Of a DNA stretch of 64,000 nucleotides, positions 1 to 64,000 are shown piece after piece (the stretch's first letter is position 1; each line of letters starts with the position of its first letter). This DNA comes from Nitrospinaceae bacterium (lineage in GTDB: Bacteria > Nitrospinota > Nitrospinia > Nitrospinales > Nitrospinaceae). The translations under genes were made by a program, and so were the position numbers. The stretch is from positions 62,001-126,000 of the forward strand of contig JANQEK010000006.1 of assembly GCA_028278405.1 (NCBI GenBank). The letters are read 5' to 3'. A model generated the notes under the pieces. It saw nothing but the letters and a program-made list of their open reading frames with translations. It was not told the origin of the DNA and made no database searches.

Positions 1-541
1 ATACCGGTTTGCCTTTTTCATAGCGTACTGAAACTTGTGATTTACTGTCCGGTCGAAGAAAAGGCAACGTGCCATTTTTGCGAACGTCGGCCAGTTTCTT
101 GACCAGCTTATGGGCATACACGATGGGAGCGGGCATCAATTCTTTGGTTTCGTTGGAAGCATAACCGAACATCATGCCCTGATCTCCAGCACCCTGCTCG
201 TGCTGATCATCATCCACGCCCTGCGCGATATCCTGTGATTGTTCATCGAGTGTGACCATCACTCCACAGGTTTCATAATCGAATCCCATATCGGAATGAG
301 TGTATCCAATTTCCTTGATGGTCTGCCGGGCAATTTTAGGAATTTCAATTTTTGCCTTGGTCGTTACTTCACCGGATATGACGACAAGTCCAGTAGTCAC
401 TAAGGTTTCACAAGCGACCCGGGACTGGGGATCTTTTTTTAAGAGTGCGTCCAGAATAGAATCCGAGATTTGATCCGAGATTTTATCAGGATGGCCTTCG
501 GAAACGGATTCAGAGGTAAATAAATAATTACTTGAGCTCAT
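1..541 (-). CDS. metK: S-adenosylmethionine synthase, N-terminal part (cut by window start)
   Basis: Makes S-adenosylmethionine from methionine and ATP in the cytosol. I translated it from the minus strand from the ATG at 539-541. It begins [20 protein letters not shown], the typical MetK N-terminus with the GHPDK loop, and continues through [17 protein letters not shown] and the [12 protein letters not shown] motif. About 180 codons are present; the remaining roughly 200 residues lie outside the window. It is the last gene of the long minus-strand block, 98 bases after ptsI. An AAGG sits 8 bases upstream of the ATG. I saw no recognisable SAM riboswitch in the 98-base gap. Confidence 0.95.
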
Positions 542-639
542 AGAAGAATACCTTGTTTGAGGGTGAAAAAATCAAAGTTTATTCAGAATTTGCATAAATT
601 GAAAGAAAAGTTTCAAGCCGGGCAGGTTGATCCGGTTCG

Positions 640-2406
640 TTATTCCTTTTTCTCGTCAAAAGCCAGGTCTCGATCGAAATCGGAAGGAAAACGGCTCCGC
701 ATTTCATTGTTGATGAACCGGTTGATTTCCTCAGATGTGGACAGGCTTAAGGCGTGATCGGCTAACTTACGGGCTTCTTTCAAAGTTATCTTTCTTAGAA
801 TTTTTTTTACTTTGGGTATGGAGTGAGGTTCCATGCTCAATTCATGTACTTTGCCCAAGCCCAACAGTAAAAAAGTGGCGATGGGATCGCCCCCCAGTTC
901 GCCACAAATGGAGACGGGTTTTCCCATATTCTCGGCAATCACGAAAATTTCTTTCAAAATTTTCAGAACCGAGGGATGAAAAGGCTGATAGAGGTGGGCT
1001 ACATTCTCATTGATGCGGTCCACCGCTAAAACGTATTGTATCAAATCATTGGTGCCGATACTTACATAGTCCACCAATTCCAGGATGCGATCCACAATGA
1101 GAGCCGCGGCCGGAGTTTCGATCATGGCTCCCACCAGGATGTCCTCCTGAAAGGGAATCTGGGAGTTTCTCAATTCCTCTTTGGCTTTTTCCAGATAATC
1201 GTTGGCTTCAACGATTTCCTCCACACTGGAGACCATAGGATATAGGATTTTAATTTTTCCGTAAAGACTTGCCCGCAAGATTCCCTTTAATTGGCTCATT
1301 AAAAGATCCGGCTGAGCCAGGGAAAGACGAATGCCTCTCAAACCCAGTGCAGGATTGTCCTCGGGTGAGTTGTTGATTTTTGAAAGTTGTTTGTCGGCCC
1401 CGATATCCAGAGTTCGGATCACCACGGGGTAGGGCTCCATGGTTTGCACCACTTTTTTAAAGTTGCTATACAAATCATTCTCTGTAGGCAGTGAGTTGGA
1501 TGCCAGATACAAGAATTCCGTCCGGTAGAGACCGATGCCTTCGCCACCGTATTTACGTATGGATTTTGCCTCATGGATAGTTTCAATATTGGCCATTAAC
1601 TGGACCTTTTCCCCATCCAGCGTCTCTGCCTCCAGGCCGATGTCCTTTAATAAGGTTTTTTCATACCGTTGATAGTTTTTCTGCTTTTTTTGGTAATGGT
1701 TTAATTGTTCTTTATCGGGATCAACGATGATCTCGCCTTGGATTCCATCAACAATCACCCTGTCTCCGGAATTGACAAATTGGGTAAGACTGCCCAAGCC
1801 GACAACGGCTGGTATTCCAAGAGCTGAAGCGAAAATGCCAACGTGGGAGGTTTTGCCGCCAACTTCGGTCGCCATTCCAAGGATATGGTTTTTGGGCATA
1901 ATGATGGTGTCCGAAGGGCTTAACTCATGTGTTATGACGATGACCGGTTCGTCGATATCCTCCAGGCTTTCTTGATGATGGCCGATCAGGTTCTTGATGA
2001 CGCCATGAACCACAAGGTCCAAGTCATCCCTCTTGCCCTTTAAATAATCATCGTTGATATTGTTGAACAGGTTGGTGAATTTTTCGAGAGTCTCCGTCAA
2101 TGCCCATTCGGCATTGGAGCGTTCCCGCCTGATGGTTTCGATAGTTTCGTTGACGAGGATATCGTCTTCGAGGAGCAGGGTATAGGTATCGAGGATGATG
2201 GAATATTTGTCGGCGATGGAACTGGCTTTTTGTTTAATGTCCTGCATCTGCGCCTTGGACATTGCAATCGCATCTCGCAGACGTTTGATTTCTTTTTCGA
2301 TTTCCTTTTCCGGAATATTGCGCTTTATAACGCACACCTTGGACCGGTCAAGCAGATAGGCTTTACCGATGGCTACTCCACTGGATACGGCAATTCCGGA
2401 ATACAC
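640..2406 (-). CDS. ptsI: Phosphoenolpyruvate-protein phosphotransferase (PTS enzyme I)
   Basis: Transfers phosphate from PEP to HPr, the first step of the phosphotransferase system. The 588 residues are the classical enzyme I length. The N-terminal domain carries the phospho-histidine motif GGKTSHVGIFA near residue 190. The C-terminal TIM barrel contains LRTLDIGADK, GLRGIRLSLAQP, YPMVSS, GAMIETPAA, SIGTNDLIQY and the catalytic cysteine motif SICGELGGD. It has no N-terminal GAF domain, so it is PtsI-like rather than a classical PtsP, despite sitting downstream of rpoN and ptsN. The start is GTG at 2406 behind a GAGAG. No HPr gene is present here, so its partner must be encoded elsewhere. Confidence 0.93.
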   Translation of the reverse strand: MYSGIAVSSGVAIGKAYLLDRSKVCVIKRNIPEKEIEKEIKRLRDAIAMSKAQMQDIKQKASSIADKYSIILDTYTLLLEDDILVNETIETIRRERSNAEWALTETLEKFTNLFNNINDDYLKGKRDDLDLVVHGVIKNLIGHHQESLEDIDEPVIVITHELSPSDTIIMPKNHILGMATEVGGKTSHVGIFASALGIPAVVGLGSLTQFVNSGDRVIVDGIQGEIIVDPDKEQLNHYQKKQKNYQRYEKTLLKDIGLEAETLDGEKVQLMANIETIHEAKSIRKYGGEGIGLYRTEFLYLASNSLPTENDLYSNFKKVVQTMEPYPVVIRTLDIGADKQLSKINNSPEDNPALGLRGIRLSLAQPDLLMSQLKGILRASLYGKIKILYPMVSSVEEIVEANDYLEKAKEELRNSQIPFQEDILVGAMIETPAAALIVDRILELVDYVSIGTNDLIQYVLAVDRINENVAHLYQPFHPSVLKILKEIFVIAENMGKPVSICGELGGDPIATFLLLGLGKVHELSMEPHSIPKVKKILRKITLKEARKLADHALSLSTSEEINRFINNEMRSRFPSDFDRDLAFDEKKE

Positions 2407-2449
2407 GGGACTCTCTCAAAAAAAATAAATAATCCGCAAAAACTTGCGG
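2407..2449 (-). terminator. Hairpin plus T-rich tract between ptsN and ptsI
   Basis: On the minus strand, directly after the ptsN stop, CCGCAA and TTGCGG (2449-2444 and 2439-2434) form a 6-bp stem with a 4-base loop. They are followed by a T-rich stretch (ATTATTTATTTTTTTT) that ends just before the ptsI GTG. It has the shape of a weak intrinsic terminator or attenuator inside the operon. The stem is short, so read-through into ptsI is likely. Confidence 0.5.
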
Positions 2450-2450
2450 T

Positions 2451-2915
2451 CTAGCTGGTTTTGGAATCTTCTTCCAAAAGTAAAGAATAAATAACGCCGG
2501 CATCCTCTGTATTTAAGATATTTTCACGCAAGGATGGATTCTTAAACAATCGAGCGATTTTGGCTAAAGCTTTCAGATGTAATCCGGTGGATGCCGGGGG
2601 AGCGAGGAGAAGAAAAATAAAGTGAACGGGTTTTCGGTCCAGTGATTGGAACTCGATGCCCTTTCGGGAACGGGCAAATACCGTGACTATCTGTTCAATG
2701 CCTTCAACCTTGGCATGGGGAATGGCCATGTGGTCGCCGATTCCCGTGCTTCCCAACTGTTCCCGTTCCAAAAGCGATTGAAGCAACTTGCTGTGGTCCT
2801 GAATCGCTCCCCTGCGCTCCAAAAAAAGTGAAACTTCGGTTAAAGCTTCCTGCTTGCTCTCAGCCGCCAAATCATCAATGATGTAATCCTCTTTGAGAAT
2901 ATCGCTGATCTTCAT
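2451..2915 (-). CDS. ptsN: PTS EIIA component, nitrogen-regulatory type
   Basis: EIIA-Ntr-like regulator of the PTS-Ntr phosphorelay. It accepts phosphate from HPr/NPr and controls targets by its phosphorylation state. The 154 residues match the family. The phospho-acceptor histidine lies in GIGDHMAIPHAKV (near residue 68), and the conserved segments FIFLLLAPP and HLKALAKIARLFKNP follow. The order rpoN-hpf-ptsN is the common bacterial arrangement and supports a regulatory rather than sugar-transport role. No membrane EIIB/EIIC components are present nearby. Confidence 0.92.
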   Translation of the reverse strand: MKISDILKEDYIIDDLAAESKQEALTEVSLFLERRGAIQDHSKLLQSLLEREQLGSTGIGDHMAIPHAKVEGIEQIVTVFARSRKGIEFQSLDRKPVHFIFLLLAPPASTGLHLKALAKIARLFKNPSLRENILNTEDAGVIYSLLLEEDSKTS

Positions 2916-2970
2916 GAAAAAATTTTGCCGGTTTGTTTGTGTTGAATGGAAAAGGCGGTTGTTTAATGGG

Positions 2971-3300
2971 TCAATCGATTTGCCTGTCTTTTTCTGCGGT
3001 GTTCTTCTTTATTTTAAGAGTCTTGGATCGTTCTTTATGTTTTTTTAGCTGTCTTTCTGCCTTTTCCACTGCTTCGTCCATAGCGGTGTACAGATCGTTG
3101 GTCTCGCATTCTCCATGCACGGCATATCCTTTGTCTTTAACCGTGACTTCTGCAAAATGCCTGTGCTTTTCAACGGTTAGGGCGACGTGAACATCCGCGG
3201 ACTCTGGCAGACTTTTCAGGGACTTCTCAATTTTCTTGTGCAAGTGATCCTCGATCGCCTGAGTTATCTTAATTTTTATTCCTGCGACCGTTAATTTCAT
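2971..3300 (-). CDS. hpf: Short ribosome hibernation promoting factor
   Basis: Binds the 30S decoding region and silences ribosomes in stationary phase. At 109 residues it is the short HPF/YfiA form, without the C-terminal dimerisation domain of long HPF. It starts MKLTVAGIKIKITQAIEDHLHKK and contains the beta strand VHVALTVEKHRHFAEVTV and the Asp/Glu-Ala helix DLYTAMDEAVEKAERQLKKHKER. It lies directly downstream of rpoN, its usual position. An AGGAGAACGCC sequence precedes the ATG. Confidence 0.92.
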   Translation of the reverse strand: MKLTVAGIKIKITQAIEDHLHKKIEKSLKSLPESADVHVALTVEKHRHFAEVTVKDKGYAVHGECETNDLYTAMDEAVEKAERQLKKHKERSKTLKIKKNTAEKDRQID

Positions 3301-3389
3301 GAAGGCGTTCTCCTAAATAAACAGGTTAATCGGGGGCTAAAGAGTAGCTTGGTCCACACAAAATTTCAAGGGAGGAAAGGGGGAAGAGA

Positions 3390-4841
3390 TCAATAAATTT
3401 TTTTCCGCTTGCTGGCAGGAAGAATATTCAATTCTTTGCGATATTTAGTCACTGTTCGACGAGCGATTTTTGCGTTTCGTTTGACCAGCGCTTCCACCAT
3501 TTCGTCGTCGGTCAGGGGTTTAGCCGGATCCTCTGATTTGATGATTTCCTGGATCATATTTTTCACTCGGACAGAGGACATGTCATTATTTCCGATAAAT
3601 GATTTGATACCGCTGTGGAAAAAGAATTTAAGCTCGAAGATTCCCTGAGCGGTATCGATGTACTTGTTAGTTGTAATCCGGCTGACGGTGGATTCGTGCA
3701 TTTCGATATCTCTCGCCACATCCTTCAGGACCATGGGTTTGAGGTGGGATAAGCCATGGTCGAGAAATTCCGTCTGCAGTTTCACAATACTCTTTCCAAC
3801 CTTGTAAATAGTTTCCCGTCTCTTATCGATACTTTTGATCAGAAACTCAGCGGCCTGATGTTTCTTCTTGAGGTATTCCTTGGTCTTGGGTTCGGATGTG
3901 CTTTTTAGAAGATGATGGTAATAGGGGCTGATCTTGACGTTGGGCAGGCCGTCGTCGTTTAACATCACATCATACCCTTCTTCTGTTTTCACCACGACCA
4001 GGTCAGGGATGACATAGTCAATGCCCTCGGAACTGAATTGAAGTCCCGGTTTGGGATCAAAGTTTTTGATGATGCTTACTGCCGTAATGACCTCTTCCAC
4101 TTTAATTTTTAACTCGGAAGCGATTTTCTGATAGTACTTTTCATTCAGGCGCTCGAGGTGATTTTCGATCAGAGTTTCCACCAGGGGGAGACGCTCAGGC
4201 AATGCTGTTGCCTGAATCAAGAGGCATTCTTTTAAAGTTCGGGCGCCGACTCCGCTCGGCTCAAAGGTCTGGATGATCTTGAGAACTCTTAAGACATCAT
4301 CTTCAGAAGCATGGCTGATTTCTGCGATTTCCTTGAGTTCGGCAATGCAGTACCCATCGTTTTGTATATTGCCGATAATGCTGGATCCGATGAATTTATC
4401 CAGGTCTTCGTTGACTGAAAGGTTCAACTGCCACATCAGGTGATCAGCCAGAGTCGGTTCTTTCTTGTAAGTCGCTTCAATGGAAGGTCTTTCAGTATAA
4501 TTATCGGCGGAACTTCCCTGGGACAGATTGTCCTGAATATAATTATCCCAGTCTTGCTCGTATTCAAGCGGATCGTTTTCTTTCTCGGATGGAGGCTCTT
4601 CCTGGGTTTGGCCGATGGAGTCGAGAGAGGGGTCTTCGGGGTTCTCTTGTTTTTGCTCCAGTTCCTCTTCTTCTTCGAGAATTTCTTCCAAGATGGGATT
4701 TTCCACCATCTCCTGGTGCACCACTTGAGCCAATTCGAGGCGTGAAAGCTGGAGAAGCTTGATTGCCTGTTGCAGCATGGGAGTCGGCACCAGCCGCATC
4801 TCCTGCTTGAAATTTAGCTTCATCTCCATTGCCATGGGCAA
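3390..4841 (-). CDS. rpoN: RNA polymerase sigma-54 factor
   Basis: Alternative sigma factor that recognises -24/-12 promoters and needs an AAA+ activator. The 483 residues fit the family. Region I, rich in Gln and Leu, is at the start (LVPTPMLQQAIKLLQLSRLEL), followed by an acidic region II, the core-binding domain, and the C-terminal RpoN box ARRTVTKYRKELNILPASKR. It lies between lptB and hpf. A matching promoter (51585-51600) and a cognate-type activator gene (48512-51340) are in this window. Confidence 0.97.
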   Translation of the reverse strand: MPMAMEMKLNFKQEMRLVPTPMLQQAIKLLQLSRLELAQVVHQEMVENPILEEILEEEEELEQKQENPEDPSLDSIGQTQEEPPSEKENDPLEYEQDWDNYIQDNLSQGSSADNYTERPSIEATYKKEPTLADHLMWQLNLSVNEDLDKFIGSSIIGNIQNDGYCIAELKEIAEISHASEDDVLRVLKIIQTFEPSGVGARTLKECLLIQATALPERLPLVETLIENHLERLNEKYYQKIASELKIKVEEVITAVSIIKNFDPKPGLQFSSEGIDYVIPDLVVVKTEEGYDVMLNDDGLPNVKISPYYHHLLKSTSEPKTKEYLKKKHQAAEFLIKSIDKRRETIYKVGKSIVKLQTEFLDHGLSHLKPMVLKDVARDIEMHESTVSRITTNKYIDTAQGIFELKFFFHSGIKSFIGNNDMSSVRVKNMIQEIIKSEDPAKPLTDDEMVEALVKRNAKIARRTVTKYRKELNILPASKRKKIY

Positions 4842-4863
4842 TCTCTCAGCTCACACGAATGAT

Positions 4864-5586
4864 TTAAAAAGTAAACTCTTCCCCTAAATAAGTTTTTCGT
4901 ACTTTAGGGTCACTGGCGACGGCATCAGGGTTTCCCGCGGCGATGATCCGGCCCTCGCTGATGATATAAGCGCGGTCCGTGATGCTTAACGTTTCCCTGA
5001 CATTATGGTCCGTGATCAAAACGCCGATGCCTCTATCCTTCAAATTTTGCACGATCGATTGAATATCTGATACAGCAATCGGGTCAATCCCGGCAAAGGG
5101 CTCGTCCAGCAAAATAAAAGTGGGTGAAGTCGCTAAAGCTCTGCTGATCTCGACTCTCCGTCTTTCGCCTCCGGAAAGGGAAAATCCCTTAGCTTCCCGA
5201 ATATGATCAATATTAAATTCATTCAGTAAGGAACGGGCCCGTTTAATCTTTGTTTTCAAAGGGATACTTTGGGGTTCCAATACTGCCAGAATGTTTTCTT
5301 CAACCGTTAATTTTCGGAATATGGACGGCTCCTGAGGGAGGTAACTGATTCCTCTCTGCGCCCTCATGTACATAGGGTAAGCGGTCACATCTTCCTGGTC
5401 TAGCAAAACTTCGCCCAAGTCGGGCTGGGTCAGGCCTACAACCATATAGAACGTCGTTGTTTTTCCTGCGCCATTAGGTCCAAGCAGACCGACAATTTCG
5501 CCCTGCCGAACCTCGATGCTGACTCGGTTGACCACACGCCGGTTTTTATAGGCTTTGACCAGCTTATTCGTTCTTAGACTCTGCAC
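4864..5586 (-). CDS. lptB: LPS export ABC transporter ATP-binding protein
   Basis: ATPase of the LptB2FG machine that extracts LPS from the inner membrane. It is 240 residues long, with Walker [17 protein letters not shown] (about residues 35-50), signature [15 protein letters not shown] (about 138-152), Walker [14 protein letters not shown] and the H-loop [10 protein letters not shown]. The gene is in the tight run lptC-lptA-lptB-rpoN. The LptF/LptG permeases are not in the window. Confidence 0.95.
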
Positions 5587-5633
5587 AGTTTTTATAAGGG
5601 AGACGGCCTTGAACTTTGCCGTATGGGATTGAG

Positions 5634-6203
5634 CTATCTTGTCTTTTTTTGTGTCGATTTCGGATTAAGGACCACGTTCACACGGCCTTCTACTTTGAAT
5701 AGATCTTTTTCCATCACGAAGATCATTTTTTTGCCTCTAATGATATTTTGCCCCTCCCAGGCGGTAGCATTGGGTTCACCAGTGATAATAATGATTTGTC
5801 TTTTGTTATCGTAATGCGCGCGGTCACCCTTGGCCCGCCGATCTCCCTTCTTGATATCTACATTGCCGATGGCAATAATTTTGTCCAGATCCTGGTTCGC
5901 CTGGCTGATGTCGTCTGCAGCTCTTTTTCGCCCTGTATTATTTTTTGGGTTGGAATAGACCTCCAGGATATCTGACTTTATTTCCAAATCACCCCAGACG
6001 CTCAAAACATTTCCAGAAAAAGTAAACTTCTTGCCTTCGTTTTCCGACCGTAATTTGTCGGATTGAATTTCAATGGGGCTCTTTTCCTGTTTGCTCTTAA
6101 AGCTGTCCTTGGTTTTAGCGGAAAAGGTGTTTGCAGGACCCATTGCCAGCAGAGAGAGGATGATCAAAAATACAATTAAGAGTTTGGGGTTTTGCAAGGC
6201 CAT
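5634..6203 (-). CDS. lptA: LPS transport periplasmic protein LptA
   Basis: Periplasmic bridge protein that carries LPS between LptC and LptD. The N-terminus has a signal peptide (hydrophobic core [22 protein letters not shown]), then an OstA-like domain beginning [21 protein letters not shown] and repeating beta-jellyroll segments ([38 protein letters not shown]). The 189 residues match LptA. It is 47 bases upstream of lptB and 5 bases after lptC. Confidence 0.9.
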
Positions 6204-6208
6204 TTCCT

Positions 6209-6649
6209 TTACTTGGTTTCGGGTTCTTTGGATTCTTCGGGCTGCTTTTGAAATTGACCGAAAAAATTGTCGGAGTCCGACCTGAACTTAACATTTCCTT
6301 CCAGTTGGATGTCCTTGGTCTCGCGGTTTATGGTACCGGCATCTGCGGAAATGGTGGACTTTCGGTTTTCTTCAGCATTTAAAGTCACGTTCACATCGGT
6401 TAGAATAATTTTGCTCTCCTCGTTTTGAACTTCGGCTTCCTTAGCTTTGATTTCCCAATCCTTATCGCCTAACACGTCATGTGTTACTTTAAAGTTTTTA
6501 ATCTTAATGTCGACATTCTTGCCCATCGTTTTTAAAGTTTCTACCGGTAAGACTTCTTTATACAATGATTTAACCAAGCTATAGGTGGTTACAGTTATCA
6601 GGAGGAGAATCAAGCCAAGCAAAATTTTTCTGACATTATTTTTTTGCAT
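6209..6649 (-). CDS. lptC: LPS export protein LptC
   Basis: Single-pass inner-membrane protein that passes LPS from LptBFG to LptA. I chose the ATG at 6649 because it gives a normal N-terminus, MQKNNVRKILLGLILLLITV, which is short, basic and followed by one membrane segment. An in-frame GTG at 6709 would add 20 residues ahead of it. The periplasmic part carries the LptC signature KNFKVTHDVLGDKDWEIKAKEA and a strand-rich region ending NVKFRSDS. About 146 residues, slightly short for the family. Confidence 0.85.
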   Translation of the reverse strand: MQKNNVRKILLGLILLLITVTTYSLVKSLYKEVLPVETLKTMGKNVDIKIKNFKVTHDVLGDKDWEIKAKEAEVQNEESKIILTDVNVTLNAEENRKSTISADAGTINRETKDIQLEGNVKFRSDSDNFFGQFQKQPEESKEPETK

Positions 6650-6711
6650 GGGGAAAGCTTTCTGAGGACATGCAAAGGATGTACCAATCAGGATTTTGCC
6701 ATAATGCACAT

Positions 6712-7200
6712 TTAATGTAAAGCGAAAACAGGGTGGTTGGAGGACCCAATATTATGAGGCTTTATGTTAAATTTTCGGGATTCTCCTTCCTCGATTTTGA
6801 TATGGATTTCTATCCATCGTTCAATCCCCAACAGGGGGGTGGAGGCGTCTTCCTCGGCGAATAATTTTTCCGCCCATTCCACAATGGAAATACCTTCGCC
6901 TGCAAAAGTGTCCTCCAGACCCAGGTTTTCCAGCTCTCGAGATGAAGCAATCCGGTACAGATCAATATGAAATACAGGAACCTTGCCTCGATATTCGTTC
7001 ACCAGAGTAAAGGTTGGGCTACGGACATATTCCTCTCGAGCGACCCCTAATCCTCGGGCGATTCCCTGGGTCAAAGTGGTTTTACCGGCTCCCAGATCCC
7101 CGAAAAGAAAAACGATATCCCCGATCTCTAAATGTTGCCCGATCTTTTCTCCCAGAGTCAGCGTGTCATTGGGGGAATGAGTTACAAACGGTATGTTCAA
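6712..7200 (-). CDS. tsaE: tRNA threonylcarbamoyladenosine biosynthesis ATPase
   Basis: ATPase that works with TsaD and TsaB in making the t6A37 modification of ANN-decoding tRNAs. It is 162 residues long, with Walker A GDLGAGKTTLTQGIARGLG near residues 34-52. The family motifs VRSPTFTLVNEY, FHIDLYR and GISIVEWAEK follow. The gene overlaps the end of nnr by 4 bases, so the two are translationally coupled, as in many genomes (yjeF-tsaE). Confidence 0.94.
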   Translation of the reverse strand: MNIPFVTHSPNDTLTLGEKIGQHLEIGDIVFLFGDLGAGKTTLTQGIARGLGVAREEYVRSPTFTLVNEYRGKVPVFHIDLYRIASSRELENLGLEDTFAGEGISIVEWAEKLFAEEDASTPLLGIERWIEIHIKIEEGESRKFNIKPHNIGSSNHPVFALH

Positions 7201-8747
7201 TTGAGAATCCTCTTCATGGCTTCCGGGATTTTATCCAAGAGATCGCTGGCGATGAGCGGGACCTCATGCTGGGTCTCAGCGTAAAGGTCCCCGGCCATTC
7301 CATGAATGAAAGCGCCCGCCGCGGTTGCTGAAGGTACACTCAATCCCTGTGAGGCCAATCCAGCGATGAGGCCAGCCAGCACATCTCCTGAGCCGGCTGT
7401 CGCCATTCCCGGGTTGCCGGTGGGATTGATGAATACCGTGCCTTCCGGAAACGCCACCAGGGTACGGGCGCCCTTGAGAAGCAGAGTGACCCCATGCTCC
7501 TGGGCGAAATCTCTGGCCCGTTCCACCCTTTGGTCCAGAATATCCTGCACGCTCCATCCGGAAAGTCGGTACATCTCCTTGGGGTGAGGGGTTAATACCG
7601 TTTCAGTCTGGATACGATCAATCAACTTTCTACTTTTGCCGAGGGCGTTTATTCCATCCGCGTCGATGACCAACGGACATTCTACCTGCGGCAGGAGAGC
7701 TTCCAGCAATTGAACGGTTTCTTTCTCAGCAGACAGCCCGGGACCGATAGCCAGCGCATTTTTCCCTGACAAATTTTTCAGGACAATGTCTATGGCTTTT
7801 GTGGAGACACATCCGCTTTTAGTTTCTGGCAAGGCCACGGACATGGTTTCCAGCGGGTTGAATTCGAGAGCTTGATGGCAAGTCTCGGGAATCGCAAGGG
7901 TAACCAGTCCGGCGCCGGCCCGCAAAGCAGCCAGACCCGTTAACCCGGCTGCGCCACCCTTGCCTTTAGAACCCGCAACCACCAGAGTGTGGCCGTAATC
8001 ACCTTTATGAGTGTTGGTGGGTCTTTTCGGAATCAATGATTGAATATCTTCCAATTCGAGCCAGGCAACGGGTATTTCCTGTTTCTCAATAGCTTCCTGA
8101 GGAATGCTGATGTCCAGTATCTGAACTTCACCCATGCTTTCTGCAGCGGGAAACAGAAGATGACTTCGTTTTAATAACGCCAGTGCGGCGGTAATATCGG
8201 CCTTGATATGTGGTCCGATCAAATGGCCCGAGTCGGAATCCACTCCGGAGGGAATGTCGACCGCGACCACGTGTTTTTTGGCGGCATTTACTTTTTTGAT
8301 GACTTTTTCATAAAGTCCTCCGGTGGGTTTGGACAGCCCGGTACCAAACAACGCATCAACAATGATGTGGCAATGACGAAGCAAATGATTTTGTGCGTTT
8401 AGGTTTTTTTCGGTAACTTCGTGAATGGGAACTCCTATTTTGAAGGCAGCATCGGCATTGATTTTAGCGTCCGATTTCAATTGCCTCCTTTTACCCAATA
8501 AAAGAACATCCACTGTCACGCCATCAATAAACAAATGACGGGCGATGACAAACCCGTCTCCACCATTATTTCCTTTGCCACATACAATCAGGACCTTCTT
8601 TTCCAACAGGTCAGGGATATTCTCATGAATCAATGAGGCCACCGCCAGCCCGGCATTTTCCATCAGAACCAGCCCAGGAATGCCAAAATCATCAATTGTC
8701 GAATGGTCGATTGCCTGCATTTCACTTGCGGTGACAACTTTCTGCAA
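7197..8747 (-). CDS. nnr: Bifunctional NAD(P)H-hydrate repair enzyme (epimerase and ADP-dependent dehydratase)
   Basis: Repairs damaged hydrated NADH/NADPH. The N-terminal epimerase domain (YjeF_N) starts VVTASEMQAIDHSTIDDFGIPG and holds VCGKGNNGGDGFVIARHL and VDIPSGVDSDSG. The C-terminal dehydratase domain holds HKGDYGHTLVVAGSKGKGGA and the NPGMATAGSGDVLAGLIAGL motif. I prefer the TTG at 8747, preceded by GAGG, because it gives the normal family N-terminus. An in-frame TTG at 8798 would add 17 hydrophobic residues. The gene leads the tsaE-lptC-lptA-lptB run. Confidence 0.92.
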   Translation of the reverse strand: MQKVVTASEMQAIDHSTIDDFGIPGLVLMENAGLAVASLIHENIPDLLEKKVLIVCGKGNNGGDGFVIARHLFIDGVTVDVLLLGKRRQLKSDAKINADAAFKIGVPIHEVTEKNLNAQNHLLRHCHIIVDALFGTGLSKPTGGLYEKVIKKVNAAKKHVVAVDIPSGVDSDSGHLIGPHIKADITAALALLKRSHLLFPAAESMGEVQILDISIPQEAIEKQEIPVAWLELEDIQSLIPKRPTNTHKGDYGHTLVVAGSKGKGGAAGLTGLAALRAGAGLVTLAIPETCHQALEFNPLETMSVALPETKSGCVSTKAIDIVLKNLSGKNALAIGPGLSAEKETVQLLEALLPQVECPLVIDADGINALGKSRKLIDRIQTETVLTPHPKEMYRLSGWSVQDILDQRVERARDFAQEHGVTLLLKGARTLVAFPEGTVFINPTGNPGMATAGSGDVLAGLIAGLASQGLSVPSATAAGAFIHGMAGDLYAETQHEVPLIASDLLDKIPEAMKRILN

Positions 8748-8871
8748 AGGAACCTCGAGAGATAGAAATATATTTAGATTCAATGAAGGCAGATTCAATG
8801 CCTGTTTCTGCCTGACCGGGTTTTATTCTAACAAATTTGCGGGGTGGGGATGTTATTTGTTGGAGGCTCTG

Positions 8872-9540
8872 TCAAAAGAGATAAGGATTCTGGTCCAATT
8901 TTTTAAGCGCGATGTCCTCGGGTCCGGGTGGGATATGATTGATCACTTTTGCCAGCGTAGGATCTTCCGGATCGGAAAACTGCTTCAGTTGAGGGAAGTC
9001 CTGGCCAAAATCTGGAGATCGTAACAGTTGTTTCCTTTCATCTGAGTTCATTTGGTTGAATCGTTCCGGTGCGATGAGAAAAGTCGTATTAAAGAAATAC
9101 TCAAGAAGAAATCGGTTGAAATCCAACGGTTGTCCTTCCAATTCCGGAAACAGTTTCAGGCGTTCCGTTTCATCGTTATAGCTGTAGTCCTCGACAATAT
9201 CCAGTAGACAGTCATAAAGAAAGCACAGGTGATAGCAATTCATGGTAAACCAAATCTCGCGATGAATCAGGCCGGTGAATAATTGATCGGATAGATCGCT
9301 TAAGACATCGGCGTTTCCCAAACGAGAGGCGTGAGGAAAAAGAATTTCCAGTCGAGAGGACGTTTCCCGGTTTTCAATCGCTTTGATTTCCTGAAACAGG
9401 CCCTGGGAGTTGAACAGGGCTTGGTGAATAAAATGGAAGGGAAGGGGGCTCGGATCTTCTTCATCATGCAACTCTATTTTGCTGGAATGGTTTCCTGGTC
9501 GCAGGGGATTCAAGTAGATATTTTTCTTAAACACTAGCAT
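8872..9540 (-). CDS. Conserved-looking hypothetical protein, 222 aa
   Basis: I do not recognise this protein. It is soluble-looking, with no signal peptide or membrane segment. The aromatic-rich middle (WFTMNCYHLCFLYDCLLDIVEDYSY) and the C-terminal half (LEYFFNTTFLIAPERFNQM, then a Pro/Asp-rich end) suggest an all-alpha fold. It lies 32 bases downstream of glgP on the same strand, and its codon use resembles its neighbours. A link to glycogen metabolism is possible only by position. Confidence 0.75.
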   Translation of the reverse strand: MLVFKKNIYLNPLRPGNHSSKIELHDEEDPSPLPFHFIHQALFNSQGLFQEIKAIENRETSSRLEILFPHASRLGNADVLSDLSDQLFTGLIHREIWFTMNCYHLCFLYDCLLDIVEDYSYNDETERLKLFPELEGQPLDFNRFLLEYFFNTTFLIAPERFNQMNSDERKQLLRSPDFGQDFPQLKQFSDPEDPTLAKVINHIPPGPEDIALKKLDQNPYLF

Positions 9541-9572
9541 GGTGGAAGGCGGGTAAACTATTACTCTTTGAG

Positions 9573-12038
9573 TTAAGCCTCAATGCCCCAGATCAGGCGG
9601 CAATATTCGCGGATAGACCGATCGCTGGAAAAACACCCCATATTGGCAGAATTGATAATGGACTTTCGGGTCCACGCGTCAGGATCCAGATACAAGGTTT
9701 CCACTTTTTTTTGGGTTGCCAGGTAATCATCGAAATCTGCCAGTACTCGGTAATGATCGCCATGAACCAGAAGTGAGTCAATCAGTGGTGAAAAAATGCG
9801 AGGGTGATTGGGTGCAAAGTATCCATCCCGGATCATATCCAGTACTTGCTTGAGTTCGGGATTTGATTGGTAATAGTCCCTGGGGCGGTAACCATTTTTT
9901 CGGGTGCGCTCGACTTCCTCCGCCGTCAATCCAAAAATAAAGATGTTATCTTCGCCGACTTGGTCTCTGATTTCAATATTGGCTCCATCCAACGTGCCGA
10001 TGGTCAAGGCGCCATTCAATGCCAGTTTCATGTTGCCGGTTCCCGAAGCTTCATGGCCGGCCGTCGAAACCTGTTCCGAAAGGTCTGCGCCAGGGATGAT
10101 CCACTCGGCTTTGGTAACGCTATAATTTGGAACGAAGATCACCTTGAGTTTGTCCGAGGTGTCCGGATCGTTGTTGACCTTGTCTGCAATGCTGGTAATT
10201 AATTTGATAACAAGCTTGGCCATCTCGTAACCGGGTGCCGCTTTGCCGGCAAAGATGATGGTTCGAGGCACACATTCCGTATACGGCTGTTCTTTCAAGC
10301 GATTATAAAGAGCCACCGCATGCAGGGCGCACAGGACCTGGCGTTTGTATTCATGGATGCGTTTCACGTGAACATCGAATAGAGATTCCGGATTCAAGTC
10401 AATAGAGAGTTCCTGTTGAACATGTCTGGCCAGACGCTTTTTGTTACTTTGTTTGATTTCCCTCCAGCGGCGGATGAAGTCATCATCTTTTGTATAGGGA
10501 AGTAATTGGCGGAGGATATCCAGGTGTGTGGTCCATTCTTCGCCCACTGTTTCCGTGAGCAGTTCCGCCAGCTCCGGGTTGCAGGACTTCAGCCACAACC
10601 GTTGGGTGATGCCGTTGGTAATATTCTTGAATCGGTCAGGAAACAGGTCATTGTAATCTTTGAATACATTGGTTTTCAAAATATGTGAGTGGAGTTGTGC
10701 GACCCCATTGACCGCATGGCTTCCGACGATGGCGAGGTTGGACATGCGAATAGATTTTACGGGCTTCTCCTCTATCAAGGATAATCGTTCGATTCGTTTT
10801 TCGTCATTGGGGTATTGCTTTCGTGCTTTCTCTAGAAATCGGTGATTGATCTCAAATATGATTTCAAGGTGTCGGGGAAGCACGTGACCCATCAATTCTG
10901 CGGTCCATTTTTCCAGAGCTTCCGGAAGAACGGTATGGTTGGTATACCCGAAAGTTTCTACAACAATCTCCCAGGCTTCTTCCCAGGGTCGGCATTCTTC
11001 GTCCACCAGAATACGCATCAGCTCCGGTATGGCGAGCGCCGGATGGGCATCGTTCAGTTGGATTGCCACTTTCCGGCTGAATTTTTCGTAGGTGGAGTGA
11101 GTTCGTTTGTACCGGCGGATGATGTCCTGCAAAGAAGCGGAAACAAAAAAGTACTCCTGTTTCAATCGCAGTTCCTTGCCCCACATGTTTTTGTCGTTGG
11201 GATACAGGACTTTGGAAATAGTTTCTGATTCCTGTTTGCGATTGACGGCTTGAACATAATCTCCTGAATTGAAAACACCCAAATCAAACTCACGGGTAGA
11301 ACGAGCGCCCCAGAGACGAAGGTTGTTCACGGTTTTATTGTGATAACCGGGAATAGGGATGTCGTAGGCCATGGCCATGACGTCATCATGGGTATCGATC
11401 CATTCAGAGACAGGTTGGCCCGCTTTATTGGTTCCCTGTCGTGTGGTGCCATAAAACTTAACAGGATACATGTAGTCCGGGCGCGGAATTTCCCAGGGGC
11501 TTCCACGACGAAGCCAATTGTCTGCTGTTTCAACCTGGAAGCCATTGATAATTTTTTGATAGAAAATTCCGTATTCGTATCGGATGCCGTAGCCATAAGC
11601 CGGTAAACCGAGGGTCGCCATCGAATCGAGATAGCAGGCCGCCAACCGGCCCAGACCGCCGTTGCCCAGTCCCGCTTCAATATCGTTTTCTTCCAAATCC
11701 TCCAGGCGGATTCCCAATTCTTTGACGGCACGATAAAAATCATTTTTGAAATCGAGATTAACCAGGTAATTGCTCAGAGCCCGACCGACCAGAAACTCCA
11801 TGGAAAGGTAATAGATTCGCTTGGGATCCTTCTCATGATATTCATGTTGGGTATTGATCCATCGCTCTACCAATCGGTCTCGCACGGTCAGCGCCACGCT
11901 GTTGTAATGATCTAACGGAGTAGAGGTTGGCCAATTTTTGGCTTGGGAGTATTTCAGATGTTTATCGATGGAATCTTTTAGATCCTTCGAGCCATTACCG
12001 TTTGAGAAAGAAGAGTGGGTTCGAGACGATTCAAGCAT
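9573..12038 (-). CDS. glgP: Glycogen/alpha-glucan phosphorylase
   Basis: Releases glucose-1-phosphate from glycogen using phosphate and PLP. The 821 residues match the family. The N-terminus has YYLSMEFLVGRAL and ENDIEAGLGNGGLGRLAACYLDSMA; the PLP lysine is in EASGTGNMKLALNGALTIGT near residue 660; RIHEYKRQ and FAGKAAPGY are also present. The gene is divergent from the UDP-glucose pyrophosphorylase at 12136, so released glucose-1-phosphate could feed UDP-glucose formation. Confidence 0.96.
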   Translation of the reverse strand: MLESSRTHSSFSNGNGSKDLKDSIDKHLKYSQAKNWPTSTPLDHYNSVALTVRDRLVERWINTQHEYHEKDPKRIYYLSMEFLVGRALSNYLVNLDFKNDFYRAVKELGIRLEDLEENDIEAGLGNGGLGRLAACYLDSMATLGLPAYGYGIRYEYGIFYQKIINGFQVETADNWLRRGSPWEIPRPDYMYPVKFYGTTRQGTNKAGQPVSEWIDTHDDVMAMAYDIPIPGYHNKTVNNLRLWGARSTREFDLGVFNSGDYVQAVNRKQESETISKVLYPNDKNMWGKELRLKQEYFFVSASLQDIIRRYKRTHSTYEKFSRKVAIQLNDAHPALAIPELMRILVDEECRPWEEAWEIVVETFGYTNHTVLPEALEKWTAELMGHVLPRHLEIIFEINHRFLEKARKQYPNDEKRIERLSLIEEKPVKSIRMSNLAIVGSHAVNGVAQLHSHILKTNVFKDYNDLFPDRFKNITNGITQRLWLKSCNPELAELLTETVGEEWTTHLDILRQLLPYTKDDDFIRRWREIKQSNKKRLARHVQQELSIDLNPESLFDVHVKRIHEYKRQVLCALHAVALYNRLKEQPYTECVPRTIIFAGKAAPGYEMAKLVIKLITSIADKVNNDPDTSDKLKVIFVPNYSVTKAEWIIPGADLSEQVSTAGHEASGTGNMKLALNGALTIGTLDGANIEIRDQVGEDNIFIFGLTAEEVERTRKNGYRPRDYYQSNPELKQVLDMIRDGYFAPNHPRIFSPLIDSLLVHGDHYRVLADFDDYLATQKKVETLYLDPDAWTRKSIINSANMGCFSSDRSIREYCRLIWGIEA

Positions 12039-12135
12039 ATATACTGTGAAGCTCCAAAAAATGTTGCGGATTCAATAGCATGAAATTCTAAAATCTCTTA
12101 TTCTATAGTTTATCTGAGGAGGATAGTGATAAACA

Positions 12136-13503
12136 ATGGATTTATCCGAATTTGAAGCAGCTATAGAGCCTTATGGGTTATCTCCTGACGCACAGTCGGA
12201 ATTCCTGCGTCTGTTTACCCGTTTCAAGCAGGTTCCGAATAACGCGCTGAAATGGGAGTCCATCCGGACTCCAGATCCGTCTCGATTAGTATCTTATGAG
12301 ACATTGGCCACACCTGATGATCTCCAGGCATCAGATGCCTTGTCCCGTCTCGCGGTTTGCAAGCTGAACGGAGGGCTGGGCACCAGTATGGGATGTACAG
12401 GACCCAAATCATCCATTGAGGTCAAAAACGGACTATCCTTTCTGGATTTGACTCTTCTTCAACTGGAGCATATCCAAAAAACCAGCAATGTAAGTATTCC
12501 CTTGTTGTTGATGAACAGTTTTTATACTCACCAAGAGACCTTGGAATTGTTAAAAGGACGTAATACTTCTTTTCCCATCGAATGCTTTCAGCAGCACCGA
12601 TTTCTAAGAATTGACAAGGATACCGATCAACCTCTCGATCCCAATTTGCTGGGTGAAGATGCCTGGTACCCGCCGGGTCACGGAGATATCTACTCTTGTC
12701 TGAAAGACCGCGGACTGATAGACCGGCTGTTAAGCGAGGGAAAAGAAATTTTGTTTGTCTCGAATGCCGACAACCTTGGAGCAGTAGCCGATTCCAAAAT
12801 AGCTCACTACATGTTAATCAACAATATTCCCTTCCTGATGGAGATGACGCCGAAGACTCCAGCTGATATCAAAGGGGGAACGCTCTACGAGGATTCGCAG
12901 AACAAACTGCATCTTCTTGAGCTGGCCCAGGTTCCGCAAGAACACGTCGATGAGTTTTGCAGCACCCGAAAATTTACCGTATTCAATACCAACAATATCT
13001 GGATCCATTTGCGACATCTTAAAAACCGGATGGATCAAGGACCCTTGGATCTCAATCTGATTGTCAATGAGAAGCAAGTCGTGGGTCGTCCTGTCATCCA
13101 ATTGGAAACCGCGATTGGTGCAGGTCTGGTAAACTTTGTCGGGGGAAAAGGGTTGGTGGTGGAGAGAGACCGTTTTTTCCCGGTAAAGAATACCAGCGAC
13201 CTGATGCTGCTCCAGTCCAATTTATTTGTTTTCGAAAACGGCAGAATTGCGCGTAATTCATCTCGCAATCAGAAACCCTTACCTCTGATCAATTGGAAAG
13301 ACCCGTTCACTAACTTGGATGAATTTCAAAAAAGAATTCCCATCATTCCTGAGATGCAGGAACTGGAACTTCTTGAGATGGAAGGTGACGTCTGTTTTGA
13401 GGGAAACGTATCGTTAAAAGGGCGCGTGACTCTTGTTGGACGTGAGAAGCCGGTTCGTATTCCCACGGGAACCTGTCTGGAAAACAGTCAGATTATCCAA
13501 TAG
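12136..13503 (+). CDS. UTP--glucose-1-phosphate uridylyltransferase, eukaryotic (UGP2-like) type
   Basis: Makes UDP-glucose from UTP and glucose-1-phosphate. The 455 residues match the UDPGP family of eukaryotes and some bacteria rather than GalU. Motifs are KLNGGLGTSMGCTGPKS (nucleotide-binding loop, near residue 76), WYPPGHGDIY, FVSNADNLGAVAD, the substrate lysine region EMTPKTPADIKGG and FNTNNIWI, then a left-handed beta-helix tail. A GAGGAGG is 12 bases upstream of the ATG, which is long for a ribosome site but in range. It is divergent from glgP, across a 97-base gap. Confidence 0.93.
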   Translation: MDLSEFEAAIEPYGLSPDAQSEFLRLFTRFKQVPNNALKWESIRTPDPSRLVSYETLATPDDLQASDALSRLAVCKLNGGLGTSMGCTGPKSSIEVKNGLSFLDLTLLQLEHIQKTSNVSIPLLLMNSFYTHQETLELLKGRNTSFPIECFQQHRFLRIDKDTDQPLDPNLLGEDAWYPPGHGDIYSCLKDRGLIDRLLSEGKEILFVSNADNLGAVADSKIAHYMLINNIPFLMEMTPKTPADIKGGTLYEDSQNKLHLLELAQVPQEHVDEFCSTRKFTVFNTNNIWIHLRHLKNRMDQGPLDLNLIVNEKQVVGRPVIQLETAIGAGLVNFVGGKGLVVERDRFFPVKNTSDLMLLQSNLFVFENGRIARNSSRNQKPLPLINWKDPFTNLDEFQKRIPIIPEMQELELLEMEGDVCFEGNVSLKGRVTLVGREKPVRIPTGTCLENSQIIQ

Positions 13504-13507
13504 AGAG

Positions 13508-14227
13508 TCAGTTGGGAGTGGAAGTGTCCTTTGCCAGTTGTTCCTGCCTTTTTTGCTTCGACCTGAGGCGAAAATATGCCGTGACCATACCCATAATGAT
13601 GAGAATCAGCAGGGCTGCGCGGAATTTTGGGGAACCGATTTCCAACAGGGTGCTTCCGAAAAACCCATACGCAAACGCCCTGGGTGTTATTCCCATAACA
13701 TGAGCAGCAATATAGTTCTTGAAGTTCATTGTGGAAAGGCCCGCCCCATAGTTGATTACCGTGACCGGCATGATGGGCAGCAGGCTGAGCAAAAAAACCA
13801 CTGAAAAGCTGAACTTGGTGTTGTCAATCATATCAGCTCCCAGCTTCAGTTTTTTCTTAACGTAATCGTGGCCCATTTTTCGGGAAAACCAGAAACCCAC
13901 CGTTCCTCCCAGAGCGGCCCCAAATGAAGCATATGTGGGGCCCCAAACCGGTCCAAAGGCGAGACCTCCTCCGATGAACAACGCGATGGATGGAATCAAG
14001 AACAGGGGCCGGACAATAAAGATTCCTATATAGATGATGGGGCCCAGGACACCCAGAGAAAGCACAAATGCTTTAAAGGATTCGGGGGTCAGATGAAAAC
14101 CCTTGCGTGTGAAATAGGCCCCGAGAGCGAAACCTATACAGACCAACACAATAAATCTGAAAAACTTCTTTCTGGCCCTTAAAAGGGGCGAGATTTTCTC
14201 AGATGCAGGGATCTCCGGGTCGCTCAT
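13508..14227 (-). CDS. TVP38/TMEM64 (VTT/DedA-like) family membrane protein
   Basis: Inner-membrane protein of 239 residues with about six hydrophobic segments. The VTT-domain signature runs from IALFIGGGLAFGPVWGP through FGAALGGTVGFWFSR to LSLLPIMPVTVINYGAGLS. Relatives include DedA-type transporters and eukaryotic lipid scramblases; the substrate cannot be read from the sequence. It is convergent with the pyrophosphorylase gene, with 4 bases between the stops. Confidence 0.85.
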   Translation of the reverse strand: MSDPEIPASEKISPLLRARKKFFRFIVLVCIGFALGAYFTRKGFHLTPESFKAFVLSLGVLGPIIYIGIFIVRPLFLIPSIALFIGGGLAFGPVWGPTYASFGAALGGTVGFWFSRKMGHDYVKKKLKLGADMIDNTKFSFSVVFLLSLLPIMPVTVINYGAGLSTMNFKNYIAAHVMGITPRAFAYGFFGSTLLEIGSPKFRAALLILIIMGMVTAYFRLRSKQKRQEQLAKDTSTPN

Positions 14228-14374
14228 GTCTGCTGGGTTTTCCTCCGCGATTGTAGGAAACTACTTAATTTAAAGTAAACTCATTATAAAACCACGGGTT
14301 TTGAAAAAAAACCTAATATTACCTATCAAAATTTCCTAACTTTTTGTATATCAAAGGCTTCTAAGGCTTGAAAC

Positions 14375-14427
14375 ATAGGAAATCAGCTATCACTGATATA
14401 GGAATACATTGCGAATTTTTATAGGAA
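14375..14427 (+). repeat. Three ATAGGAA direct repeats with exact 23-bp period
   Basis: ATAGGAA occurs at 14375-14381, 14398-14404 and 14421-14427, spaced exactly 23 bases. The next 23-base step lands on the first base of the -35 element (14444). An inverted pair ATCAG/CTGAT lies between copies 1 and 2. The third copy sits in the palindrome TAGGA-AAAA-TCCTA. The same core appears on the other strand at 14333-14338 (TTCCTA). This looks like an array of binding sites for a transcription factor controlling the gene at 14700. Confidence 0.65.
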
Positions 14428-14443
14428 AAATCCTAAAAAGTGG

Positions 14444-14471
14444 TTGACTTGCCTTTCTCCATAAGTATACT
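14444..14471 (+). promoter_or_regulatory. Sigma-70-type promoter for the exported protein gene at 14700
   Basis: TTGACT (14444-14449) and TATACT (14466-14471) are separated by 16 bases. It is one of the closest matches to the housekeeping consensus in the window. Transcription would start near 14478, leaving an untranslated leader of about 220 bases before the ATG at 14700. I see no known riboswitch in that leader. The rest of the 472-base gap upstream (14228-14370) is AT-rich and holds no gene I can support. Confidence 0.7.
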
Positions 14472-14699
14472 TGCAGCCAAAAGGAATAGGTTTGGAATAT
14501 CGGTTATTAAAGGCTTTCCAATGAGTTCCGGCTGGGTTTTGTGGCGATAAAATCATTGCCGGCGGGAAAACAATTTGAATATAAGCATAGAGTTTGACGT
14601 GGTTACCATGTTTTGAGCTTTCAGGGGATATGGAGCCATCGAATCGAAATTTCAGGGGAGTTCTAATTTTTTAATAATTTTGGGTAACGGAGGAAAACT

Positions 14700-15122
14700 A
14701 TGAGAAAGTTAATGCTCTTTACCATCGTTAGTATTGTTGCTCTCTGTTTTGCCGCTTCCGCCTATGCTGGAACCTTGAAGCCGGGTCAGAAGACGACATG
14801 CAACAATGCTAGCAAAATCACGTTGGAAGCATCAGGAAATTCTTCCAAGGGTGATCGCGGCAATGCCAACGCCGTGATTTGGAAATCTTCGAATGCAACG
14901 ACCATTCCCATTTCTTTGGGACCGACCGATCATCAGAATTTTAAAGGTGGCGCAGCCGGAGCCTCTTTTTCAGGTATTCGCAATATGCACAGCATGGGAC
15001 GTAAAAAAGTTGTGTTGAGCCGCCAAAACAACTTCAGCCGTGGGGATTCCATTGGGGATATCAGCGGTGAAGTACGCATCACCAACACCGGCACGGTTAA
15101 TTTGAATGTAACCTGCGGTTAA
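14700..15122 (+). CDS. Small exported protein of unknown function, 140 aa
   Basis: I do not recognise the family. A clear signal peptide (MRKLMLFTIVSIVALCFAASAYA, cleavage after AYA) leaves a mature protein of about 117 residues. The mature part is rich in Ser, Asn, Gly and Thr, with predicted beta strands (KITLEASG, EVRITNTGTVNLNVTC). It has two cysteines (near residues 38 and 139), one at each end, which could form a disulphide closing the domain. A strong GGAGG ribosome site is 6 bases before the ATG. The strong promoter, repeat array and dedicated terminator point to an abundantly made, regulated monocistronic gene. Confidence 0.85.
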   Translation: MRKLMLFTIVSIVALCFAASAYAGTLKPGQKTTCNNASKITLEASGNSSKGDRGNANAVIWKSSNATTIPISLGPTDHQNFKGGAAGASFSGIRNMHSMGRKKVVLSRQNNFSRGDSIGDISGEVRITNTGTVNLNVTCG

Positions 15123-15139
15123 TTTTCTTTCGTTTTTCC

Positions 15140-15174
15140 AAACCGGTCTGCGGTAACGCAGACCGGTTTTTTAT
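15140..15174 (+). terminator. Intrinsic terminator after the exported protein gene
   Basis: AACCGGTCTGCG (15141-15152), loop GTAA, CGCAGACCGGTT (15157-15168), then TTTTATT. A perfect 12-bp GC-rich stem with a T-tract. It also reaches the 3' end of the convergent uppP gene, but the T-tract is on the plus side. Confidence 0.92.
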
Positions 15175-15983
15175 TGCCCCAGGAATACAAATAGACATCC
15201 TGCCAGCACCACCCGGTAAATGATAAAAGGAAGTAAGCCTACCCGTGAAACAATCGCCAGCAACCATTTAATCGACAAATAGCCGATGATGGAGGCGACC
15301 AGGAATCCCATGAAAAACTCGAAGGGTGTGAACAGAAACTCATGGCCGGCATCACCCAATAAAGCTACGGTCTTGTGAAGGCCCGCTGCAAGGATGATAG
15401 GAGTGCCAAGAAGAAATGAAAACCGGGCTGCTGCCGGTTGCGACAGGCGGCTGAACAATCCGGCGGTGATGGTAATGCCCGAGCGAGAGGTTCCGGGAAG
15501 AAGGGCAATGGCCTGGGCAAATCCGATAAACAGAACCTTGCGCCAACCCAGGTGAATCAACTCATCTGATTCCGCTTCTTTTTTTGTTGATACTCGATCC
15601 GCAATCAGGAATACGATCGACCAGAACATCAGATTGCCCGCTACAAAACTGGAACTGCGGAGGTTGGATTCTATCCAGTCTCCCAGGAACAAACCCGCCA
15701 AGCCTGCCGGAACACTGGCGAACACAATACTCCAGGCCAATGAACGATAAGGGTCATCCTTTTTGTTTGCCAGCAAACTTATTAGCAATTTGGAAAGGTC
15801 TCTGCGAAAATAAATGATGATTGCCAGCACGGTTGCCAGGTGAAGGATGGCATCCATGGCCAGGCCCTGATCCTCAAGACCCAATAAATGAGGAACCAGG
15901 ATAAGGTGCCCCGAACTGGAGACAGGAAGGAATTCGGTTAAACCTTGAATTAGACCCAGAAGGATGGCCTGCAGAAGTTCCAT
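15171..15983 (-). CDS. uppP: Undecaprenyl-diphosphatase (BacA/UppP)
   Basis: Dephosphorylates undecaprenyl diphosphate to recycle the lipid carrier of peptidoglycan and polysaccharide synthesis, in the inner membrane. The 270 residues contain GLIQGLTEFLPVSSSGHLILVPHLL near the start and LLPGTSRSGITITAGLFSRLS near residue 160. These are the two active-site signature blocks, and several membrane segments surround them. Confidence 0.95.
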   Translation of the reverse strand: MELLQAILLGLIQGLTEFLPVSSSGHLILVPHLLGLEDQGLAMDAILHLATVLAIIIYFRRDLSKLLISLLANKKDDPYRSLAWSIVFASVPAGLAGLFLGDWIESNLRSSSFVAGNLMFWSIVFLIADRVSTKKEAESDELIHLGWRKVLFIGFAQAIALLPGTSRSGITITAGLFSRLSQPAAARFSFLLGTPIILAAGLHKTVALLGDAGHEFLFTPFEFFMGFLVASIIGYLSIKWLLAIVSRVGLLPFIIYRVVLAGCLFVFLGQ

Positions 15984-16311
15984 GGTTTGTCTTTATGGAT
16001 TTATCGGAACAGAAAAATATGGAAAGTAATCACGCTGGTATTGGCTGTGTTCGGGTTGATGGCTGCTCACTGTCAGTTACGCCCTGTCAGCGATCCCCGA
16101 AGTCTTCTACTTTAACAAAAAAGATCGAATAATTCGCCTATTATTGAGCACAAAGAAGTATGAGCAGGTGCGTTATTTCATCAGTTGAGTTTGGCAATCT
16201 TTTATTTCGCTAGCGCTTTTTATTATGGGGATTTATAAATTGCCGGTGATTCTTATTTGTGTTATGTTTACTGGTTTTGGTGGAAAGTATTATTTTTAAA
16301 GGAGTTTAGTC
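15984..16311. other. Intergenic region between uppP and the alaC operon
   Basis: About 330 bases between divergent genes. A weak promoter-like pair for the alaC side is TTGCCG (around 16240) and TATGTT 17 bases later; I rate it as tentative. No RNA gene or repeat was recognised. A 42-codon TTG-initiated frame at 15987-16115 was considered and not accepted. Confidence 0.4.
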
Positions 16312-16389
16312 GTGTCTAGGGCGAGTGCCTGCAGTTTGTTCAGCAAAAAAGTCAACAACAAGGGTCTGGGAATCAGGAGTTTTTCATGA
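16312..16389 (+). CDS. Candidate 25-codon leader ORF overlapping alaC
   Basis: GTG at 16312, preceded by AAAGGAG at a spacing of 7 bases, opens a 25-codon frame ([20 protein letters not shown] and five more residues). It ends in TGA at 16387-16389, overlapping the alaC ATG at 16386 in the ATGA arrangement typical of translational coupling. The peptide is basic and matches nothing I know. It has no run of alanine, threonine or other attenuator-type codons. It may be a coupling ORF or chance. Confidence 0.35.
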
Positions 16390-17552
16390 GGGAGTTTTCA
16401 AGAATAAACCGATTGCCTCCCTATGTTTTTGACATTGTAGGGCAATTAAAATTGCAGGCTAGAAGACGGGGCGAGGATATTGTTGATTTTGGAATGGGCA
16501 ATCCCGATTTGCCGACTCCGAGACACATCGTCGACAAATTGTGTGAGGCCGCTACCAAAGGACCGAATCACCGGTATTCGCAATCCAAAGGAATTCCTAA
16601 GCTTCGGTTGGCGATCACCGACTGGTATCAGAGGAATTTTCAAGTGGAGTTGGATCCCGAGACCGAGGCCATCGCCACGATCGGGTCTAAGGAAGGGATT
16701 TCTCATCTTGCTCTGGCGATTACGACGCCGGGTGATTCCGTTCTGGTGCCAACCCCTACGTATCCCATCCATACCTATGCATTTATTTTGTCGAATGGGG
16801 ATGTGATTGGCGTTCCCATGCAAAAGGACACGGATTTTTTCGAGGCCCTGCTTCAAGCCTACAAACAAAACTGGCCTCGGCCCAAGGCACTGATTATAAA
16901 CTTCCCTCACAATCCCACCACCCAAGTGGTGGATCTGGAGTTTTTTGAAAAGGTCGTAGCGTTCGCCCAGGAGCATGACCTGATCGTGATCCATGATTTT
17001 GCTTATGCCGATCTCGTGTTTGACGACTACCGGGCGCCCAGCATGATGCAGGTAAAGGGGGCTAAAGAAGTTGGAGTGGAATGTTTTACTCTGTCCAAAA
17101 GTTATAATATGCCTGGATGGCGGGTGGGATTTATGGTCGGTAATCGTGATATTATTCACGCGCTGGCCCGAATCAAGAGTTATCAGGATTACGGCATGTT
17201 TCAGCCTATTCAGATTGCAGCCATCATTGCCTTGAACGGTCCGCGGGATTGCGTGGACGAAATTTGCGCGACCTATAAAAGACGGCGGGATGTACTGTGC
17301 GACGGGTTGAACCGGATAGGGTGGAAAGTTGATATTCCCAAAGCGACCATGTTTGTCTGGGCCGAAATACCGGATCAGTTCAAATCCATGGGATCAGTGG
17401 AATTTTCAAAACTCCTTATTGAGAAGGCCAAGGTCGCGGTTTCTCCGGGTATCGGATTCGGGGAAGGGGGAGATCACTTCGTTCGTATTTCTCTTATTGA
17501 AAACGAACATCGGATTCGTCAAGCCGTTCAGGGAATTCGAGAAATTTTTTAA
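16386..17552 (+). CDS. alaC: Alanine/glutamate-type aminotransferase, AlaC-like
   Basis: PLP-dependent class I/II aminotransferase, 388 residues. It starts [21 protein letters not shown], the characteristic AlaC N-terminus, with [22 protein letters not shown], the aspartate region [14 protein letters not shown] and the PLP-lysine motif [18 protein letters not shown] near residue 240. AlaC makes alanine from pyruvate and glutamate. In an operon with hom and thrC, a role in the aspartate-family pathway is also conceivable. An AGGAG lies 6 bases before the ATG. Confidence 0.88.
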
Positions 17553-17567
17553 TCCCAAACATAAATT

Positions 17568-18872
17568 ATGAAATCGGTTAAAGTGGGCTTGATTGGATTT
17601 GGCACCATCGGTTGTGGGGTGGTCAAAATCCTTCAAGACAATCAAAAAATAATCAATGACCGGCTGGGAACGTCTGTGGACGTAATCAAAATCGCCGACC
17701 TCGATATCACCACAGACCGGGGAGTGAAAGTCGGCTCCGGGGTGCTGACCGATAATGCCGACGAGGTGCTGGACCATCCGGATATTGATATCGTGGTCGA
17801 ATTGATCGGCGGGTATGAACCGGCGCGTACTTTTACTCTGAAAGCCATTAAGAATAAAAAGCATGTTGTTACTGCCAACAAGGCTTTGTTGGCCAAACAT
17901 GGTGAAGAATTGTTTTCCTCTGCAGCAAAGAGCAATGTGAGTGTGGGTTTCGAAGCTTCGGTGGGTGGGGCCATTCCCATTATCCGCTCTATCAAAGAGG
18001 CGTTTGTGGCCAACCGGATTCAGGCTATCGAGGGAATCATGAATGGCACGGCCAATTATATTTTAAGCAAGATGTCGGATGGCGGGCATGATTTTGACGT
18101 TGTATTGAAAGAGGCGCAGGAAAAGGGATACGCGGAGGCCGACCCGACTTTTGATATTGAAGGAATTGATTCGGCTCATAAAATTGCCGTGTTGACTCGG
18201 CTGGCGTATGGCACGCCGGTGGATTTTGATGATATATATGTGCAGGGAATTTCTGACATTTCTACTTTAGACATCAAATGCGCCCATGAATTCGGCTATC
18301 GCATTAAACTATTGGCGATCTCAAAATTTGATGGAAAAGCGATTGATGTTCGAGTGCACCCTGCGATGATTCCCGAGTCCAAACCCATGGCCAATGTGAA
18401 TGGTGTCCTGAACGCGATCATGGTCTGCGACGATTTGATGGAAGAAAACGTTCTGGTGGGCCATGGTGCAGGTTCTTTACCGACAGGAAGTGCGGTGGTG
18501 GGGGACGTTGTTGAAATCGCAAGAAATATGATTTCAGGGGCGCAGAATCGTGTGCCCCCTCAGTCCTTTCAGCAATCCAACATCAAGAATATCCCCTTGA
18601 AAGACATGGCCGAGATTGAGGGTGAATATTTTCTGCGGTTCTGGGTGTTAGATAAACCGGGTGTGTTGTCCCAGATTTCCGGTATTCTCGGAAACCATGA
18701 TATTAGTATTGAATCTGTGATTCAGCGAATCAAGGATGACAATGGCCAGGGTGTTCCGTTGGTGTTGATGACCCACGATGCGAAAGAAAAAAATATTCAG
18801 GCGGCTTTGAAAGAAATTAACGCTATGAAAGAGGTATCTGAAAAAACCGTTTTAATCCGAGTGGAAAAGTAG
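17568..18872 (+). CDS. hom: Homoserine dehydrogenase with ACT domain
   Basis: Reduces aspartate semialdehyde to homoserine. It is 434 residues long. The N-terminal Rossmann motif is [54 protein letters not shown] and [18 protein letters not shown] form the catalytic region. The C-terminal ACT domain ([20 protein letters not shown]) suggests feedback control by threonine. It follows alaC by 15 bases and precedes thrC by 2. Confidence 0.96.
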
Positions 18873-18874
18873 TC

Positions 18875-20215
18875 ATGGAATTTGAAGCATGGTTTCAGTG
18901 CGTCAATGGATGTTCCGGAAGGTATCCTTTAAATCAAATTATCTACCGGTGTCCGGATTGCGATAGCTTGCTGGAAGTTACCCATGATATGGACAGATTG
19001 AAAAAACGCTCGGCCCGGGAATGGAACGATCTGTTTGATGAGCGTTACCGGAAAAATGAGTGGCCTTACGGCAGTTCGGTTTGGGGCAAAAAGGAATTGG
19101 TCTGCCCTGCTGTCGATAACGAAAATATCGTTTCTACTTATGAGGGGGGGACCAATTTGTTCTGGGCGGAACGGCTGGGACAACAAGTGGGTCTGGATGA
19201 CTTGTGGATCAAACAGTGTGGTATGGCTCATACCGGGTCGTTCAAGGATTTGGGCATGACCGTGTTGGTTTCCATGGTCAAGCAAATGCGGTCCGAAGGG
19301 AAAAATATCCGGGCGGTTGCCTGTGCGTCGACCGGGGATACCTCGGCGGCATTGGCCGCCTACTGTGCGGTTGCCGATATTCCAGCAATTGTTTTTCTTC
19401 CAAAAAATAAAGTGTCCCTCACTCAATTGATCCAACCGATCACCCACGGAGTACTCACGCTTTCGCTGGATACCGATTTCGACGGCTGCATGAAAGCCGT
19501 TCAGGACATTTGTTCGGAAAATGAAATTTATCTGGCCAATTCGATGAACTCGTTGCGCATCGAGGGACAAAAAACCATCAGTTTTGAGTTGATTCATCAA
19601 TTCGACGGGGAAGTGCCGGAATATATCATTGTTCCCGGAGGGAACCTTGGCAATGTCAGCGCTTTTGGCAAGGGATTTAAGATGATGTATGAATTGGGCC
19701 TGATCGACCGTCTTCCAAGGCTGGTTTGTGCTCAGGCGGAGCGTGCCAATCCGTTGTACTTGAGTTATCAGAACGGGTTCAAGGAGTTCCATCCGGTCCA
19801 GGCCCAGAAAACCCAAGCCAGCGCGATACAAATCGGCGATCCGGTCAGCGTCAACAAAGCGATTCGTTCCTTGAAAGAATTTGACGGTATCGTCGAACAG
19901 GCGACCGAAGATGAGCTGGCCAACGCCGTCGGTCGGGCCAATCGGACCGGATTGTTGTGTTGTCCGCATACGGGAGTCGCTCTGGCTGCGCTCGAAAAAC
20001 TGGTTGCTAAAGGGGTGATCAAATCGAAAGATCGGGTCATTGTGATTTCAACCGCCAATGGCTTGAAGTTTACGGATTTTCTTCTGCAATACCATGCCGA
20101 TGAGCTGGAGGATGTTAAATCCCAGAACCTGTTTCAACCGGTCGAACTTCCGGCGGACCATAACGTTATCCGCAAAGTCATCCACGAAAAGTTAAGTGAA
20201 CGAATTCCTTCCTGA
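18875..20215 (+). CDS. thrC: Threonine synthase
   Basis: PLP enzyme converting O-phosphohomoserine to threonine. The 446 residues begin with a zinc-ribbon-like segment with Cys residues in CVNGC and CPDCD. The PLP-lysine motif [12 protein letters not shown] (near residue 120), [16 protein letters not shown] and [15 protein letters not shown] (phosphate loop) follow. It starts 2 bases after the hom stop, giving a compact hom-thrC unit. Confidence 0.95.
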
Positions 20216-20313
20216 CCTGAAATTGTAAATATGAATCCTTAACGAGGTCTACGGCATCAAAGGGTATAAATCAGCAATATTTTTGTAAACCAGTGCAAAC
20301 TAGGATTGGATTT

Positions 20314-21267
20314 ATGGCAGACGATGTAAAAAAACTAGCGATTATCGGTTCAGGACCTGCCGGTCATACAGCCGCCTTGTATGCTGCGCGGGCCAATCTC
20401 CAACCGTTTATGTATGAAGGATATGTGGTTGGAGGTTCTGCCGGAGGACAGTTGACCACGACCACCGATGTGGAAAATTATCCCGGCTTTCCGGAGGGTA
20501 TCAGCGGGCCGGAGCTTATGCAGTTGTTCCGCAAACAGTCCGAGCGGTTCGGTACGATCATGGTGGGAGAGGATGTGCATGAGGTGGATTTCAGCAAACG
20601 ACCTTTCCGGATCAAAGGTGATAAAACTGAGGTCCAGGCACATTCCGTTATTATTTCCACAGGAGCCACCGCCAAACGGATGCATGTTCCGAACGAAGAA
20701 AAGTTGTGGAATCAAGGTATGTCTGCCTGTGCGGTATGCGATGGCGCACTGCCGTTTTTCAGGAACCAGCCGTTGATGGTGATCGGTGGTGGAGATACGG
20801 CTGTAGAAGAGGCCACTTACCTGACCAAATTTGGAACCATCGTTTATCTGGTGCACCGCAGAGACCAACTGCGCGCCTCCAAGATTATGCAGAAACGCGC
20901 GCTGGAAAATGAAAAAATCGATATTATCTGGGATACCGTACTCGAAGATGCGGTGGGCGACCAGTTTGTTACCGGCGCCCGGATCAAGAATGTAAAAACA
21001 GAAGCAGTGAAAGAACTGGAAGTTGCGGGAATTTTTTATGCCATCGGTCATACCCCCAACACCCAACCCTTCAAGGGCCAGATCGATCTGGACGAAACCG
21101 GTTACATCAAGGTGAAGCCCGGAACCCAGGAAACCAATATCGAAGGCGTGTTTGCTGCGGGAGACGTGCATGACCACAAATACCGGCAGGCCGTCACCGC
21201 TGCTGGAGCAGGCTGTGCTGCTGCACTCGAAGCCGAACGCTGGCTCGGCGAGCAGGGAATTGCATGA
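20314..21267 (+). CDS. trxB: Thioredoxin-disulfide reductase
   Basis: FAD/NADPH flavoenzyme that reduces thioredoxin. The ATG at 20314 gives MADDVKKLAIIGSGPAGHTA, the usual start; an in-frame GTG at 20293 would add seven residues. Motifs are GGQLTTTTDVENYPGFPEG, the redox pair CAVC (near residue 140), the NADPH motif GGGDTAVEEATYL and the FAD-binding end GVFAAGDVHDHKYRQAVTAAGAG. It is convergent with the addA-like gene. Confidence 0.96.
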   Translation: MADDVKKLAIIGSGPAGHTAALYAARANLQPFMYEGYVVGGSAGGQLTTTTDVENYPGFPEGISGPELMQLFRKQSERFGTIMVGEDVHEVDFSKRPFRIKGDKTEVQAHSVIISTGATAKRMHVPNEEKLWNQGMSACAVCDGALPFFRNQPLMVIGGGDTAVEEATYLTKFGTIVYLVHRRDQLRASKIMQKRALENEKIDIIWDTVLEDAVGDQFVTGARIKNVKTEAVKELEVAGIFYAIGHTPNTQPFKGQIDLDETGYIKVKPGTQETNIEGVFAAGDVHDHKYRQAVTAAGAGCAAALEAERWLGEQGIA

Positions 21268-21282
21268 CCTTTCTTTCTTGAT

Positions 21283-24200
21283 TCAAATTTCCACAAGACG
21301 TTGGTGTAGAGGATAGTACAACGCTTTTTTGATCGGACGGGTTTCGCCCTGCAGGCGAATCAGACGTTCGTAAGACTCCAACTGGGAACGATAACGTTTT
21401 ATTTCTTGTTTGAAAAAGCCTTCCACATTTCCTCCTGATCGTTCGCCAGTTTTGTAATCGATAATCCAACGCACTCCGTTTTCGTCCACATAGGTACGGT
21501 CAACAATTTTAGTCCTGTAGTTGTTCCCATCGATATATGTGAGTGCCAGCTCCGCTCCCTCATTTTCATATCGCTTTAAAATCTTCCGGCCATTACCGTC
21601 TTTCAAAATATTTTTGAGTGCACGCACTCCCTTTTCAACTGTTTTTTCTAAATTGACAGGAGACATACCCTCCGCCAGTAAAGACGATCTCAATGAGGGT
21701 GTCATTTGATCCACTCTTTGCACATCCCAATGGTCAAGCCCCTCTTTGACGATGGTTTCGAACAGGCGGTGCAAAACATTTCCCAGGCATCGCGCTTCGG
21801 TACCGGCCCATTCATAAAGTACTTCTTCTTCGAGACTGAGGTCCATAGCCGGTTCCGTTCGAATATCCGGCGGAGCATCGGGTGTTTCAAAATTGAGTGG
21901 AAGCCGTTGCAGATACTGGGGTTTATCCTGAAGTTTGATGGCAGTTTCCTCAGGAGGTTTGATTTCTTCAAATACTTTCTTCCAGTCTTCGGCAATAAAG
22001 CCCCACAGATGCCTCAAGCTGGATGGAGATTGCGGAGCGATACCATCTTTAGTAACTTGTGTGTGCCCGAACAAATGCAACTGCTTTTTGGTCCGGGTGG
22101 CGGCGACATAAAGGAGTCTGCGGGTTTCATATCGACCTCGGTCTTTTTCCAGCCGTTTCAAAAATTCGTAGACTTCGGAATCTTCTTCACCTGCCTGGGG
22201 GATGGGAGCGAAAAGAAGGTTGTGGCCGTGGGTGATCCAGTTGATCAATTGTTTTTCGTCCGCCTTGTGTCTTTTGCCCAGACCCGGAAGCAGGACGAAA
22301 TCAAATTCGAGGCCCTTGGCCTTGTGGATGGTCATGATTTGAACAGCATGACCCTCTCCGGTAGAAGGGTTTGCAAACAGATTTTCAAGAATACCTTCGA
22401 AATTGTGCAGATTGTCGAACTCCCCTCCATCCAGAACTTCAGTGACTTTATCAAAAAAAACCTGAATATCTTTTTGTGTGTAGGTGTCGATGCAGGCGGG
22501 TCCGCCGAGTTTGATCCAGCATCCCTCCAGGAGATTACGGAAATTGATCGTCGGAAATAAATTTAATGCAGGTTGAAGCGCTTGGATAAACCGGTCCGCC
22601 CGTTGCTGGCCTTCCTTGCTCAATTGCTTGAAGCGATCGGGATCATTGAGCAAATCCCAGACGGGTGACTTGTGATCCAGGCGGCATAGACTGTGCAGAT
22701 CTTTCAGGGAAAGCCCGCACCAGGGAGCGCGTAAAATGGACAACCACGATACGCGGTCCAAGGGTGAAATCAATGCTCGCATCAAAGCGAGCAGGTCCAA
22801 AATAGCAGGCCGGGAGGTTAATGGATCGATATCCTCCGCCCTGAATTGGATTCCAGCTTCCTGGAGGAGTGGAACAATGCGGAGAAGGTGAGGGCGTGCC
22901 TGAACCAGAACGGCAATGGAATCGCCGGGATGACGTGTGCGGATATTCTGGATTGTATTGACCACATGGTGCGCTTCTTCGTTCGATTTAGATTCTGCAG
23001 CCGGGTGCAGGACAACTCCAGGCTCCAGGCTTTCTTTCTGGTGAGGAGAACACTCGGTATAGGCGATGGCGCCGCGATCCGGTTCGTCGATTTCCGGCAA
23101 GATTTTTGAAAAGCAACGATTGACCCAGTCAACCACATGTTTCTGTGAACGGAAGTTGGTCAATAGTTGAAGATTCTTTAGAGGAATGTGACCCAACCCA
23201 TTTTTCTTGGCTTGAACGAACAGGCCGACCTCCGCATCCCGGAACCGGTAAATTGACTGCATGGGATCACCCACCAGGAAAAGCGAGTTGCCTTTGTCCG
23301 GTTCCCAACCCTCCGTGAGAAGTTTGAGCAGCGCGATTTGCTTGAATGAAGTATCCTGAAATTCATCGACCAGAATGTGAGTTAATTTGGAATCGAGTTT
23401 CAACAACAGATCACTGGGAGCCATTTCCTGCCCGAGAGCTTTTTTAGAGGAAAGCGCAATTTCCGCGAAATCTATTTTTCCCCGATCGGTGAAAATTTTG
23501 CGAAGGATTCTGTCGATTTCGGGTAGAAGTTCAAGCATGTTTTCGAGGAACTCCCATTCTTCATCGTTCAGGCGGGGATTAGGCAAAGCTTTGACATTGA
23601 CCAATAACTCGATAAGATCAGCCCGTTCTTTCAACTCCTCCAAGATATCCTGCATTCGATCCTTGTAGTTCTGGGCGGTATCGTTTTTTCCCGGAGGAAA
23701 TCCAATGCTTTTATCTAGTTTCTTTCTGGGCTCCCCACTTTTAGTCAGCAGCATGGAAGCAAGCGCTTTCCACAGCTTTAATTTGTCCGCCGAAGGCTCG
23801 GGAAAATCTTGAAGGTTCTTCAAGCAGGCCAATATGTCATCAGGGTTGGTCGCTGAAATATTGCTTCCACTATAGCGGGCCAGTTGGATGAGTTCAGTTT
23901 TGAGTGGTGGAGACAGGCTGTCGTGACATTCTTTCAAAGTGGATTCGACCAGTCCCGATAGAATTCTTTCCTGATCTTCACGCGAGCGGTACTCATCGGC
24001 ATTTTCAAAGAATGAAATCATCCACTGGTCGCGTTTGTTGAGCAGCTGCACGATGCGATCCAGGAATCTGGGCTTGGAGTTATCCAACCGATTGAGAATG
24101 GCCCTGACGGCGAGGCCGGTTGGGGTGTCGTCCTCCACCTGTGTCAATATCTGATGGGCGGTTTCCCGATAAAGTTTGCCGGCATTTTCTTCAATTTCCA

Positions 24201-24621
24201 GAAGGGACCCCATTCCTGAAAGAAGTGGAGTTTGCTTTGTTAAGGATGTACAGAAGGAATCAATCGTCTGGATTTTGAGACGTTGAGGGTTTTCCAAAAT
24301 GCGCCATTCCAGTGTCTGGCTATGCCGTAGAGCCTGGCGGGCGATTTCCCAGGTCGTTTTTTCATGTGCCTCCTTGGGAGGAGCGGCTTCCCGAGCCCGC
24401 TTTAAAGCAAGAAGCACGCGGCTCTTCATTTCACCCGCGGCTTTGCGCGTGAACGTCATCGCCAGAATTTGTTCCGGCCTTTGAACATGTGCGAGCAATT
24501 TCAGGTAGCGTTGAATCAACAGTTCGGTTTTGCCCGATCCGGCAGGCGCCTGTACAATGTATGAGCCCTCGATGTTCAAAGCTTCCCGGCGAGCTTGCTT
24601 GTCTTTTGCCGAAGCGCTCAT
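21283..24621 (-). CDS. addA: UvrD/AddA-type helicase-nuclease for double-strand break repair
   Basis: Large superfamily 1 helicase of 1112 residues. Motif I is APAGSGKTELLIQRY near residue 25, motif II is VDEFQDTSFKQIALL near residue 420, and the late motifs are MTIHKAKGLEFDFVLLPGLG and RRLLYVAATRTKKQLHLFG. The C-terminal PD-(D/E)XK nuclease core is WIIDYKTGE. The DEFQDT box and overall size are typical of AddA-like proteins. It overlaps its AddB-like partner by 4 bases, consistent with a heterodimer that resects DNA ends. A RecB-like name is possible, so the symbol is by family. Confidence 0.85.
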   Translation of the reverse strand: MSASAKDKQARREALNIEGSYIVQAPAGSGKTELLIQRYLKLLAHVQRPEQILAMTFTRKAAGEMKSRVLLALKRAREAAPPKEAHEKTTWEIARQALRHSQTLEWRILENPQRLKIQTIDSFCTSLTKQTPLLSGMGSLLEIEENAGKLYRETAHQILTQVEDDTPTGLAVRAILNRLDNSKPRFLDRIVQLLNKRDQWMISFFENADEYRSREDQERILSGLVESTLKECHDSLSPPLKTELIQLARYSGSNISATNPDDILACLKNLQDFPEPSADKLKLWKALASMLLTKSGEPRKKLDKSIGFPPGKNDTAQNYKDRMQDILEELKERADLIELLVNVKALPNPRLNDEEWEFLENMLELLPEIDRILRKIFTDRGKIDFAEIALSSKKALGQEMAPSDLLLKLDSKLTHILVDEFQDTSFKQIALLKLLTEGWEPDKGNSLFLVGDPMQSIYRFRDAEVGLFVQAKKNGLGHIPLKNLQLLTNFRSQKHVVDWVNRCFSKILPEIDEPDRGAIAYTECSPHQKESLEPGVVLHPAAESKSNEEAHHVVNTIQNIRTRHPGDSIAVLVQARPHLLRIVPLLQEAGIQFRAEDIDPLTSRPAILDLLALMRALISPLDRVSWLSILRAPWCGLSLKDLHSLCRLDHKSPVWDLLNDPDRFKQLSKEGQQRADRFIQALQPALNLFPTINFRNLLEGCWIKLGGPACIDTYTQKDIQVFFDKVTEVLDGGEFDNLHNFEGILENLFANPSTGEGHAVQIMTIHKAKGLEFDFVLLPGLGKRHKADEKQLINWITHGHNLLFAPIPQAGEEDSEVYEFLKRLEKDRGRYETRRLLYVAATRTKKQLHLFGHTQVTKDGIAPQSPSSLRHLWGFIAEDWKKVFEEIKPPEETAIKLQDKPQYLQRLPLNFETPDAPPDIRTEPAMDLSLEEEVLYEWAGTEARCLGNVLHRLFETIVKEGLDHWDVQRVDQMTPSLRSSLLAEGMSPVNLEKTVEKGVRALKNILKDGNGRKILKRYENEGAELALTYIDGNNYRTKIVDRTYVDENGVRWIIDYKTGERSGGNVEGFFKQEIKRYRSQLESYERLIRLQGETRPIKKALYYPLHQRLVEI

Positions 24622-27278
24622 TCTTTGTCTCCATTAGAAAAACTTAAAACCTCTGTTTTTCGGCACAACGTATTTTGATCACAATATTTGCAGGTCTCGT
24701 CCGAATGCAGGGGCGCGACGTTCAGATGTCCCCGTAGAAATTCAGTGGCTAGTTGTTTCAAGCCGGTATTCCAAAAATCCTTCAGGTCTTCCCAGGTTTT
24801 CAGTTCTGGGTTTTCCCTGGTGATATTTGAGCTTACTTTAGGGATGATATTTTCTTCGGAGGATAAGCCCCGGTATCTGGAATCGCCTCTGCGGATAATT
24901 GCAAAGGCCACAGAGTCGGCGTTCATATCCATGGAGTACATGGGAAGTTGTGGATCTTCCAGCCTTTCTCCAAACCATTTTTTAAGATTAAGGAGATGAC
25001 CTGTTTTGTAATCGATCAAAATGGTTTTCCCATCCGTGGTCCGGTCGATGCGATCAACTTTGAGATTTAAAGGGAGACCCTCCAGATGAACAGTCTTCTC
25101 TTGCTCAGTCTCCACAACTTCAAAGTGGCTTCGTTCGCGTTCGTATTCCATCCATGTGTCAACCAGGCTGATCAGGCGCTTCTGTTCAAGTTGACAAAAA
25201 ACTTTTTGCCTTTCAGTATCCAGATTAAAAAAACGCATGGTTTCTTCGACGCAACTACGAATCAGTTCTACGAGTTGATTCGAATCATGCAAGTCGTGGA
25301 GGTTTTGGCTGGTCCGTACCTGATTCCAGAAGAGTTCCATAATCTTATGAATCATCGAACCCTTGAGTGAATCGTTCATGTCCAGTTCGGCGAAAGCTTT
25401 ATTCCGAGAGAATAAGCGATGAATTGCGAAAGCGCGAAAAGGGCACTCCGCTTGGTTTTTGAGGATGCCCGTTCCACCTTGAATAAAGTCGATTTCTTCA
25501 GGGGAAACGGAAATTGGAAAAAACTCTTCAACTCTTTCAAGTGATACCGCAAAACCTGAATGATCTTGTACCTTGTTGGAAGTGGAGCTTTGGATTGTGT
25601 TCTCCTTTAAAACCCAGGGAGCAAGCAGGGGGCTGGGGTCCATTTCTGTTTCTTCCTGCCACGTTGGGTAACTGAATACCAGATGTTTGCAGGCATGGGC
25701 CAAACGAAACAGAGTCTGCTCGGTGAAAATCAATTCCTGTTCAGCGGTCGAATGCGGCAGGTTAAACGGTTTCTGATGGCTTAGAAATGGCAGGAATGGA
25801 TTGGGATTGGGAAAAGGCGGTAGGATTTCATCGTGACACCCCATGACCCACAAATGGTCGAATTCCATTCCCGCAGATTCCAACAGACCAACCACTTGAA
25901 TTGGTTCTTCAGGAGTCTGTGGTTGGAATAGGGTTTCCCTTGCAATATGGGTTAAATGGGAAACGGCCTGAGTGCGATTAATTTTTTGGAGGATCCGGTC
26001 AAGGCTGGACAAGCAGTCCAGGCATTCGTTCCATGAGTTTAAAACCTGGTATTGCTGGCTGGACAGAGTTTCGAAAGAAGTGGGCCATTCGACTTTTCCT
26101 AAGAACTTGGAAATACCGCGGGCCCACTCGCTGGGAAGGCGAAACGAAGTGTCATCGACCCAACTCATCAGTTCATCGAGCAAAGTCGTCAATGCTGGGA
26201 ATTTCTTCCTTTCTTCCTGTTTCAGCACTTGTGGAAGAAAGACCTGGGTGATGGTTCCACCTCGCAAGCTCCAATCCAGGTTTCTTCTGAATTGTTTTTC
26301 TCCGTCGGGTAACTTAAGGAAAGGTGAAGTGATAAGTGTTGAAAAGGCTAACAGGGGAATACGCTTGCTGTTTTGTGATAACAGGAGAAGCGCCAGGTGT
26401 ACCATCGGTTCATGGGACAATGGCGTTCCCAATGAAATATTGAAAGGGATGTGTTTTTCGATCCAGGGATAAACGCTCTCCGGAGCGAGTTCGGCTTTGA
26501 ATTCCCGTTCCAGGCGCTCCCGATAAATTTCCAATTCCGGGACAACGATGCCGATCGTTTCGCCTTCTTTGTAAACCGATCGTATCCATCGCGCACATTG
26601 CCTGACTTCTTCATTGGCATCTTCATATTTTTGGACAGTGGTCTGCTTATTCGAAATGATTTCTTTTAATTGGTCTGAGGTCACGGGAGAGGGCTCGAAC
26701 GGTTTGAATTGGATAGAAACTTTTTTATTTTTTAAAAGGGTTATCCATTCCTGCATTTGAGGCGTGATTTCATCGAATCCGTGAAAAATAATCTCATTGG
26801 GAGGGGATATGTGACCTTGATCCATACGGACGGTCAAGGCATCCATAAGCTCTGCAGGGTCGAGGGCGCGCCACTCCTGAAGCTGCTTTTGATAACGGGT
26901 CATCCATCGCCGGAAAACCAGAGTTTCTTCTGTGTAATGGATAAATCCTTCAGGTTCTTGAGGAAGGCGGTATTCCTGGATCAATTGGTAAGCTTTAAAG
27001 GCCTGTGACGCAGCTCCTTGAACGTGAAGTAAATTCAATTCAGGCGTCGCCGGATCTTCGCGTATGATTTTTTGCCAGAGGTGTTTGGATTGTAATTCGG
27101 AGAGGACGTGTTGTTCTGGCCAGGATTGAAGCCAGGCTTGCTGCATCCATTCACTGATTGAATAAATCGCCGGTCTCTCCCAAACCTGATTTCCATCCAG
27201 GGATTGTTGCCGGCTGTCATGGAGTAAAAGCCAGCGGGCAAGGCGCGAGTTGACTGTGAGTGTCAGGCGATCGACCAT
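24618..27278 (-). CDS. addB: AddB-like PD-(D/E)XK nuclease subunit with Fe-S cysteines
   Basis: Partner of the helicase above, 886 residues. The N-terminal half is a degenerate helicase-like region. The C-terminal nuclease carries ILIDYKTGHL. A first cysteine in NQAECPFRAFAIHR and a C-terminal cluster CKYCDQNTLCR give the four-cysteine pattern of AddB-type 4Fe-4S nucleases. It belongs to the diverged AddB group often annotated only as a probable DNA repair protein. It is 46 bases downstream of moaE on the same strand. Confidence 0.82.
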   Translation of the reverse strand: MVDRLTLTVNSRLARWLLLHDSRQQSLDGNQVWERPAIYSISEWMQQAWLQSWPEQHVLSELQSKHLWQKIIREDPATPELNLLHVQGAASQAFKAYQLIQEYRLPQEPEGFIHYTEETLVFRRWMTRYQKQLQEWRALDPAELMDALTVRMDQGHISPPNEIIFHGFDEITPQMQEWITLLKNKKVSIQFKPFEPSPVTSDQLKEIISNKQTTVQKYEDANEEVRQCARWIRSVYKEGETIGIVVPELEIYRERLEREFKAELAPESVYPWIEKHIPFNISLGTPLSHEPMVHLALLLLSQNSKRIPLLAFSTLITSPFLKLPDGEKQFRRNLDWSLRGGTITQVFLPQVLKQEERKKFPALTTLLDELMSWVDDTSFRLPSEWARGISKFLGKVEWPTSFETLSSQQYQVLNSWNECLDCLSSLDRILQKINRTQAVSHLTHIARETLFQPQTPEEPIQVVGLLESAGMEFDHLWVMGCHDEILPPFPNPNPFLPFLSHQKPFNLPHSTAEQELIFTEQTLFRLAHACKHLVFSYPTWQEETEMDPSPLLAPWVLKENTIQSSTSNKVQDHSGFAVSLERVEEFFPISVSPEEIDFIQGGTGILKNQAECPFRAFAIHRLFSRNKAFAELDMNDSLKGSMIHKIMELFWNQVRTSQNLHDLHDSNQLVELIRSCVEETMRFFNLDTERQKVFCQLEQKRLISLVDTWMEYERERSHFEVVETEQEKTVHLEGLPLNLKVDRIDRTTDGKTILIDYKTGHLLNLKKWFGERLEDPQLPMYSMDMNADSVAFAIIRRGDSRYRGLSSEENIIPKVSSNITRENPELKTWEDLKDFWNTGLKQLATEFLRGHLNVAPLHSDETCKYCDQNTLCRKTEVLSFSNGDKE

Positions 27279-27324
27279 GAGAGGTCAATGGGAAATAAGA
27301 GGTAATGGAACGTTCCGCAAAGCG

Positions 27325-27762
27325 TCAGGGAGTTGCCTGGACCCAGACTTCCCCCTTGGAGGTGGTCTCCCGTTTCCAGATGGGCGTGGTGCGTTTGAGT
27401 TCTGCGATGGCCCATTCGCAGGCTTTGAATGTTTCCTGCCGATGTTCCCCGCAGGCGATGATCAACACGATATTCTCGCCAATTTCGATGTGCCCGATTC
27501 GGTGAATGATGCTCATATCGATCAGGCCGAAATCCGCAATGGCTTTTTCGCGGATTTCCCCCAGTTTCTTTTCCGCCATTTGCGGATAATGCTCAAAATT
27601 GAGCTCAGAAATGTTTTCGCCCTTGTTCAACTCTCGGCCCGTGCCAAGGAAGGTGGTGATGCCGCCGATATTGCGTGACGACTTTTTCATAAACTCAATT
27701 TCATCGGTTACGGAAAAATCTTCCCGTTGAATTCGAACTTTGGATTCCAATGCAGTACTCAT
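27325..27762 (-). CDS. moaE: Molybdopterin synthase catalytic subunit
   Basis: Large subunit of molybdopterin synthase, which inserts sulphur from MoaD into precursor Z. I start it at the ATG at 27762, which has AAGAAGGAA 6-7 bases upstream. The upstream extension to 27819 lies inside moaD. Motifs are GGITTFLGTGRELNKG (MoaE N-terminal block), LEFEHYP-like LNFEHYPQMAEKKL, IHRIGHIEIGE and the CEWAIAELKRTTPIWKRE active-site region. Confidence 0.92.
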   Translation of the reverse strand: MSTALESKVRIQREDFSVTDEIEFMKKSSRNIGGITTFLGTGRELNKGENISELNFEHYPQMAEKKLGEIREKAIADFGLIDMSIIHRIGHIEIGENIVLIIACGEHRQETFKACEWAIAELKRTTPIWKRETTSKGEVWVQATP

Positions 27763-27775
27763 AGTAGATTCCTTC

Positions 27776-28027
27776 TTAAATTCCACCGGAGAAAGGAGGA
27801 AGCAAGGCGACTTCGTCACCGTTCTTCAACACGGTGTCCAGTGGAACCACATCGTAGTTGACAGAGATCATTACTTTTTTTTCACGAACCATGTCGCCGA
27901 GCTGCGGCACGGACTGCTTGATCAAATCGCTCAGTTGCTCGAGAGTGGTTCCCTCATTGATTTCGAATTGATCCTCATCCCTTCCGGCCATCTGCTTGAG
28001 GTTGGCAAAATACTTCACGGTAACCAT
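27776..28027 (-). CDS. moaD: Molybdopterin synthase sulphur carrier subunit, ending Gly-Gly-Ile
   Basis: Ubiquitin-fold sulphur carrier of molybdopterin synthase, about 83 residues from the ATG at 28027 (a TTG at 28036 is an alternative). The fold is clear: VTVKYFANLKQMAGRDEDQF, VMISVNYDVV and NGDEVALLPPFSGG. Unusually, the frame reads GGT GGA ATT TAA at the end, so the protein finishes Gly-Gly-Ile. The Gly-Gly that is normally adenylated and thiocarboxylated is therefore not terminal. The gene lies between moaC and moaE, which supports the MoaD assignment. Confidence 0.88.
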   Translation of the reverse strand: MVTVKYFANLKQMAGRDEDQFEINEGTTLEQLSDLIKQSVPQLGDMVREKKVMISVNYDVVPLDTVLKNGDEVALLPPFSGGI

Positions 28028-28032
28028 GATTC

Positions 28033-28542
28033 TCAAGCCCCACCTATCTTTTGCGAGAAGGTGCCCGATTTCCCTCCGGCTTTATACGTCAAACCAATTT
28101 CATTGAAAAACATTCCCTTGTCGACCGCCTTACACATGTCATAAATGGTGAGCCCGGCGATAGAAACAGCGGTGAGGGCCTCCATTTCGACTCCGGTTTT
28201 TCCGGTGACTTTGACGGTTGCCGTAATTTTTATCGAACACAACCCGCTTTTTGGGTCAGGATCGAAACTTGGCTCGAAGCTGATATCAACGCCGTTCAAT
28301 GACAACGGATGGCACATCGGGATCACTTCGGAAGTCTTTTTGGCACCCATAATTCCCGCTACCTGGGCTACGGCCAAGACATCGCCTTTTTTGATCTGAC
28401 CTTCCTCGATCAGGCGCAGGGTCTCCGGCTGCATAAAAACCGTGCCCTGGGCGGTAGCAATGCGCTCGGTTACGGATTTGTCCGAAACATCCACCATCTT
28501 GGCACGGCCTTCTTCGTTGAAATGTGTCAGCGGATTCGTCAT
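28033..28542 (-). CDS. moaC: Cyclic pyranopterin monophosphate synthase
   Basis: Converts the MoaA product to cyclic pyranopterin monophosphate, the second step of molybdenum-cofactor synthesis. The 169 residues contain [19 protein letters not shown], the active-site motif [39 protein letters not shown] and the C-terminal SGT. It leads a moaC-moaD-moaE run. moaA is not in the window. Confidence 0.95.
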
Positions 28543-28625
28543 GGCACTATCTTACAACAACTGGGTTGCGAGTCAAGCCTATCCCAAATCTGTAGAATCA
28601 ATTGAAAATTAAAGAGTTTGTGTGA

Positions 28626-29258
28626 TTAATCAACTATAATAACCGAGTACTTTTTGAAGTAACCGGATGCGTCGAAGTGAATTTTCAGAGATTCTATATG
28701 GATTCCTGAAAAATCCCCGCGGGCAGATCCCAGATAATAGTTGAGGGTTGCCTGATTTGAATCATCACTCGACAAACCCAGAAGGCGAATGATTTCATTG
28801 CGCGATTTGCCCGGCAAAACATGCTCGACCACGTCTCCCAGCATTTTTTGCCGATCGGTGATACCTTCCTTTAATACTGTTGAATCGTCTGCCAACCATA
28901 GATCGGAATCGAACGATTGCAAGTGGGAACCGCTGGGCAAAATCTTGGGTATATAAGGCTCTGTACTCCACATGATCAGGATCGTCAGTGAAAGGATCGG
29001 GCCGATGATAATACTTGAAGAGATTGCTTTTCTTTTCCACTTAGCCCGGATGAAGGCGATCACTGAGTACAGGTTGGATAAGGCTACGAAGCCGAAAAAA
29101 AACCAAATAGACGCGGCATAAACTTCGGAGACAGCTTTGAACCAATACTGAAAAGGCAGCAGGTGAATGATATAGATTCCGAAGATCCAATAGACTAAAG
29201 CTGCTCCAAGGGTGATCAAGGCAACCTTAACAAATTTATTCTTTGGGAGGCGGTTCAT
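28626..29258 (-). CDS. Membrane protein of unknown function, about 210 aa
   Basis: I do not recognise the family. From the ATG at 29258 (MNRLPKNKFVKVALITLGAA) there are three hydrophobic segments (about residues 9-35, 47-65 and 80-98), then a soluble domain of about 110 residues. Within the soluble part, GKSRNEIIRLLGLSSDD with LNYYLGSARGDFSG resembles the BamE/SmpA-type fold seen in many periplasmic tails. That is a resemblance only. Its start overlaps the upstream VOC gene by 23 bases. Confidence 0.72.
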   Translation of the reverse strand: MNRLPKNKFVKVALITLGAALVYWIFGIYIIHLLPFQYWFKAVSEVYAASIWFFFGFVALSNLYSVIAFIRAKWKRKAISSSIIIGPILSLTILIMWSTEPYIPKILPSGSHLQSFDSDLWLADDSTVLKEGITDRQKMLGDVVEHVLPGKSRNEIIRLLGLSSDDSNQATLNYYLGSARGDFSGIHIESLKIHFDASGYFKKYSVIIVD

Positions 29259-29604
29259 AGAGGCCGATGGGGTTGCCATCCGGATCTTTAAAGGTTGCGG
29301 TTTTGCCATAAGAAAGTGACTTTAACTTATCAATAAAAATAACTTTTTTTTCTTCAAGAAATGTGATCGCTTTTTCGATGGGGCGGGCTTCCAGCCAGAT
29401 CATGGCACCATTAGGATGTGGGCCCTCCGGTTGTTCGGCTAATGGGTCGATCTGGCGTAAAGCCAACCGCTGGCCGCCTACTTCAAACTCCACCCACTCT
29501 TCATTCTGAACCAGCAGTTTAAGGCCCAGGACATCCCTGTAAAATTTGAGCGCCTTCCTGAGGTCCAATGTGCAGTAATTGATGAAAGCTATTTTCTTAA
29601 ACAT
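29236..29604 (-). CDS. VOC superfamily (glyoxalase/bleomycin-resistance fold) protein
   Basis: Small metal-dependent-fold protein of 122 residues. It begins INYCTLDLRKALKFYRDVLGLKLL and ends with the repeat-half pattern TATFKDPDGNPIGLYEP, characteristic of VOC domains. The usual metal-ligand glutamates appear in EFEVGGQRLALRQ and NPIGLYEP. The substrate is unknown. It overlaps the membrane-protein gene downstream. Confidence 0.85.
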   Translation of the reverse strand: MFKKIAFINYCTLDLRKALKFYRDVLGLKLLVQNEEWVEFEVGGQRLALRQIDPLAEQPEGPHPNGAMIWLEARPIEKAITFLEEKKVIFIDKLKSLSYGKTATFKDPDGNPIGLYEPPPKE

Positions 29605-29691
29605 GGAGAATCTATCGCTCCGGGGAGATTGAATTTATCGATGACAAGTATCGTATACTATTGATCAGAATAATTCTATGAGGTTTACCGA

Positions 29692-30363
29692 TTGTCCAAT
29701 TCCGTTTCAGATAAAGATTATATTGTTGTGGTACACGGCATCGCCCGAACATACCGTTCCATGCGATCGTTGGCAAAGTTTTTGAAGTCCAAAGGATATC
29801 CGGTACTCAATGTGGATTACCCATCGACACGCGTTTCACTGGAATCTCTGGTAGAGCATATCTACAAGCAGGTGGCAGAATTCAATCGGGATACTCAGCG
29901 TAAAATCCATTTTGTAGGCTATTCCCTGGGTGGGTTGATGGTCCGGGGTCTGATTGATCGGTATCGTCCTTCCAATCTCGGTCGGGTGGTGCAACTGGCA
30001 CCGCCGAATCAGGGAAGCGAAGTGGCCGATTTCTGGAAAAACAATTTCCTGTTCAAATGGATTTTTGGACCTGCAGGTCAGGAATTGGGTGCCCGGGAAA
30101 AGAGCTTTGCCCGAATTCTGGGGCCAGTGGATTTTGAATTGGGGATTATTGCCGGCAACCGGACCTGGGACCCGATCTCGTCTGCAATGATTCAGGGACC
30201 GGATGACGGTAAGGTTTCGGTGGCAAGCACAAAAGTTTCAGGCTTTACCGACCATATTGTCATCCCTGCAACTCACACGTTTATCATCTACAACCGGGAA
30301 GCCTGGAATCAAACCCTTCATTTTCTTGAGCATGGAAAATTTAGGAGGGACTCTGAATCATGA
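29692..30363 (+). CDS. Alpha/beta-hydrolase (lipase/esterase-like)
   Basis: Hydrolase of 223 residues. The strand-turn VVVHGIARTYRSM holds the oxyanion region and the nucleophile elbow is VGYSLGGLMVRGL near residue 86 (G-Y-S-L-G). A likely acid and the final histidine lie in DDGKVSVAS and ATHTFIIYN. LAPPNQGSEVADF resembles triacylglycerol lipase/PGAP1-type proteins. It starts at TTG 29692 with GAGG 8 bases upstream. It overlaps the next gene by 4 bases (ATGA), suggesting a lipid-related pair. Confidence 0.82.
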   Translation: MSNSVSDKDYIVVVHGIARTYRSMRSLAKFLKSKGYPVLNVDYPSTRVSLESLVEHIYKQVAEFNRDTQRKIHFVGYSLGGLMVRGLIDRYRPSNLGRVVQLAPPNQGSEVADFWKNNFLFKWIFGPAGQELGAREKSFARILGPVDFELGIIAGNRTWDPISSAMIQGPDDGKVSVASTKVSGFTDHIVIPATHTFIIYNREAWNQTLHFLEHGKFRRDSES

Positions 30364-31157
30364 GTCGGAATCAACGCATCGCTCTTCTCTTGGGTATCAG
30401 TGGTATTGGCATCGCGGTCGCGTTCTTTTTTCCACCGATTGCGCAGGACCCGAATTACCATAACCTGTCGGACCGTCGGGTCATTGGAGGTATTCCTAAT
30501 TTCGGGGATGTGATTTCCAATATAGCGTTTCTTCTGGTGGGTGTATTGGGATTATGGAAGCTGGTTCAGATACGCGAAGATCGCTCCCGCATGATTCTAA
30601 AACAGGAAATATTGCCTTTCGCCGTTACTTTTGCGGGAGCTATTTTGATCTTTGCAGGATCTGCCTATTACCATTGGTCACCGAACAACGAAACCCTGGT
30701 GTGGGACCGGTTGCCGATGACTCTCGCTTTCATGGGCATCTTCTCCATGATTTTGGTCGAGAGAATCGACGTTAAGCTCGGCATTGTTTTATTGGTTCCG
30801 TTGCTGGTGTTGGGCGTGGCCAGTGTGGTGTACTGGCAGATGACCGAACAGGCCGGGCAAGGCGATCTGCGTCCCTATGCTCTGGTCCAGTTTTTACCGG
30901 TATTGCTCATACCGCTGATGCTCTGGTTGTTCCCGGCGCGCTATAGTGGCGCCCGTTACATTCTGGAAATGATCGGCTGGTTTTTGTTATCCAAAGTACC
31001 GGAGTTCCTGGACGCAAATATTTGGGGATGGACAGGCGAGTGGATTGCAGGGCATTCGATCAAGCATTGTGTCGCAGCAGCGGCGCTTTATTCCCTGGTG
31101 CGCTATTTACAGCACCGCCAGCGTATTTCAGCCGAGTCCACAGGTGTCGGTTCTTAA
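30360..31157 (+). CDS. Ceramidase-like (CREST superfamily) membrane hydrolase
   Basis: Multi-pass membrane protein of 265 residues with about seven hydrophobic segments. The N-terminal FPPIAQDPNYHNLSDRRVIGGIPNFGDVISNIAFLL block is typical of bacterial alkaline-ceramidase-like proteins. The CREST metal and catalytic residues are visible: Ser and His in GSAYYHWSPNN, Asp in VWDRLPMTL, and the His pair in GHSIKHCVAAAA. Members hydrolyse amide bonds in lipids; the substrate here is unknown. It is coupled to the esterase upstream and overlaps the convergent fusion gene by 4 bases. Confidence 0.82.
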   Translation: MSRNQRIALLLGISGIGIAVAFFFPPIAQDPNYHNLSDRRVIGGIPNFGDVISNIAFLLVGVLGLWKLVQIREDRSRMILKQEILPFAVTFAGAILIFAGSAYYHWSPNNETLVWDRLPMTLAFMGIFSMILVERIDVKLGIVLLVPLLVLGVASVVYWQMTEQAGQGDLRPYALVQFLPVLLIPLMLWLFPARYSGARYILEMIGWFLLSKVPEFLDANIWGWTGEWIAGHSIKHCVAAAALYSLVRYLQHRQRISAESTGVGS

Positions 31158-34100
31158 ACGTTTTGGCCGGAAACGATTTCCTGGGTGGTTACGTAATCAA
31201 TTTTGCCGGTGCCCAGCAGAGGAATTTTATCGACATAGACAATTTTTTTGGGCAGGCCAAGTTCCGACAGCCCCTGATTGCGGACGTATTCGGTGATCTC
31301 CTGTTTCTGCGCTTCTTTATTTTCTGTGACCAGGACCAATTGTTCCCCTTTTTTCTCGTCCGGGATAGCGACGACCGCATGCGCATGATCTGGCCATAGC
31401 TTTGATAAAAACCCTTCTACCGCGGTGAGGGAAACCATCTCTCCCCCTACCTTGGCAAACCGTTTGGCCCGGCCCTTGATCGTGATATAGCCTTCGTCGT
31501 CGATATCTACAATATCGCCTGTGTCATACCATCCGTTTTCCGGCGGCACAAGTACTCCCGGAGATTTTGATAACAGATAACCCAGCATGATGTTGGGGCC
31601 GGAAACGTGGAGTCGCCCTCCTTCTTGAATTCCCGCTACTTCTTCAAGTCGATGATGAATGCCCGGCACGAGGCGTCCAACCGTTCCCGGTTTGTTCTGC
31701 ATGGGTGTGTTGACCGCCAGGATCGGAGAAGTTTCGGTTGCACCATACCCTTCAAAGATGCGGACCCCGAATTTTTCCGCCCACAGTTTGCGTGTTTCTT
31801 CCTTGAGTTTTTCGGCTCCGGCAAAAACATAGCGCAGGCTGTAGAAATCGTAGGGATGCCCGTAATGTGCATAACCGGAGAGAAAAGTATCGGTTCCAAA
31901 CATAATTGTTGCATTCGAGTCGTAGGATAATTCCGGGATAATCCGGTAATGCAGCGGTGACGGATAGAAAAAAACTTTCGCTCCCGATAGAATGGGAAGC
32001 AGGGTACCACCGGTCAACCCGAAGGAATGAAATACCGGCAGGGCATTGAAGACGACATCGTTCGGCCCAAAATCGATTCGTGAACCGGTCTGATAGCGGT
32101 TTGCCAGGATATTGGCGTGACTCAGAACCACCCCTTTGGGTGTTCCTTCAGATCCGGAAGTGAACAATACAAAAGCCGGTGAGTCCGGGTTTTTGTTAGG
32201 GCACACCTTTGAATAATGAGTTTGAGGAAAAAATCCGGCCACGAAGCCGGAGGCTTTGGTTAGCAGGCCGATTTTCTTTGCAAAATCTTCCAGGTAGATG
32301 AGCTGGACCCCAGCCGCTTTAAGGGCCTGATCGGTTTCTCCTAGACCGGCACTTTCTATAAACTTATGGGAGGTGAACACGGTCTTAATGCGTGCGGTTT
32401 CGCAGGCGGACAGGATGTTTTGCTTTCCGACGGAAAAGTTCAGCATGGCGGGAACCCTGCCGTAAGCCTGCAGGGCAAAGAACGTAACCATGGTGCTGAC
32501 CATGTTGGGCAACAGGACCCCAACATATTCTTCGGGCTTTGTAATCTCTGATATGGATTTTCCCAGAATAAAACTCTTGGTAATCAATCGATCATAGGTA
32601 ACGGGGTCTCTTTGTATGTCTTCGGCGATAACCCGGCTGGCTCCATGTGTGGTTTTCGCATCCAATAGAGCTTGAAACAGGGTTTGACGAAAATTACTGG
32701 CCTGAAACATCATCAGGGTCATGATGTCGGATAACTGGGAACCAGCCATTTTCCTGCGGGCACCGCCTTTGACGTCTTCGGGAATATGGAACTTTTGGGG
32801 CTCTAAAACAGTCAGGGTGATCTTTGGAAACCACCGGGTGCGGATGTTGCCTTTCAAACGGGAAAAAGGAGTGTACTGGGCGCCATCAAGACGGACCGGC
32901 ACAATATATGCGCCTGATTTATCAGCGATCATGCCCGATCCTTCATAGACTTTCATGAGAGAGCCGGTGACGGTGATCCGGCCTTCCGGGAAAATCACCA
33001 CGTGGTTTTTTTCTTTGATGGATTCAATCAGAGACTTGGCGGCCATAGGATTGGTGGGGTCGAGAGGGAAGGTTTCTATCAACTTCAGGAAAGGCTTGAC
33101 CAGCCAGTGTTGGGCCACCTTGGTGTTGATCGCAAATGTTAACCGGGAGGGGAAATAAGTGGCGAGCAGTGCCGCATCCAGATAGGAAAGGTGATTGGCA
33201 ACGATGATGAGGTTTTCATTCTGTACGGCTTTAAAATTTTCCATCCCCTTCACTTCCACCTTGTAGCAGGCATTAAAAATCCAGTACAAGATGGATTTGA
33301 GGAGAGCCGCAGGCAACAGCTGGCAGGCATAGATGGCCACGGCTCCATTCAGAATGGCGATGGTCAGAAATACCTGGTTAACATTGAATCCCAGCGTCAG
33401 CATGATCATTGCGCCGATGGCCGAGATCACCATGAACAGGGCATTTAAAATATTATTGCTAGCAATGGTCCTGGAGCGATAATTGGGTTCGCTCCTGGCT
33501 TGTATGATGGCGTATAGAGGAACGATATAAATACCGCTGGAAACACTGATCATGAACATGTCACCCAGAATGCGCCAGCTCGAGATATGGGAAAGAAATG
33601 CTCCGGCGCCGATCAGCCCTTCGTCTGCGCTGGTGAACATGTGTTGGCTGGCAAAATAGAGGTCTACCGTGAACACGGAGACCCCGATAATTCCCAGGGG
33701 AACAAATGTGGCTTCGACTTCTCCTTTCAGTAACTGATTACAAAGCAGAGAACCGATTCCAACTCCGATAGTGAATATGGACAGGAACAGAGTGACCAGT
33801 TGTTCATTGCCTCCAATAATATCTTTCGAATAGGTCGGGAACTGCGCCAGGAAAGTAGCCCCTACAAGCCAGAACCATGAGATACCGAGAATGGAAAGAA
33901 AAATTTCGCGGTTCTGTCGGGCATGTGAAACAATTTCCCAAGTTTCCCTCAGGAAATTGTAATCCACCTTGAGTTTGGGTGAAGCCGGTTGACCGACGGG
34001 AATGTAAAAACTGCTCGCCCAACCGAGAGCGGCAATAAGGATCACCATACCGGATATCAGCAGAATCCCATTTTCGGTAAGAATTAATAAACCGCCGACC

Positions 34101-34588
34101 AGGGTTCCAACCAGGATGGAGATAAAAGTTCCCGCTTCGATCAGGCCGTTGCCCCCGATCAATTCGTCTTCTTCAATTTTTTCAGGAAGTATGCCGTATT
34201 TGATGGGACCGAAGAAAGTGGACTGGGTGCCCATGAGAAACAGGATGGTCATCAGAAGCCAAACGCTCTCCATGTAAAACCCAACAGTAGCTCCTACCAT
34301 TAGAAGGATTTCAACAAACTTGATAATGCGGACCAGAAAAACTTTTTCGTATTTATCGGCCAGTTGTCCGGCCGTGGCAGAAAACAGAAAAAAGGGAAGG
34401 ATAAAAATTCCGGCTGCGGCAGTGACCATGATTTGGGAATTGAGTCCCGCTTTTTCAGCAACAACGTAGGTGATCAATATCACCAGTGCATTTTTATAGA
34501 CGTTGTCGTTGAAAGCGCCGAGGAATTGGGTGATAAATAAGGGCAAAAAACGGCGGGTTTTGAGGAGATCAAACTGGTTGTGCGACAT
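31154..34588 (-). CDS. aas: LplT-PlsC-AAS fusion: lysophospholipid transporter, acyltransferase and acyl-ACP synthetase
   Basis: A three-domain protein of about 1144 residues for recovering lysophospholipids. I start it at ATG 34588 (MSHNQFDLLKTRRFLPLFIT); the in-frame start at 34654 adds 22 unlikely residues. Residues about 1-410 are an LplT-like MFS permease (FLGAFNDNVYKNALV). About 420-620 are a PlsC-type acyltransferase with NHLSYLDA (HX4D) and FPEGRITVTG. About 640-1144 are an adenylate-forming domain with FTSGSEGTPKGVVLSH, FEGYGATETSP and YDTGDIVDIDDEGYI. In E. coli LplT and Aas are separate proteins. Confidence 0.92.
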   Translation of the reverse strand: MSHNQFDLLKTRRFLPLFITQFLGAFNDNVYKNALVILITYVVAEKAGLNSQIMVTAAAGIFILPFFLFSATAGQLADKYEKVFLVRIIKFVEILLMVGATVGFYMESVWLLMTILFLMGTQSTFFGPIKYGILPEKIEEDELIGGNGLIEAGTFISILVGTLVGGLLILTENGILLISGMVILIAALGWASSFYIPVGQPASPKLKVDYNFLRETWEIVSHARQNREIFLSILGISWFWLVGATFLAQFPTYSKDIIGGNEQLVTLFLSIFTIGVGIGSLLCNQLLKGEVEATFVPLGIIGVSVFTVDLYFASQHMFTSADEGLIGAGAFLSHISSWRILGDMFMISVSSGIYIVPLYAIIQARSEPNYRSRTIASNNILNALFMVISAIGAMIMLTLGFNVNQVFLTIAILNGAVAIYACQLLPAALLKSILYWIFNACYKVEVKGMENFKAVQNENLIIVANHLSYLDAALLATYFPSRLTFAINTKVAQHWLVKPFLKLIETFPLDPTNPMAAKSLIESIKEKNHVVIFPEGRITVTGSLMKVYEGSGMIADKSGAYIVPVRLDGAQYTPFSRLKGNIRTRWFPKITLTVLEPQKFHIPEDVKGGARRKMAGSQLSDIMTLMMFQASNFRQTLFQALLDAKTTHGASRVIAEDIQRDPVTYDRLITKSFILGKSISEITKPEEYVGVLLPNMVSTMVTFFALQAYGRVPAMLNFSVGKQNILSACETARIKTVFTSHKFIESAGLGETDQALKAAGVQLIYLEDFAKKIGLLTKASGFVAGFFPQTHYSKVCPNKNPDSPAFVLFTSGSEGTPKGVVLSHANILANRYQTGSRIDFGPNDVVFNALPVFHSFGLTGGTLLPILSGAKVFFYPSPLHYRIIPELSYDSNATIMFGTDTFLSGYAHYGHPYDFYSLRYVFAGAEKLKEETRKLWAEKFGVRIFEGYGATETSPILAVNTPMQNKPGTVGRLVPGIHHRLEEVAGIQEGGRLHVSGPNIMLGYLLSKSPGVLVPPENGWYDTGDIVDIDDEGYITIKGRAKRFAKVGGEMVSLTAVEGFLSKLWPDHAHAVVAIPDEKKGEQLVLVTENKEAQKQEITEYVRNQGLSELGLPKKIVYVDKIPLLGTGKIDYVTTQEIVSGQNV

Positions 34589-34746
34589 GCGGGGCTCTGA
34601 AAAGAATGTAAGATCGGGTTGGGTTCGGGCCGGATTGAAAGAATCATTGCCCAAATCTCGATAAATATTCTAGCATTAATCGGATTTATTATTGTAATGG
34701 GTTTTCAGACGAAGATCATGATCTCTAAAAGGTGCTGTTTCATTGA

Positions 34747-34776
34747 TTGACTTATAGCGTTCACCGCGACTATAGT
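34747..34776 (+). promoter_or_regulatory. Sigma-70-type promoter for the EamA permease
   Basis: TTGACT (34747-34752), 18-base spacer, TATAGT (34771-34776). Transcription would start near 34783, leaving a leader of about 80 bases. Confidence 0.6.
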
Positions 34777-34864
34777 TTTTATTAGCAGGTGAGTCCCCGC
34801 CTCAGTCCTCAGCGGTTTCTCTGATATCCTTCACCACATCCATAGAAATCAAGGAGCCATTCGA

Positions 34865-35761
34865 TTGTCCCTAACCAGTATCGGTTTAATTCTTTTGTCA
34901 TCCCTGTTTCACGCTTTGTGGAACGTATTGACCCAGACCAGCCGAAATTCCAACCTGCTGTCCGGCCTCAAGGGAATATGGATCATGTTTATAGGGGTGA
35001 TGATTTATGTCCTAAAGGGAAACGAGTTTTTTCCTCCCGGAATCGGTCTTTGGATTGTATTGTCAGGTGTTTTACATGGACTGTATATTATGAGCCTCTC
35101 GCAGGCTTACAGCGTTCAGGATATCTCTTATGTATACCCGATTGCCCGGTCGGCTCCGGTGTTTGTCCCTTTTTTCTCATGGTTATTGTTGGGAGAACAG
35201 TTGGGGTGGATTTCCTTTCTCGCCATAGCAATGATCTTGCTGGCTGTTTACACTCTGCATTTTGAGGGACATCTGGTTCGGGGATTCAAAAACCTTTGGG
35301 ATGCTATTCTGCACAAAGATCTGCGTTGGGCTTTCATTACTCTGGCTCTCGTGGTGTCCTACAGTCTGGTTGATAAGCAAGGTATGGATCTATTCGCTTT
35401 TCACCGGCCCGACGACAAATTCGCCAACGGGCTCGTGTTCTTCTTTACGGAAGCCATGATAGGATTTTCCATATGTAATCTTTATTTATTTTGGAAATAT
35501 CCACGTAAGGAAATTGTGAGTGTCTGGCGAGGAGAATGGCTGCGGGGACTGATCGCCGGTTTGGCCACCATCGGCTCGTACGGCTTGATCTGTGTGGTTC
35601 TGCAATCCGAACCGGTGGGGCAGGTGGTGGCGGTTCGCCAGACCAGCGTTCTCATGGTTGTGGTCTGGGGATGCTGGAAACTGAGCGAACCTTTTGGAAA
35701 ACAGCGAATCGTGGCCGCCTGCCTGACGATATTAGGCGTCGGTTTAATGGCATGGGATTAA
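34865..35761 (+). CDS. EamA (drug/metabolite transporter) family permease
   Basis: Inner-membrane protein of 298 residues with about ten hydrophobic segments and two EamA repeats. The N-terminal LILLSSLFHALWNVLTQTSR and VYPIARSAPVFVPFFSWLLLGEQLG are typical of the family. The start is TTG at 34865 with AAGGAG 8 bases upstream. The substrate is unknown; relatives export amino acids, metabolites or drugs. Confidence 0.85.
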   Translation: MSLTSIGLILLSSLFHALWNVLTQTSRNSNLLSGLKGIWIMFIGVMIYVLKGNEFFPPGIGLWIVLSGVLHGLYIMSLSQAYSVQDISYVYPIARSAPVFVPFFSWLLLGEQLGWISFLAIAMILLAVYTLHFEGHLVRGFKNLWDAILHKDLRWAFITLALVVSYSLVDKQGMDLFAFHRPDDKFANGLVFFFTEAMIGFSICNLYLFWKYPRKEIVSVWRGEWLRGLIAGLATIGSYGLICVVLQSEPVGQVVAVRQTSVLMVVVWGCWKLSEPFGKQRIVAACLTILGVGLMAWD

Positions 35762-35771
35762 CTTTCCTCTT

Positions 35772-35818
35772 ACATTAAAAAGATTTAATGTCACTATTCG
35801 GGGGTGGGCTACTATAAT
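35772..35818 (+). promoter_or_regulatory. Palindrome and -10 element upstream of the M16 protease
   Basis: ACATTAAA-AAGA-TTTAATGT (35772-35791) is a perfect 8-bp inverted repeat. A consensus TATAAT is at 35813-35818 with only a weak -35 candidate. The palindrome could be an operator or a weak terminator of the EamA gene. It has no T-tract. Confidence 0.4.
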
Positions 35819-35887
35819 AAGTAAAAGGCCGGTATAGAGAGGCCTCATCTTACAAGATTTTCTGTTTCCTGATCAACGAGGTGTTTT

Positions 35888-38680
35888 GTGAAATTCCTTT
35901 CGATTCGATTGTTTATAAAAATTCTGGTTGCGGTCTGGTTGATTGTTTCATGGAGTTCTGTGGAAGCCGCTCAGCGTGATACCCGAACTCTGGTTCTCGA
36001 TAACGGATTACAAGTTCTGCTCATGCATGATCCCGACGTGGATCGAAGCGCAGCGGCACTGTCGGTTGGGGTGGGTCAGTTGTATGATCCCTGGGAGAAA
36101 CAGGGATTGGCTCATTATCTGGAACACATGCTGTTTTTGGGAACTAAAAAATACCCGAAAGTAAGTTCGTTTAAGGAATATCTAAATGCTAATTCCGGAG
36201 CCAGTAATGCATACACGGGAGCGGATATTACGAATTACTTTCTTCAGGTCAGCCACCATGCCTTTGAAGGAGCTTTGGATCGCTTCAGTGGTTTTTTCCG
36301 GGAACCCTTGTTTGATAAAAAATATGCTGAACGGGAAGTCAATGCCGTCAACAGCGAATTTGATAAGAACCGTCTACAGGACGGCTGGCGGAGCAACCAT
36401 TTAATTCATCAGATCAGTGAAAAGGGGCATCCTATAAGAAAATTTGGTATTGGGAATAAGGAGACTCTTGCCGGAGACAATCGCGCAGTTCTCCTGGCCT
36501 TCCACAAGAAACACTATGCCGCATCCAACATGCGGTTGACGATCCTTTCCACCTTGTCTCTCAATGAACAGGAGCAACTGGCCCGGCAGTATTTCTCCAA
36601 TATACCGGACCACCCGATAGAAAAACTTGTCATTGATTCTGATTTTCGCAAGCCACTCAAGGAAAAGTACCGCTTCATTAAAATTAAATCCATCAAGGAT
36701 ACGCGGAGGTTGGAACTCGAATTTCCGACGATTCGTTTGCATGATCATCAAGACAGTAAACCCGCTTCAGTCGTGGCCTCGGTGCTCGGCTATGAAGGGA
36801 AAGGCTCCTTGTTATCCAAACTGAAAGAGGAAGGTTTGGCGCTCGGTTTATCCGCCGGAGGCGGGGACCTCCACCCCAATATTTCCACCTTTGATATCGG
36901 TATTAGCCTCACTGAAAAGGGAGAAGCCGAATACCAGCGGATATTGGAACTGGTTTTTTCCTATATCGAGATGCTCCGTAAAACAGGCTTCAAGGAATAC
37001 ACCTTCAAGGAAATTCAGGCCATGGCGCAAATCAATTTTGATTGGAAAAGTCCTGCCGAGGGGATGGGGTATGTGGCCGGTCGTGCCGCCTTGATGCAGA
37101 ATTATAAGCTGAGTGAAGTCGAAACCCTGCCTTATTTGTTCACAAAACACGATCCGGATGCCTACCGGGCGGTGTTGGAAACCCTGAAGCCGGAGAATAT
37201 GCTGGTCAGTTTAATGAGCCAGAAAGTGAAAACCGACAATACTGAAAAATATTTTGGCACTGAATATGCTTTTGAAGAAATCGGAGGGGAATCGTTTCGA
37301 CGGCTGGTGAATCCTCCGCAGGTTGACGGGATGACCTATCCTGAGAAAAACGATTTTATTCCCTACAATCTGGCGTTGATCGATGACAAGCCGATTACCG
37401 TTCGGGACGACCAACACGCCAAAGTCTGGTTCAAGTTTGACGATCGTTTCAAACAACCCAAGGTCTTTCTCCAATTATTGATTGAGACGCCTCTCGTGTA
37501 TGACACGGTGGATCATCTGGCTCAATCGAAATTGTATGAGGTTGCTCTGCAAGAGGGCTTGAACGAGATCACTTATCCCATTTCACTGGCGGGTCTGTCC
37601 TATAATCTCGGTATTGAAAAACGCGGTATGACCCTGTCAGTAGGGGGGTATTCGGAACGGACCACGGATCTCCTTCGATTGGTTACCAAAAATTTGAGAC
37701 AGATTCGTATTGATGAAGAGAAGTTTCAGAACCTCAAGGAAGCAATCGTTCGTAGTATGGAGAACCGCAAGCTGGGCCAATCCTATTCGCGTGCGGGTTA
37801 CTACAATCGGCAATTATGGATTGTCAAACAATACACCGAAGACGAATTGATCGCGGCTCTCAAAAAAGTAACCCTGAAAGATATTAGGGATTATGCACTG
37901 AAACTTTACGAGAGAGCTTTCATCCGCGGTGTGGTCCACGGGAATTGGACCGCTAAGCAGGCTCGAAAAAGCCTTGATATCGTGCTGGAGGAAATCAAGA
38001 GCCAGCCGTTGCCGGAAGAAGAGAGATACCAGGAAGTGGTTGAGGTGCTGGACCCGGGTGAAAGGATACGGTTTTCAAGGCAAATTGCCGACAACAACAA
38101 CTCCATTTACTATACGTTGCAGGCGGGGGAACGCAGTTTTCAAGAGCAGGCTCGGGGAGCCATGGTCGCTTCAATTGTTGAAAGCGACTTTTACACTCAA
38201 ATGCGAACCAATCAACAGCTGGGGTATATTGTCTGGAGTTTTCACAACCGGGTTGAGGAACGCCTCTTTTTTAAGATGATTATCCAGTCCGCTGGATACG
38301 GTCCCTTTGAACTGCAAAAGCGAGTTGAGGCCTGGATGAAGCAATCAGGAAAGCTATTCACGGATCTTTCTGATGAGGAATTCGAGAAACATCGCAAGAG
38401 TTTGATTGTTTCGCTTGAGAAAAAAGGGGACAGCATCGCGGAAATGACTGGGGATTTATATTATTTTGCAGTAGATGAAAAAGGCGATTTTGACTATAAA
38501 AAGAAACTGGTAAAAGTAGTCAAAAACCTGACCAAGGAAGAAGTGGTCAAGGCGGGCCTTAGAATATTGCAGGATCCCGATGTGGCTCGTTCCATTGTCC
38601 TTATGCGTTCCAGAAGTAACAAGGACAAGGTTCCCGATGGAGTCGTGAGCGAAGTGCAATCGCTAAAAAACAGAGGATAA
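35888..38680 (+). CDS. Exported M16 (insulinase/pitrilysin) zinc protease
   Basis: Periplasmic zinc peptidase of 930 residues, the length of protease III/insulysin. The signal peptide is MKFLSIRLFIKILVAVWLIV with a cleavage region near SSVEAAQ. The inverted zinc motif HYLEHMLFLGTKKYP (HxxEH) is near residue 77. The third zinc ligand is in AEREVNAVNSEFDKN, 70-odd residues later. Four homologous domains follow, including the QLGYIVWS segment typical of the large M16A group. The start codon is GTG with GAGG 9 bases upstream. It likely degrades small peptides or signal-peptide remnants. Confidence 0.92.
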   Translation: MKFLSIRLFIKILVAVWLIVSWSSVEAAQRDTRTLVLDNGLQVLLMHDPDVDRSAAALSVGVGQLYDPWEKQGLAHYLEHMLFLGTKKYPKVSSFKEYLNANSGASNAYTGADITNYFLQVSHHAFEGALDRFSGFFREPLFDKKYAEREVNAVNSEFDKNRLQDGWRSNHLIHQISEKGHPIRKFGIGNKETLAGDNRAVLLAFHKKHYAASNMRLTILSTLSLNEQEQLARQYFSNIPDHPIEKLVIDSDFRKPLKEKYRFIKIKSIKDTRRLELEFPTIRLHDHQDSKPASVVASVLGYEGKGSLLSKLKEEGLALGLSAGGGDLHPNISTFDIGISLTEKGEAEYQRILELVFSYIEMLRKTGFKEYTFKEIQAMAQINFDWKSPAEGMGYVAGRAALMQNYKLSEVETLPYLFTKHDPDAYRAVLETLKPENMLVSLMSQKVKTDNTEKYFGTEYAFEEIGGESFRRLVNPPQVDGMTYPEKNDFIPYNLALIDDKPITVRDDQHAKVWFKFDDRFKQPKVFLQLLIETPLVYDTVDHLAQSKLYEVALQEGLNEITYPISLAGLSYNLGIEKRGMTLSVGGYSERTTDLLRLVTKNLRQIRIDEEKFQNLKEAIVRSMENRKLGQSYSRAGYYNRQLWIVKQYTEDELIAALKKVTLKDIRDYALKLYERAFIRGVVHGNWTAKQARKSLDIVLEEIKSQPLPEEERYQEVVEVLDPGERIRFSRQIADNNNSIYYTLQAGERSFQEQARGAMVASIVESDFYTQMRTNQQLGYIVWSFHNRVEERLFFKMIIQSAGYGPFELQKRVEAWMKQSGKLFTDLSDEEFEKHRKSLIVSLEKKGDSIAEMTGDLYYFAVDEKGDFDYKKKLVKVVKNLTKEEVVKAGLRILQDPDVARSIVLMRSRSNKDKVPDGVVSEVQSLKNRG

Positions 38681-38739
38681 TTATCTAATAAATCCTATAT
38701 TTATAAAGAATTGTCTAGAAATTAGGTAATCTTGTTCAC

Positions 38740-38772
38740 GCCCTCATTTCTGAAGGAATGAGGGCTTTTTTT
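38740..38772 (+). terminator. Intrinsic terminator after the M16 protease
   Basis: GCCCTCATT (38740-38748), an 8-base loop, AATGAGGGC (38757-38765), followed by seven T. It lies just before the 3' end of the convergent aldolase gene. Confidence 0.9.
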
Positions 38773-38782
38773 GTGCTGTCAA

Positions 38783-40180
38783 TCAGCCGTATTTGATTTC
38801 GTTTTCCAGATTGGGAGCAACGGGGGATGAGGTTCCGGATTCCCGGACGGCTTGGGTTGTATTTTGAGCATTCAGTTTTTCGAAAAGAAAATGAAATTCG
38901 CCTTCCAGTTCTTTCCCGATTTCAGTTTTGATCTCTTCTGAAAGATTCCAGAATTGAGGTCGAAACGGCCCGAACCCTTTCTTGCGGGTCTTGTAAATAA
39001 ACTGTTCGTCCGTCATGCCGGGTTTTTTCTCGTTGGCGAATTCCTGGTGAAGATGAGCGTAAATTTCTTTTTTGAAGTCCGCGGGAAAATGTGAGCTGTC
39101 GTAAATCATATTCTGAAAATTGGTGGCCAAGTGAATCTCCGCCGTTTCCAGTTCAGGGAATTTGTGAAACAGATCGGAGGGCAGGGTGGAGGCGCCATGT
39201 TGAACTGCGCCGGCCAGGTGATAATGCTCTCGCGAGATGCGCGACAGATTCTCGAGAGTTTCGAAATCCAGTTGTACTTCCGCCACCGTGCCGTCGGGTA
39301 GAGGAACGCCGCCATGACTGGTTCCCGTCTGGATAGAGATTTTACTGATCCCCTTATAATCGGGATTCGTTTTGGCTAAGTGATCGTTGAAGTTATCCAT
39401 GTAGGCCCTGAGTTCCGCTTCATTACTGTTCTCCTTGCCGACTTCCCCGATTTCTCCCCCAACGGAAACCGTGACGCCTTCCGGTTCCTGTTCGCGGACA
39501 TACGAGGTTAACTCGACTCCGACCTCATAATTCAACCGCTGTTGCTCATTGACATCCTCCGGGTCCAAGGTGACGAGAGTCGAGGTATCGATATCGATAT
39601 TATAAAATCCCGCACTAAGAGCTTCGGTGATAAGGGCCTTGAGTCCGTTGACTTCTTTGTCCCGATCCTCGTGGTATTTTTTTGCGTTGATCTGGAAGTG
39701 ATCCCCCTGGACAAAAACCGGACCCCGGAACTGTTCTTTGATGGCGGCTCCCAGAATAACAGCCATCAATTCGTGAGGCCTTTGGAAGGTATACCCGATT
39801 TCCGATTTGGCGATTTCAAAGATGAAGGCCCCGCAATCCATCGACTTGGCGGTTCTGAAAATGGCGCGGCTCATTTCATAAGGCAATCCGCGAATGTTCA
39901 GGGCCGGTACCGTGTACCCCTTGTTTTTCCCATGACCCCGGGCTTCGTAAAGATTTTGAATGGATGCCGGAAAGATCCCCAATTGATGCGCCGCTGATTT
40001 GATAATGTGGCGGCAGTGTGCCCGGATTTCTCCATTGGGATTTAAAACTGAATTTTTCACCAGTGTGTCCAGTGGGGCGCCGCACAATTTGTCTGCATTT
40101 TCCAAGTGCACGGAACCATTGGAGAGGCTTACGATACCGTTGAGGTGAGGGGTCAGTTCCTCTTTTCCGGAAAAAATCAT
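38783..40180 (-). CDS. Class II (metal-dependent) fructose-bisphosphate aldolase-like protein, long form
   Basis: Aldolase-family TIM barrel of 465 residues. It is about 100 longer than E. coli FbaA because of an N-terminal extension before NLYEARGHGKNKGYTVPALNIRG. Motifs are FVQGDHFQI (metal histidine), YNIDIDTSTLV, VSVGGEIGEVGKEN and QTGTSHGGVPLPDG (second metal histidine). Normal members cleave fructose-1,6-bisphosphate in glycolysis. This subfamily could also act on related sugar or ketose phosphates. AAAGGAG lies 7-8 bases before the ATG. Confidence 0.8.
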   Translation of the reverse strand: MIFSGKEELTPHLNGIVSLSNGSVHLENADKLCGAPLDTLVKNSVLNPNGEIRAHCRHIIKSAAHQLGIFPASIQNLYEARGHGKNKGYTVPALNIRGLPYEMSRAIFRTAKSMDCGAFIFEIAKSEIGYTFQRPHELMAVILGAAIKEQFRGPVFVQGDHFQINAKKYHEDRDKEVNGLKALITEALSAGFYNIDIDTSTLVTLDPEDVNEQQRLNYEVGVELTSYVREQEPEGVTVSVGGEIGEVGKENSNEAELRAYMDNFNDHLAKTNPDYKGISKISIQTGTSHGGVPLPDGTVAEVQLDFETLENLSRISREHYHLAGAVQHGASTLPSDLFHKFPELETAEIHLATNFQNMIYDSSHFPADFKKEIYAHLHQEFANEKKPGMTDEQFIYKTRKKGFGPFRPQFWNLSEEIKTEIGKELEGEFHFLFEKLNAQNTTQAVRESGTSSPVAPNLENEIKYG

Positions 40181-40550
40181 CTAGGTTCTCCTTTATGAAC
40201 CGAAGGGCTTAAAATTCAATAGGATCAAGCCGTGTTGGACCGCATAGGCCGGCAATTTATCAGGTTTGACTCTATCAGCAGGTCACGTCGACACGAAGTT
40301 ATTGTCTCAAACAATACGAATTGTGTTGGGCTCTGTGCTGATAAACGCATTAACTTTGAGGGAATTATAACTCAAACCGGGTTGAATGAGGATGTAAAAT
40401 TTTGTTAGAAATGCCCCAGGTTTGAGGCCATTGAATTCAATAATTTGCCAACTGGAGGTTGTCCCCCAGATACATTCCGGGGGAATATTTCCATGGGTTG
40501 GACCCAATCATCGGAAAAATATGGAGCCTTTTTAAAATGAGGCTTTTATA
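40181..40550. other. Long intergenic region upstream of the Usp/PCP_red gene
   Basis: About 370 bases between divergent genes with no ORF I accept. It contains a GC hairpin-like element (CCCC at about 40465 against GGGGG at about 40483) and an AGCC/GGCT inverted pair just before the promoter at 40551. Neither is followed by a convincing T-tract. I see no RNA gene in it. Confidence 0.4.
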
Positions 40551-40578
40551 TTGACACCCCCCGTATTTTTGCTAGAAT
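40551..40578 (+). promoter_or_regulatory. Near-consensus sigma-70 promoter for the Usp/PCP_red gene
   Basis: TTGACA (40551-40556), a 16-base spacer rich in C then T, and TAGAAT (40573-40578). Transcription would start near 40585, giving a leader of about 118 bases. Confidence 0.75.
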
Positions 40579-40702
40579 TCGCAAGCAATTGACACTGTTG
40601 GTTTTTCCGGGTGTTTTACCCCCCTCCAGCAGACAGAGTTTTCGATTTTCCTTCTAATGAATAATTCAAATTAAGTATATAGATTAGGGAGAGACAAACC
40701 CC

Positions 40703-42763
40703 ATGTTTAAGAACATTTACATTCCAGTCGATAATTCCGACTATTCGAATGCCTGCGTGGATGCGGCTTTGGAGTTTGCCAAGGGGTCGGAGGACACCGT
40801 TGTTACGGCGAGCCACGTGTATGCGGCCAAAATGCACGATGTCCGTTTCCGCCAAATGGAAAGCGGTTTGCCTGAAGAATATCAGGACGAGGAGGAGCTT
40901 GAAAAGCAACGGGCAATCCACGATCAGCTCATTACCAAGGGAATGGAAGTCATTACGGATTCTTATCTGGATGTACCGAAATACAAATGTAAAGCCCGTA
41001 ACATTCCATTTGTCGGCAAATCTCTGGAAGGGCGAAACTGGATCGAGTTGGTCAGGGATATCAAAGAGTCGAATTATGACTTGGTAATCATGGGAGCCTT
41101 GGGCCTGGGTGCGATCAGGGACAGTCAAATGGGTACGGTGACCGAACGGGTCATCCGCCGTATTCAGACCGATACACTGATCATCAAGAATGTACCCGCC
41201 ATCCACGAACAGAAACCTTCCAGCGACAAAATTGTGGTGGCTGTGGACGGCAGCGGCCAGGCTTACGGAGGTTTGAAAACGGCAATAGACATGGCGAAAG
41301 CTTTAAACAAGCCGTTGGAAGTGATCTCCTCTTTCGACCCGTATTTTCATTACGCCATGTTCAACAGTTTGACCGGGGTTCTTTCCAAGGATGCCGCCAA
41401 GGTATTCAAGTTTGAGCAACAGGAAAAACTGCACGAAGATATCATCGACAAAGGTCTTGCCAAAATTTATCAATCCCATCTGGAAGTTTCCCGAAAAATG
41501 GTAGAGGACGAGGGAATGGAATGTACCATTCGCTTGCTGGACGGCAAGGTGTTCGAAAAAGTCCTGCAGTATGCCCGGGAAGAAAATCCCTATATGTTGA
41601 TTCTTGGTCGTATCGGCGTACACAGTGCCCCGGATATGGATATCGGAGGCAACACGGAAAACCTGCTTCGTATGGTGCCTTGCAACGTCTATCTCTCCAG
41701 TAAGGTTTACAAGCCGCCGGTTGACATGATTGCGGAAGAAAGTATTGACTGGACGGCTGAAGCGAAGGAGCGTCTGAAGAAGATTCCCGGATTTGTACGC
41801 CCGATGGCGACCTCTGCAATTTTACGCTACGCCCTGGAACGGGGTCACAGCATGATCACCTCTGGTGTTATTACCGAAGCCTGTGAAAAAATTCTGCCCG
41901 CGGGCGCGATGCAGGCCATGTACGGCATCGGTGACCAGATGCGTGAAAAAATTGCCAAGGGCGAAGATCCTCTGGAAGGCATGATCGAAGACCGGAGCCG
42001 GGCGATGGAGAAGAAGTTTGCTGAGGAAGTCGCCAAGGTTCAAGAGCAGGAGCAGAAAGTTCAGGATCAAAAAACGCTCAAATGTAACGAGTGCGGTACT
42101 ATCGTACCCGAAGATGTTGTGAAATGTGGTGTCTGTGGCGCCGGTGCCGAGAGCCTGTTTCCCATGGACAAATCTGGATTTGAGGCCAGTAGTGAGGAGC
42201 AGAGCGATTCGACTACGGTGACCACCTTTGACTCGGTTCAGGTGACGTGGACTCAGGATGCTTTGGATTACCTCAACCAGTTTCCTGAAGGTCATATTCG
42301 GAGACGCGCCCATGCCAGAATCGAGAAAAACGCACGGGTGCAGAAGGTTTCCACCATTTCAGTTGCTTTTGCCAAAGAACTGCTCAACGATAATCAGGCA
42401 AAGGATGCCGAATCGGGGAATGGAAATGGCAACGGTCATAAAGCGACGGAGCAACCCGCGGAAGGTTTTAAGGCTTACGGAGATTTGCCTAAATTCGAGG
42501 GGAAAAATTTCAGTAAAGGTGTAGAAATTGATCCTGCTGAATACTTCTGGTCTGATGAAGCGATTGGGCGGGTGGAGAAAGTGCCTCAGGGTTTCATGAG
42601 AGACAATACCATGGAACGGGTCTTGGATTATGCGCATTCCCAGAACACCAATCATATCAGCCTGGAATTCTGTGAAAAGGGTATTGAGGAATCCGTCAAG
42701 GTCATGAACGAAATGGTCAAAAACGGAGCGACTTTGGAAGATTTTCTCCCGCAAAAAAAATAG
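40703..42763 (+). CDS. Universal stress protein fused to a zinc ribbon and three PCP_red domains
   Basis: A 686-residue cytosolic multidomain protein. Residues 1 to about 165 and 174 to about 337 are two Usp domains (MFKNIYIPVDNSDYSNACVD; KIVVAVDGSGQAYGG). A rubredoxin-like zinc ribbon has cysteines at 461, 464, 475 and 478. Three copies of the small C-terminal domain of light-independent protochlorophyllide reductase (PCP_red) start at W350 (WTAEAKERLKKIPGFVRPM), W516 (WTQDALDYLNQFPEGHIRRR) and W616 (WSDEAIGRVEKVPQGFMRDN). A Gly/Asn linker separates the last two. No photosynthesis gene is nearby. The function is unknown; redox or stress sensing is an inference. GGGAGAG precedes the ATG. Confidence 0.88.
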   Translation: MFKNIYIPVDNSDYSNACVDAALEFAKGSEDTVVTASHVYAAKMHDVRFRQMESGLPEEYQDEEELEKQRAIHDQLITKGMEVITDSYLDVPKYKCKARNIPFVGKSLEGRNWIELVRDIKESNYDLVIMGALGLGAIRDSQMGTVTERVIRRIQTDTLIIKNVPAIHEQKPSSDKIVVAVDGSGQAYGGLKTAIDMAKALNKPLEVISSFDPYFHYAMFNSLTGVLSKDAAKVFKFEQQEKLHEDIIDKGLAKIYQSHLEVSRKMVEDEGMECTIRLLDGKVFEKVLQYAREENPYMLILGRIGVHSAPDMDIGGNTENLLRMVPCNVYLSSKVYKPPVDMIAEESIDWTAEAKERLKKIPGFVRPMATSAILRYALERGHSMITSGVITEACEKILPAGAMQAMYGIGDQMREKIAKGEDPLEGMIEDRSRAMEKKFAEEVAKVQEQEQKVQDQKTLKCNECGTIVPEDVVKCGVCGAGAESLFPMDKSGFEASSEEQSDSTTVTTFDSVQVTWTQDALDYLNQFPEGHIRRRAHARIEKNARVQKVSTISVAFAKELLNDNQAKDAESGNGNGNGHKATEQPAEGFKAYGDLPKFEGKNFSKGVEIDPAEYFWSDEAIGRVEKVPQGFMRDNTMERVLDYAHSQNTNHISLEFCEKGIEESVKVMNEMVKNGATLEDFLPQKK

Positions 42764-42835
42764 ATCCGGAAAGGATTTCTTTCCAACCTCGGTTGGAGTT
42801 CCCGGAGGATCATCGAATGGCCAGCTTTTAAGTTC

Positions 42836-42882
42836 AAACCCCTGTTTCGTCGTAGTATCTATGGCGGCAGGGGTTTTTCTTT
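42836..42882 (+). terminator. Intrinsic terminator after the Usp/PCP_red gene
   Basis: AAACCCCTG (42836-42844) pairs with CAGGGGTTT (42868-42876) across a 23-base loop, followed by TTCTTTCCC. A small extra palindrome TCCAACC-TC-GGTTGGA lies at 42782-42797. Confidence 0.75.
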
Positions 42883-42933
42883 CCCTTTTATTTCACCTTC
42901 CTAAATTCTTCCACTACAGCTTATAATACTTGG

Positions 42934-44661
42934 ATGGACTTTCGACTCTACAAGCGTCTTATTCGAAACCTCATTCCCTATAAGGGAAAAGTGATTTTGG
43001 TTCTGGTGACTTCGGTCATCGTGGGGGCTCTTTCCACATCTCCCGTTCCTCTGGTGAAGGAAGCCCTTGACAAAATTTTTGTCGAGAAAGACGCCGACAT
43101 GCTGATGATGATTCCGCTGATACTGATAGGCCTCTATTGTGTTAAAGGGGGTCTCCGGTATTTTCAAAGCTGTGTGATTTTCAGAATCGGGTGGGAATTG
43201 ATAGCCAAAATCCGAATGGATCTCTTCAAACATATCCATAAGCTTCCTTATGGTTTTTTTGAAAAGGATACGACTGGAAAACTAATGTCGCGGGCGGTGA
43301 ATGATGTCAATGCCATGCTGTTGACGCTTGCCCGGCAGGTCAAGGATGCCCTGCAAAGCAGCGTCATGTTTTTGGGATTACTGTTCTGGGTGTTTTATCT
43401 CAAATGGGATTGGGCTCTGATTGCTATTTTTGTGATCCCGTTTGCTCTGATTCCTGTTTCTACTGTAGGGAGAAAGTTGCGGCATTTGGGAAGAAGAGGG
43501 CAGGAGATTATTGCCGATATCAATTCGACCATGCTGGAATCCTTTTCCGGTGTCAAAATCGTTCGCGCCTTCGGTCTTGAGAAAATCGAAGAAAAAAAAC
43601 TCGACCGGCACAATCATGATTTTCTCGAAAACATGAGAAAAAATGTCAAATACACTGAATTGACCTCACCGCTGATGGAAGTTCTGGGTGTGGTGGGCGG
43701 ATCGGCAGTTCTCTGGTATGGCGGAACCCAGGTTTTGAACGGGGAGGTAACCCAGGGAACCTTCTTTGCGTTTATATTGGGAATGTTTATGATGTACGAC
43801 CCAATGCGGATTTTATTCAAGACTTACACGGACATTCAAACCGCTATTGCCGCTTCCGAACGGGTTTATTCGGTTCTTGATAAAGAACCGGAAAAAATGC
43901 GTGACGGGAAAATGAAGATGACCGGTTTTCAGCACCAGATCGAATACAAAAATGTTTCGTTCCGGTATCCCTCCCGAGACACCATGGTTTTGAAAGATAT
44001 CAATCTGACGGTGAAGAAATCGGATGTCCTGGCTATTGTCGGAATGAGTGGAGCCGGGAAAAGCACTCTGGCGGATCTTCTTTTTAAATTCTTTATTGTG
44101 ACCGAAGGGGAAATTCTGATCGACGGTGAAAATATCAATGATTTAAACAGTCATTCCCTGAGAAGCAATATCGCTCTGGTAACCCAGGAAACTTTTTTGT
44201 TCAACGACAGCATTCTGGCCAATATCCAGTTTGGAAATCCCACTGCCACTCGCGAGGAAGTGGTCGCTGCCGCACAGGCAGCGCACGTGGATACGTTTGT
44301 TCGGAATCTGGACGATGGTTACGACACGGTTATTGGCGAGCGTGGTGTTATGCTTTCCGGCGGGCAGAGGCAGAGAATTGCCATCGCCCGGGCTATTTTA
44401 AGGAATGCGCCGATTCTGGTGCTCGACGAGGCGACCTCGGCACTGGACTCTGAGTCTGAAAAACTGGTTCAGGACGCTTTGCACCGTCTCATGGAACACC
44501 GTACAACCTTTGTCATTGCTCACCGGTTGTCCACAATTAAGAGTGCTGATCGCATTATTGTTATGGAGCAGGGAGAAATTATCGGTTCCGGAACCCACGA
44601 TGAATTGATGGCCGACTGCGCTCAATACCAGAAGTATTATGAAATGCAAGTCATGGGTTAA
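42934..44661 (+). CDS. msbA: Lipid A/phospholipid ABC flippase, MsbA-like
   Basis: Half-size ABC exporter of 575 residues. The transmembrane domain is residues 1 to about 320 (six segments; KLPYGFFEKDTTGKLMSRAVNDVNAM). The ATPase domain has Walker A GMSGAGKSTLADLLFKF, Q-loop VTQETFLFNDS, signature LSGGQRQRIAIARAI and Walker B ILVLDEATSALD. MsbA moves lipid A-core across the inner membrane. The lpt genes in the window make that role plausible, but other lipid substrates cannot be excluded. A TATAAT sits at 42922-42927, only 6 bases before the ATG, and no ribosome site is visible. Confidence 0.87.
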   Translation: MDFRLYKRLIRNLIPYKGKVILVLVTSVIVGALSTSPVPLVKEALDKIFVEKDADMLMMIPLILIGLYCVKGGLRYFQSCVIFRIGWELIAKIRMDLFKHIHKLPYGFFEKDTTGKLMSRAVNDVNAMLLTLARQVKDALQSSVMFLGLLFWVFYLKWDWALIAIFVIPFALIPVSTVGRKLRHLGRRGQEIIADINSTMLESFSGVKIVRAFGLEKIEEKKLDRHNHDFLENMRKNVKYTELTSPLMEVLGVVGGSAVLWYGGTQVLNGEVTQGTFFAFILGMFMMYDPMRILFKTYTDIQTAIAASERVYSVLDKEPEKMRDGKMKMTGFQHQIEYKNVSFRYPSRDTMVLKDINLTVKKSDVLAIVGMSGAGKSTLADLLFKFFIVTEGEILIDGENINDLNSHSLRSNIALVTQETFLFNDSILANIQFGNPTATREEVVAAAQAAHVDTFVRNLDDGYDTVIGERGVMLSGGQRQRIAIARAILRNAPILVLDEATSALDSESEKLVQDALHRLMEHRTTFVIAHRLSTIKSADRIIVMEQGEIIGSGTHDELMADCAQYQKYYEMQVMG

Positions 44662-44689
44662 CTTCATAAACCCTTTCTTACACTAACGT

Positions 44690-45736
44690 ATGCGCTTCGA
44701 GAATGTCTACATAGAGTCCCTGGGTTACCATTTACCTGAAAATGTGGTGACTTCAGATGACTTGGAACGAAGACTTTCTTCTCTTTATGACAAGTTAAAG
44801 CTGCCCTTTGGCCGGCTGGAAATGATGAGCGGTATTCAGGAGCGCCGTTTTTTTGAAAAAGGGGTGTTCCCCAGTCAGATCAGTTCACTGGCCGCGGAAC
44901 AGGCATTGTCCAGAACAGATGTGGACCGAAAAAACATCGGTTGTCTGGTCTCGGGTTCTGTGTGCCGCGATTTTCTGGAACCAGCCACCGCTTCCGTTAT
45001 TCATCACAACTTGAAACTACCCAATGACTCTCATGTGTTCGATATTTCAAATGCCTGTCTGGGAGTGCTCAATGGCATGGTGCATGTTGGAAATATGATT
45101 GAGATGGGGCAGATTCAGGCCGGCCTGATCGTTTCTGGAGAAAACGGTGGGCCATTGGTCGATACCACTATCGAAACTCTGTTGGCCGATCCTAATCCCA
45201 CACGCGCTAAAATCAAAACCGCTTTTGCCTCGATGACGATCGGTTCCGCAGGGGTGGCGGTTTTGCTGGTGCATAAGAATCTATCCAGTAAGGGACATCG
45301 ACTGATCGGTGCCGTGGCCCGGGCCGAGACGCGTTTCAACGATCTGTGTCAGGGTAATGAGGATTCGGGAATGGGTGCCGAGTCCTCCCCGCTTATGGAA
45401 ACCGATTCGGAGACGTTGATGCAAGAAGGTTGTCGACTGGCGAAGGATACATGGGACATTGCCAAATCTGAATTCAACTGGAAAAACCAGGATGTCGATA
45501 AAGTGTTTTGTCATCAGGTAGGACATATTCACCGCAAACTTTTATATGAAACTCTTGAGCTGGATCTGGCAAAGGATTTTTCCACTCTCGAATATCTCGG
45601 CAATACCGGCTCCGCGGCTTTGCCTGTCACCCTCGCTATCGGTGAAGAAAAAGGAGCCGTACAGAGGGAAGATACGGTAGCTTTGTTGGGCATCGGTAGC
45701 GGACTCAATTGCCTGATGATGGGCGTGGAATGGTGA
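44690..45736 (+). CDS. oleA: OleA-like thiolase-fold condensing enzyme (3-oxoacyl-ACP synthase III family)
   Basis: Thiolase-fold enzyme of 348 residues with the catalytic triad Cys123 (FDISNACLGVLNG), His275 (FCHQVGHIHRK) and Asn305 (LGNTGSAALP). In OleA proteins two acyl-CoAs are joined head to head to give a 2-alkyl-3-ketoacid. The length, the SVCRDFLEPATA segment with Glu97 and the coupled oleB-like gene favour OleA over FabH. It begins 28 bases after msbA. FabH-type initiation of fatty-acid synthesis remains the alternative. Confidence 0.78.
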   Translation: MRFENVYIESLGYHLPENVVTSDDLERRLSSLYDKLKLPFGRLEMMSGIQERRFFEKGVFPSQISSLAAEQALSRTDVDRKNIGCLVSGSVCRDFLEPATASVIHHNLKLPNDSHVFDISNACLGVLNGMVHVGNMIEMGQIQAGLIVSGENGGPLVDTTIETLLADPNPTRAKIKTAFASMTIGSAGVAVLLVHKNLSSKGHRLIGAVARAETRFNDLCQGNEDSGMGAESSPLMETDSETLMQEGCRLAKDTWDIAKSEFNWKNQDVDKVFCHQVGHIHRKLLYETLELDLAKDFSTLEYLGNTGSAALPVTLAIGEEKGAVQREDTVALLGIGSGLNCLMMGVEW

Positions 45737-46626
45737 GCGGTTTTTCCATAGAACCGTTTCGCGACCTGTATCCTTTTGAATCACGGTTCATCGAGCTGGG
45801 TCCCCACCGCCTGCATTACCTCGACGAAGGGCAGGGCGAGACCCTGCTCATGCTTCATGGCAACCCCACTTGGTCATTTTATTACCGCAACCTGGTTAAA
45901 GGTTTGAGAAGCCAGTTCCGATGCGTGGTGCCGGATCATATGGGTTGCGGTTTATCCGACAAACCGCAGGAATATAATTACACTCTTTTACAGCATATCG
46001 ACAACCTGGCTGCATTGGTCGACCGATTGAACCTTGATCGCATTACCCTGGTGATGCACGATTGGGGTGGGGCGATCGGAATGGGATTTGCCGTGCGGCA
46101 CCCCGACAAGGTCAAACGGCTCGTTATCTTTAATACAGCGGCCTTTCTTGCCGACCGCATTCCTTTCAGCATCAACTTGTGCCGGAATCCGATCATTGGC
46201 CCACCGGCTATCCTGTGGTTTAACTTGTTTGCACGGTTGGGAGTGTCTTGGGCCAGTAAGCAGCCGGGACGCATAAAGGGGCAAGTGCGAAAAGGCTACC
46301 TCGCGCCCTACAATTCTCCTGAAAACCGCATCGCCAATTTGAGATTTGTACAGGATATTCCCATGACGCCGGATGTTCCCAGCTATCCGGTGGTCGAGCA
46401 TATTGAATCACAATTGGGATATTTCCGAGACCGTCCGGTGATGATCGCTTGGGGTATGAAGGATTTTTGTTTCACCGAATACTTCTTGGATCGATGGAGA
46501 AAATACTTTCCAAATGCAGAAGTGCACGAAGTGCAAGATGCCGGTCATTATGTGGTGGAAGATGCAGACGAGCAGATTATTCCCTGGATGATTCAATTTT
46601 TAAAAAATCATCCAATAGAGATTTAA
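45730..46626 (+). CDS. oleB: OleB-like alpha/beta-hydrolase (beta-lactone decarboxylase/haloalkane dehalogenase family)
   Basis: Alpha/beta-hydrolase of 298 residues from ATG 45730. It carries the haloalkane-dehalogenase-family motifs LHGNPTWSFYYRNL, VPDHMGCGLSDKP, the nucleophile Asp111 in VMHDWGGAIGM, WGMKDFCF and the final histidine in VQDAGHYVVED. The WGMKDFCF segment and 7-base overlap with the OleA-like gene fit OleB, which decarboxylates beta-lactones to cis-olefins. OleC and OleD, needed to form the lactone, are not adjacent. Without them this could be another hydrolase of the same fold. Confidence 0.78.
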   Translation: MVSGFSIEPFRDLYPFESRFIELGPHRLHYLDEGQGETLLMLHGNPTWSFYYRNLVKGLRSQFRCVVPDHMGCGLSDKPQEYNYTLLQHIDNLAALVDRLNLDRITLVMHDWGGAIGMGFAVRHPDKVKRLVIFNTAAFLADRIPFSINLCRNPIIGPPAILWFNLFARLGVSWASKQPGRIKGQVRKGYLAPYNSPENRIANLRFVQDIPMTPDVPSYPVVEHIESQLGYFRDRPVMIAWGMKDFCFTEYFLDRWRKYFPNAEVHEVQDAGHYVVEDADEQIIPWMIQFLKNHPIEI

Positions 46627-46649
46627 TGGGTAGCAATTGAGTTACCAAA

Positions 46650-46687
46650 AAAAACGGCACCCCCAACCGGGAGCGCCGTTTTCTTTT
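46650..46687 (+). terminator. Intrinsic terminator between oleB and ahcY
   Basis: AAAACGGC..CCC (46651-46664) and GGG..GCCGTTTT (46669-46682) form an interrupted stem flanked by A on the left and T on the right. It can therefore serve both the plus-strand oleB and the minus-strand ahcY. Confidence 0.85.
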
Positions 46688-46699
46688 CTGAAGTTGCAA

Positions 46700-48007
46700 T
46701 TAGTATCGGTAATGATCCGGTTTGTAGGGTCCTTCAACCGGGATGTTCAGGTACTTGGCCTGTTTTTCGGTTAACCGGGTCAGTTTGACGCCCAGTTTTT
46801 CGAGGTGCAGCCGCGCCACTTCTTCGTCGAGTTTCTTGGGCAATACATAAACTCCCACTTCGTATTGCTTCTTGTACAGCTCGATCTGAGCCAGCACCTG
46901 GTTGGTAAAGGAATTGGACATCACGAACGAGGGATGCCCGGTGGCACAACCCAGATTCACCAACCGTCCTTCCGCCAGCAGGACGATGCAATGACCATCC
47001 GGAAACGTGTATTTGTCTACCTGCGGTTTGATTTCTTCTTTTTTGATGCCAGGGAAATTATTTAACTTATCTACCTGAATTTCGCAATCGAAGTGGCCGA
47101 TATTGCAAACGATAGCCGTGTCCTTCATTTTTTCCATGTGCTCAATGCGTATGATGTCTTCACAACCGGTGGTTGTGACGTAAATATCACCCTCCGCCAG
47201 TGCGTTTTCGATGGTTGTGACTTCGAATCCTTCCATGGCCGCCTGCAGGGCGCAGATGGGATCGATTTCCGTGACGAGAACGCGTCCGCCATAGGATCGC
47301 ATGGAGTGCGCGCATCCCTTGCCGACATCGCCGTAGCCGGCAACGACCACCACTTTGCCGGCGATCATCACATCCGTGGCGCGCTTGATGCCATCTGCCA
47401 GCGATTCGCGGCAACCATACAGGTTGTCGAATTTTGATTTTGTGACGGAATCGTTGACGTTCATTGCCGGAACTTTCAGCTCTCCGTCATCGAGCATTTT
47501 ATAAAGCTTGTGGACTCCTGTCGTGGTTTCCTCAGTGATACCTTTGATATCTCCAAGCAATTCGGGATGCTTCTCATGGACATAGCCGGTCAGATCCCCG
47601 CCGTCGTCAAGAATCATATTCGGTCCCTGGTCGTTATCGAACAGGAGCGTCTGGGCTGTGCACCACCAGTATTCCTCTTCGGTTTCACCTTTCCACGCGA
47701 ATACGGGAATATCAGCTTTGGCGATGGCCGCAGCGGCGTGGTCCTGTGTCGAAAAAATATTGCAGGAGGCCCAGCGCACTTCGGCGCCCAGTTCGATCAG
47801 GGTTTCGATCAACACTGCCGTCTGGATGGTCATGTGCAGGGAGCCTGCAATCCGGGCCCCTTTCAGTGGTTTGTCCTTGCCGTATTTTTCACGCAGGGCC
47901 ATCAGACCGGGCATTTCCTTTTCCGCGAGGATGATTTCTTCGCGGCCCCAGTCGGCCAGCGACAGGTCCTTTACTTTGTGTTTTTCAGCGACAACCGTCG
48001 AGGTCAT
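46700..48007 (-). CDS. ahcY: Adenosylhomocysteinase
   Basis: Hydrolyses S-adenosylhomocysteine to adenosine and homocysteine using bound NAD, closing the methyl cycle begun by MetK. The 435 residues contain [50 protein letters not shown], the NAD loop [29 protein letters not shown] and the C-terminus [11 protein letters not shown] strong AAGGAG lies 6 bases before the ATG. A structured region is upstream (48063-48115). Confidence 0.97.
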
Positions 48008-48062
48008 TTAATTCTCCTTATCGATGCTATAAAATGGTCTATGTTTTTCTGGAAATCGTCGG

Positions 48063-48115
48063 ATGATTCCTGAAGGTTGCCGGGTCATACTCCAGTACAG
48101 GCAAGCCTTAATCAT
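48063..48115 (-). promoter_or_regulatory. Candidate structured 5' element upstream of ahcY
   Basis: On the ahcY strand, ATGATT (48115-48110), AAGG (48109-48106) and TTGCC (48104-48100) pair with GGCAA (48081-48077), CCTT (48076-48073) and AATCAT (48068-48063). There is a 1-base bulge on one side and a CAGG bulge on the other. This gives about 15 bp around an 18-base loop. It lies 55 bases before the start codon. It does not match the SAH or SAM-I riboswitch consensus I know. It could be an RNA element, an operator, or serve the divergent spoVG gene. Confidence 0.45.
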
Positions 48116-48235
48116 TCAATTTGGTAAAATCCAGCGGACACGGGAAAGTCGGGATGACTCGCTCCAGTAGTGACCTATTTTAACAGTGTGAGCGTGTTTC
48201 GTCCACTTGAAAACCGGTTTGGAGAGGAAGTAAGT

Positions 48236-48502
48236 ATGGAAATAACAGAGGTTAAGGTATATCCCTTTGAGCCGGGCGACCTTCAGAAAAACCTGAAGGC
48301 CTATGCCGAAATCACGCTGGAAAATGTCTTGATTTTGAAAGGCATAAAAATCTTTGAAAAAGAAAACGGAGGGATCTTTATTTCCTTTCCCGCGATTCAG
48401 GGAAAGGACAAAACATTTCACGATATTGTTGTTCCCAAGACCTCTGAAATGAAAAAGCAGATTCGGGATGCTGTTGTCGGTGCTTATAAAAAGATAAAGT
48501 AG
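48236..48502 (+). CDS. spoVG: SpoVG family nucleic-acid-binding regulator
   Basis: Small protein of 88 residues. The ATG at 48236 has AGAGGAAG 6 bases upstream and gives MEITEVKVYPFEPGDLQ. ITLENVLILKGIKIFEKENGGIFISFPAI and FHDIVVPKTSEMKKQIRDAVVGAYKKI match the SpoVG pattern of a beta-sheet with a C-terminal helix. SpoVG proteins bind RNA/DNA and affect post-transcriptional regulation and cell division in Firmicutes and spirochaetes. The role in this organism is unknown. Confidence 0.85.
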   Translation: MEITEVKVYPFEPGDLQKNLKAYAEITLENVLILKGIKIFEKENGGIFISFPAIQGKDKTFHDIVVPKTSEMKKQIRDAVVGAYKKIK

Positions 48503-48511
48503 AAGGCTGAA

Positions 48512-51340
48512 TCAATTTTCCGTAATCTTGACGGTTTTATACAGAAAATTTTTAAAGCTCAGGAATTTTTTATTTTCGTTCGGATTGGTCCGAAACTGCT
48601 CACCGCAAACTCCCAGCTTGATGGCAAGTCCGGGAAGATTGGTCTGATAACGTTTTTTAGCAGTGTCGATCAATGAGGACACGGCATCTCGCGTCAGGTG
48701 TTTGCCTCGAAAGGGATAGTATACAGACGTCCAAAAATCTCCCTGCCCCTGCTCGATATTTTTCAGCAAATCGTTTACCCAATTGTTATTTTCCATGATC
48801 GAGGTAGGTTCTCTCCATTCTTCACCGCTGGCGTTTACTAAATCTTTACGGGTGATCAAAGAACTTTTACAAAACAAGAGCGCCCTCAAGAGCAGGTTTT
48901 TCAGTTCACGAACATTTCCCCGGTATGCTCTATGAGTAAGGTAATGAATTGCTTCCTCGTCAAAATGGGGAGGCGCACTGGAGGACTCCTTTTTGTAAGC
49001 CTGATGCAGGCGTCCCAAAAAATGGATGGCCAGGTCCTCAATATCTTCATGTCGGTCGTTAAGTGATGGGATTTGAAAGTTGAGTGCATTGAGTCGATGG
49101 TACAAGTCTTCGCGAAAATGGCCGGCCTCAATTTCCTCCAGCAGGTTTTTGTTGGTGGCGGCGATAAGAAAAATCTGGGAATAGCGGGGTTCGTTTTCAC
49201 CCAGTCGTACGAAGGCACCGGTATCTAAAAAACGCAGGAGCTGCACCTGTGTTTTGGGATCCGCATCGCCAATTTCATCAAGAAAGACGATCCCGCCGTC
49301 GGCTTCCTCCAAAATTCCTTTTCGGTTCGATTCAGCTCCAGTGAAGGAACCCTTCTTATGACCAAATAGTTCGCTGTAAGTCAATTCCCCGCTGTAGGCG
49401 GCAATATTGGTTTTGCGCAGATGCAGCTCATAATTATCTCCGCGATTGGCTCGAAAAATCTCTAGAAGGCGCGAATAAATGTTGTTGAAGAAGAATTCTT
49501 TGCCGCTTCCTGTCTGACCCGTAATGAGCAGGGAAGGGATGCCCATAACCGCTTCCAGCTGCTTTCCGCGATCCCAGTGGAGCATGCGGTGACTGATCGA
49601 ATCGACGACTGTATTGATCTGCTCGACCAGATCGTGAATTTTCCGGCTTTTCCCGATAACATTTCCCAGGTAATAAGAAGAAACCTTGGGGTCCCGGTAT
49701 TCAATTTCTTCCCTGAGAACAGACATTTCCGCTCGCACACTTTCGATTTGCTTCAGGTGATACACTTTCTGGCCGATCAGGCTGGCGATGATCTGCAGGA
49801 TTTTTTTGTGTTCCTCCTTGAAATGATTCACCTTGAAACTGTCCTGATTGATCACTCCCAGGACATTATTTTCATAAATGATGGGCACCGCTATTTCCGA
49901 ACAAATGGATGACGAAAGGTTTTTATAAAAACCCTGGGTGATTTTTGGATTGGAAACATCTGAGATCATGACCGGGCGTGCGGTATGGGCGCAATAGCCA
50001 TTGACGGATTTGTTTTCATCCGGAAGGTCATTACCCCCGACCAGCAAAGGAGGTATTTCACTCTTTTTCCAGGCGCGAGATTTGGCTCCAACCGGATTGC
50101 CCTGATCGTCCTCGACCACCAGCCATGCTTTGCCATCGATCATCTTTAGAAGAGAAATCGTGCCGCAATCCGCTCCCAGCAGTTCCGAAGTTTTGCCCAG
50201 GATATTTTGCAGGAACGATTGGAGGGAACTGTTTTGATCGGACAGCAGCCCTTCAATTTCGCTCAACACTTGAATTTCGATGTGAGCGTGGCTCTCCTCC
50301 AGAATCAGGTTTTCTACCATGGACGCGTGCTGCTGAAGCAATGCTTTTTCAAAAGCGGTGAATTCGTAAGGCTCGCTGGTGTAGTAGTTGACGGCGCAGA
50401 TGAATTTCCCCGTTTTACGGTCGTATTTGGGGACCTGATAAAGGGAGATCAGGTTGATCCGACTCGCAATGTCTTTCCTTGGAAACTGTTCTTCCATGAC
50501 GTTCTCGTGAAAAACAGATTCTTGTTCAAGGTCTTTCATCATCAGGCCTTTGTTCGGTGCAAACTGAATGATCCGGTTGATCAGGTTGTGGCCGTCCAAT
50601 ACCCGGATTTGCTCTTTGTTGTTATAAATGCTCGCGTGTTCGAATTTCTGAGAATAGACGGCGAGAATTTCAACCAGGTCGGAAGGTTGGCCGCTTTTTT
50701 GGGGCGGCTGATTTTGGGACACCGGAACCAGAACCGATGCCAGTGTGAGATTTTCAATCAAGTTTACTGCGGAACGCATCATCAGCCAGGCACCGTCCTT
50801 TTTCCGGGCGGTATCCAGGTGACGGGAAAATGAAATGTTCTGGTGATAACGTTTCGCTTTTTCGATGAGTGGACTGTTTTCTCCCAGAAAACGAGTGATT
50901 TTTTCAATGTCCTCTGCAGTCAAAAATTCTCCCTCTGTGTTCCAATCCAGACTCAGGGTACCGATGGGACGCATCTGGTAGGTGATGGGAAAAACCGCGG
51001 TACTTTTAATATTGGAAAGTGTTTCCAACGGGTTTCGAAAACTGGAAAACCCGCCTGGTATATCCCAGGAAACCACTACTGAGTTTTCATAGAAAGCTTT
51101 GGAGGTGATGGATTCCTTGGGTGAAATATACTTGGTAATGCGATGCTGATCGGGCAGGTTTTGGCCGGTGACGTAGTTGCAGATCAACATGCCCTCATAC
51201 AGGTCCTCAAGATAAATGCGGACCGAATCGCAATGATAGGCACCCCTTAAGCCAGTGGCCAGCGAATGCAGGATTTCTGAGAGATTTTCCTTTTCGAAAC
51301 TGGATAAAGCCCGGCTTAATTTTTGAAGAGTCGTTGGCAT
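48512..51340 (-). CDS. GAF-domain AAA+ activator of sigma-54
   Basis: Large sigma-54-dependent regulator of 942 residues. GAF-like sensory domains occupy about 1-165 and 365-535, with a further GAF-like stretch between. The AAA+ domain covers about 565-815, with Walker A LLITGQTGSGKEFFFN, the sigma-54 contact loop GSFTGA (a variant of GAFTGA, near residue 663), Walker B GGIVFLDEIGD and the sensor ATNKNLLEEIEAGHFREDLYHRLN. The C-terminus lacks a clear Fis-type helix-turn-helix; SLIDTAKKRYQTNLPGLAIKLGV may be a diverged one. It is divergent from the sigma-54 promoter of flgB. Confidence 0.9.
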   Translation of the reverse strand: MPTTLQKLSRALSSFEKENLSEILHSLATGLRGAYHCDSVRIYLEDLYEGMLICNYVTGQNLPDQHRITKYISPKESITSKAFYENSVVVSWDIPGGFSSFRNPLETLSNIKSTAVFPITYQMRPIGTLSLDWNTEGEFLTAEDIEKITRFLGENSPLIEKAKRYHQNISFSRHLDTARKKDGAWLMMRSAVNLIENLTLASVLVPVSQNQPPQKSGQPSDLVEILAVYSQKFEHASIYNNKEQIRVLDGHNLINRIIQFAPNKGLMMKDLEQESVFHENVMEEQFPRKDIASRINLISLYQVPKYDRKTGKFICAVNYYTSEPYEFTAFEKALLQQHASMVENLILEESHAHIEIQVLSEIEGLLSDQNSSLQSFLQNILGKTSELLGADCGTISLLKMIDGKAWLVVEDDQGNPVGAKSRAWKKSEIPPLLVGGNDLPDENKSVNGYCAHTARPVMISDVSNPKITQGFYKNLSSSICSEIAVPIIYENNVLGVINQDSFKVNHFKEEHKKILQIIASLIGQKVYHLKQIESVRAEMSVLREEIEYRDPKVSSYYLGNVIGKSRKIHDLVEQINTVVDSISHRMLHWDRGKQLEAVMGIPSLLITGQTGSGKEFFFNNIYSRLLEIFRANRGDNYELHLRKTNIAAYSGELTYSELFGHKKGSFTGAESNRKGILEEADGGIVFLDEIGDADPKTQVQLLRFLDTGAFVRLGENEPRYSQIFLIAATNKNLLEEIEAGHFREDLYHRLNALNFQIPSLNDRHEDIEDLAIHFLGRLHQAYKKESSSAPPHFDEEAIHYLTHRAYRGNVRELKNLLLRALLFCKSSLITRKDLVNASGEEWREPTSIMENNNWVNDLLKNIEQGQGDFWTSVYYPFRGKHLTRDAVSSLIDTAKKRYQTNLPGLAIKLGVCGEQFRTNPNENKKFLSFKNFLYKTVKITEN

Positions 51341-51505
51341 AAGGTTGGCTCAAGGTGAGTAAAAAAACTACACAATTTTACCGCTTTGAGGTGTTAATGG
51401 CAACCGATCAAAATGAAGAGCCGTCGGAGCTGTGTCAATAATCTGGTAGTTGAACCGGTAATTTTTGCCCTTTCGTCAAAATTCAAACCGATGCTATTTC
51501 AGTTC

Positions 51506-51518
51506 ATTAGCAGCTAAT
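51506..51518. promoter_or_regulatory. Palindrome ATTAGC-A-GCTAAT, candidate activator site
   Basis: A perfect 6-bp inverted repeat with a one-base centre, in the divergent region between the sigma-54 activator gene and flgB, 67 bases upstream of the -24 element. Position and symmetry fit an upstream activator site, but no binding protein is shown. Confidence 0.4.
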
Positions 51519-51535
51519 ATAAATTAATTTAATAA

Positions 51536-51548
51536 AATCAATAGGTTA
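51536..51548 (+). promoter_or_regulatory. Consensus IHF binding site
   Basis: AATCAATAGGTTA matches WATCAANNNNTTR exactly. It lies between the palindrome at 51506 and the sigma-54 promoter at 51585, the usual position for DNA bending that brings an enhancer-bound activator to the polymerase. Confidence 0.6.
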
Positions 51549-51584
51549 TAAGAGTGTCCTTTGGACTGATAGGCAGCAGGATAT

Positions 51585-51600
51585 TGGCATAAGATTTGCT
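51585..51600 (+). promoter_or_regulatory. Sigma-54 (-24/-12) promoter of flgB-fliE
   Basis: TGGCATAAGATTTGCT matches TGGCACRNNNNTTGCW at every position but one, with GG (51586-51587) and GC (51598-51599) separated by 10 bases. The predicted start of transcription is about 51611, directly before the GAAGGAG ribosome site at 51611-51617. The ATG at 51609 would not be transcribed. Confidence 0.8.
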
Positions 51601-51623
51601 CCTAAGAGATGAAGGAGTTTATT

Positions 51624-52049
51624 ATGCTGATTGATCGTCTCTTATTTGCCGATAAGACACCGTTAGTACTCAAGAAAGCCCTGGATTTTCAATCCGAGCG
51701 CCAGTTGTTGATCTCCAGCAATATCAGCAATATCGATACTCCAGGCTATCAGGCCAAGGACATTGATTTTAAAGGGGCTTTGAAAGCAGCTTTGGGAACC
51801 GGCGACGACTTGACCTTGCGTACCACCCATAAGTCACATATTGGGCCCGGTAAGGATGCTATCCAGAGGTTGAAAGCCGAGCCGTATCGAGAAAGAGACG
51901 CCGCCAAATCCAATGGAAACAACGTCAATATTGATAAAGAGATGATGAAGCTGGCTGAGAATCAGATTTCATATAATGCCACCGTCCAGCTGATGGCAAA
52001 ACGGGTTTCTACCATAAGGGCTGCGATTACTGAGAATGCCCAGGCATAA
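51624..52049 (+). CDS. flgB: Flagellar proximal rod protein FlgB
   Basis: Rod protein of about 141 residues. The sigma-54 promoter and the GAAGGAG 6 bases upstream fix the start at ATG 51624 (MLIDRLLFADKTPLVLKKAL), not the in-frame ATG at 51609. The N-terminal rod motif LISSNISNIDTPGYQAKDIDF and the C-terminal MKLAENQISYNATVQLMAKR with a final heptad region are typical of FlgB. The next gene is fliE, not flgC. Confidence 0.93.
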   Translation: MLIDRLLFADKTPLVLKKALDFQSERQLLISSNISNIDTPGYQAKDIDFKGALKAALGTGDDLTLRTTHKSHIGPGKDAIQRLKAEPYRERDAAKSNGNNVNIDKEMMKLAENQISYNATVQLMAKRVSTIRAAITENAQA

Positions 52050-52131
52050 TGGTTTAACGGACTTTTGAAATTTCGAGGACATTGACAAGGCACTGCATTC
52101 GCAGTAACTTAAGGGTGTTAACTTGGTGGGA

Positions 52132-52455
52132 ATGATGGAAGATATAACCGTTAAAACACAGTTAAAAACAGCTCTTAATCCAGGCTTGTCTCCTACGGAT
52201 GGCAAGGCGGGTCCCAATCAAACTGGGGAAGCCGGGCCGTCCTTTGCTGAAACGTTGGCCAAATCGATTGAAGAGGTCAACCATTTGCAGAAAGAGGCGG
52301 ACCAGGCCATTGAGAAGCTGGCTTCCGGCGAATCGCAGAATGTCCACGGCGCCATGCTGGCGGTGAACAAGGCGGACACCGCTTTTCGTATGACCATGCA
52401 GGTGCGTAATAAAATCGTAGAAGCCTATCAGGAAGTGATGCGGATGCAGGTTTAG
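52132..52455 (+). CDS. fliE: Flagellar hook-basal body adaptor FliE
   Basis: Small protein of about 107 residues that joins the MS ring to the rod. It has the family C-terminal block NVHGAMLAVNKADTAFRMTMQVRNKIVEAYQEVMRMQV and an upstream FAETLAKSIEEVNHLQKEAD helix. GGTGGGA precedes ATG 52132 (ATG 52135 is an alternative). It lies 82 bases after flgB and ends just before a strong terminator. fliF, fliG and the rest of the usual string are absent. Confidence 0.92.
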   Translation: MMEDITVKTQLKTALNPGLSPTDGKAGPNQTGEAGPSFAETLAKSIEEVNHLQKEADQAIEKLASGESQNVHGAMLAVNKADTAFRMTMQVRNKIVEAYQEVMRMQV

Positions 52456-52484
52456 GTCCCATCTGATCGTCCGAACAAAATATC

Positions 52485-52516
52485 TCCTCCGGAACCTTTT
52501 CCGGGGGATTTTTTTT
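52485..52516 (+). terminator. Strong intrinsic terminator closing flgB-fliE
   Basis: TCCTCCGGAA (52485-52494), loop CCTT, TTCCGGGGGA (52499-52508), then eight T. Ten pairs, one of them T-G. Confidence 0.93.
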
Positions 52517-52689
52517 GCCTGCCTGTTCGATGCCGGGCCAATTTCGCCAGCCAAGGTTTCAAAGTTACCTGCAGAGGTACTCCACCCGGTTGACAAGATG
52601 GGTCAATTGGAGGATATTTATCTTTAGAATATTTGCTGTACAAGAAAAAACTTGATTTGGTCCAACAGAGGTTGGGTCACGGAGGTTTT

Positions 52690-53097
52690 ATGAAACGGGT
52701 TACCAGCTATAGTTTTTTAATCGGAATGTTTATCTTGCTCGGAGCCAATCCGGTATGGGCTCAAGCAGGCGGTCATGCCAGTGTCGGCTTGGGGCATGGA
52801 GAAGAAGGGTATCTGCATCTCCAGGAAATGGTCAAGCACTTTGAATTCAGTTTGAAGATGGACGACGCTTCACCCGACCTGAAAATGCACGGCCAGGAAG
52901 CCTTGAAGCACGCCCGGCAAGCCCTCAGACATTATAACGAAGCGCTGGCTCACGCTTCTGAATCATTGGGACGCCCCGCTGGAAATCCAATGATGGGCGG
53001 TGGTTCCGGAGGTGAGCACAGTCATGAAGGATCGGACCATGATCGTGGTCCGGGTGGTTATGGTGGACCAGGAATGCCAGAAGGTTCCCGGCATTAA
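52690..53097 (+). CDS. SmbP-like small exported metal-binding protein
   Basis: Exported protein of 135 residues from ATG 52690, with GGAGG 6 bases upstream. The signal peptide is MKRVTSYSFLIGMFILLGAN ending near VWA/Q. The mature part has an alpha-hairpin with regularly spaced histidines (HLQEMVKHFEF; KMHGQEALKHARQALRHYNEALAHASE), as in the small metal-binding protein SmbP of nitrifiers. The C-terminus is rich in Gly, His and Pro (GGEHSHEGSDHDRG). It probably buffers copper or other divalent metals in the periplasm. Confidence 0.8.
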   Translation: MKRVTSYSFLIGMFILLGANPVWAQAGGHASVGLGHGEEGYLHLQEMVKHFEFSLKMDDASPDLKMHGQEALKHARQALRHYNEALAHASESLGRPAGNPMMGGGSGGEHSHEGSDHDRGPGGYGGPGMPEGSRH

Positions 53098-53122
53098 TTT
53101 CTGACTCTGAGTGCTTACAGGT

Positions 53123-54067
53123 TCAGGATTCAATGGGTAGCTTCGGGTTATGGCTCCAATCCCACCACGATCCATCATAATTCCTTACTTTGTACCCGAG
53201 ATGGCGAAAAACGAAGTAAGCCATGGCCGATCTCACTCCACCGGTACAGTAAACCACGATTTCCTGGCTGGATTGTATTCCCTTGGATTGTAAAAGAGAA
53301 TCGAGGGCTTTGCGTGGTTTTAAGTTGCCATTTGAACTGAAAAATTCACGCCAATCGATATGGAGTGCACCGGGAATGTGCCCTCCCTTGGATGAGCCGT
53401 AGGGCGTTGCCCCATCAAATTCATACTTTTCCCGATTATCAATCAAGGCCACGTCTTTTGATCCCAACCGAGATGCGATCCAGCTCTGATCTGCCAGAAC
53501 GTTGTGGTTAAAATTGATATTCGATGCTTCCAGCTTGGAGGGCCGGGGAGTTTGCCCAAAGCCCCGTTCCTTGGGTAATCCGGCTTTTTCCCAATCCTGA
53601 AACCCGCCTTTCAACAAACCAACGCGCTTGAATCCATAGAATTCGAACATCCAGAAAAACCGGCCGTCGGTGCGCCATTTATCGCGCAGGTCTCCATAGA
53701 TAACGATGATTTTCTGATGGTCGATGCCAAAAGAGCGCAACTTTTTAACAATAAATGCTTTGTCCTGATTGATTTGTCCGGGAACACCGTGGGAACGGAC
53801 CGCAAATTTCTTCCAATCATTTAAATTAATAGCTCCAGGAATATGTCCCAGCAAGTATTGCCAGGACGGTCGGGTGTCGATCACAACTCTCTCATTTTCT
53901 GGTAAGGACTGAACCTGCTTGGAGGAGATAAGCGGTTCAAAATCAGTGCTTGAAAGGGCGACTTGAGGTATGGTCATGATCCAGAGCGTAAGGATGGAAA
54001 CCCTTAGGAAACCAGCCTTTATTTTCCTTGACAAAATGCAGTTTGGACTTGTACTATCATGCTTCAT
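53123..54067 (-). CDS. Exported two-domain rhodanese/sulfurtransferase
   Basis: Protein of 314 residues. The basic N-terminus and hydrophobic core (LRVSILTLWIMTIPQVALSS) indicate export. The first rhodanese domain (VVIDTRPSWQYLLGHIPGAINL) has YGDLRDK where the active-site loop should be, so it lacks the catalytic cysteine. The second domain (VALIDNREKYEFDG; GHIPGALHIDW) ends in the intact loop VVYCTGGVRSAMAYF. This arrangement matches thiosulfate and mercaptopyruvate sulfurtransferases. The physiological donor is unknown. Confidence 0.88.
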   Translation of the reverse strand: MKHDSTSPNCILSRKIKAGFLRVSILTLWIMTIPQVALSSTDFEPLISSKQVQSLPENERVVIDTRPSWQYLLGHIPGAINLNDWKKFAVRSHGVPGQINQDKAFIVKKLRSFGIDHQKIIVIYGDLRDKWRTDGRFFWMFEFYGFKRVGLLKGGFQDWEKAGLPKERGFGQTPRPSKLEASNINFNHNVLADQSWIASRLGSKDVALIDNREKYEFDGATPYGSSKGGHIPGALHIDWREFFSSNGNLKPRKALDSLLQSKGIQSSQEIVVYCTGGVRSAMAYFVFRHLGYKVRNYDGSWWDWSHNPKLPIES

Positions 54068-54276
54068 TTTTCGACCTAGGGCCTTTAAAATGCAGTGTTT
54101 TTAGGTGAAATTCCGATTTTCCCCGGCCCCCCATTTGCCAATTCTTGCTGAGAGTCTGATTGCAGGGACAGCGGGTTGAAATCACAAAAGTCATCATATA
54201 TAAGGACGTTTTTTAGAGAATCTGGATTCAAAAATCTCTTCTTTCCCATAATACACCGACTGTCCTGGGAATCGAA

Positions 54277-54305
54277 TTGATTAGTTTGAGTGTATACAAT
54301 ATATT
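54277..54305 (+). promoter_or_regulatory. Sigma-70-type promoter for the coiled-coil membrane protein
   Basis: TTGATT (54277-54282), 17-base spacer, TATATT (54300-54305). The predicted start is near 54312, about 18 bases before the ATG at 54330. Confidence 0.6.
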
Positions 54306-54329
54306 GCCAAAAGTCAGTATGAGGGAGCT

Positions 54330-55169
54330 ATGACGAACGAACAGGAAAATGACAAAGAGAACCCGTCTCCTGCAGACCGGTTGGAACAGATCAAACAAGA
54401 GGCGCAGGAAGATGCCAGCTCCTATTATGATCAAGGCAAGTCGGAAGATGATGCTATGACTAAGGAAGATTTTGAAAAACCGGTTCCTCCGGTGAACGAG
54501 GAAAAAGAAGAAATGAACATGATGAAAGCCTTGGCGTACCTGGGATTCGGTATGGGAGCGTTGGCTATTATCGTTATCCTGTTTTTCCTCCGCGATCTGG
54601 ATCACAAAGTGGGTGATGTGGATGCCGCCGTGGGAACGCTGGAAGAAAAATTTGGTCCTCTCAAACAGGAAGTGGATGACAAACTGGCCAAGGTCAATGC
54701 CGACGTTTCACAACTGCAGGACCGGTTTGGAAATTATGAGCGTCAGGCCGCGGTTACGGAATTGAAACGGGCACTGGTGGCCATCCAAACGGTCACGGAA
54801 AATACCAATCCAGATGTCCAGGCAAAATCGGATCAGGTTATCGCGAGCATCGAGAATCTTTTGAGAGAGTTGGGTGCTGGAACTCCTGGCGCGGCTCCAG
54901 CCGCCGGATCAGCGGCCCCGACTGCGCCTACTTCATCTGCACCCGCTTCTCAAGACAAGCCATTTGAGATTATTCTGGAGCAACCCGCAGCAGAGGCCAC
55001 CCCCATGGCGGAAGCGCATCCTCCCGCAGAGCCTGTTGCTGAAGAAATGGCCCCGGCCGAGGAGGCTCCAGAAGAGGAAGCACCGGCAACGGAAGAACCG
55101 GCTGCTGAGGAAAGCGGTGGTGACGGTGATGAATCTGAAGATGAAGAGGATGAAGAAGAAGACGAATAA
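54330..55169 (+). CDS. Single-pass membrane protein with coiled coil and acidic Ala/Pro tail
   Basis: Unknown protein of 279 residues. An acidic N-terminal part (residues 1-60), one membrane segment (about 62-90: ALAYLGFGMGALAIIVILFFL), a coiled coil (about 90-180, VGTLEEKFGPLKQEVDDKLAKV) and a low-complexity tail of Ala, Pro, Thr and Glu ending EDEEEDE. Bidirectional membrane topology cannot be decided. GAGGGAG is 3 bases before the ATG. It precedes a LapA-like gene. The low-complexity tail makes homology searches unreliable. Confidence 0.78.
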   Translation: MTNEQENDKENPSPADRLEQIKQEAQEDASSYYDQGKSEDDAMTKEDFEKPVPPVNEEKEEMNMMKALAYLGFGMGALAIIVILFFLRDLDHKVGDVDAAVGTLEEKFGPLKQEVDDKLAKVNADVSQLQDRFGNYERQAAVTELKRALVAIQTVTENTNPDVQAKSDQVIASIENLLRELGAGTPGAAPAAGSAAPTAPTSSAPASQDKPFEIILEQPAAEATPMAEAHPPAEPVAEEMAPAEEAPEEEAPATEEPAAEESGGDGDESEDEEDEEEDE

Positions 55170-55184
55170 GTTTTCCTGAATTCG

Positions 55185-55220
55185 AGGCCTGGGACCTTGC
55201 GGAGGTCTCAGGCCTTATTT
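55185..55220 (+). terminator. Hairpin after the coiled-coil membrane protein
   Basis: AGGCCTGGGACC (55185-55196) pairs with GGTCTCAGGCCT (55204-55215) with one G-T pair across a 7-base loop, followed by TATTTGT. The stem is strong but the T-tract is poor. Confidence 0.6.
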
Positions 55221-55245
55221 GTATGAACGGCTTCGGAAAGTTACC

Positions 55246-55560
55246 ATGCCTATAAAGTTCATCATATTTATTATTCTCTCCATTATTGTCGCTATCTTTG
55301 CCGTTAAAAACATGGATATGGTTGAAGTCAGCTTTTATGACTTCCGTCTGAACTCCCATGATTTCCATGTCCCTCTTCTGGTTGTGATTCTGGTTTCATT
55401 GGCGTTTGGTTTTTTTCTGGCGTGGATAGACGGATGGGTAGCCAAAATGAAGTTGAAAGCCATCATCCGGCAAAACAATAAAACGATTGAATCGCTGGAC
55501 GAGGAATTGAGAAAGTATAAAAAACCTTCCTTGCCCGAGTACACTGAATCTGACAGATAA
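55246..55560 (+). CDS. lapA: LapA-domain (DUF1049) membrane protein
   Basis: Small inner-membrane protein of about 104 residues. ATG 55246 has GGAAAG 5 bases upstream and gives MPIKFIIFIILSIIVAIFAV. It has two membrane segments separated by KNMDMVEVSFYDFRLNSHDFHVP, then a cytoplasmic coiled coil starting WVAKMKLKAIIRQNNK. This is the layout of LapA, which in E. coli with LapB controls LpxC and LPS synthesis. lapB is not adjacent. Confidence 0.8.
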   Translation: MPIKFIIFIILSIIVAIFAVKNMDMVEVSFYDFRLNSHDFHVPLLVVILVSLAFGFFLAWIDGWVAKMKLKAIIRQNNKTIESLDEELRKYKKPSLPEYTESDR

Positions 55561-55594
55561 ACTTTACTTTTGCTCATATCTGACTGACATTTTC

Positions 55595-56359
55595 ATGCAG
55601 CCACAATTTCTATCTCCACAACAACTTCATGACTTTGATCGTGACGGGTATCTTTTGATTCAAAATGCATTTGAATCAAAAGAGATCGACCAGATCGTCT
55701 CCTGGGTGAATGAGGTCCAAGGCTATCCGGAAGTCCCCGGAAAGCATATGATGTACTTTGAAAAAAGTTTGTTGGATGGTGGGAAACGAATACTTCAACG
55801 TATGGAAAATGTATATGAGTATCATCAAGGTTTGAATCGCCTGTTTGACAGCAATCCGGTAAAGGGAGTGGTCTCGGATTTATTCCGTGAGCCGGCGGTT
55901 TTGTTTAAAGACAAGATCAATTTTAAACTACCCGGCGGCGGGGGATTCGACTGGCACCAGGACCAGCAGGCCGGATGGTGGGTTTATGCCAAAATTTTTG
56001 TCACCGCGCTGATTTGCATCGATCAAGTCACTCCCGACAACGGTCCTCTCGAAGTTTCAGCAGGACATCACAAACAGGGTCTGATCGGTAAAGAATGGGA
56101 GCCGTTGAATGATGACAATATGAAGGGGATGAAGTTTGAAGCGATTATGCTGAAGCCGGGAGACATGGTGTTCTTCGACTCGTTTGTTCCCCACGGGTCA
56201 GGACCCAATATGACGGATCAATCCCGGCGGGTTCTTTATATCACTTACAATAAACTGTCTGAAGGCGACCACCGGAAGCAGTACTACGCAGACAAGCGAA
56301 AAAGTTTTCCTCCCGATTGCGAACGCGACCCGAAAAAAGAATACAAGTTTCGGGTTTAG
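55595..56359 (+). CDS. Phytanoyl-CoA dioxygenase (PhyH) family protein
   Basis: Fe(II)/2-oxoglutarate-dependent oxygenase of 254 residues. The iron ligands are the His-x-Asp of FDWHQDQQAGWW and a distal His in FDSFVPHGSGPNMTDQSRRVLYI, whose arginine probably binds 2-oxoglutarate. PDNGPLEVSAGHHKQG is a family block. The substrate is unknown. It is convergent with aguA. Confidence 0.88.
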   Translation: MQPQFLSPQQLHDFDRDGYLLIQNAFESKEIDQIVSWVNEVQGYPEVPGKHMMYFEKSLLDGGKRILQRMENVYEYHQGLNRLFDSNPVKGVVSDLFREPAVLFKDKINFKLPGGGGFDWHQDQQAGWWVYAKIFVTALICIDQVTPDNGPLEVSAGHHKQGLIGKEWEPLNDDNMKGMKFEAIMLKPGDMVFFDSFVPHGSGPNMTDQSRRVLYITYNKLSEGDHRKQYYADKRKSFPPDCERDPKKEYKFRV

Positions 56360-56368
56360 AGTTTTGTT

Positions 56369-57418
56369 CTATGGTTGTTGTTGTGTGGCGCAATGGATGG
56401 CCCCCAACCCCCAAACGAACGCTTCGCAGGGTATTCCCACAATTTCTCGATCAGGGAAGCATTCTCGTAGGATGTCTGTAGCCGTTGCATCGTTGGAATG
56501 ATTGTAAGTAGGCAGCAGCACCACTTGATTGCCAATATAAAAATTGGCATAACTGGCGGGAAGACGTCCTTCATCGCCGGTAATTCGTCCGGGCATGGGA
56601 AGTTTGATCACGTTCAACGGGTTACCATCGACATCCCGGAAAGACTTCAGGATTTTCAAATTTGCCTGCAGGCAGGCGTGGTTGGGATCCGTGGTATCTT
56701 CTTCCCATGCGCAAAGCACCGTGTTGGGATTGACAAAGCGGACTAGGTTGTCGATGTGCCCGTCGGTGTCGTCTCCCTCAATATTGCCCTGGCACCAAAT
56801 GATTTCCCGAACACCCAGGAAGCGTTTCAAGTAGGTTTCCATTTCGTTTTTTGAGAGGCCGTCGTTCCGGTTAGGGTTCAGTAGGCACTGCTCCGTGGTG
56901 ATGCACAGACCCTGACCGTTTACCTCAATAGCTCCACCTTCCAGTACGATCCATGGCTCAAAGCTGACGATACCCAGATAGTCTGTGATGACTTCGCCTG
57001 CTTGATCATCAAGAGTCCACTCGTATTTTTTACCCCAGGAATCAAATTGCCAGAGATTGGCTGCGACCTCTCGTTTGCCGGGAGACGTTTCTCGAACTAA
57101 AAAATTGGGACCGTAATCACGAATCCAAGAATCATTAGTTGATATGTTATGAATCTTTATATTTTGAGATATTGGACTATTATTCTTAATTAAATTTCTT
57201 AATTGGGTAAGGTTGGAACGCGGGTTTGCCAGAAGGTTGATACTTTCCCCCGGCGCCAATGCCTCAATCATTTGGATATAAACAGACTCAATAGTCGCCA
57301 GATCCTGTCCCGGCCAGGTTTCCGGGTTATGAGGCCAGGTCAGCCAAGTGGCGGAGTGGGGTTCCCATTCGGCGGGCATGCGGAAACCCAAGTCTGCAGG
57401 ATAGGGATTAGGATTCAT
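56369..57418 (-). CDS. aguA: Agmatine deiminase
   Basis: Converts agmatine to N-carbamoylputrescine. The 349 residues of the guanidino-modifying fold have FRMPAEWEPHSATWLTWPHN, WIRDYGPNFLV, LEGGAIEVNGQGLCITTEQCLLNPNRN, GDDTDGHIDNLVRFV and the catalytic cysteine in GLGAIHCATQQQP near the C-terminus. It overlaps the end of aguB by 11 bases, so both steps to putrescine are coupled. Confidence 0.95.
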   Translation of the reverse strand: MNPNPYPADLGFRMPAEWEPHSATWLTWPHNPETWPGQDLATIESVYIQMIEALAPGESINLLANPRSNLTQLRNLIKNNSPISQNIKIHNISTNDSWIRDYGPNFLVRETSPGKREVAANLWQFDSWGKKYEWTLDDQAGEVITDYLGIVSFEPWIVLEGGAIEVNGQGLCITTEQCLLNPNRNDGLSKNEMETYLKRFLGVREIIWCQGNIEGDDTDGHIDNLVRFVNPNTVLCAWEEDTTDPNHACLQANLKILKSFRDVDGNPLNVIKLPMPGRITGDEGRLPASYANFYIGNQVVLLPTYNHSNDATATDILRECFPDREIVGIPCEAFVWGLGAIHCATQQQP

Positions 57419-58304
57419 TCGGGTCGATGAACAGGCGAGTCAGGTTGTCATAGGAGTCGACCCGGCGATCGCGCAGGAACGGCCAGCCCTGCCGGGTTTC
57501 CTCGATCAGATTGAGGTCGCAGTCGGTAGTCAATACTTCAGGTTTGTCTGAAGAACCCTCAACGAGGACTTCACCAAATGGATCGGACACGAAAGATTTC
57601 CCCCAGAAATTCAGTTGATCTTCTTGTCCCACGCGATTGACCACAACGGTAAAAACACCGTTGGCAATGCTGTGGGCTTTTTGGATGGTTTGCCAGGCCT
57701 GTGCCTGTTTTTCAGCAACGGATTCGTCAAAAGCCTGATAGCCGATCGCTGTGGGATAAAACAGAATTTGAGCGCCGGACAAAGCGGTCAGGCGGGCGGC
57801 TTCCGGAAACCACTGATCCCAACAGATCAAGACACCTATTTTTCCAAAGCGCGTTGAAATGGTTTGAAACCCAGTATCTCCCGGCGTGAAATAAAACTTT
57901 TCATAAAAACCGGGATCGTCGGGGATGTGCATTTTACGGTAACGTCCGGCAATCGAGCCGTCGGCATCGAGAACCACGGCGGTATTGTGATAAATACCTG
58001 TAGATCGTTTTTCGAATAGAGGAATAATGAGAACCACTCCCAATTCGGAGGCAACTTTTGACATCACCTGGGTGGAGGGGCCGGGTATTTCTTCCGCTTG
58101 ATTGAAATGAGCGTGGTCCTCCGTTTGGCAGAAATAGGGTGTTCGAAAAAGTTCCTGCAGGCAAATGATCTGCGCTCCCTGAGCGGCGGCCTTGCGGATT
58201 CCCTGTTCGGCGGCTTTCATGTTTGTCGCCGTGTCTTTTTCGCACCTCATTTGAACGAGGCCGATTCGAACAATTTCCTTGTGGGTGTTAGAACTCATGG
58301 CCAA
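57408..58304 (-). CDS. aguB: N-carbamoylputrescine amidohydrolase
   Basis: Nitrilase-family enzyme of 298 residues that hydrolyses N-carbamoylputrescine to putrescine, CO2 and ammonia. The catalytic Glu-Lys-Cys triad is visible: CLQELFRTPYF, GRYRKMHIPDD and GVLICWDQWFPEAARL. The gene is upstream of and overlapping aguA. ATG 58304 or, six bases on, ATG 58298 can be the start. Confidence 0.95.
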   Translation of the reverse strand: MAMSSNTHKEIVRIGLVQMRCEKDTATNMKAAEQGIRKAAAQGAQIICLQELFRTPYFCQTEDHAHFNQAEEIPGPSTQVMSKVASELGVVLIIPLFEKRSTGIYHNTAVVLDADGSIAGRYRKMHIPDDPGFYEKFYFTPGDTGFQTISTRFGKIGVLICWDQWFPEAARLTALSGAQILFYPTAIGYQAFDESVAEKQAQAWQTIQKAHSIANGVFTVVVNRVGQEDQLNFWGKSFVSDPFGEVLVEGSSDKPEVLTTDCDLNLIEETRQGWPFLRDRRVDSYDNLTRLFIDPNES

Positions 58305-58403
58305 AAAAATATGAAATGCCGGGGTGGAATTGGATTGGGAGTATAGAGGAACTTCTTTCGGACGGCAACGGATTTTCCCCGGGGAATCTCATGAATCGGG
58401 ATT

Positions 58404-58901
58404 ATGCCAATACGAGTTCTATGTTATAATTCAATAAGTTATGATGACTTTAAACCTTTGGGAATTGCATCGAACGGGTATAATGGTGTAGAAATCAAAG
58501 TTTCACTCCATCAGAATCAGACGACCATGTGGGTTAAACAAGCTTTTCGTGATTATTACAAACCTAAGCTCCGACGGGAGTTGAAGCGCGATCCGACACA
58601 GGAGGAGTGCGACCAAAGGTTTGAGGAAATTTATAAAAAGCTCCGCCTGACCCTTTTGGCGGGAGTTTATGAGGGGGTTTCTCTTTATTTTTATGAAATT
58701 GCCCAATTTTCATTGGACGAGTTCAATACCTTCCGTGACCGGACTGAAGATTACCTTGTGGAGCGGTTCGGCGGCGGTAATTTCAAGCTGAACTTCTATG
58801 AGGGCGATTCCTTCGTGGTCACTGTTAATTTCAAGCCTGAGGGAGAACCCAAGTGGCATCATCTGTTGCCGGAGAAAGCCAAACCCTTTGTGAATCCCTG
58901 A
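58404..58901 (+). CDS. Hypothetical protein, 165 aa, upstream of mfd
   Basis: I do not recognise the family. It is a soluble alpha/beta protein. The basic helix DYYKPKLRRELKRDPTQEECDQRFEEIYKKL and strands GGNFKLNFYEGDSFVVTVNF are the main features. It ends at 58901, where its TGA overlaps the mfd ATG (TGATG), indicating coupling. The start at 58404 has no strong ribosome site. Confidence 0.72.
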   Translation: MPIRVLCYNSISYDDFKPLGIASNGYNGVEIKVSLHQNQTTMWVKQAFRDYYKPKLRRELKRDPTQEECDQRFEEIYKKLRLTLLAGVYEGVSLYFYEIAQFSLDEFNTFRDRTEDYLVERFGGGNFKLNFYEGDSFVVTVNFKPEGEPKWHHLLPEKAKPFVNP

Positions 58902-61900
58902 TGAATTCTCCTACCTCTCCGACCTTGCCCCGGGACGATATTGAATCGGATCAATGGAACGGGTTGTTGGGTTCGTTCAAGACACTAGAACATTCGCTTA
59001 GTGTTGAAGGACTCTCCGGCGCTTCCAAAGCGTATTTGTTGGCCCAGGCCTGGAAACATTCCAAGCGTCCCCAGATAGTGATCACGTCGGATCAAGTCAG
59101 TGGCGAAACCTGGCTTTCTGATTTGCGTTATTTTCTCCATCATGAAAAAGTTCGGGTGTCTCCTCAATTTTTTCCCACCTGGGAATTGTTGCCGTATGAA
59201 CCGCTGTCTCCTTTCAGTGAAGTTTCGGGTGAACGACTGGCAACTTTAAATGCGTTGCTGGAGCATCAATGCCCGATCCTGGTAGTGCCTGTGGAAGCTG
59301 CCCTGCAGTATTTGATTCCCCGATCTTCGCTTCGCAATCTGACTTACGATGTTCAAAAAGGACAAACGCTTGATCGGGAAGTTTTTGAAATGTGCCTTGC
59401 GGACAACGGTTACACCCGCTCCCATTTGGTGGAAGAACGCGGACAGTTCAGTTCCAGAGGTGATATTCTGGATGTCTTCCAGTCGCATCAATCTCATCCG
59501 ATTCGTATTGAATTTTTTGGGGACGAGGTTGAATCCATCCGCAAGTTTGAAGTCAGTTCGCAGGTATCCATAGAAGATTGCGATCAGGTGAAAATTCTCC
59601 CGATCCGCGAGTTGTGTCTGACCGAGAAAAGTCTGCATGATGGTATAGACAAAATTCTTCAATACGGTCATGAGCATGAGGTCAATTCATCTCGTTTCCA
59701 TGAACTGGTGGAAAAACTCCGAAATCTAAAAAGTTTTTCCGGAATGGAAATGCTGGCGCCTTTCTTTTTTGAAAAAACGGAAAGTCTCTTCGACTACCTT
59801 CCTGACAATACCTTGATCATTCTGGATGATCTGGAGTTGATAAAAGAAAAATGCGAGCACTTTGAAGAGTTGGTTCAAGATGAATACCACAGATGTATGG
59901 ATCGAGGCGATGTGGCCGCGGTGCCTGACCGCCTGTATTTTTCCGCCCAGTCCTTTGTGAAAGAAATCCAACACCGGCCTCACGTGATCCTGAACACCTT
60001 GGGGATTTCGGGTGATGGGGAAAGCTCAAAGCGCTTCCAAGTTAAACCGATTCCTTCTTTTCAGGGCAAGTTTGATTTGTTTGCGCATCATGCTGAGGAA
60101 TGGATCGATAAGGGTTATGACGTTTCAGTTGCCGCGCCGACCAAGGGGCATGTTCGTCGCATGAACGAGCTTTTGGTCGACAAAGAATTGAACCTTCTCG
60201 TGGAGCTCGGTTTTATCAGTCAGGGATTTCAGTTTCCCGGCAAGAACACCATTTTTGTTGCCGAGCATGAGATATTCGGCAGAACGCACAAGCACCGCCA
60301 TCGCCGTAAGTCACGCTCGTCCGTTTTCCAGCGCGGTTTCAAGGATCTGAAGGAAGGTGATTTGCTTGTGCATGTGGATTACGGCATCGGTCAATACAGC
60401 CGGACCAAGGAATTGACGACAGGCATCGGAGGAGGCGAATTTCTGGAAATTTTTTATGCGGATGACCAGAAACTTTATATTCCGATGGATGGTTTGGCTG
60501 CCATTCAAAAATATATGGGGAGCGGTGAAGAAAACCCTCCTTTGAGTCAACTGGGCGGCACCCAATGGAAACGCCAAAAGAAAAAAATCAAGGACTCCCT
60601 GAAAGAGTTGGCGGGTGAACTATTAAAAGTTTATGCGTCGCGGGAGATGGCCAAGGGGCATGTGTATTCCAATAATTCGGTGCTCATGCAGGATTTCGCC
60701 GATTCGTTTGAATATGTCGAGACCGAAGATCAGTTGAAGGCCATTGAAGATGTCATGGAGGATATGGAACGGGAGAAACCCATGGACCGTTTGATTTGTG
60801 GTGACGTGGGTTATGGCAAAACCGAGGTGGCCATGCGGGCGGCTTTCAGTGCTGTGTTGGATAAAAAGCAGGTCGCTGTACTGGTGCCGACCACCATACT
60901 GGCACAACAGCATTGGATCACTTTTCAAGAGCGGTTTCATATGCACCCGGTGCAGGTGGATATGGTCAGCCGGTTCCGCACCCCTCGCCAGCAAAAGGAA
61001 ACACTGCAGCGGTTAAAAGAAGGGAAGGTGGATATTCTTGTTGGGACTCACCGCCTGTTGTCCAAAGATGTGCAGTTCGCTGATCTCGGTCTGGTGATTA
61101 TTGATGAGGAGCAGCGGTTTGGCGTTAAACACAAAGAGCGGCTGAAGGAATTGAGAACTTCAGTGGATGTGCTTACTCTGAGTGCCACTCCCATTCCCCG
61201 AACACTGCATTTTTCATTGATGGGAGTTCGGGACTTGAGTGTCATTGAAACCCCGCCCAGTGACCGTTTATCGATCAAAACGTATGTCCGTAAATTTGAT
61301 GAAGAAATTATTCGTGAAGCTATTCTCCGGGAAAAGGATCGCGGAGGCCAGGTGTATTTCGTACATAACAAGGTTCAAAGCATTCATTCCATTGCCGCCT
61401 TACTCAGGAAAATTGTTCCTGAGGTTTCCCTGGGGATCGCGCATGGCCAGCTTCAAGAGCGAATGCTGGAAAAGGTAATGAAACAATTCATTGAAAAGGA
61501 AATTGATCTTTTATTGTGCACCTCCATCATTGAGTCAGGCTTGGACATTCCTTCCGCCAACACTATCATTATTAACCAGGCCGATCAGTTCGGTCTGGCG
61601 CAACTGTATCAGCTGAGGGGAAGGGTGGGGCGTTATAAACATCAGGCCTATGCCTATCTTTTGATTCCGGGGGCGCTGGCCATCAGTGAAGATGCCCGCA
61701 AGCGTTTATCAGCCATCGAAGAAATGAGTGACTTGGGGGCTGGTTTCGAACTGGCTGCTCGAGACATGGAAATTCGCGGCACTGGAAATATGCTGGGTCA
61801 CAATCAATCGGGGCATATTTCCGCCATCGGATTCGATTTGTATTGTAAAATGATGGAGGAAACGATTCGGGAAATGAAGGGGCAAAAAGTCGAGTCTAAA

Positions 61901-62344
61901 ATCGAGCCCGAAATCAATCTGGAAATTAAAGGTTATATACCCAAAGATTACGTTTCTGATTTGAATCAAAGACTAGAGATTTATCGTCGACTGCAACTTT
62001 TGGATGCGTTTGAGGAGTTGGAGTCTCTCAAGGTTGAGTTGACAGACCGCTATGGGCAATTTCCGGAAGAGGTTGAAAAACTGCTGGTTTTGCTGGAGAT
62101 TAAATTATATTGCCAAAAACTTGATATAATAAAAATCCAGTTAAGACAGAACGAGATTACCCTGACCCTTGATTCCTCCACCCGGTTATCCACTCACAAA
62201 TTTATGGAAATTCTGGACTCGAGAATGCGATTGATTTCAGAGTATCAGCTTGTTTTGAAGTCGAAAAGCAAAGGCTGGAAAGAGGATGCTGGGCTGGTAG
62301 GGGACTATTTGAAGAAACTTATGAATTGCTTGGATGAAGACTAG
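58901..62344 (+). CDS. mfd: Transcription-repair coupling factor
   Basis: Removes stalled RNA polymerase and recruits UvrA. I start it at ATG 58901, which overlaps the previous stop. The length of about 1147 residues fits Mfd. The N-terminal UvrB-like module includes SPFSEVSGERLATLNAL and RGDILDVF. The RNA polymerase-interacting region is GDLLVHVDYGIGQYSRTKEL. Helicase motifs are GDVGYGKTEVAMRAAF, VIIDEEQRFGVKHKERLK, TLSATPIPRTLHFS and QLRGRVGRYKHQAYAYLL. The TRCF C-terminal domain follows (EINLEIKGYIPKDYV). Confidence 0.97.
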   Translation: MNSPTSPTLPRDDIESDQWNGLLGSFKTLEHSLSVEGLSGASKAYLLAQAWKHSKRPQIVITSDQVSGETWLSDLRYFLHHEKVRVSPQFFPTWELLPYEPLSPFSEVSGERLATLNALLEHQCPILVVPVEAALQYLIPRSSLRNLTYDVQKGQTLDREVFEMCLADNGYTRSHLVEERGQFSSRGDILDVFQSHQSHPIRIEFFGDEVESIRKFEVSSQVSIEDCDQVKILPIRELCLTEKSLHDGIDKILQYGHEHEVNSSRFHELVEKLRNLKSFSGMEMLAPFFFEKTESLFDYLPDNTLIILDDLELIKEKCEHFEELVQDEYHRCMDRGDVAAVPDRLYFSAQSFVKEIQHRPHVILNTLGISGDGESSKRFQVKPIPSFQGKFDLFAHHAEEWIDKGYDVSVAAPTKGHVRRMNELLVDKELNLLVELGFISQGFQFPGKNTIFVAEHEIFGRTHKHRHRRKSRSSVFQRGFKDLKEGDLLVHVDYGIGQYSRTKELTTGIGGGEFLEIFYADDQKLYIPMDGLAAIQKYMGSGEENPPLSQLGGTQWKRQKKKIKDSLKELAGELLKVYASREMAKGHVYSNNSVLMQDFADSFEYVETEDQLKAIEDVMEDMEREKPMDRLICGDVGYGKTEVAMRAAFSAVLDKKQVAVLVPTTILAQQHWITFQERFHMHPVQVDMVSRFRTPRQQKETLQRLKEGKVDILVGTHRLLSKDVQFADLGLVIIDEEQRFGVKHKERLKELRTSVDVLTLSATPIPRTLHFSLMGVRDLSVIETPPSDRLSIKTYVRKFDEEIIREAILREKDRGGQVYFVHNKVQSIHSIAALLRKIVPEVSLGIAHGQLQERMLEKVMKQFIEKEIDLLLCTSIIESGLDIPSANTIIINQADQFGLAQLYQLRGRVGRYKHQAYAYLLIPGALAISEDARKRLSAIEEMSDLGAGFELAARDMEIRGTGNMLGHNQSGHISAIGFDLYCKMMEETIREMKGQKVESKIEPEINLEIKGYIPKDYVSDLNQRLEIYRRLQLLDAFEELESLKVELTDRYGQFPEEVEKLLVLLEIKLYCQKLDIIKIQLRQNEITLTLDSSTRLSTHKFMEILDSRMRLISEYQLVLKSKSKGWKEDAGLVGDYLKKLMNCLDED

Positions 62345-62348
62345 ACTT

Positions 62349-63320
62349 ATGAAAAAGAAGATCATTATATCTATCCTTGAATTTTGCATGATCGGTTTTG
62401 TTTTTCAGCTATTGATCGGATGTGGGTCCAGTGAAATCGAAGAGGGAAAAGACGGAACCGACGAAGTGGCGATCGTGAACAAGGAAATAATTACTCGCGA
62501 AGATTTTAAGAACGAACTGAAATGGACGAAAAGAAAGTACAGGGTTGAGAAGAATGATACTCTGGATCACAGTCAGAGTTTTTGGATGAAGAGAAATGTC
62601 CTTAATGAATTGATTCAGGAAAGTCTGTTGCGTCAGGAAGCTATCCGGCAGGGTGTCAAGGTGTCTTCCGGGGAATTTGAGAAGTATCTGGATAAATCGA
62701 AGGAGGGCTATAAAGAAAATACATTTCAACGGGCTCTGGATATCGAGGAGATTTCCAGATCGCAATGGGAAGATAAACTAAAAACTCATTTATTGATCAG
62801 AAAATTGATCGAAGAGGTGATCAACCGAAAAATTGAAATAGATGAAAAAGAAATGCTGGATTACTTCAAGCAGCATATGGAGGAATTTCAAAAAGGTGAG
62901 CAGGTCCGCACTCTACATATAATGGTTGAAACCGAGGATGAAGCAAGAAGAATTTCGAAGCTGATCCGCAAGGGAAAATCGTTTTCGGAATTGGCCAAGC
63001 AGCATTCAATCAGTCCGGAGGGCAAAACCGGTGGGGATATGGGGTATTATGAGGCCGGTCAAATGCCCAAGTGGTTCGACGATGTTTTTAAGCTCAAAGT
63101 TAATAAAGTAAGTGATATCATACGGACCCCTTTCGGTGTTCATATTTTCAAGGTGGTGGACAAGAAACCGGAAAGAAAAATGAGCTTTGAGGAATCCAAA
63201 AAGCAAATTCACGCCAGGTTGTTGCATGAGGCCCAGGAACAGGCTTTTCATAAATGGGTGGAAGAAATAAAAAATAAATCTGAAATCATCATAAAATATG
63301 AAGTTCTGGAAGAAATTTAA
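62349..63320 (+). CDS. Lipoprotein parvulin-type peptidyl-prolyl isomerase
   Basis: Periplasmic, probably membrane-anchored chaperone of about 323 residues. ATG 62349 gives MKKKIIISILEFCMIGFVF and the lipobox LLIGC. A SurA-like N-terminal helical region (about 50-180) is followed by one parvulin domain (about 190-290: VRTLHIMVETEDEARRISKLI, GGDMGYYEAGQMPKWFDD, IIRTPFGVHIFKVVDKK). It helps outer-membrane or exported proteins to fold. It overlaps the next gene by 23 bases. Confidence 0.88.
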   Translation: MKKKIIISILEFCMIGFVFQLLIGCGSSEIEEGKDGTDEVAIVNKEIITREDFKNELKWTKRKYRVEKNDTLDHSQSFWMKRNVLNELIQESLLRQEAIRQGVKVSSGEFEKYLDKSKEGYKENTFQRALDIEEISRSQWEDKLKTHLLIRKLIEEVINRKIEIDEKEMLDYFKQHMEEFQKGEQVRTLHIMVETEDEARRISKLIRKGKSFSELAKQHSISPEGKTGGDMGYYEAGQMPKWFDDVFKLKVNKVSDIIRTPFGVHIFKVVDKKPERKMSFEESKKQIHARLLHEAQEQAFHKWVEEIKNKSEIIIKYEVLEEI

Positions 63321-64000
63321 TCTTAGGCTTTGCTACGGCGGTTTGATTTTGGCGTGGGTTGTTTTCCCCATAAGTGCGGGAATGGCCAAAACTTTTGATC
63401 GTATAATTGCCAAAGTAAATGAAAAAATCATAACTCAGAGCGAATTGGAGGAAAGGTCCGTTGTGAAAATGATGGGCCTCCGGAAAATGGGCGTGCAACC
63501 CATGCCTTCCAAGGAAAAAATTATGTACGAAGAGTTGGAACGCATGATTGAAGAGAGGCTTTTAGTGGACGTAGGAACAAAGCTTGGTTTGAAAGTGGAT
63601 GAAGACAATATAACTAAAGCTATCGACGACATCAAAAAAAATAACGGTCTAAGCGACGGTGATTTAGAGAAGATGCTGGAGATGGAGGGGAAGACTCTTG
63701 AAGAGTATAGAACCAAAGTTCGTAATCAGATACTTGCAAGTCGGGTAATTGGATTTGAAGTTCGTAAGGGAATCACTGCAGATAAAGAGGAGGTTGAAGA
63801 TTATTATAATCAGCATTTAAAAGATTACTGGATTTCAGAAAAGCTTCAGTTGAGACACATATTGTTTTTAATAGATGATACTCTTTTGGAGGAAGACAAA
63901 CGATTAAAAAGACGAAAAGCCCGCCAGGCGTTGCGGAAAATTCGATCGGGTGCGGATTTCATTGCCATAGCTAAGGAATATTCTGAAGACCTTTCCGCTA
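63298..64000 (+). CDS. surA: SurA-like periplasmic chaperone/isomerase, N-terminal part (cut by window end)
   Basis: ATG 63298 opens a frame reaching the window end (234 codons seen). A signal peptide (LCYGGLILAWVVFPISAGMA) is followed by the SurA N-terminal block FDRIIAKVNEKIITQSELEER, and by ELERMIEERLLVDVGTKLGL. The parvulin domain has begun (YWISEKLQLRHILFLI). It is the second SurA/PpiC-type gene in a row after mfd. Confidence 0.87.
   Translation, partial: MKFWKKFNLRLCYGGLILAWVVFPISAGMAKTFDRIIAKVNEKIITQSELEERSVVKMMGLRKMGVQPMPSKEKIMYEELERMIEERLLVDVGTKLGLKVDEDNITKAIDDIKKNNGLSDGDLEKMLEMEGKTLEEYRTKVRNQILASRVIGFEVRKGITADKEEVEDYYNQHLKDYWISEKLQLRHILFLIDDTLLEEDKRLKRRKARQALRKIRSGADFIAIAKEYSEDLSA

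Follow-up and report, generated by a model that had tools for sequence, protein, structure and literature searches.

A universal stress protein with three PCP_red domains as a tentative candidate regulator of late haem synthesis in Nitrospinota and Nitrospirota

A protein encoded in a Nitrospinaceae genome joins two universal stress protein (Usp) domains to a rubredoxin-like ribbon and three copies of PCP_red, a domain known as the tail of the dark chlorophyll enzyme, although the Nitrospinota and Nitrospirota that carry this Usp-PCP_red protein do not photosynthesize. The domain is also present on two likely haem-making enzymes, and Usp-PCP_red therefore probably helps to control haem synthesis. 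More specifically, we tentatively favor, at somewhat less than an even chance, a reading in which Usp-PCP_red binds ATP, responds to stress and acts on late haem synthesis as a regulator or scaffold, and PCP_red is a general module of tetrapyrrole pathways. The main nitrite oxidizers of marine and fresh waters belong to these two phyla; their energy metabolism relies heavily on haem proteins, and the findings point to an unrecognized haem-control system in the two phyla. We know of no function assigned so far to PCP_red, and no report on PCP_red outside phototrophs, on the BchB C-terminal domain or on Nitrospina haem synthesis was found among the open-access papers searched; its presence on two unrelated enzyme types for one haem step, together with an operon-linked stress protein, provides a concrete function to test.

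The window, which is the whole stretch of 64,000 nucleotides that was analyzed, contains the gene and its signals as follows, with the evidence for each in parentheses.

40551..40578, + strand: promoter of the sigma-70 type, TTGACA-16-TAGAAT with extended -10 (11 of 12 consensus matches)
40686..40693, + strand: ribosome-binding site AGGGAGAG (sequence; kept in most relatives)
40703..42763, + strand: Usp-Usp-PCP_red-rubredoxin-like-PCP_red-PCP_red gene, start codon ATG, 686 aa (ORF, Pfam and homologue conservation)
40703..41188, + strand: Usp domain 1, residues 1-162 (Pfam, tandem Usp fold, ATP motif G-2x-G-9x-G-[ST])
41222..41698, + strand: Usp domain 2, about residues 174-332 (Pfam, ATP motif, tandem Usp fold)
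41750..41881, + strand: PCP_red copy 1, residues 350-393 (Pfam 3e-15; PDB 2KRU, 2L09, 2XDQ_B)
42074..42142, + strand: CxxC-x10-CxxC ribbon of probable rubredoxin/rubrerythrin type, residues 458-480 (Pfam, invariant Cys, homologue matches)
42248..42370, + strand: PCP_red copy 2, residues 516-556 (Pfam 1.9e-5; hhalign; fold)
42548..42676, + strand: PCP_red copy 3, residues 616-658 (Pfam 8.1e-4; hhalign; fold)
42836..42885, + strand: intrinsic terminator, 18-bp interrupted stem with U-rich tail (hairpin prediction, z -5.8)

The dedicated promoter and terminator proposed in a sequence-only reading of this DNA both withstood analysis: the promoter is recognizable in nine of 10 aligned relatives (L044-L048, L050, L053, L056 and L074), and the terminator hairpin (42836-42876, -24.6 kcal/mol) is followed by U-rich sequence. 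The gene appears to be monocistronic in this genome and, as that reading had also stated, no photosynthesis gene was recognized near it. Moreover, the nitrogenase-like family Oxidored_nitro (PF00148) has no match in the protein or in its genome, which therefore lacks DPOR (BchB/BchN). The closest named relative, from a Nitrospinaceae MAG, is 93% identical over the protein. A homologue with 66% identity occurs in L085, a MAG labeled Gammaproteobacteria, which is probably a mislabeled or contaminated bin.

Searched as a whole against Pfam, the protein matches Usp (PF00582, 5.2e-30) in two stretches and PCP_red (PF08369, 4.9e-27, 94.1 bits) in three. The earlier assignment of three PCP_red domains holds, but a profile search of the single segments is enough only for the first: copy 1 alone scores 56.4 bits (3e-15), above the gathering cut-off of 32.5 bits, whereas copies 2 and 3 alone, at 25.0 bits (1.9e-5) and 19.8 bits (8.1e-4), fall under it. 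Among PDB sequences, copy 1 matches 2KRU (the BchB PCP_red domain), 2L09 (Asr4154) and ChlB/BchB chains. Copies 2 and 3 align by hhalign with copy 1 at 97-98% and with the PCP_red groups of the radical SAM, HemQ, ribbon and triple-PCP proteins at 96.0-98.9% probability. All 31 homologues of the protein match PCP_red, and the starting Trp and other core residues of each copy are invariant among these sequences from both phyla. For the segment with copies 2 and 3, modeled by AlphaFold2 (pLDDT 73), Foldseek ranked 2L09 and 2KRU first and second at probability 1.00, with an rmsd of 1.1 Å to 2KRU; 2YNM_D, the B chain of DPOR, was matched at probability 0.95. The short length of the domain keeps the Foldseek E-values at only about 0.03. 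Profile alignment and modeling confirm copies 2 and 3 as genuine PCP_red domains with a predicted three-helix fold. This fold was better tested on the C-terminal piece than on the full-length model, for which the search was dominated by Usp matches and transporter C-terminal domains. The next fold matches of the C-terminal piece are the C-terminal lids of RuvB and other AAA+ proteins, and, judged from the model, these lids and PCP_red may share a common small helical fold.

The PCP_red domains of BchB/ChlB (DPOR; 2KRU, 2L09, and within 2XDQ, 3AEK and 2YNM) have the same profile and three-helix fold as those of Usp-PCP_red, and the two share the invariant W...P-x-F-x-R...[IV]-[TS]. In contrast to BchB/ChlB, three copies are here attached to a Usp protein, and the genome has neither a nitrogenase-like subunit nor DPOR. 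In 191 copies from seven groups and four structures of the BchB or Asr4154 type, the residues W, P, F, R and A together with [IV]-[TS] form a near-invariant core, and no His or Cys is conserved. PCP_red is therefore unlikely to hold a cluster or to ligate haem iron; the simple reading of it as an Fe-S or haem-ligating domain was rejected, and the earlier suggestion of a cluster link is not supported for the domain itself. The companion suggestion of a link to a cofactor receives strong, if indirect, support from the fusion of PCP_red to haem enzymes of the HemQ type and the AhbD/NirJ type.

PCP_red was surveyed in 77 Nitrospinota and 296 Nitrospirota genomes. It is present in 73/77 of the former, the more complete genomes typically having 8-9 domain copies, and in 165/296 of the latter, many of which have 11-12 copies and others one. 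With the domain this widespread in Nitrospinota and no nitrogenase-like gene in the present genome, PCP_red as a remnant of photosynthesis was rejected. The combination of Usp and PCP_red occurs across both phyla in variable copy number, such that the triple copy noted earlier is true of this protein but is not a universal trait: relatives have one, two, three or five. This genome contains five PCP_red genes. Besides Usp-PCP_red, they encode a ribbon-PCP_red protein (adjoining a gene for an Mrp/ApbC-type NTPase), a triple-PCP_red protein, and two fusions in which PCP_red is C-terminal on a radical SAM/SPASM protein and N-terminal on a protein of the HemQ type. Proteins consisting almost solely of PCP_red repeats have three to four copies. 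In public annotation, PCP_red proteins of these kinds may be labeled "PCP reductase family protein" or similarly. Fusions in relatives extend to a haem-oxygenase-like domain (PF14518) with a rubredoxin-like domain, and to 2Fe-2S. A single protein, L141:5182-6609, combines PCP_red, a rubredoxin-like domain, two further PCP_red and PF14518, a separate PF14518 gene lies between two PCP_red genes in L180, and in the protein of L190:5588-6103 a 2Fe-2S ferredoxin domain is joined to a segment that matches PCP_red weakly, at 27.1 bits against a cut-off of 32.5.

The two Usp domains recognized earlier are borne out by Pfam and by fold, tandem Usp structures being the top matches of the full-length model (pLDDT 72.8). 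The tandem Usps Rv2623 (3CIS), TTHA0350 (3AB8) and UspE (5CB0) likewise have two Usp domains per chain and the ATP-binding motif, with TM-scores to the Usp-PCP_red model of 0.62-0.78 when normalized to the targets. Usp-PCP_red differs from them in the long helices that follow strand 2 of each Usp domain, in invariant His at positions 38, 45, 73, 216, 244 and 307, and in a C-terminal extension of 350 residues. The ATP motif of domain 1 is present in 31/31 homologues, while that of domain 2 ends in GG in Nitrospinota, including this protein, and in GS in the Nitrospirota homologues. The six His are retained even in distant relatives with one PCP_red, and a D-P-x-x-H stretch in the Usp domains (40703-41698) is invariant in both phyla. 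These features look unusual for Usp proteins and may form a site for a metal, haem or a nucleotide.

The ribbon had been taken for a zinc ribbon, and its four cysteines (C461, C464, C475 and C478) are indeed invariant in the 31 homologues, but the zinc part of the name did not survive. No zinc-ribbon family exceeds its cut-off in this protein (best 16.9 of 25 bits with the whole protein, 21.6 with the segment), and the rubredoxin-like domain of rubrerythrin, PF21349 (RUBY_RBDX), is matched instead in 9/31 homologues, where generic zinc-ribbon matches are weaker. A structural zinc ribbon was accordingly replaced by probable rubredoxin ancestry, and "rubredoxin-like ribbon" is the better name. 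The CxxC...CxxC knuckle resembles that of PF21349, which Nitrospirota homologues match at up to 4.8e-14, whereas the ribbon described here has lost much of the family signature; it matches PF21349 weakly (9.4 bits; cut-off 26.5) and otherwise only weak zinc-ribbon models.

The two enzymes that bear PCP_red provide the case for haem. HemQ-PCP_red is the only PF06778 protein in this genome, and its nearest solved relatives are coproheme decarboxylases (6.5e-26). Alignment to structures indicates that it keeps the catalytic Tyr, distal His and proximal His of these decarboxylases (HemQ/ChdC). The position 13 residues after the proximal His, where the Arg of chlorite dismutase (Cld) would sit, is Asn; Cld has H114 and the distal Arg R127 (PMC9751292), and in the absence of that Arg a chlorite dismutase was rejected. 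The protein scores under the NCBIfam HemQ cut-off of 235, which counts against the haem-control reading. A ferrochelatase is also encoded in this genome. The radical-SAM-PCP_red protein has its best NCBIfam matches to NirJ2 (327 bits) and AhbD (318 bits), both under the equivalog cut-offs of 500, which again counts against haem control; a relative in L146 reaches 457 bits to AhbD (cut-off 500). Its cysteines C30/34/37 and C239/264/282/320/323/329/332/350 are invariant among 18 sequences, and the spacing C-24-C-17-C-37-C-2-C-5-C-2-C-17-C fits the full AhbD motif given in PMC10452713, CX3CX2C plus CX20-33CX17CX36-37CX2CX5CX2CX17-35C, such that radical SAM and a full SPASM Cys pattern are common to both. 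According to the same source, AhbD makes haem b from Fe-coproporphyrin III, as does HemQ (PMC9751292), and PCP_red is thus shared by two enzyme types that are unrelated but perform one and the same step. The paralogous or linked enzymes described here differ from AhbD and HemQ/ChdC in bearing an extra PCP_red, of which, on AhbD, the accessible part of PMC10452713 makes no mention. That HemQ-PCP_red and radical-SAM-PCP_red act on these substrates is predicted. Nine sampled genomes have no PF06778 match (G071, G073, G076, G094, G088, G160, G150, G323 and G322), and all nine have the radical-SAM-PCP_red gene. This is consistent with a substitute route in these genomes, although a protoporphyrin route is also possible in them and the three from Nitrospinota are only 81-86% complete.

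Gene order ties Usp-PCP_red to the second of these enzymes. The Usp homologue is present in 134 of the 296 Nitrospirota genomes, that of the radical-SAM protein in 137 and both in 123, and in 118/123 the Usp-PCP_red gene lies directly upstream of the radical-SAM-PCP_red gene on the same strand, with a gap of <=150 bp in 106 of these 118 pairs; the genomes are related, and the pairs are not 118 independent events. In the remaining 5/123 the two genes are on separate contigs. Three Nitrospinota genomes (L139, L146 and L147) likewise have the two genes side by side. In the Nitrospinaceae, including this genome, the two genes are not adjacent, which counts against the haem-control reading. A shorter Usp gene, without room for PCP_red, occupies the same operon position in G322 and G323, which suggests that the link between Usp and enzyme may be older than the fusion of Usp to PCP_red.

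Collectively, these data are consistent with a model in which Usp-PCP_red, a soluble protein that combines a Usp tandem with three PCP_red and a rubredoxin-like knuckle, would tune or buffer the last step of haem synthesis. The PCP_red array would engage, by a hydrophobic face and the conserved Arg, the same porphyrin as the PCP_red tails of the haem enzymes or, alternatively, the same partners. Given the lack of a conserved His or Cys, any contact of PCP_red with a porphyrin would rely on hydrophobic residues or Arg; otherwise the domain would serve for docking. The Usp part would sense ATP or stress, the ribbon may sense redox state or metal, and dependence on ATP and the direction of regulation are likewise predicted. 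The 2Fe-2S fusions and the CxxC-ribbon PCP_red proteins beside Mrp, which are not obviously tetrapyrrole enzymes, count against haem control, as does the absence of a conserved His or Cys from PCP_red.

A different use of the same array, which we consider unlikely but a serious competitor, is that PCP_red is a homotypic docking or oligomerization domain that binds no pigment, and that multi-PCP_red proteins, including Usp-PCP_red, are scaffolds for tagged enzymes. The proteins composed almost entirely of PCP_red repeats, the range of one to five copies on the Usp protein, the many unrelated enzymes tagged and the lack of a conserved ligand residue would all be expected of such a domain. A neutral scaffold would not, however, predict that the most clearly tagged enzymes are biased to porphyrin substrates, namely the HemQ-type and AhbD-type enzymes and BchB, whose substrate is also a porphyrin. 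It is likewise rather unlikely, in our estimate, that PCP_red handles porphyrins in general, as a module older than chlorophyll synthesis or escaped from it. In this reading it would tag, in two phyla with many nitrite oxidizers, both the peroxide-dependent HemQ route and the radical-SAM, AhbD-like route from Fe-coproporphyrin III to haem b, and Usp-PCP_red would be a hub, sensitive to ATP and redox state, that binds the intermediate common to both and directs it to one or the other.

An improbable alternative is Fe-S delivery or low-potential electron transfer, in which PCP_red would dock to P-loop NTPases of the NifH/BchL/Mrp type or to small Fe-S or rubredoxin proteins. BchB has the NifH-like BchL as its working partner, rubredoxin-like and 2Fe-2S fusions of PCP_red occur, and in three distant genomes (L009:6841-8250, L195:8157-9865 and L180:13311-15068) a gene for an Mrp/ApbC-type (NUBPL) NTPase adjoins a CxxC-ribbon PCP_red gene, the pair being a second conserved PCP_red operon. 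However, HemQ-type enzymes bear PCP_red without having an Fe-S cluster, and in the operons read no NTPase gene is tied to the pair of Usp-PCP_red and radical SAM. That the linked radical SAM enzyme is instead a maturase of peptides or another cofactor, of the PqqE kind, with Usp-PCP_red as its substrate or partner and haem uninvolved, is very doubtful: its nearest relatives among solved structures are PqqE and SkfB and eight-Cys SPASM motifs are widely shared, but its NirJ2 and AhbD scores are well ahead of those to mycofactocin (139 bits) and PqqE (113 bits) maturases, the L146 relative is closer still to AhbD, and HemQ bears PCP_red too.

Other genes also neighbor Usp-PCP_red in Nitrospirota. 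A gene for a small CopD/DUF4149-like membrane protein follows Usp-PCP_red or the Usp/radical-SAM pair at L197:7768-8283 and L182:11628-12071, with weak similarity to UPF0093 in one of the two. Just upstream of Usp-PCP_red, L197:12032-13687 encodes a radical SAM protein of the B12-binding kind, a relative of the slr0320 family of photosystem II acclimation proteins (446 of 775 bits).
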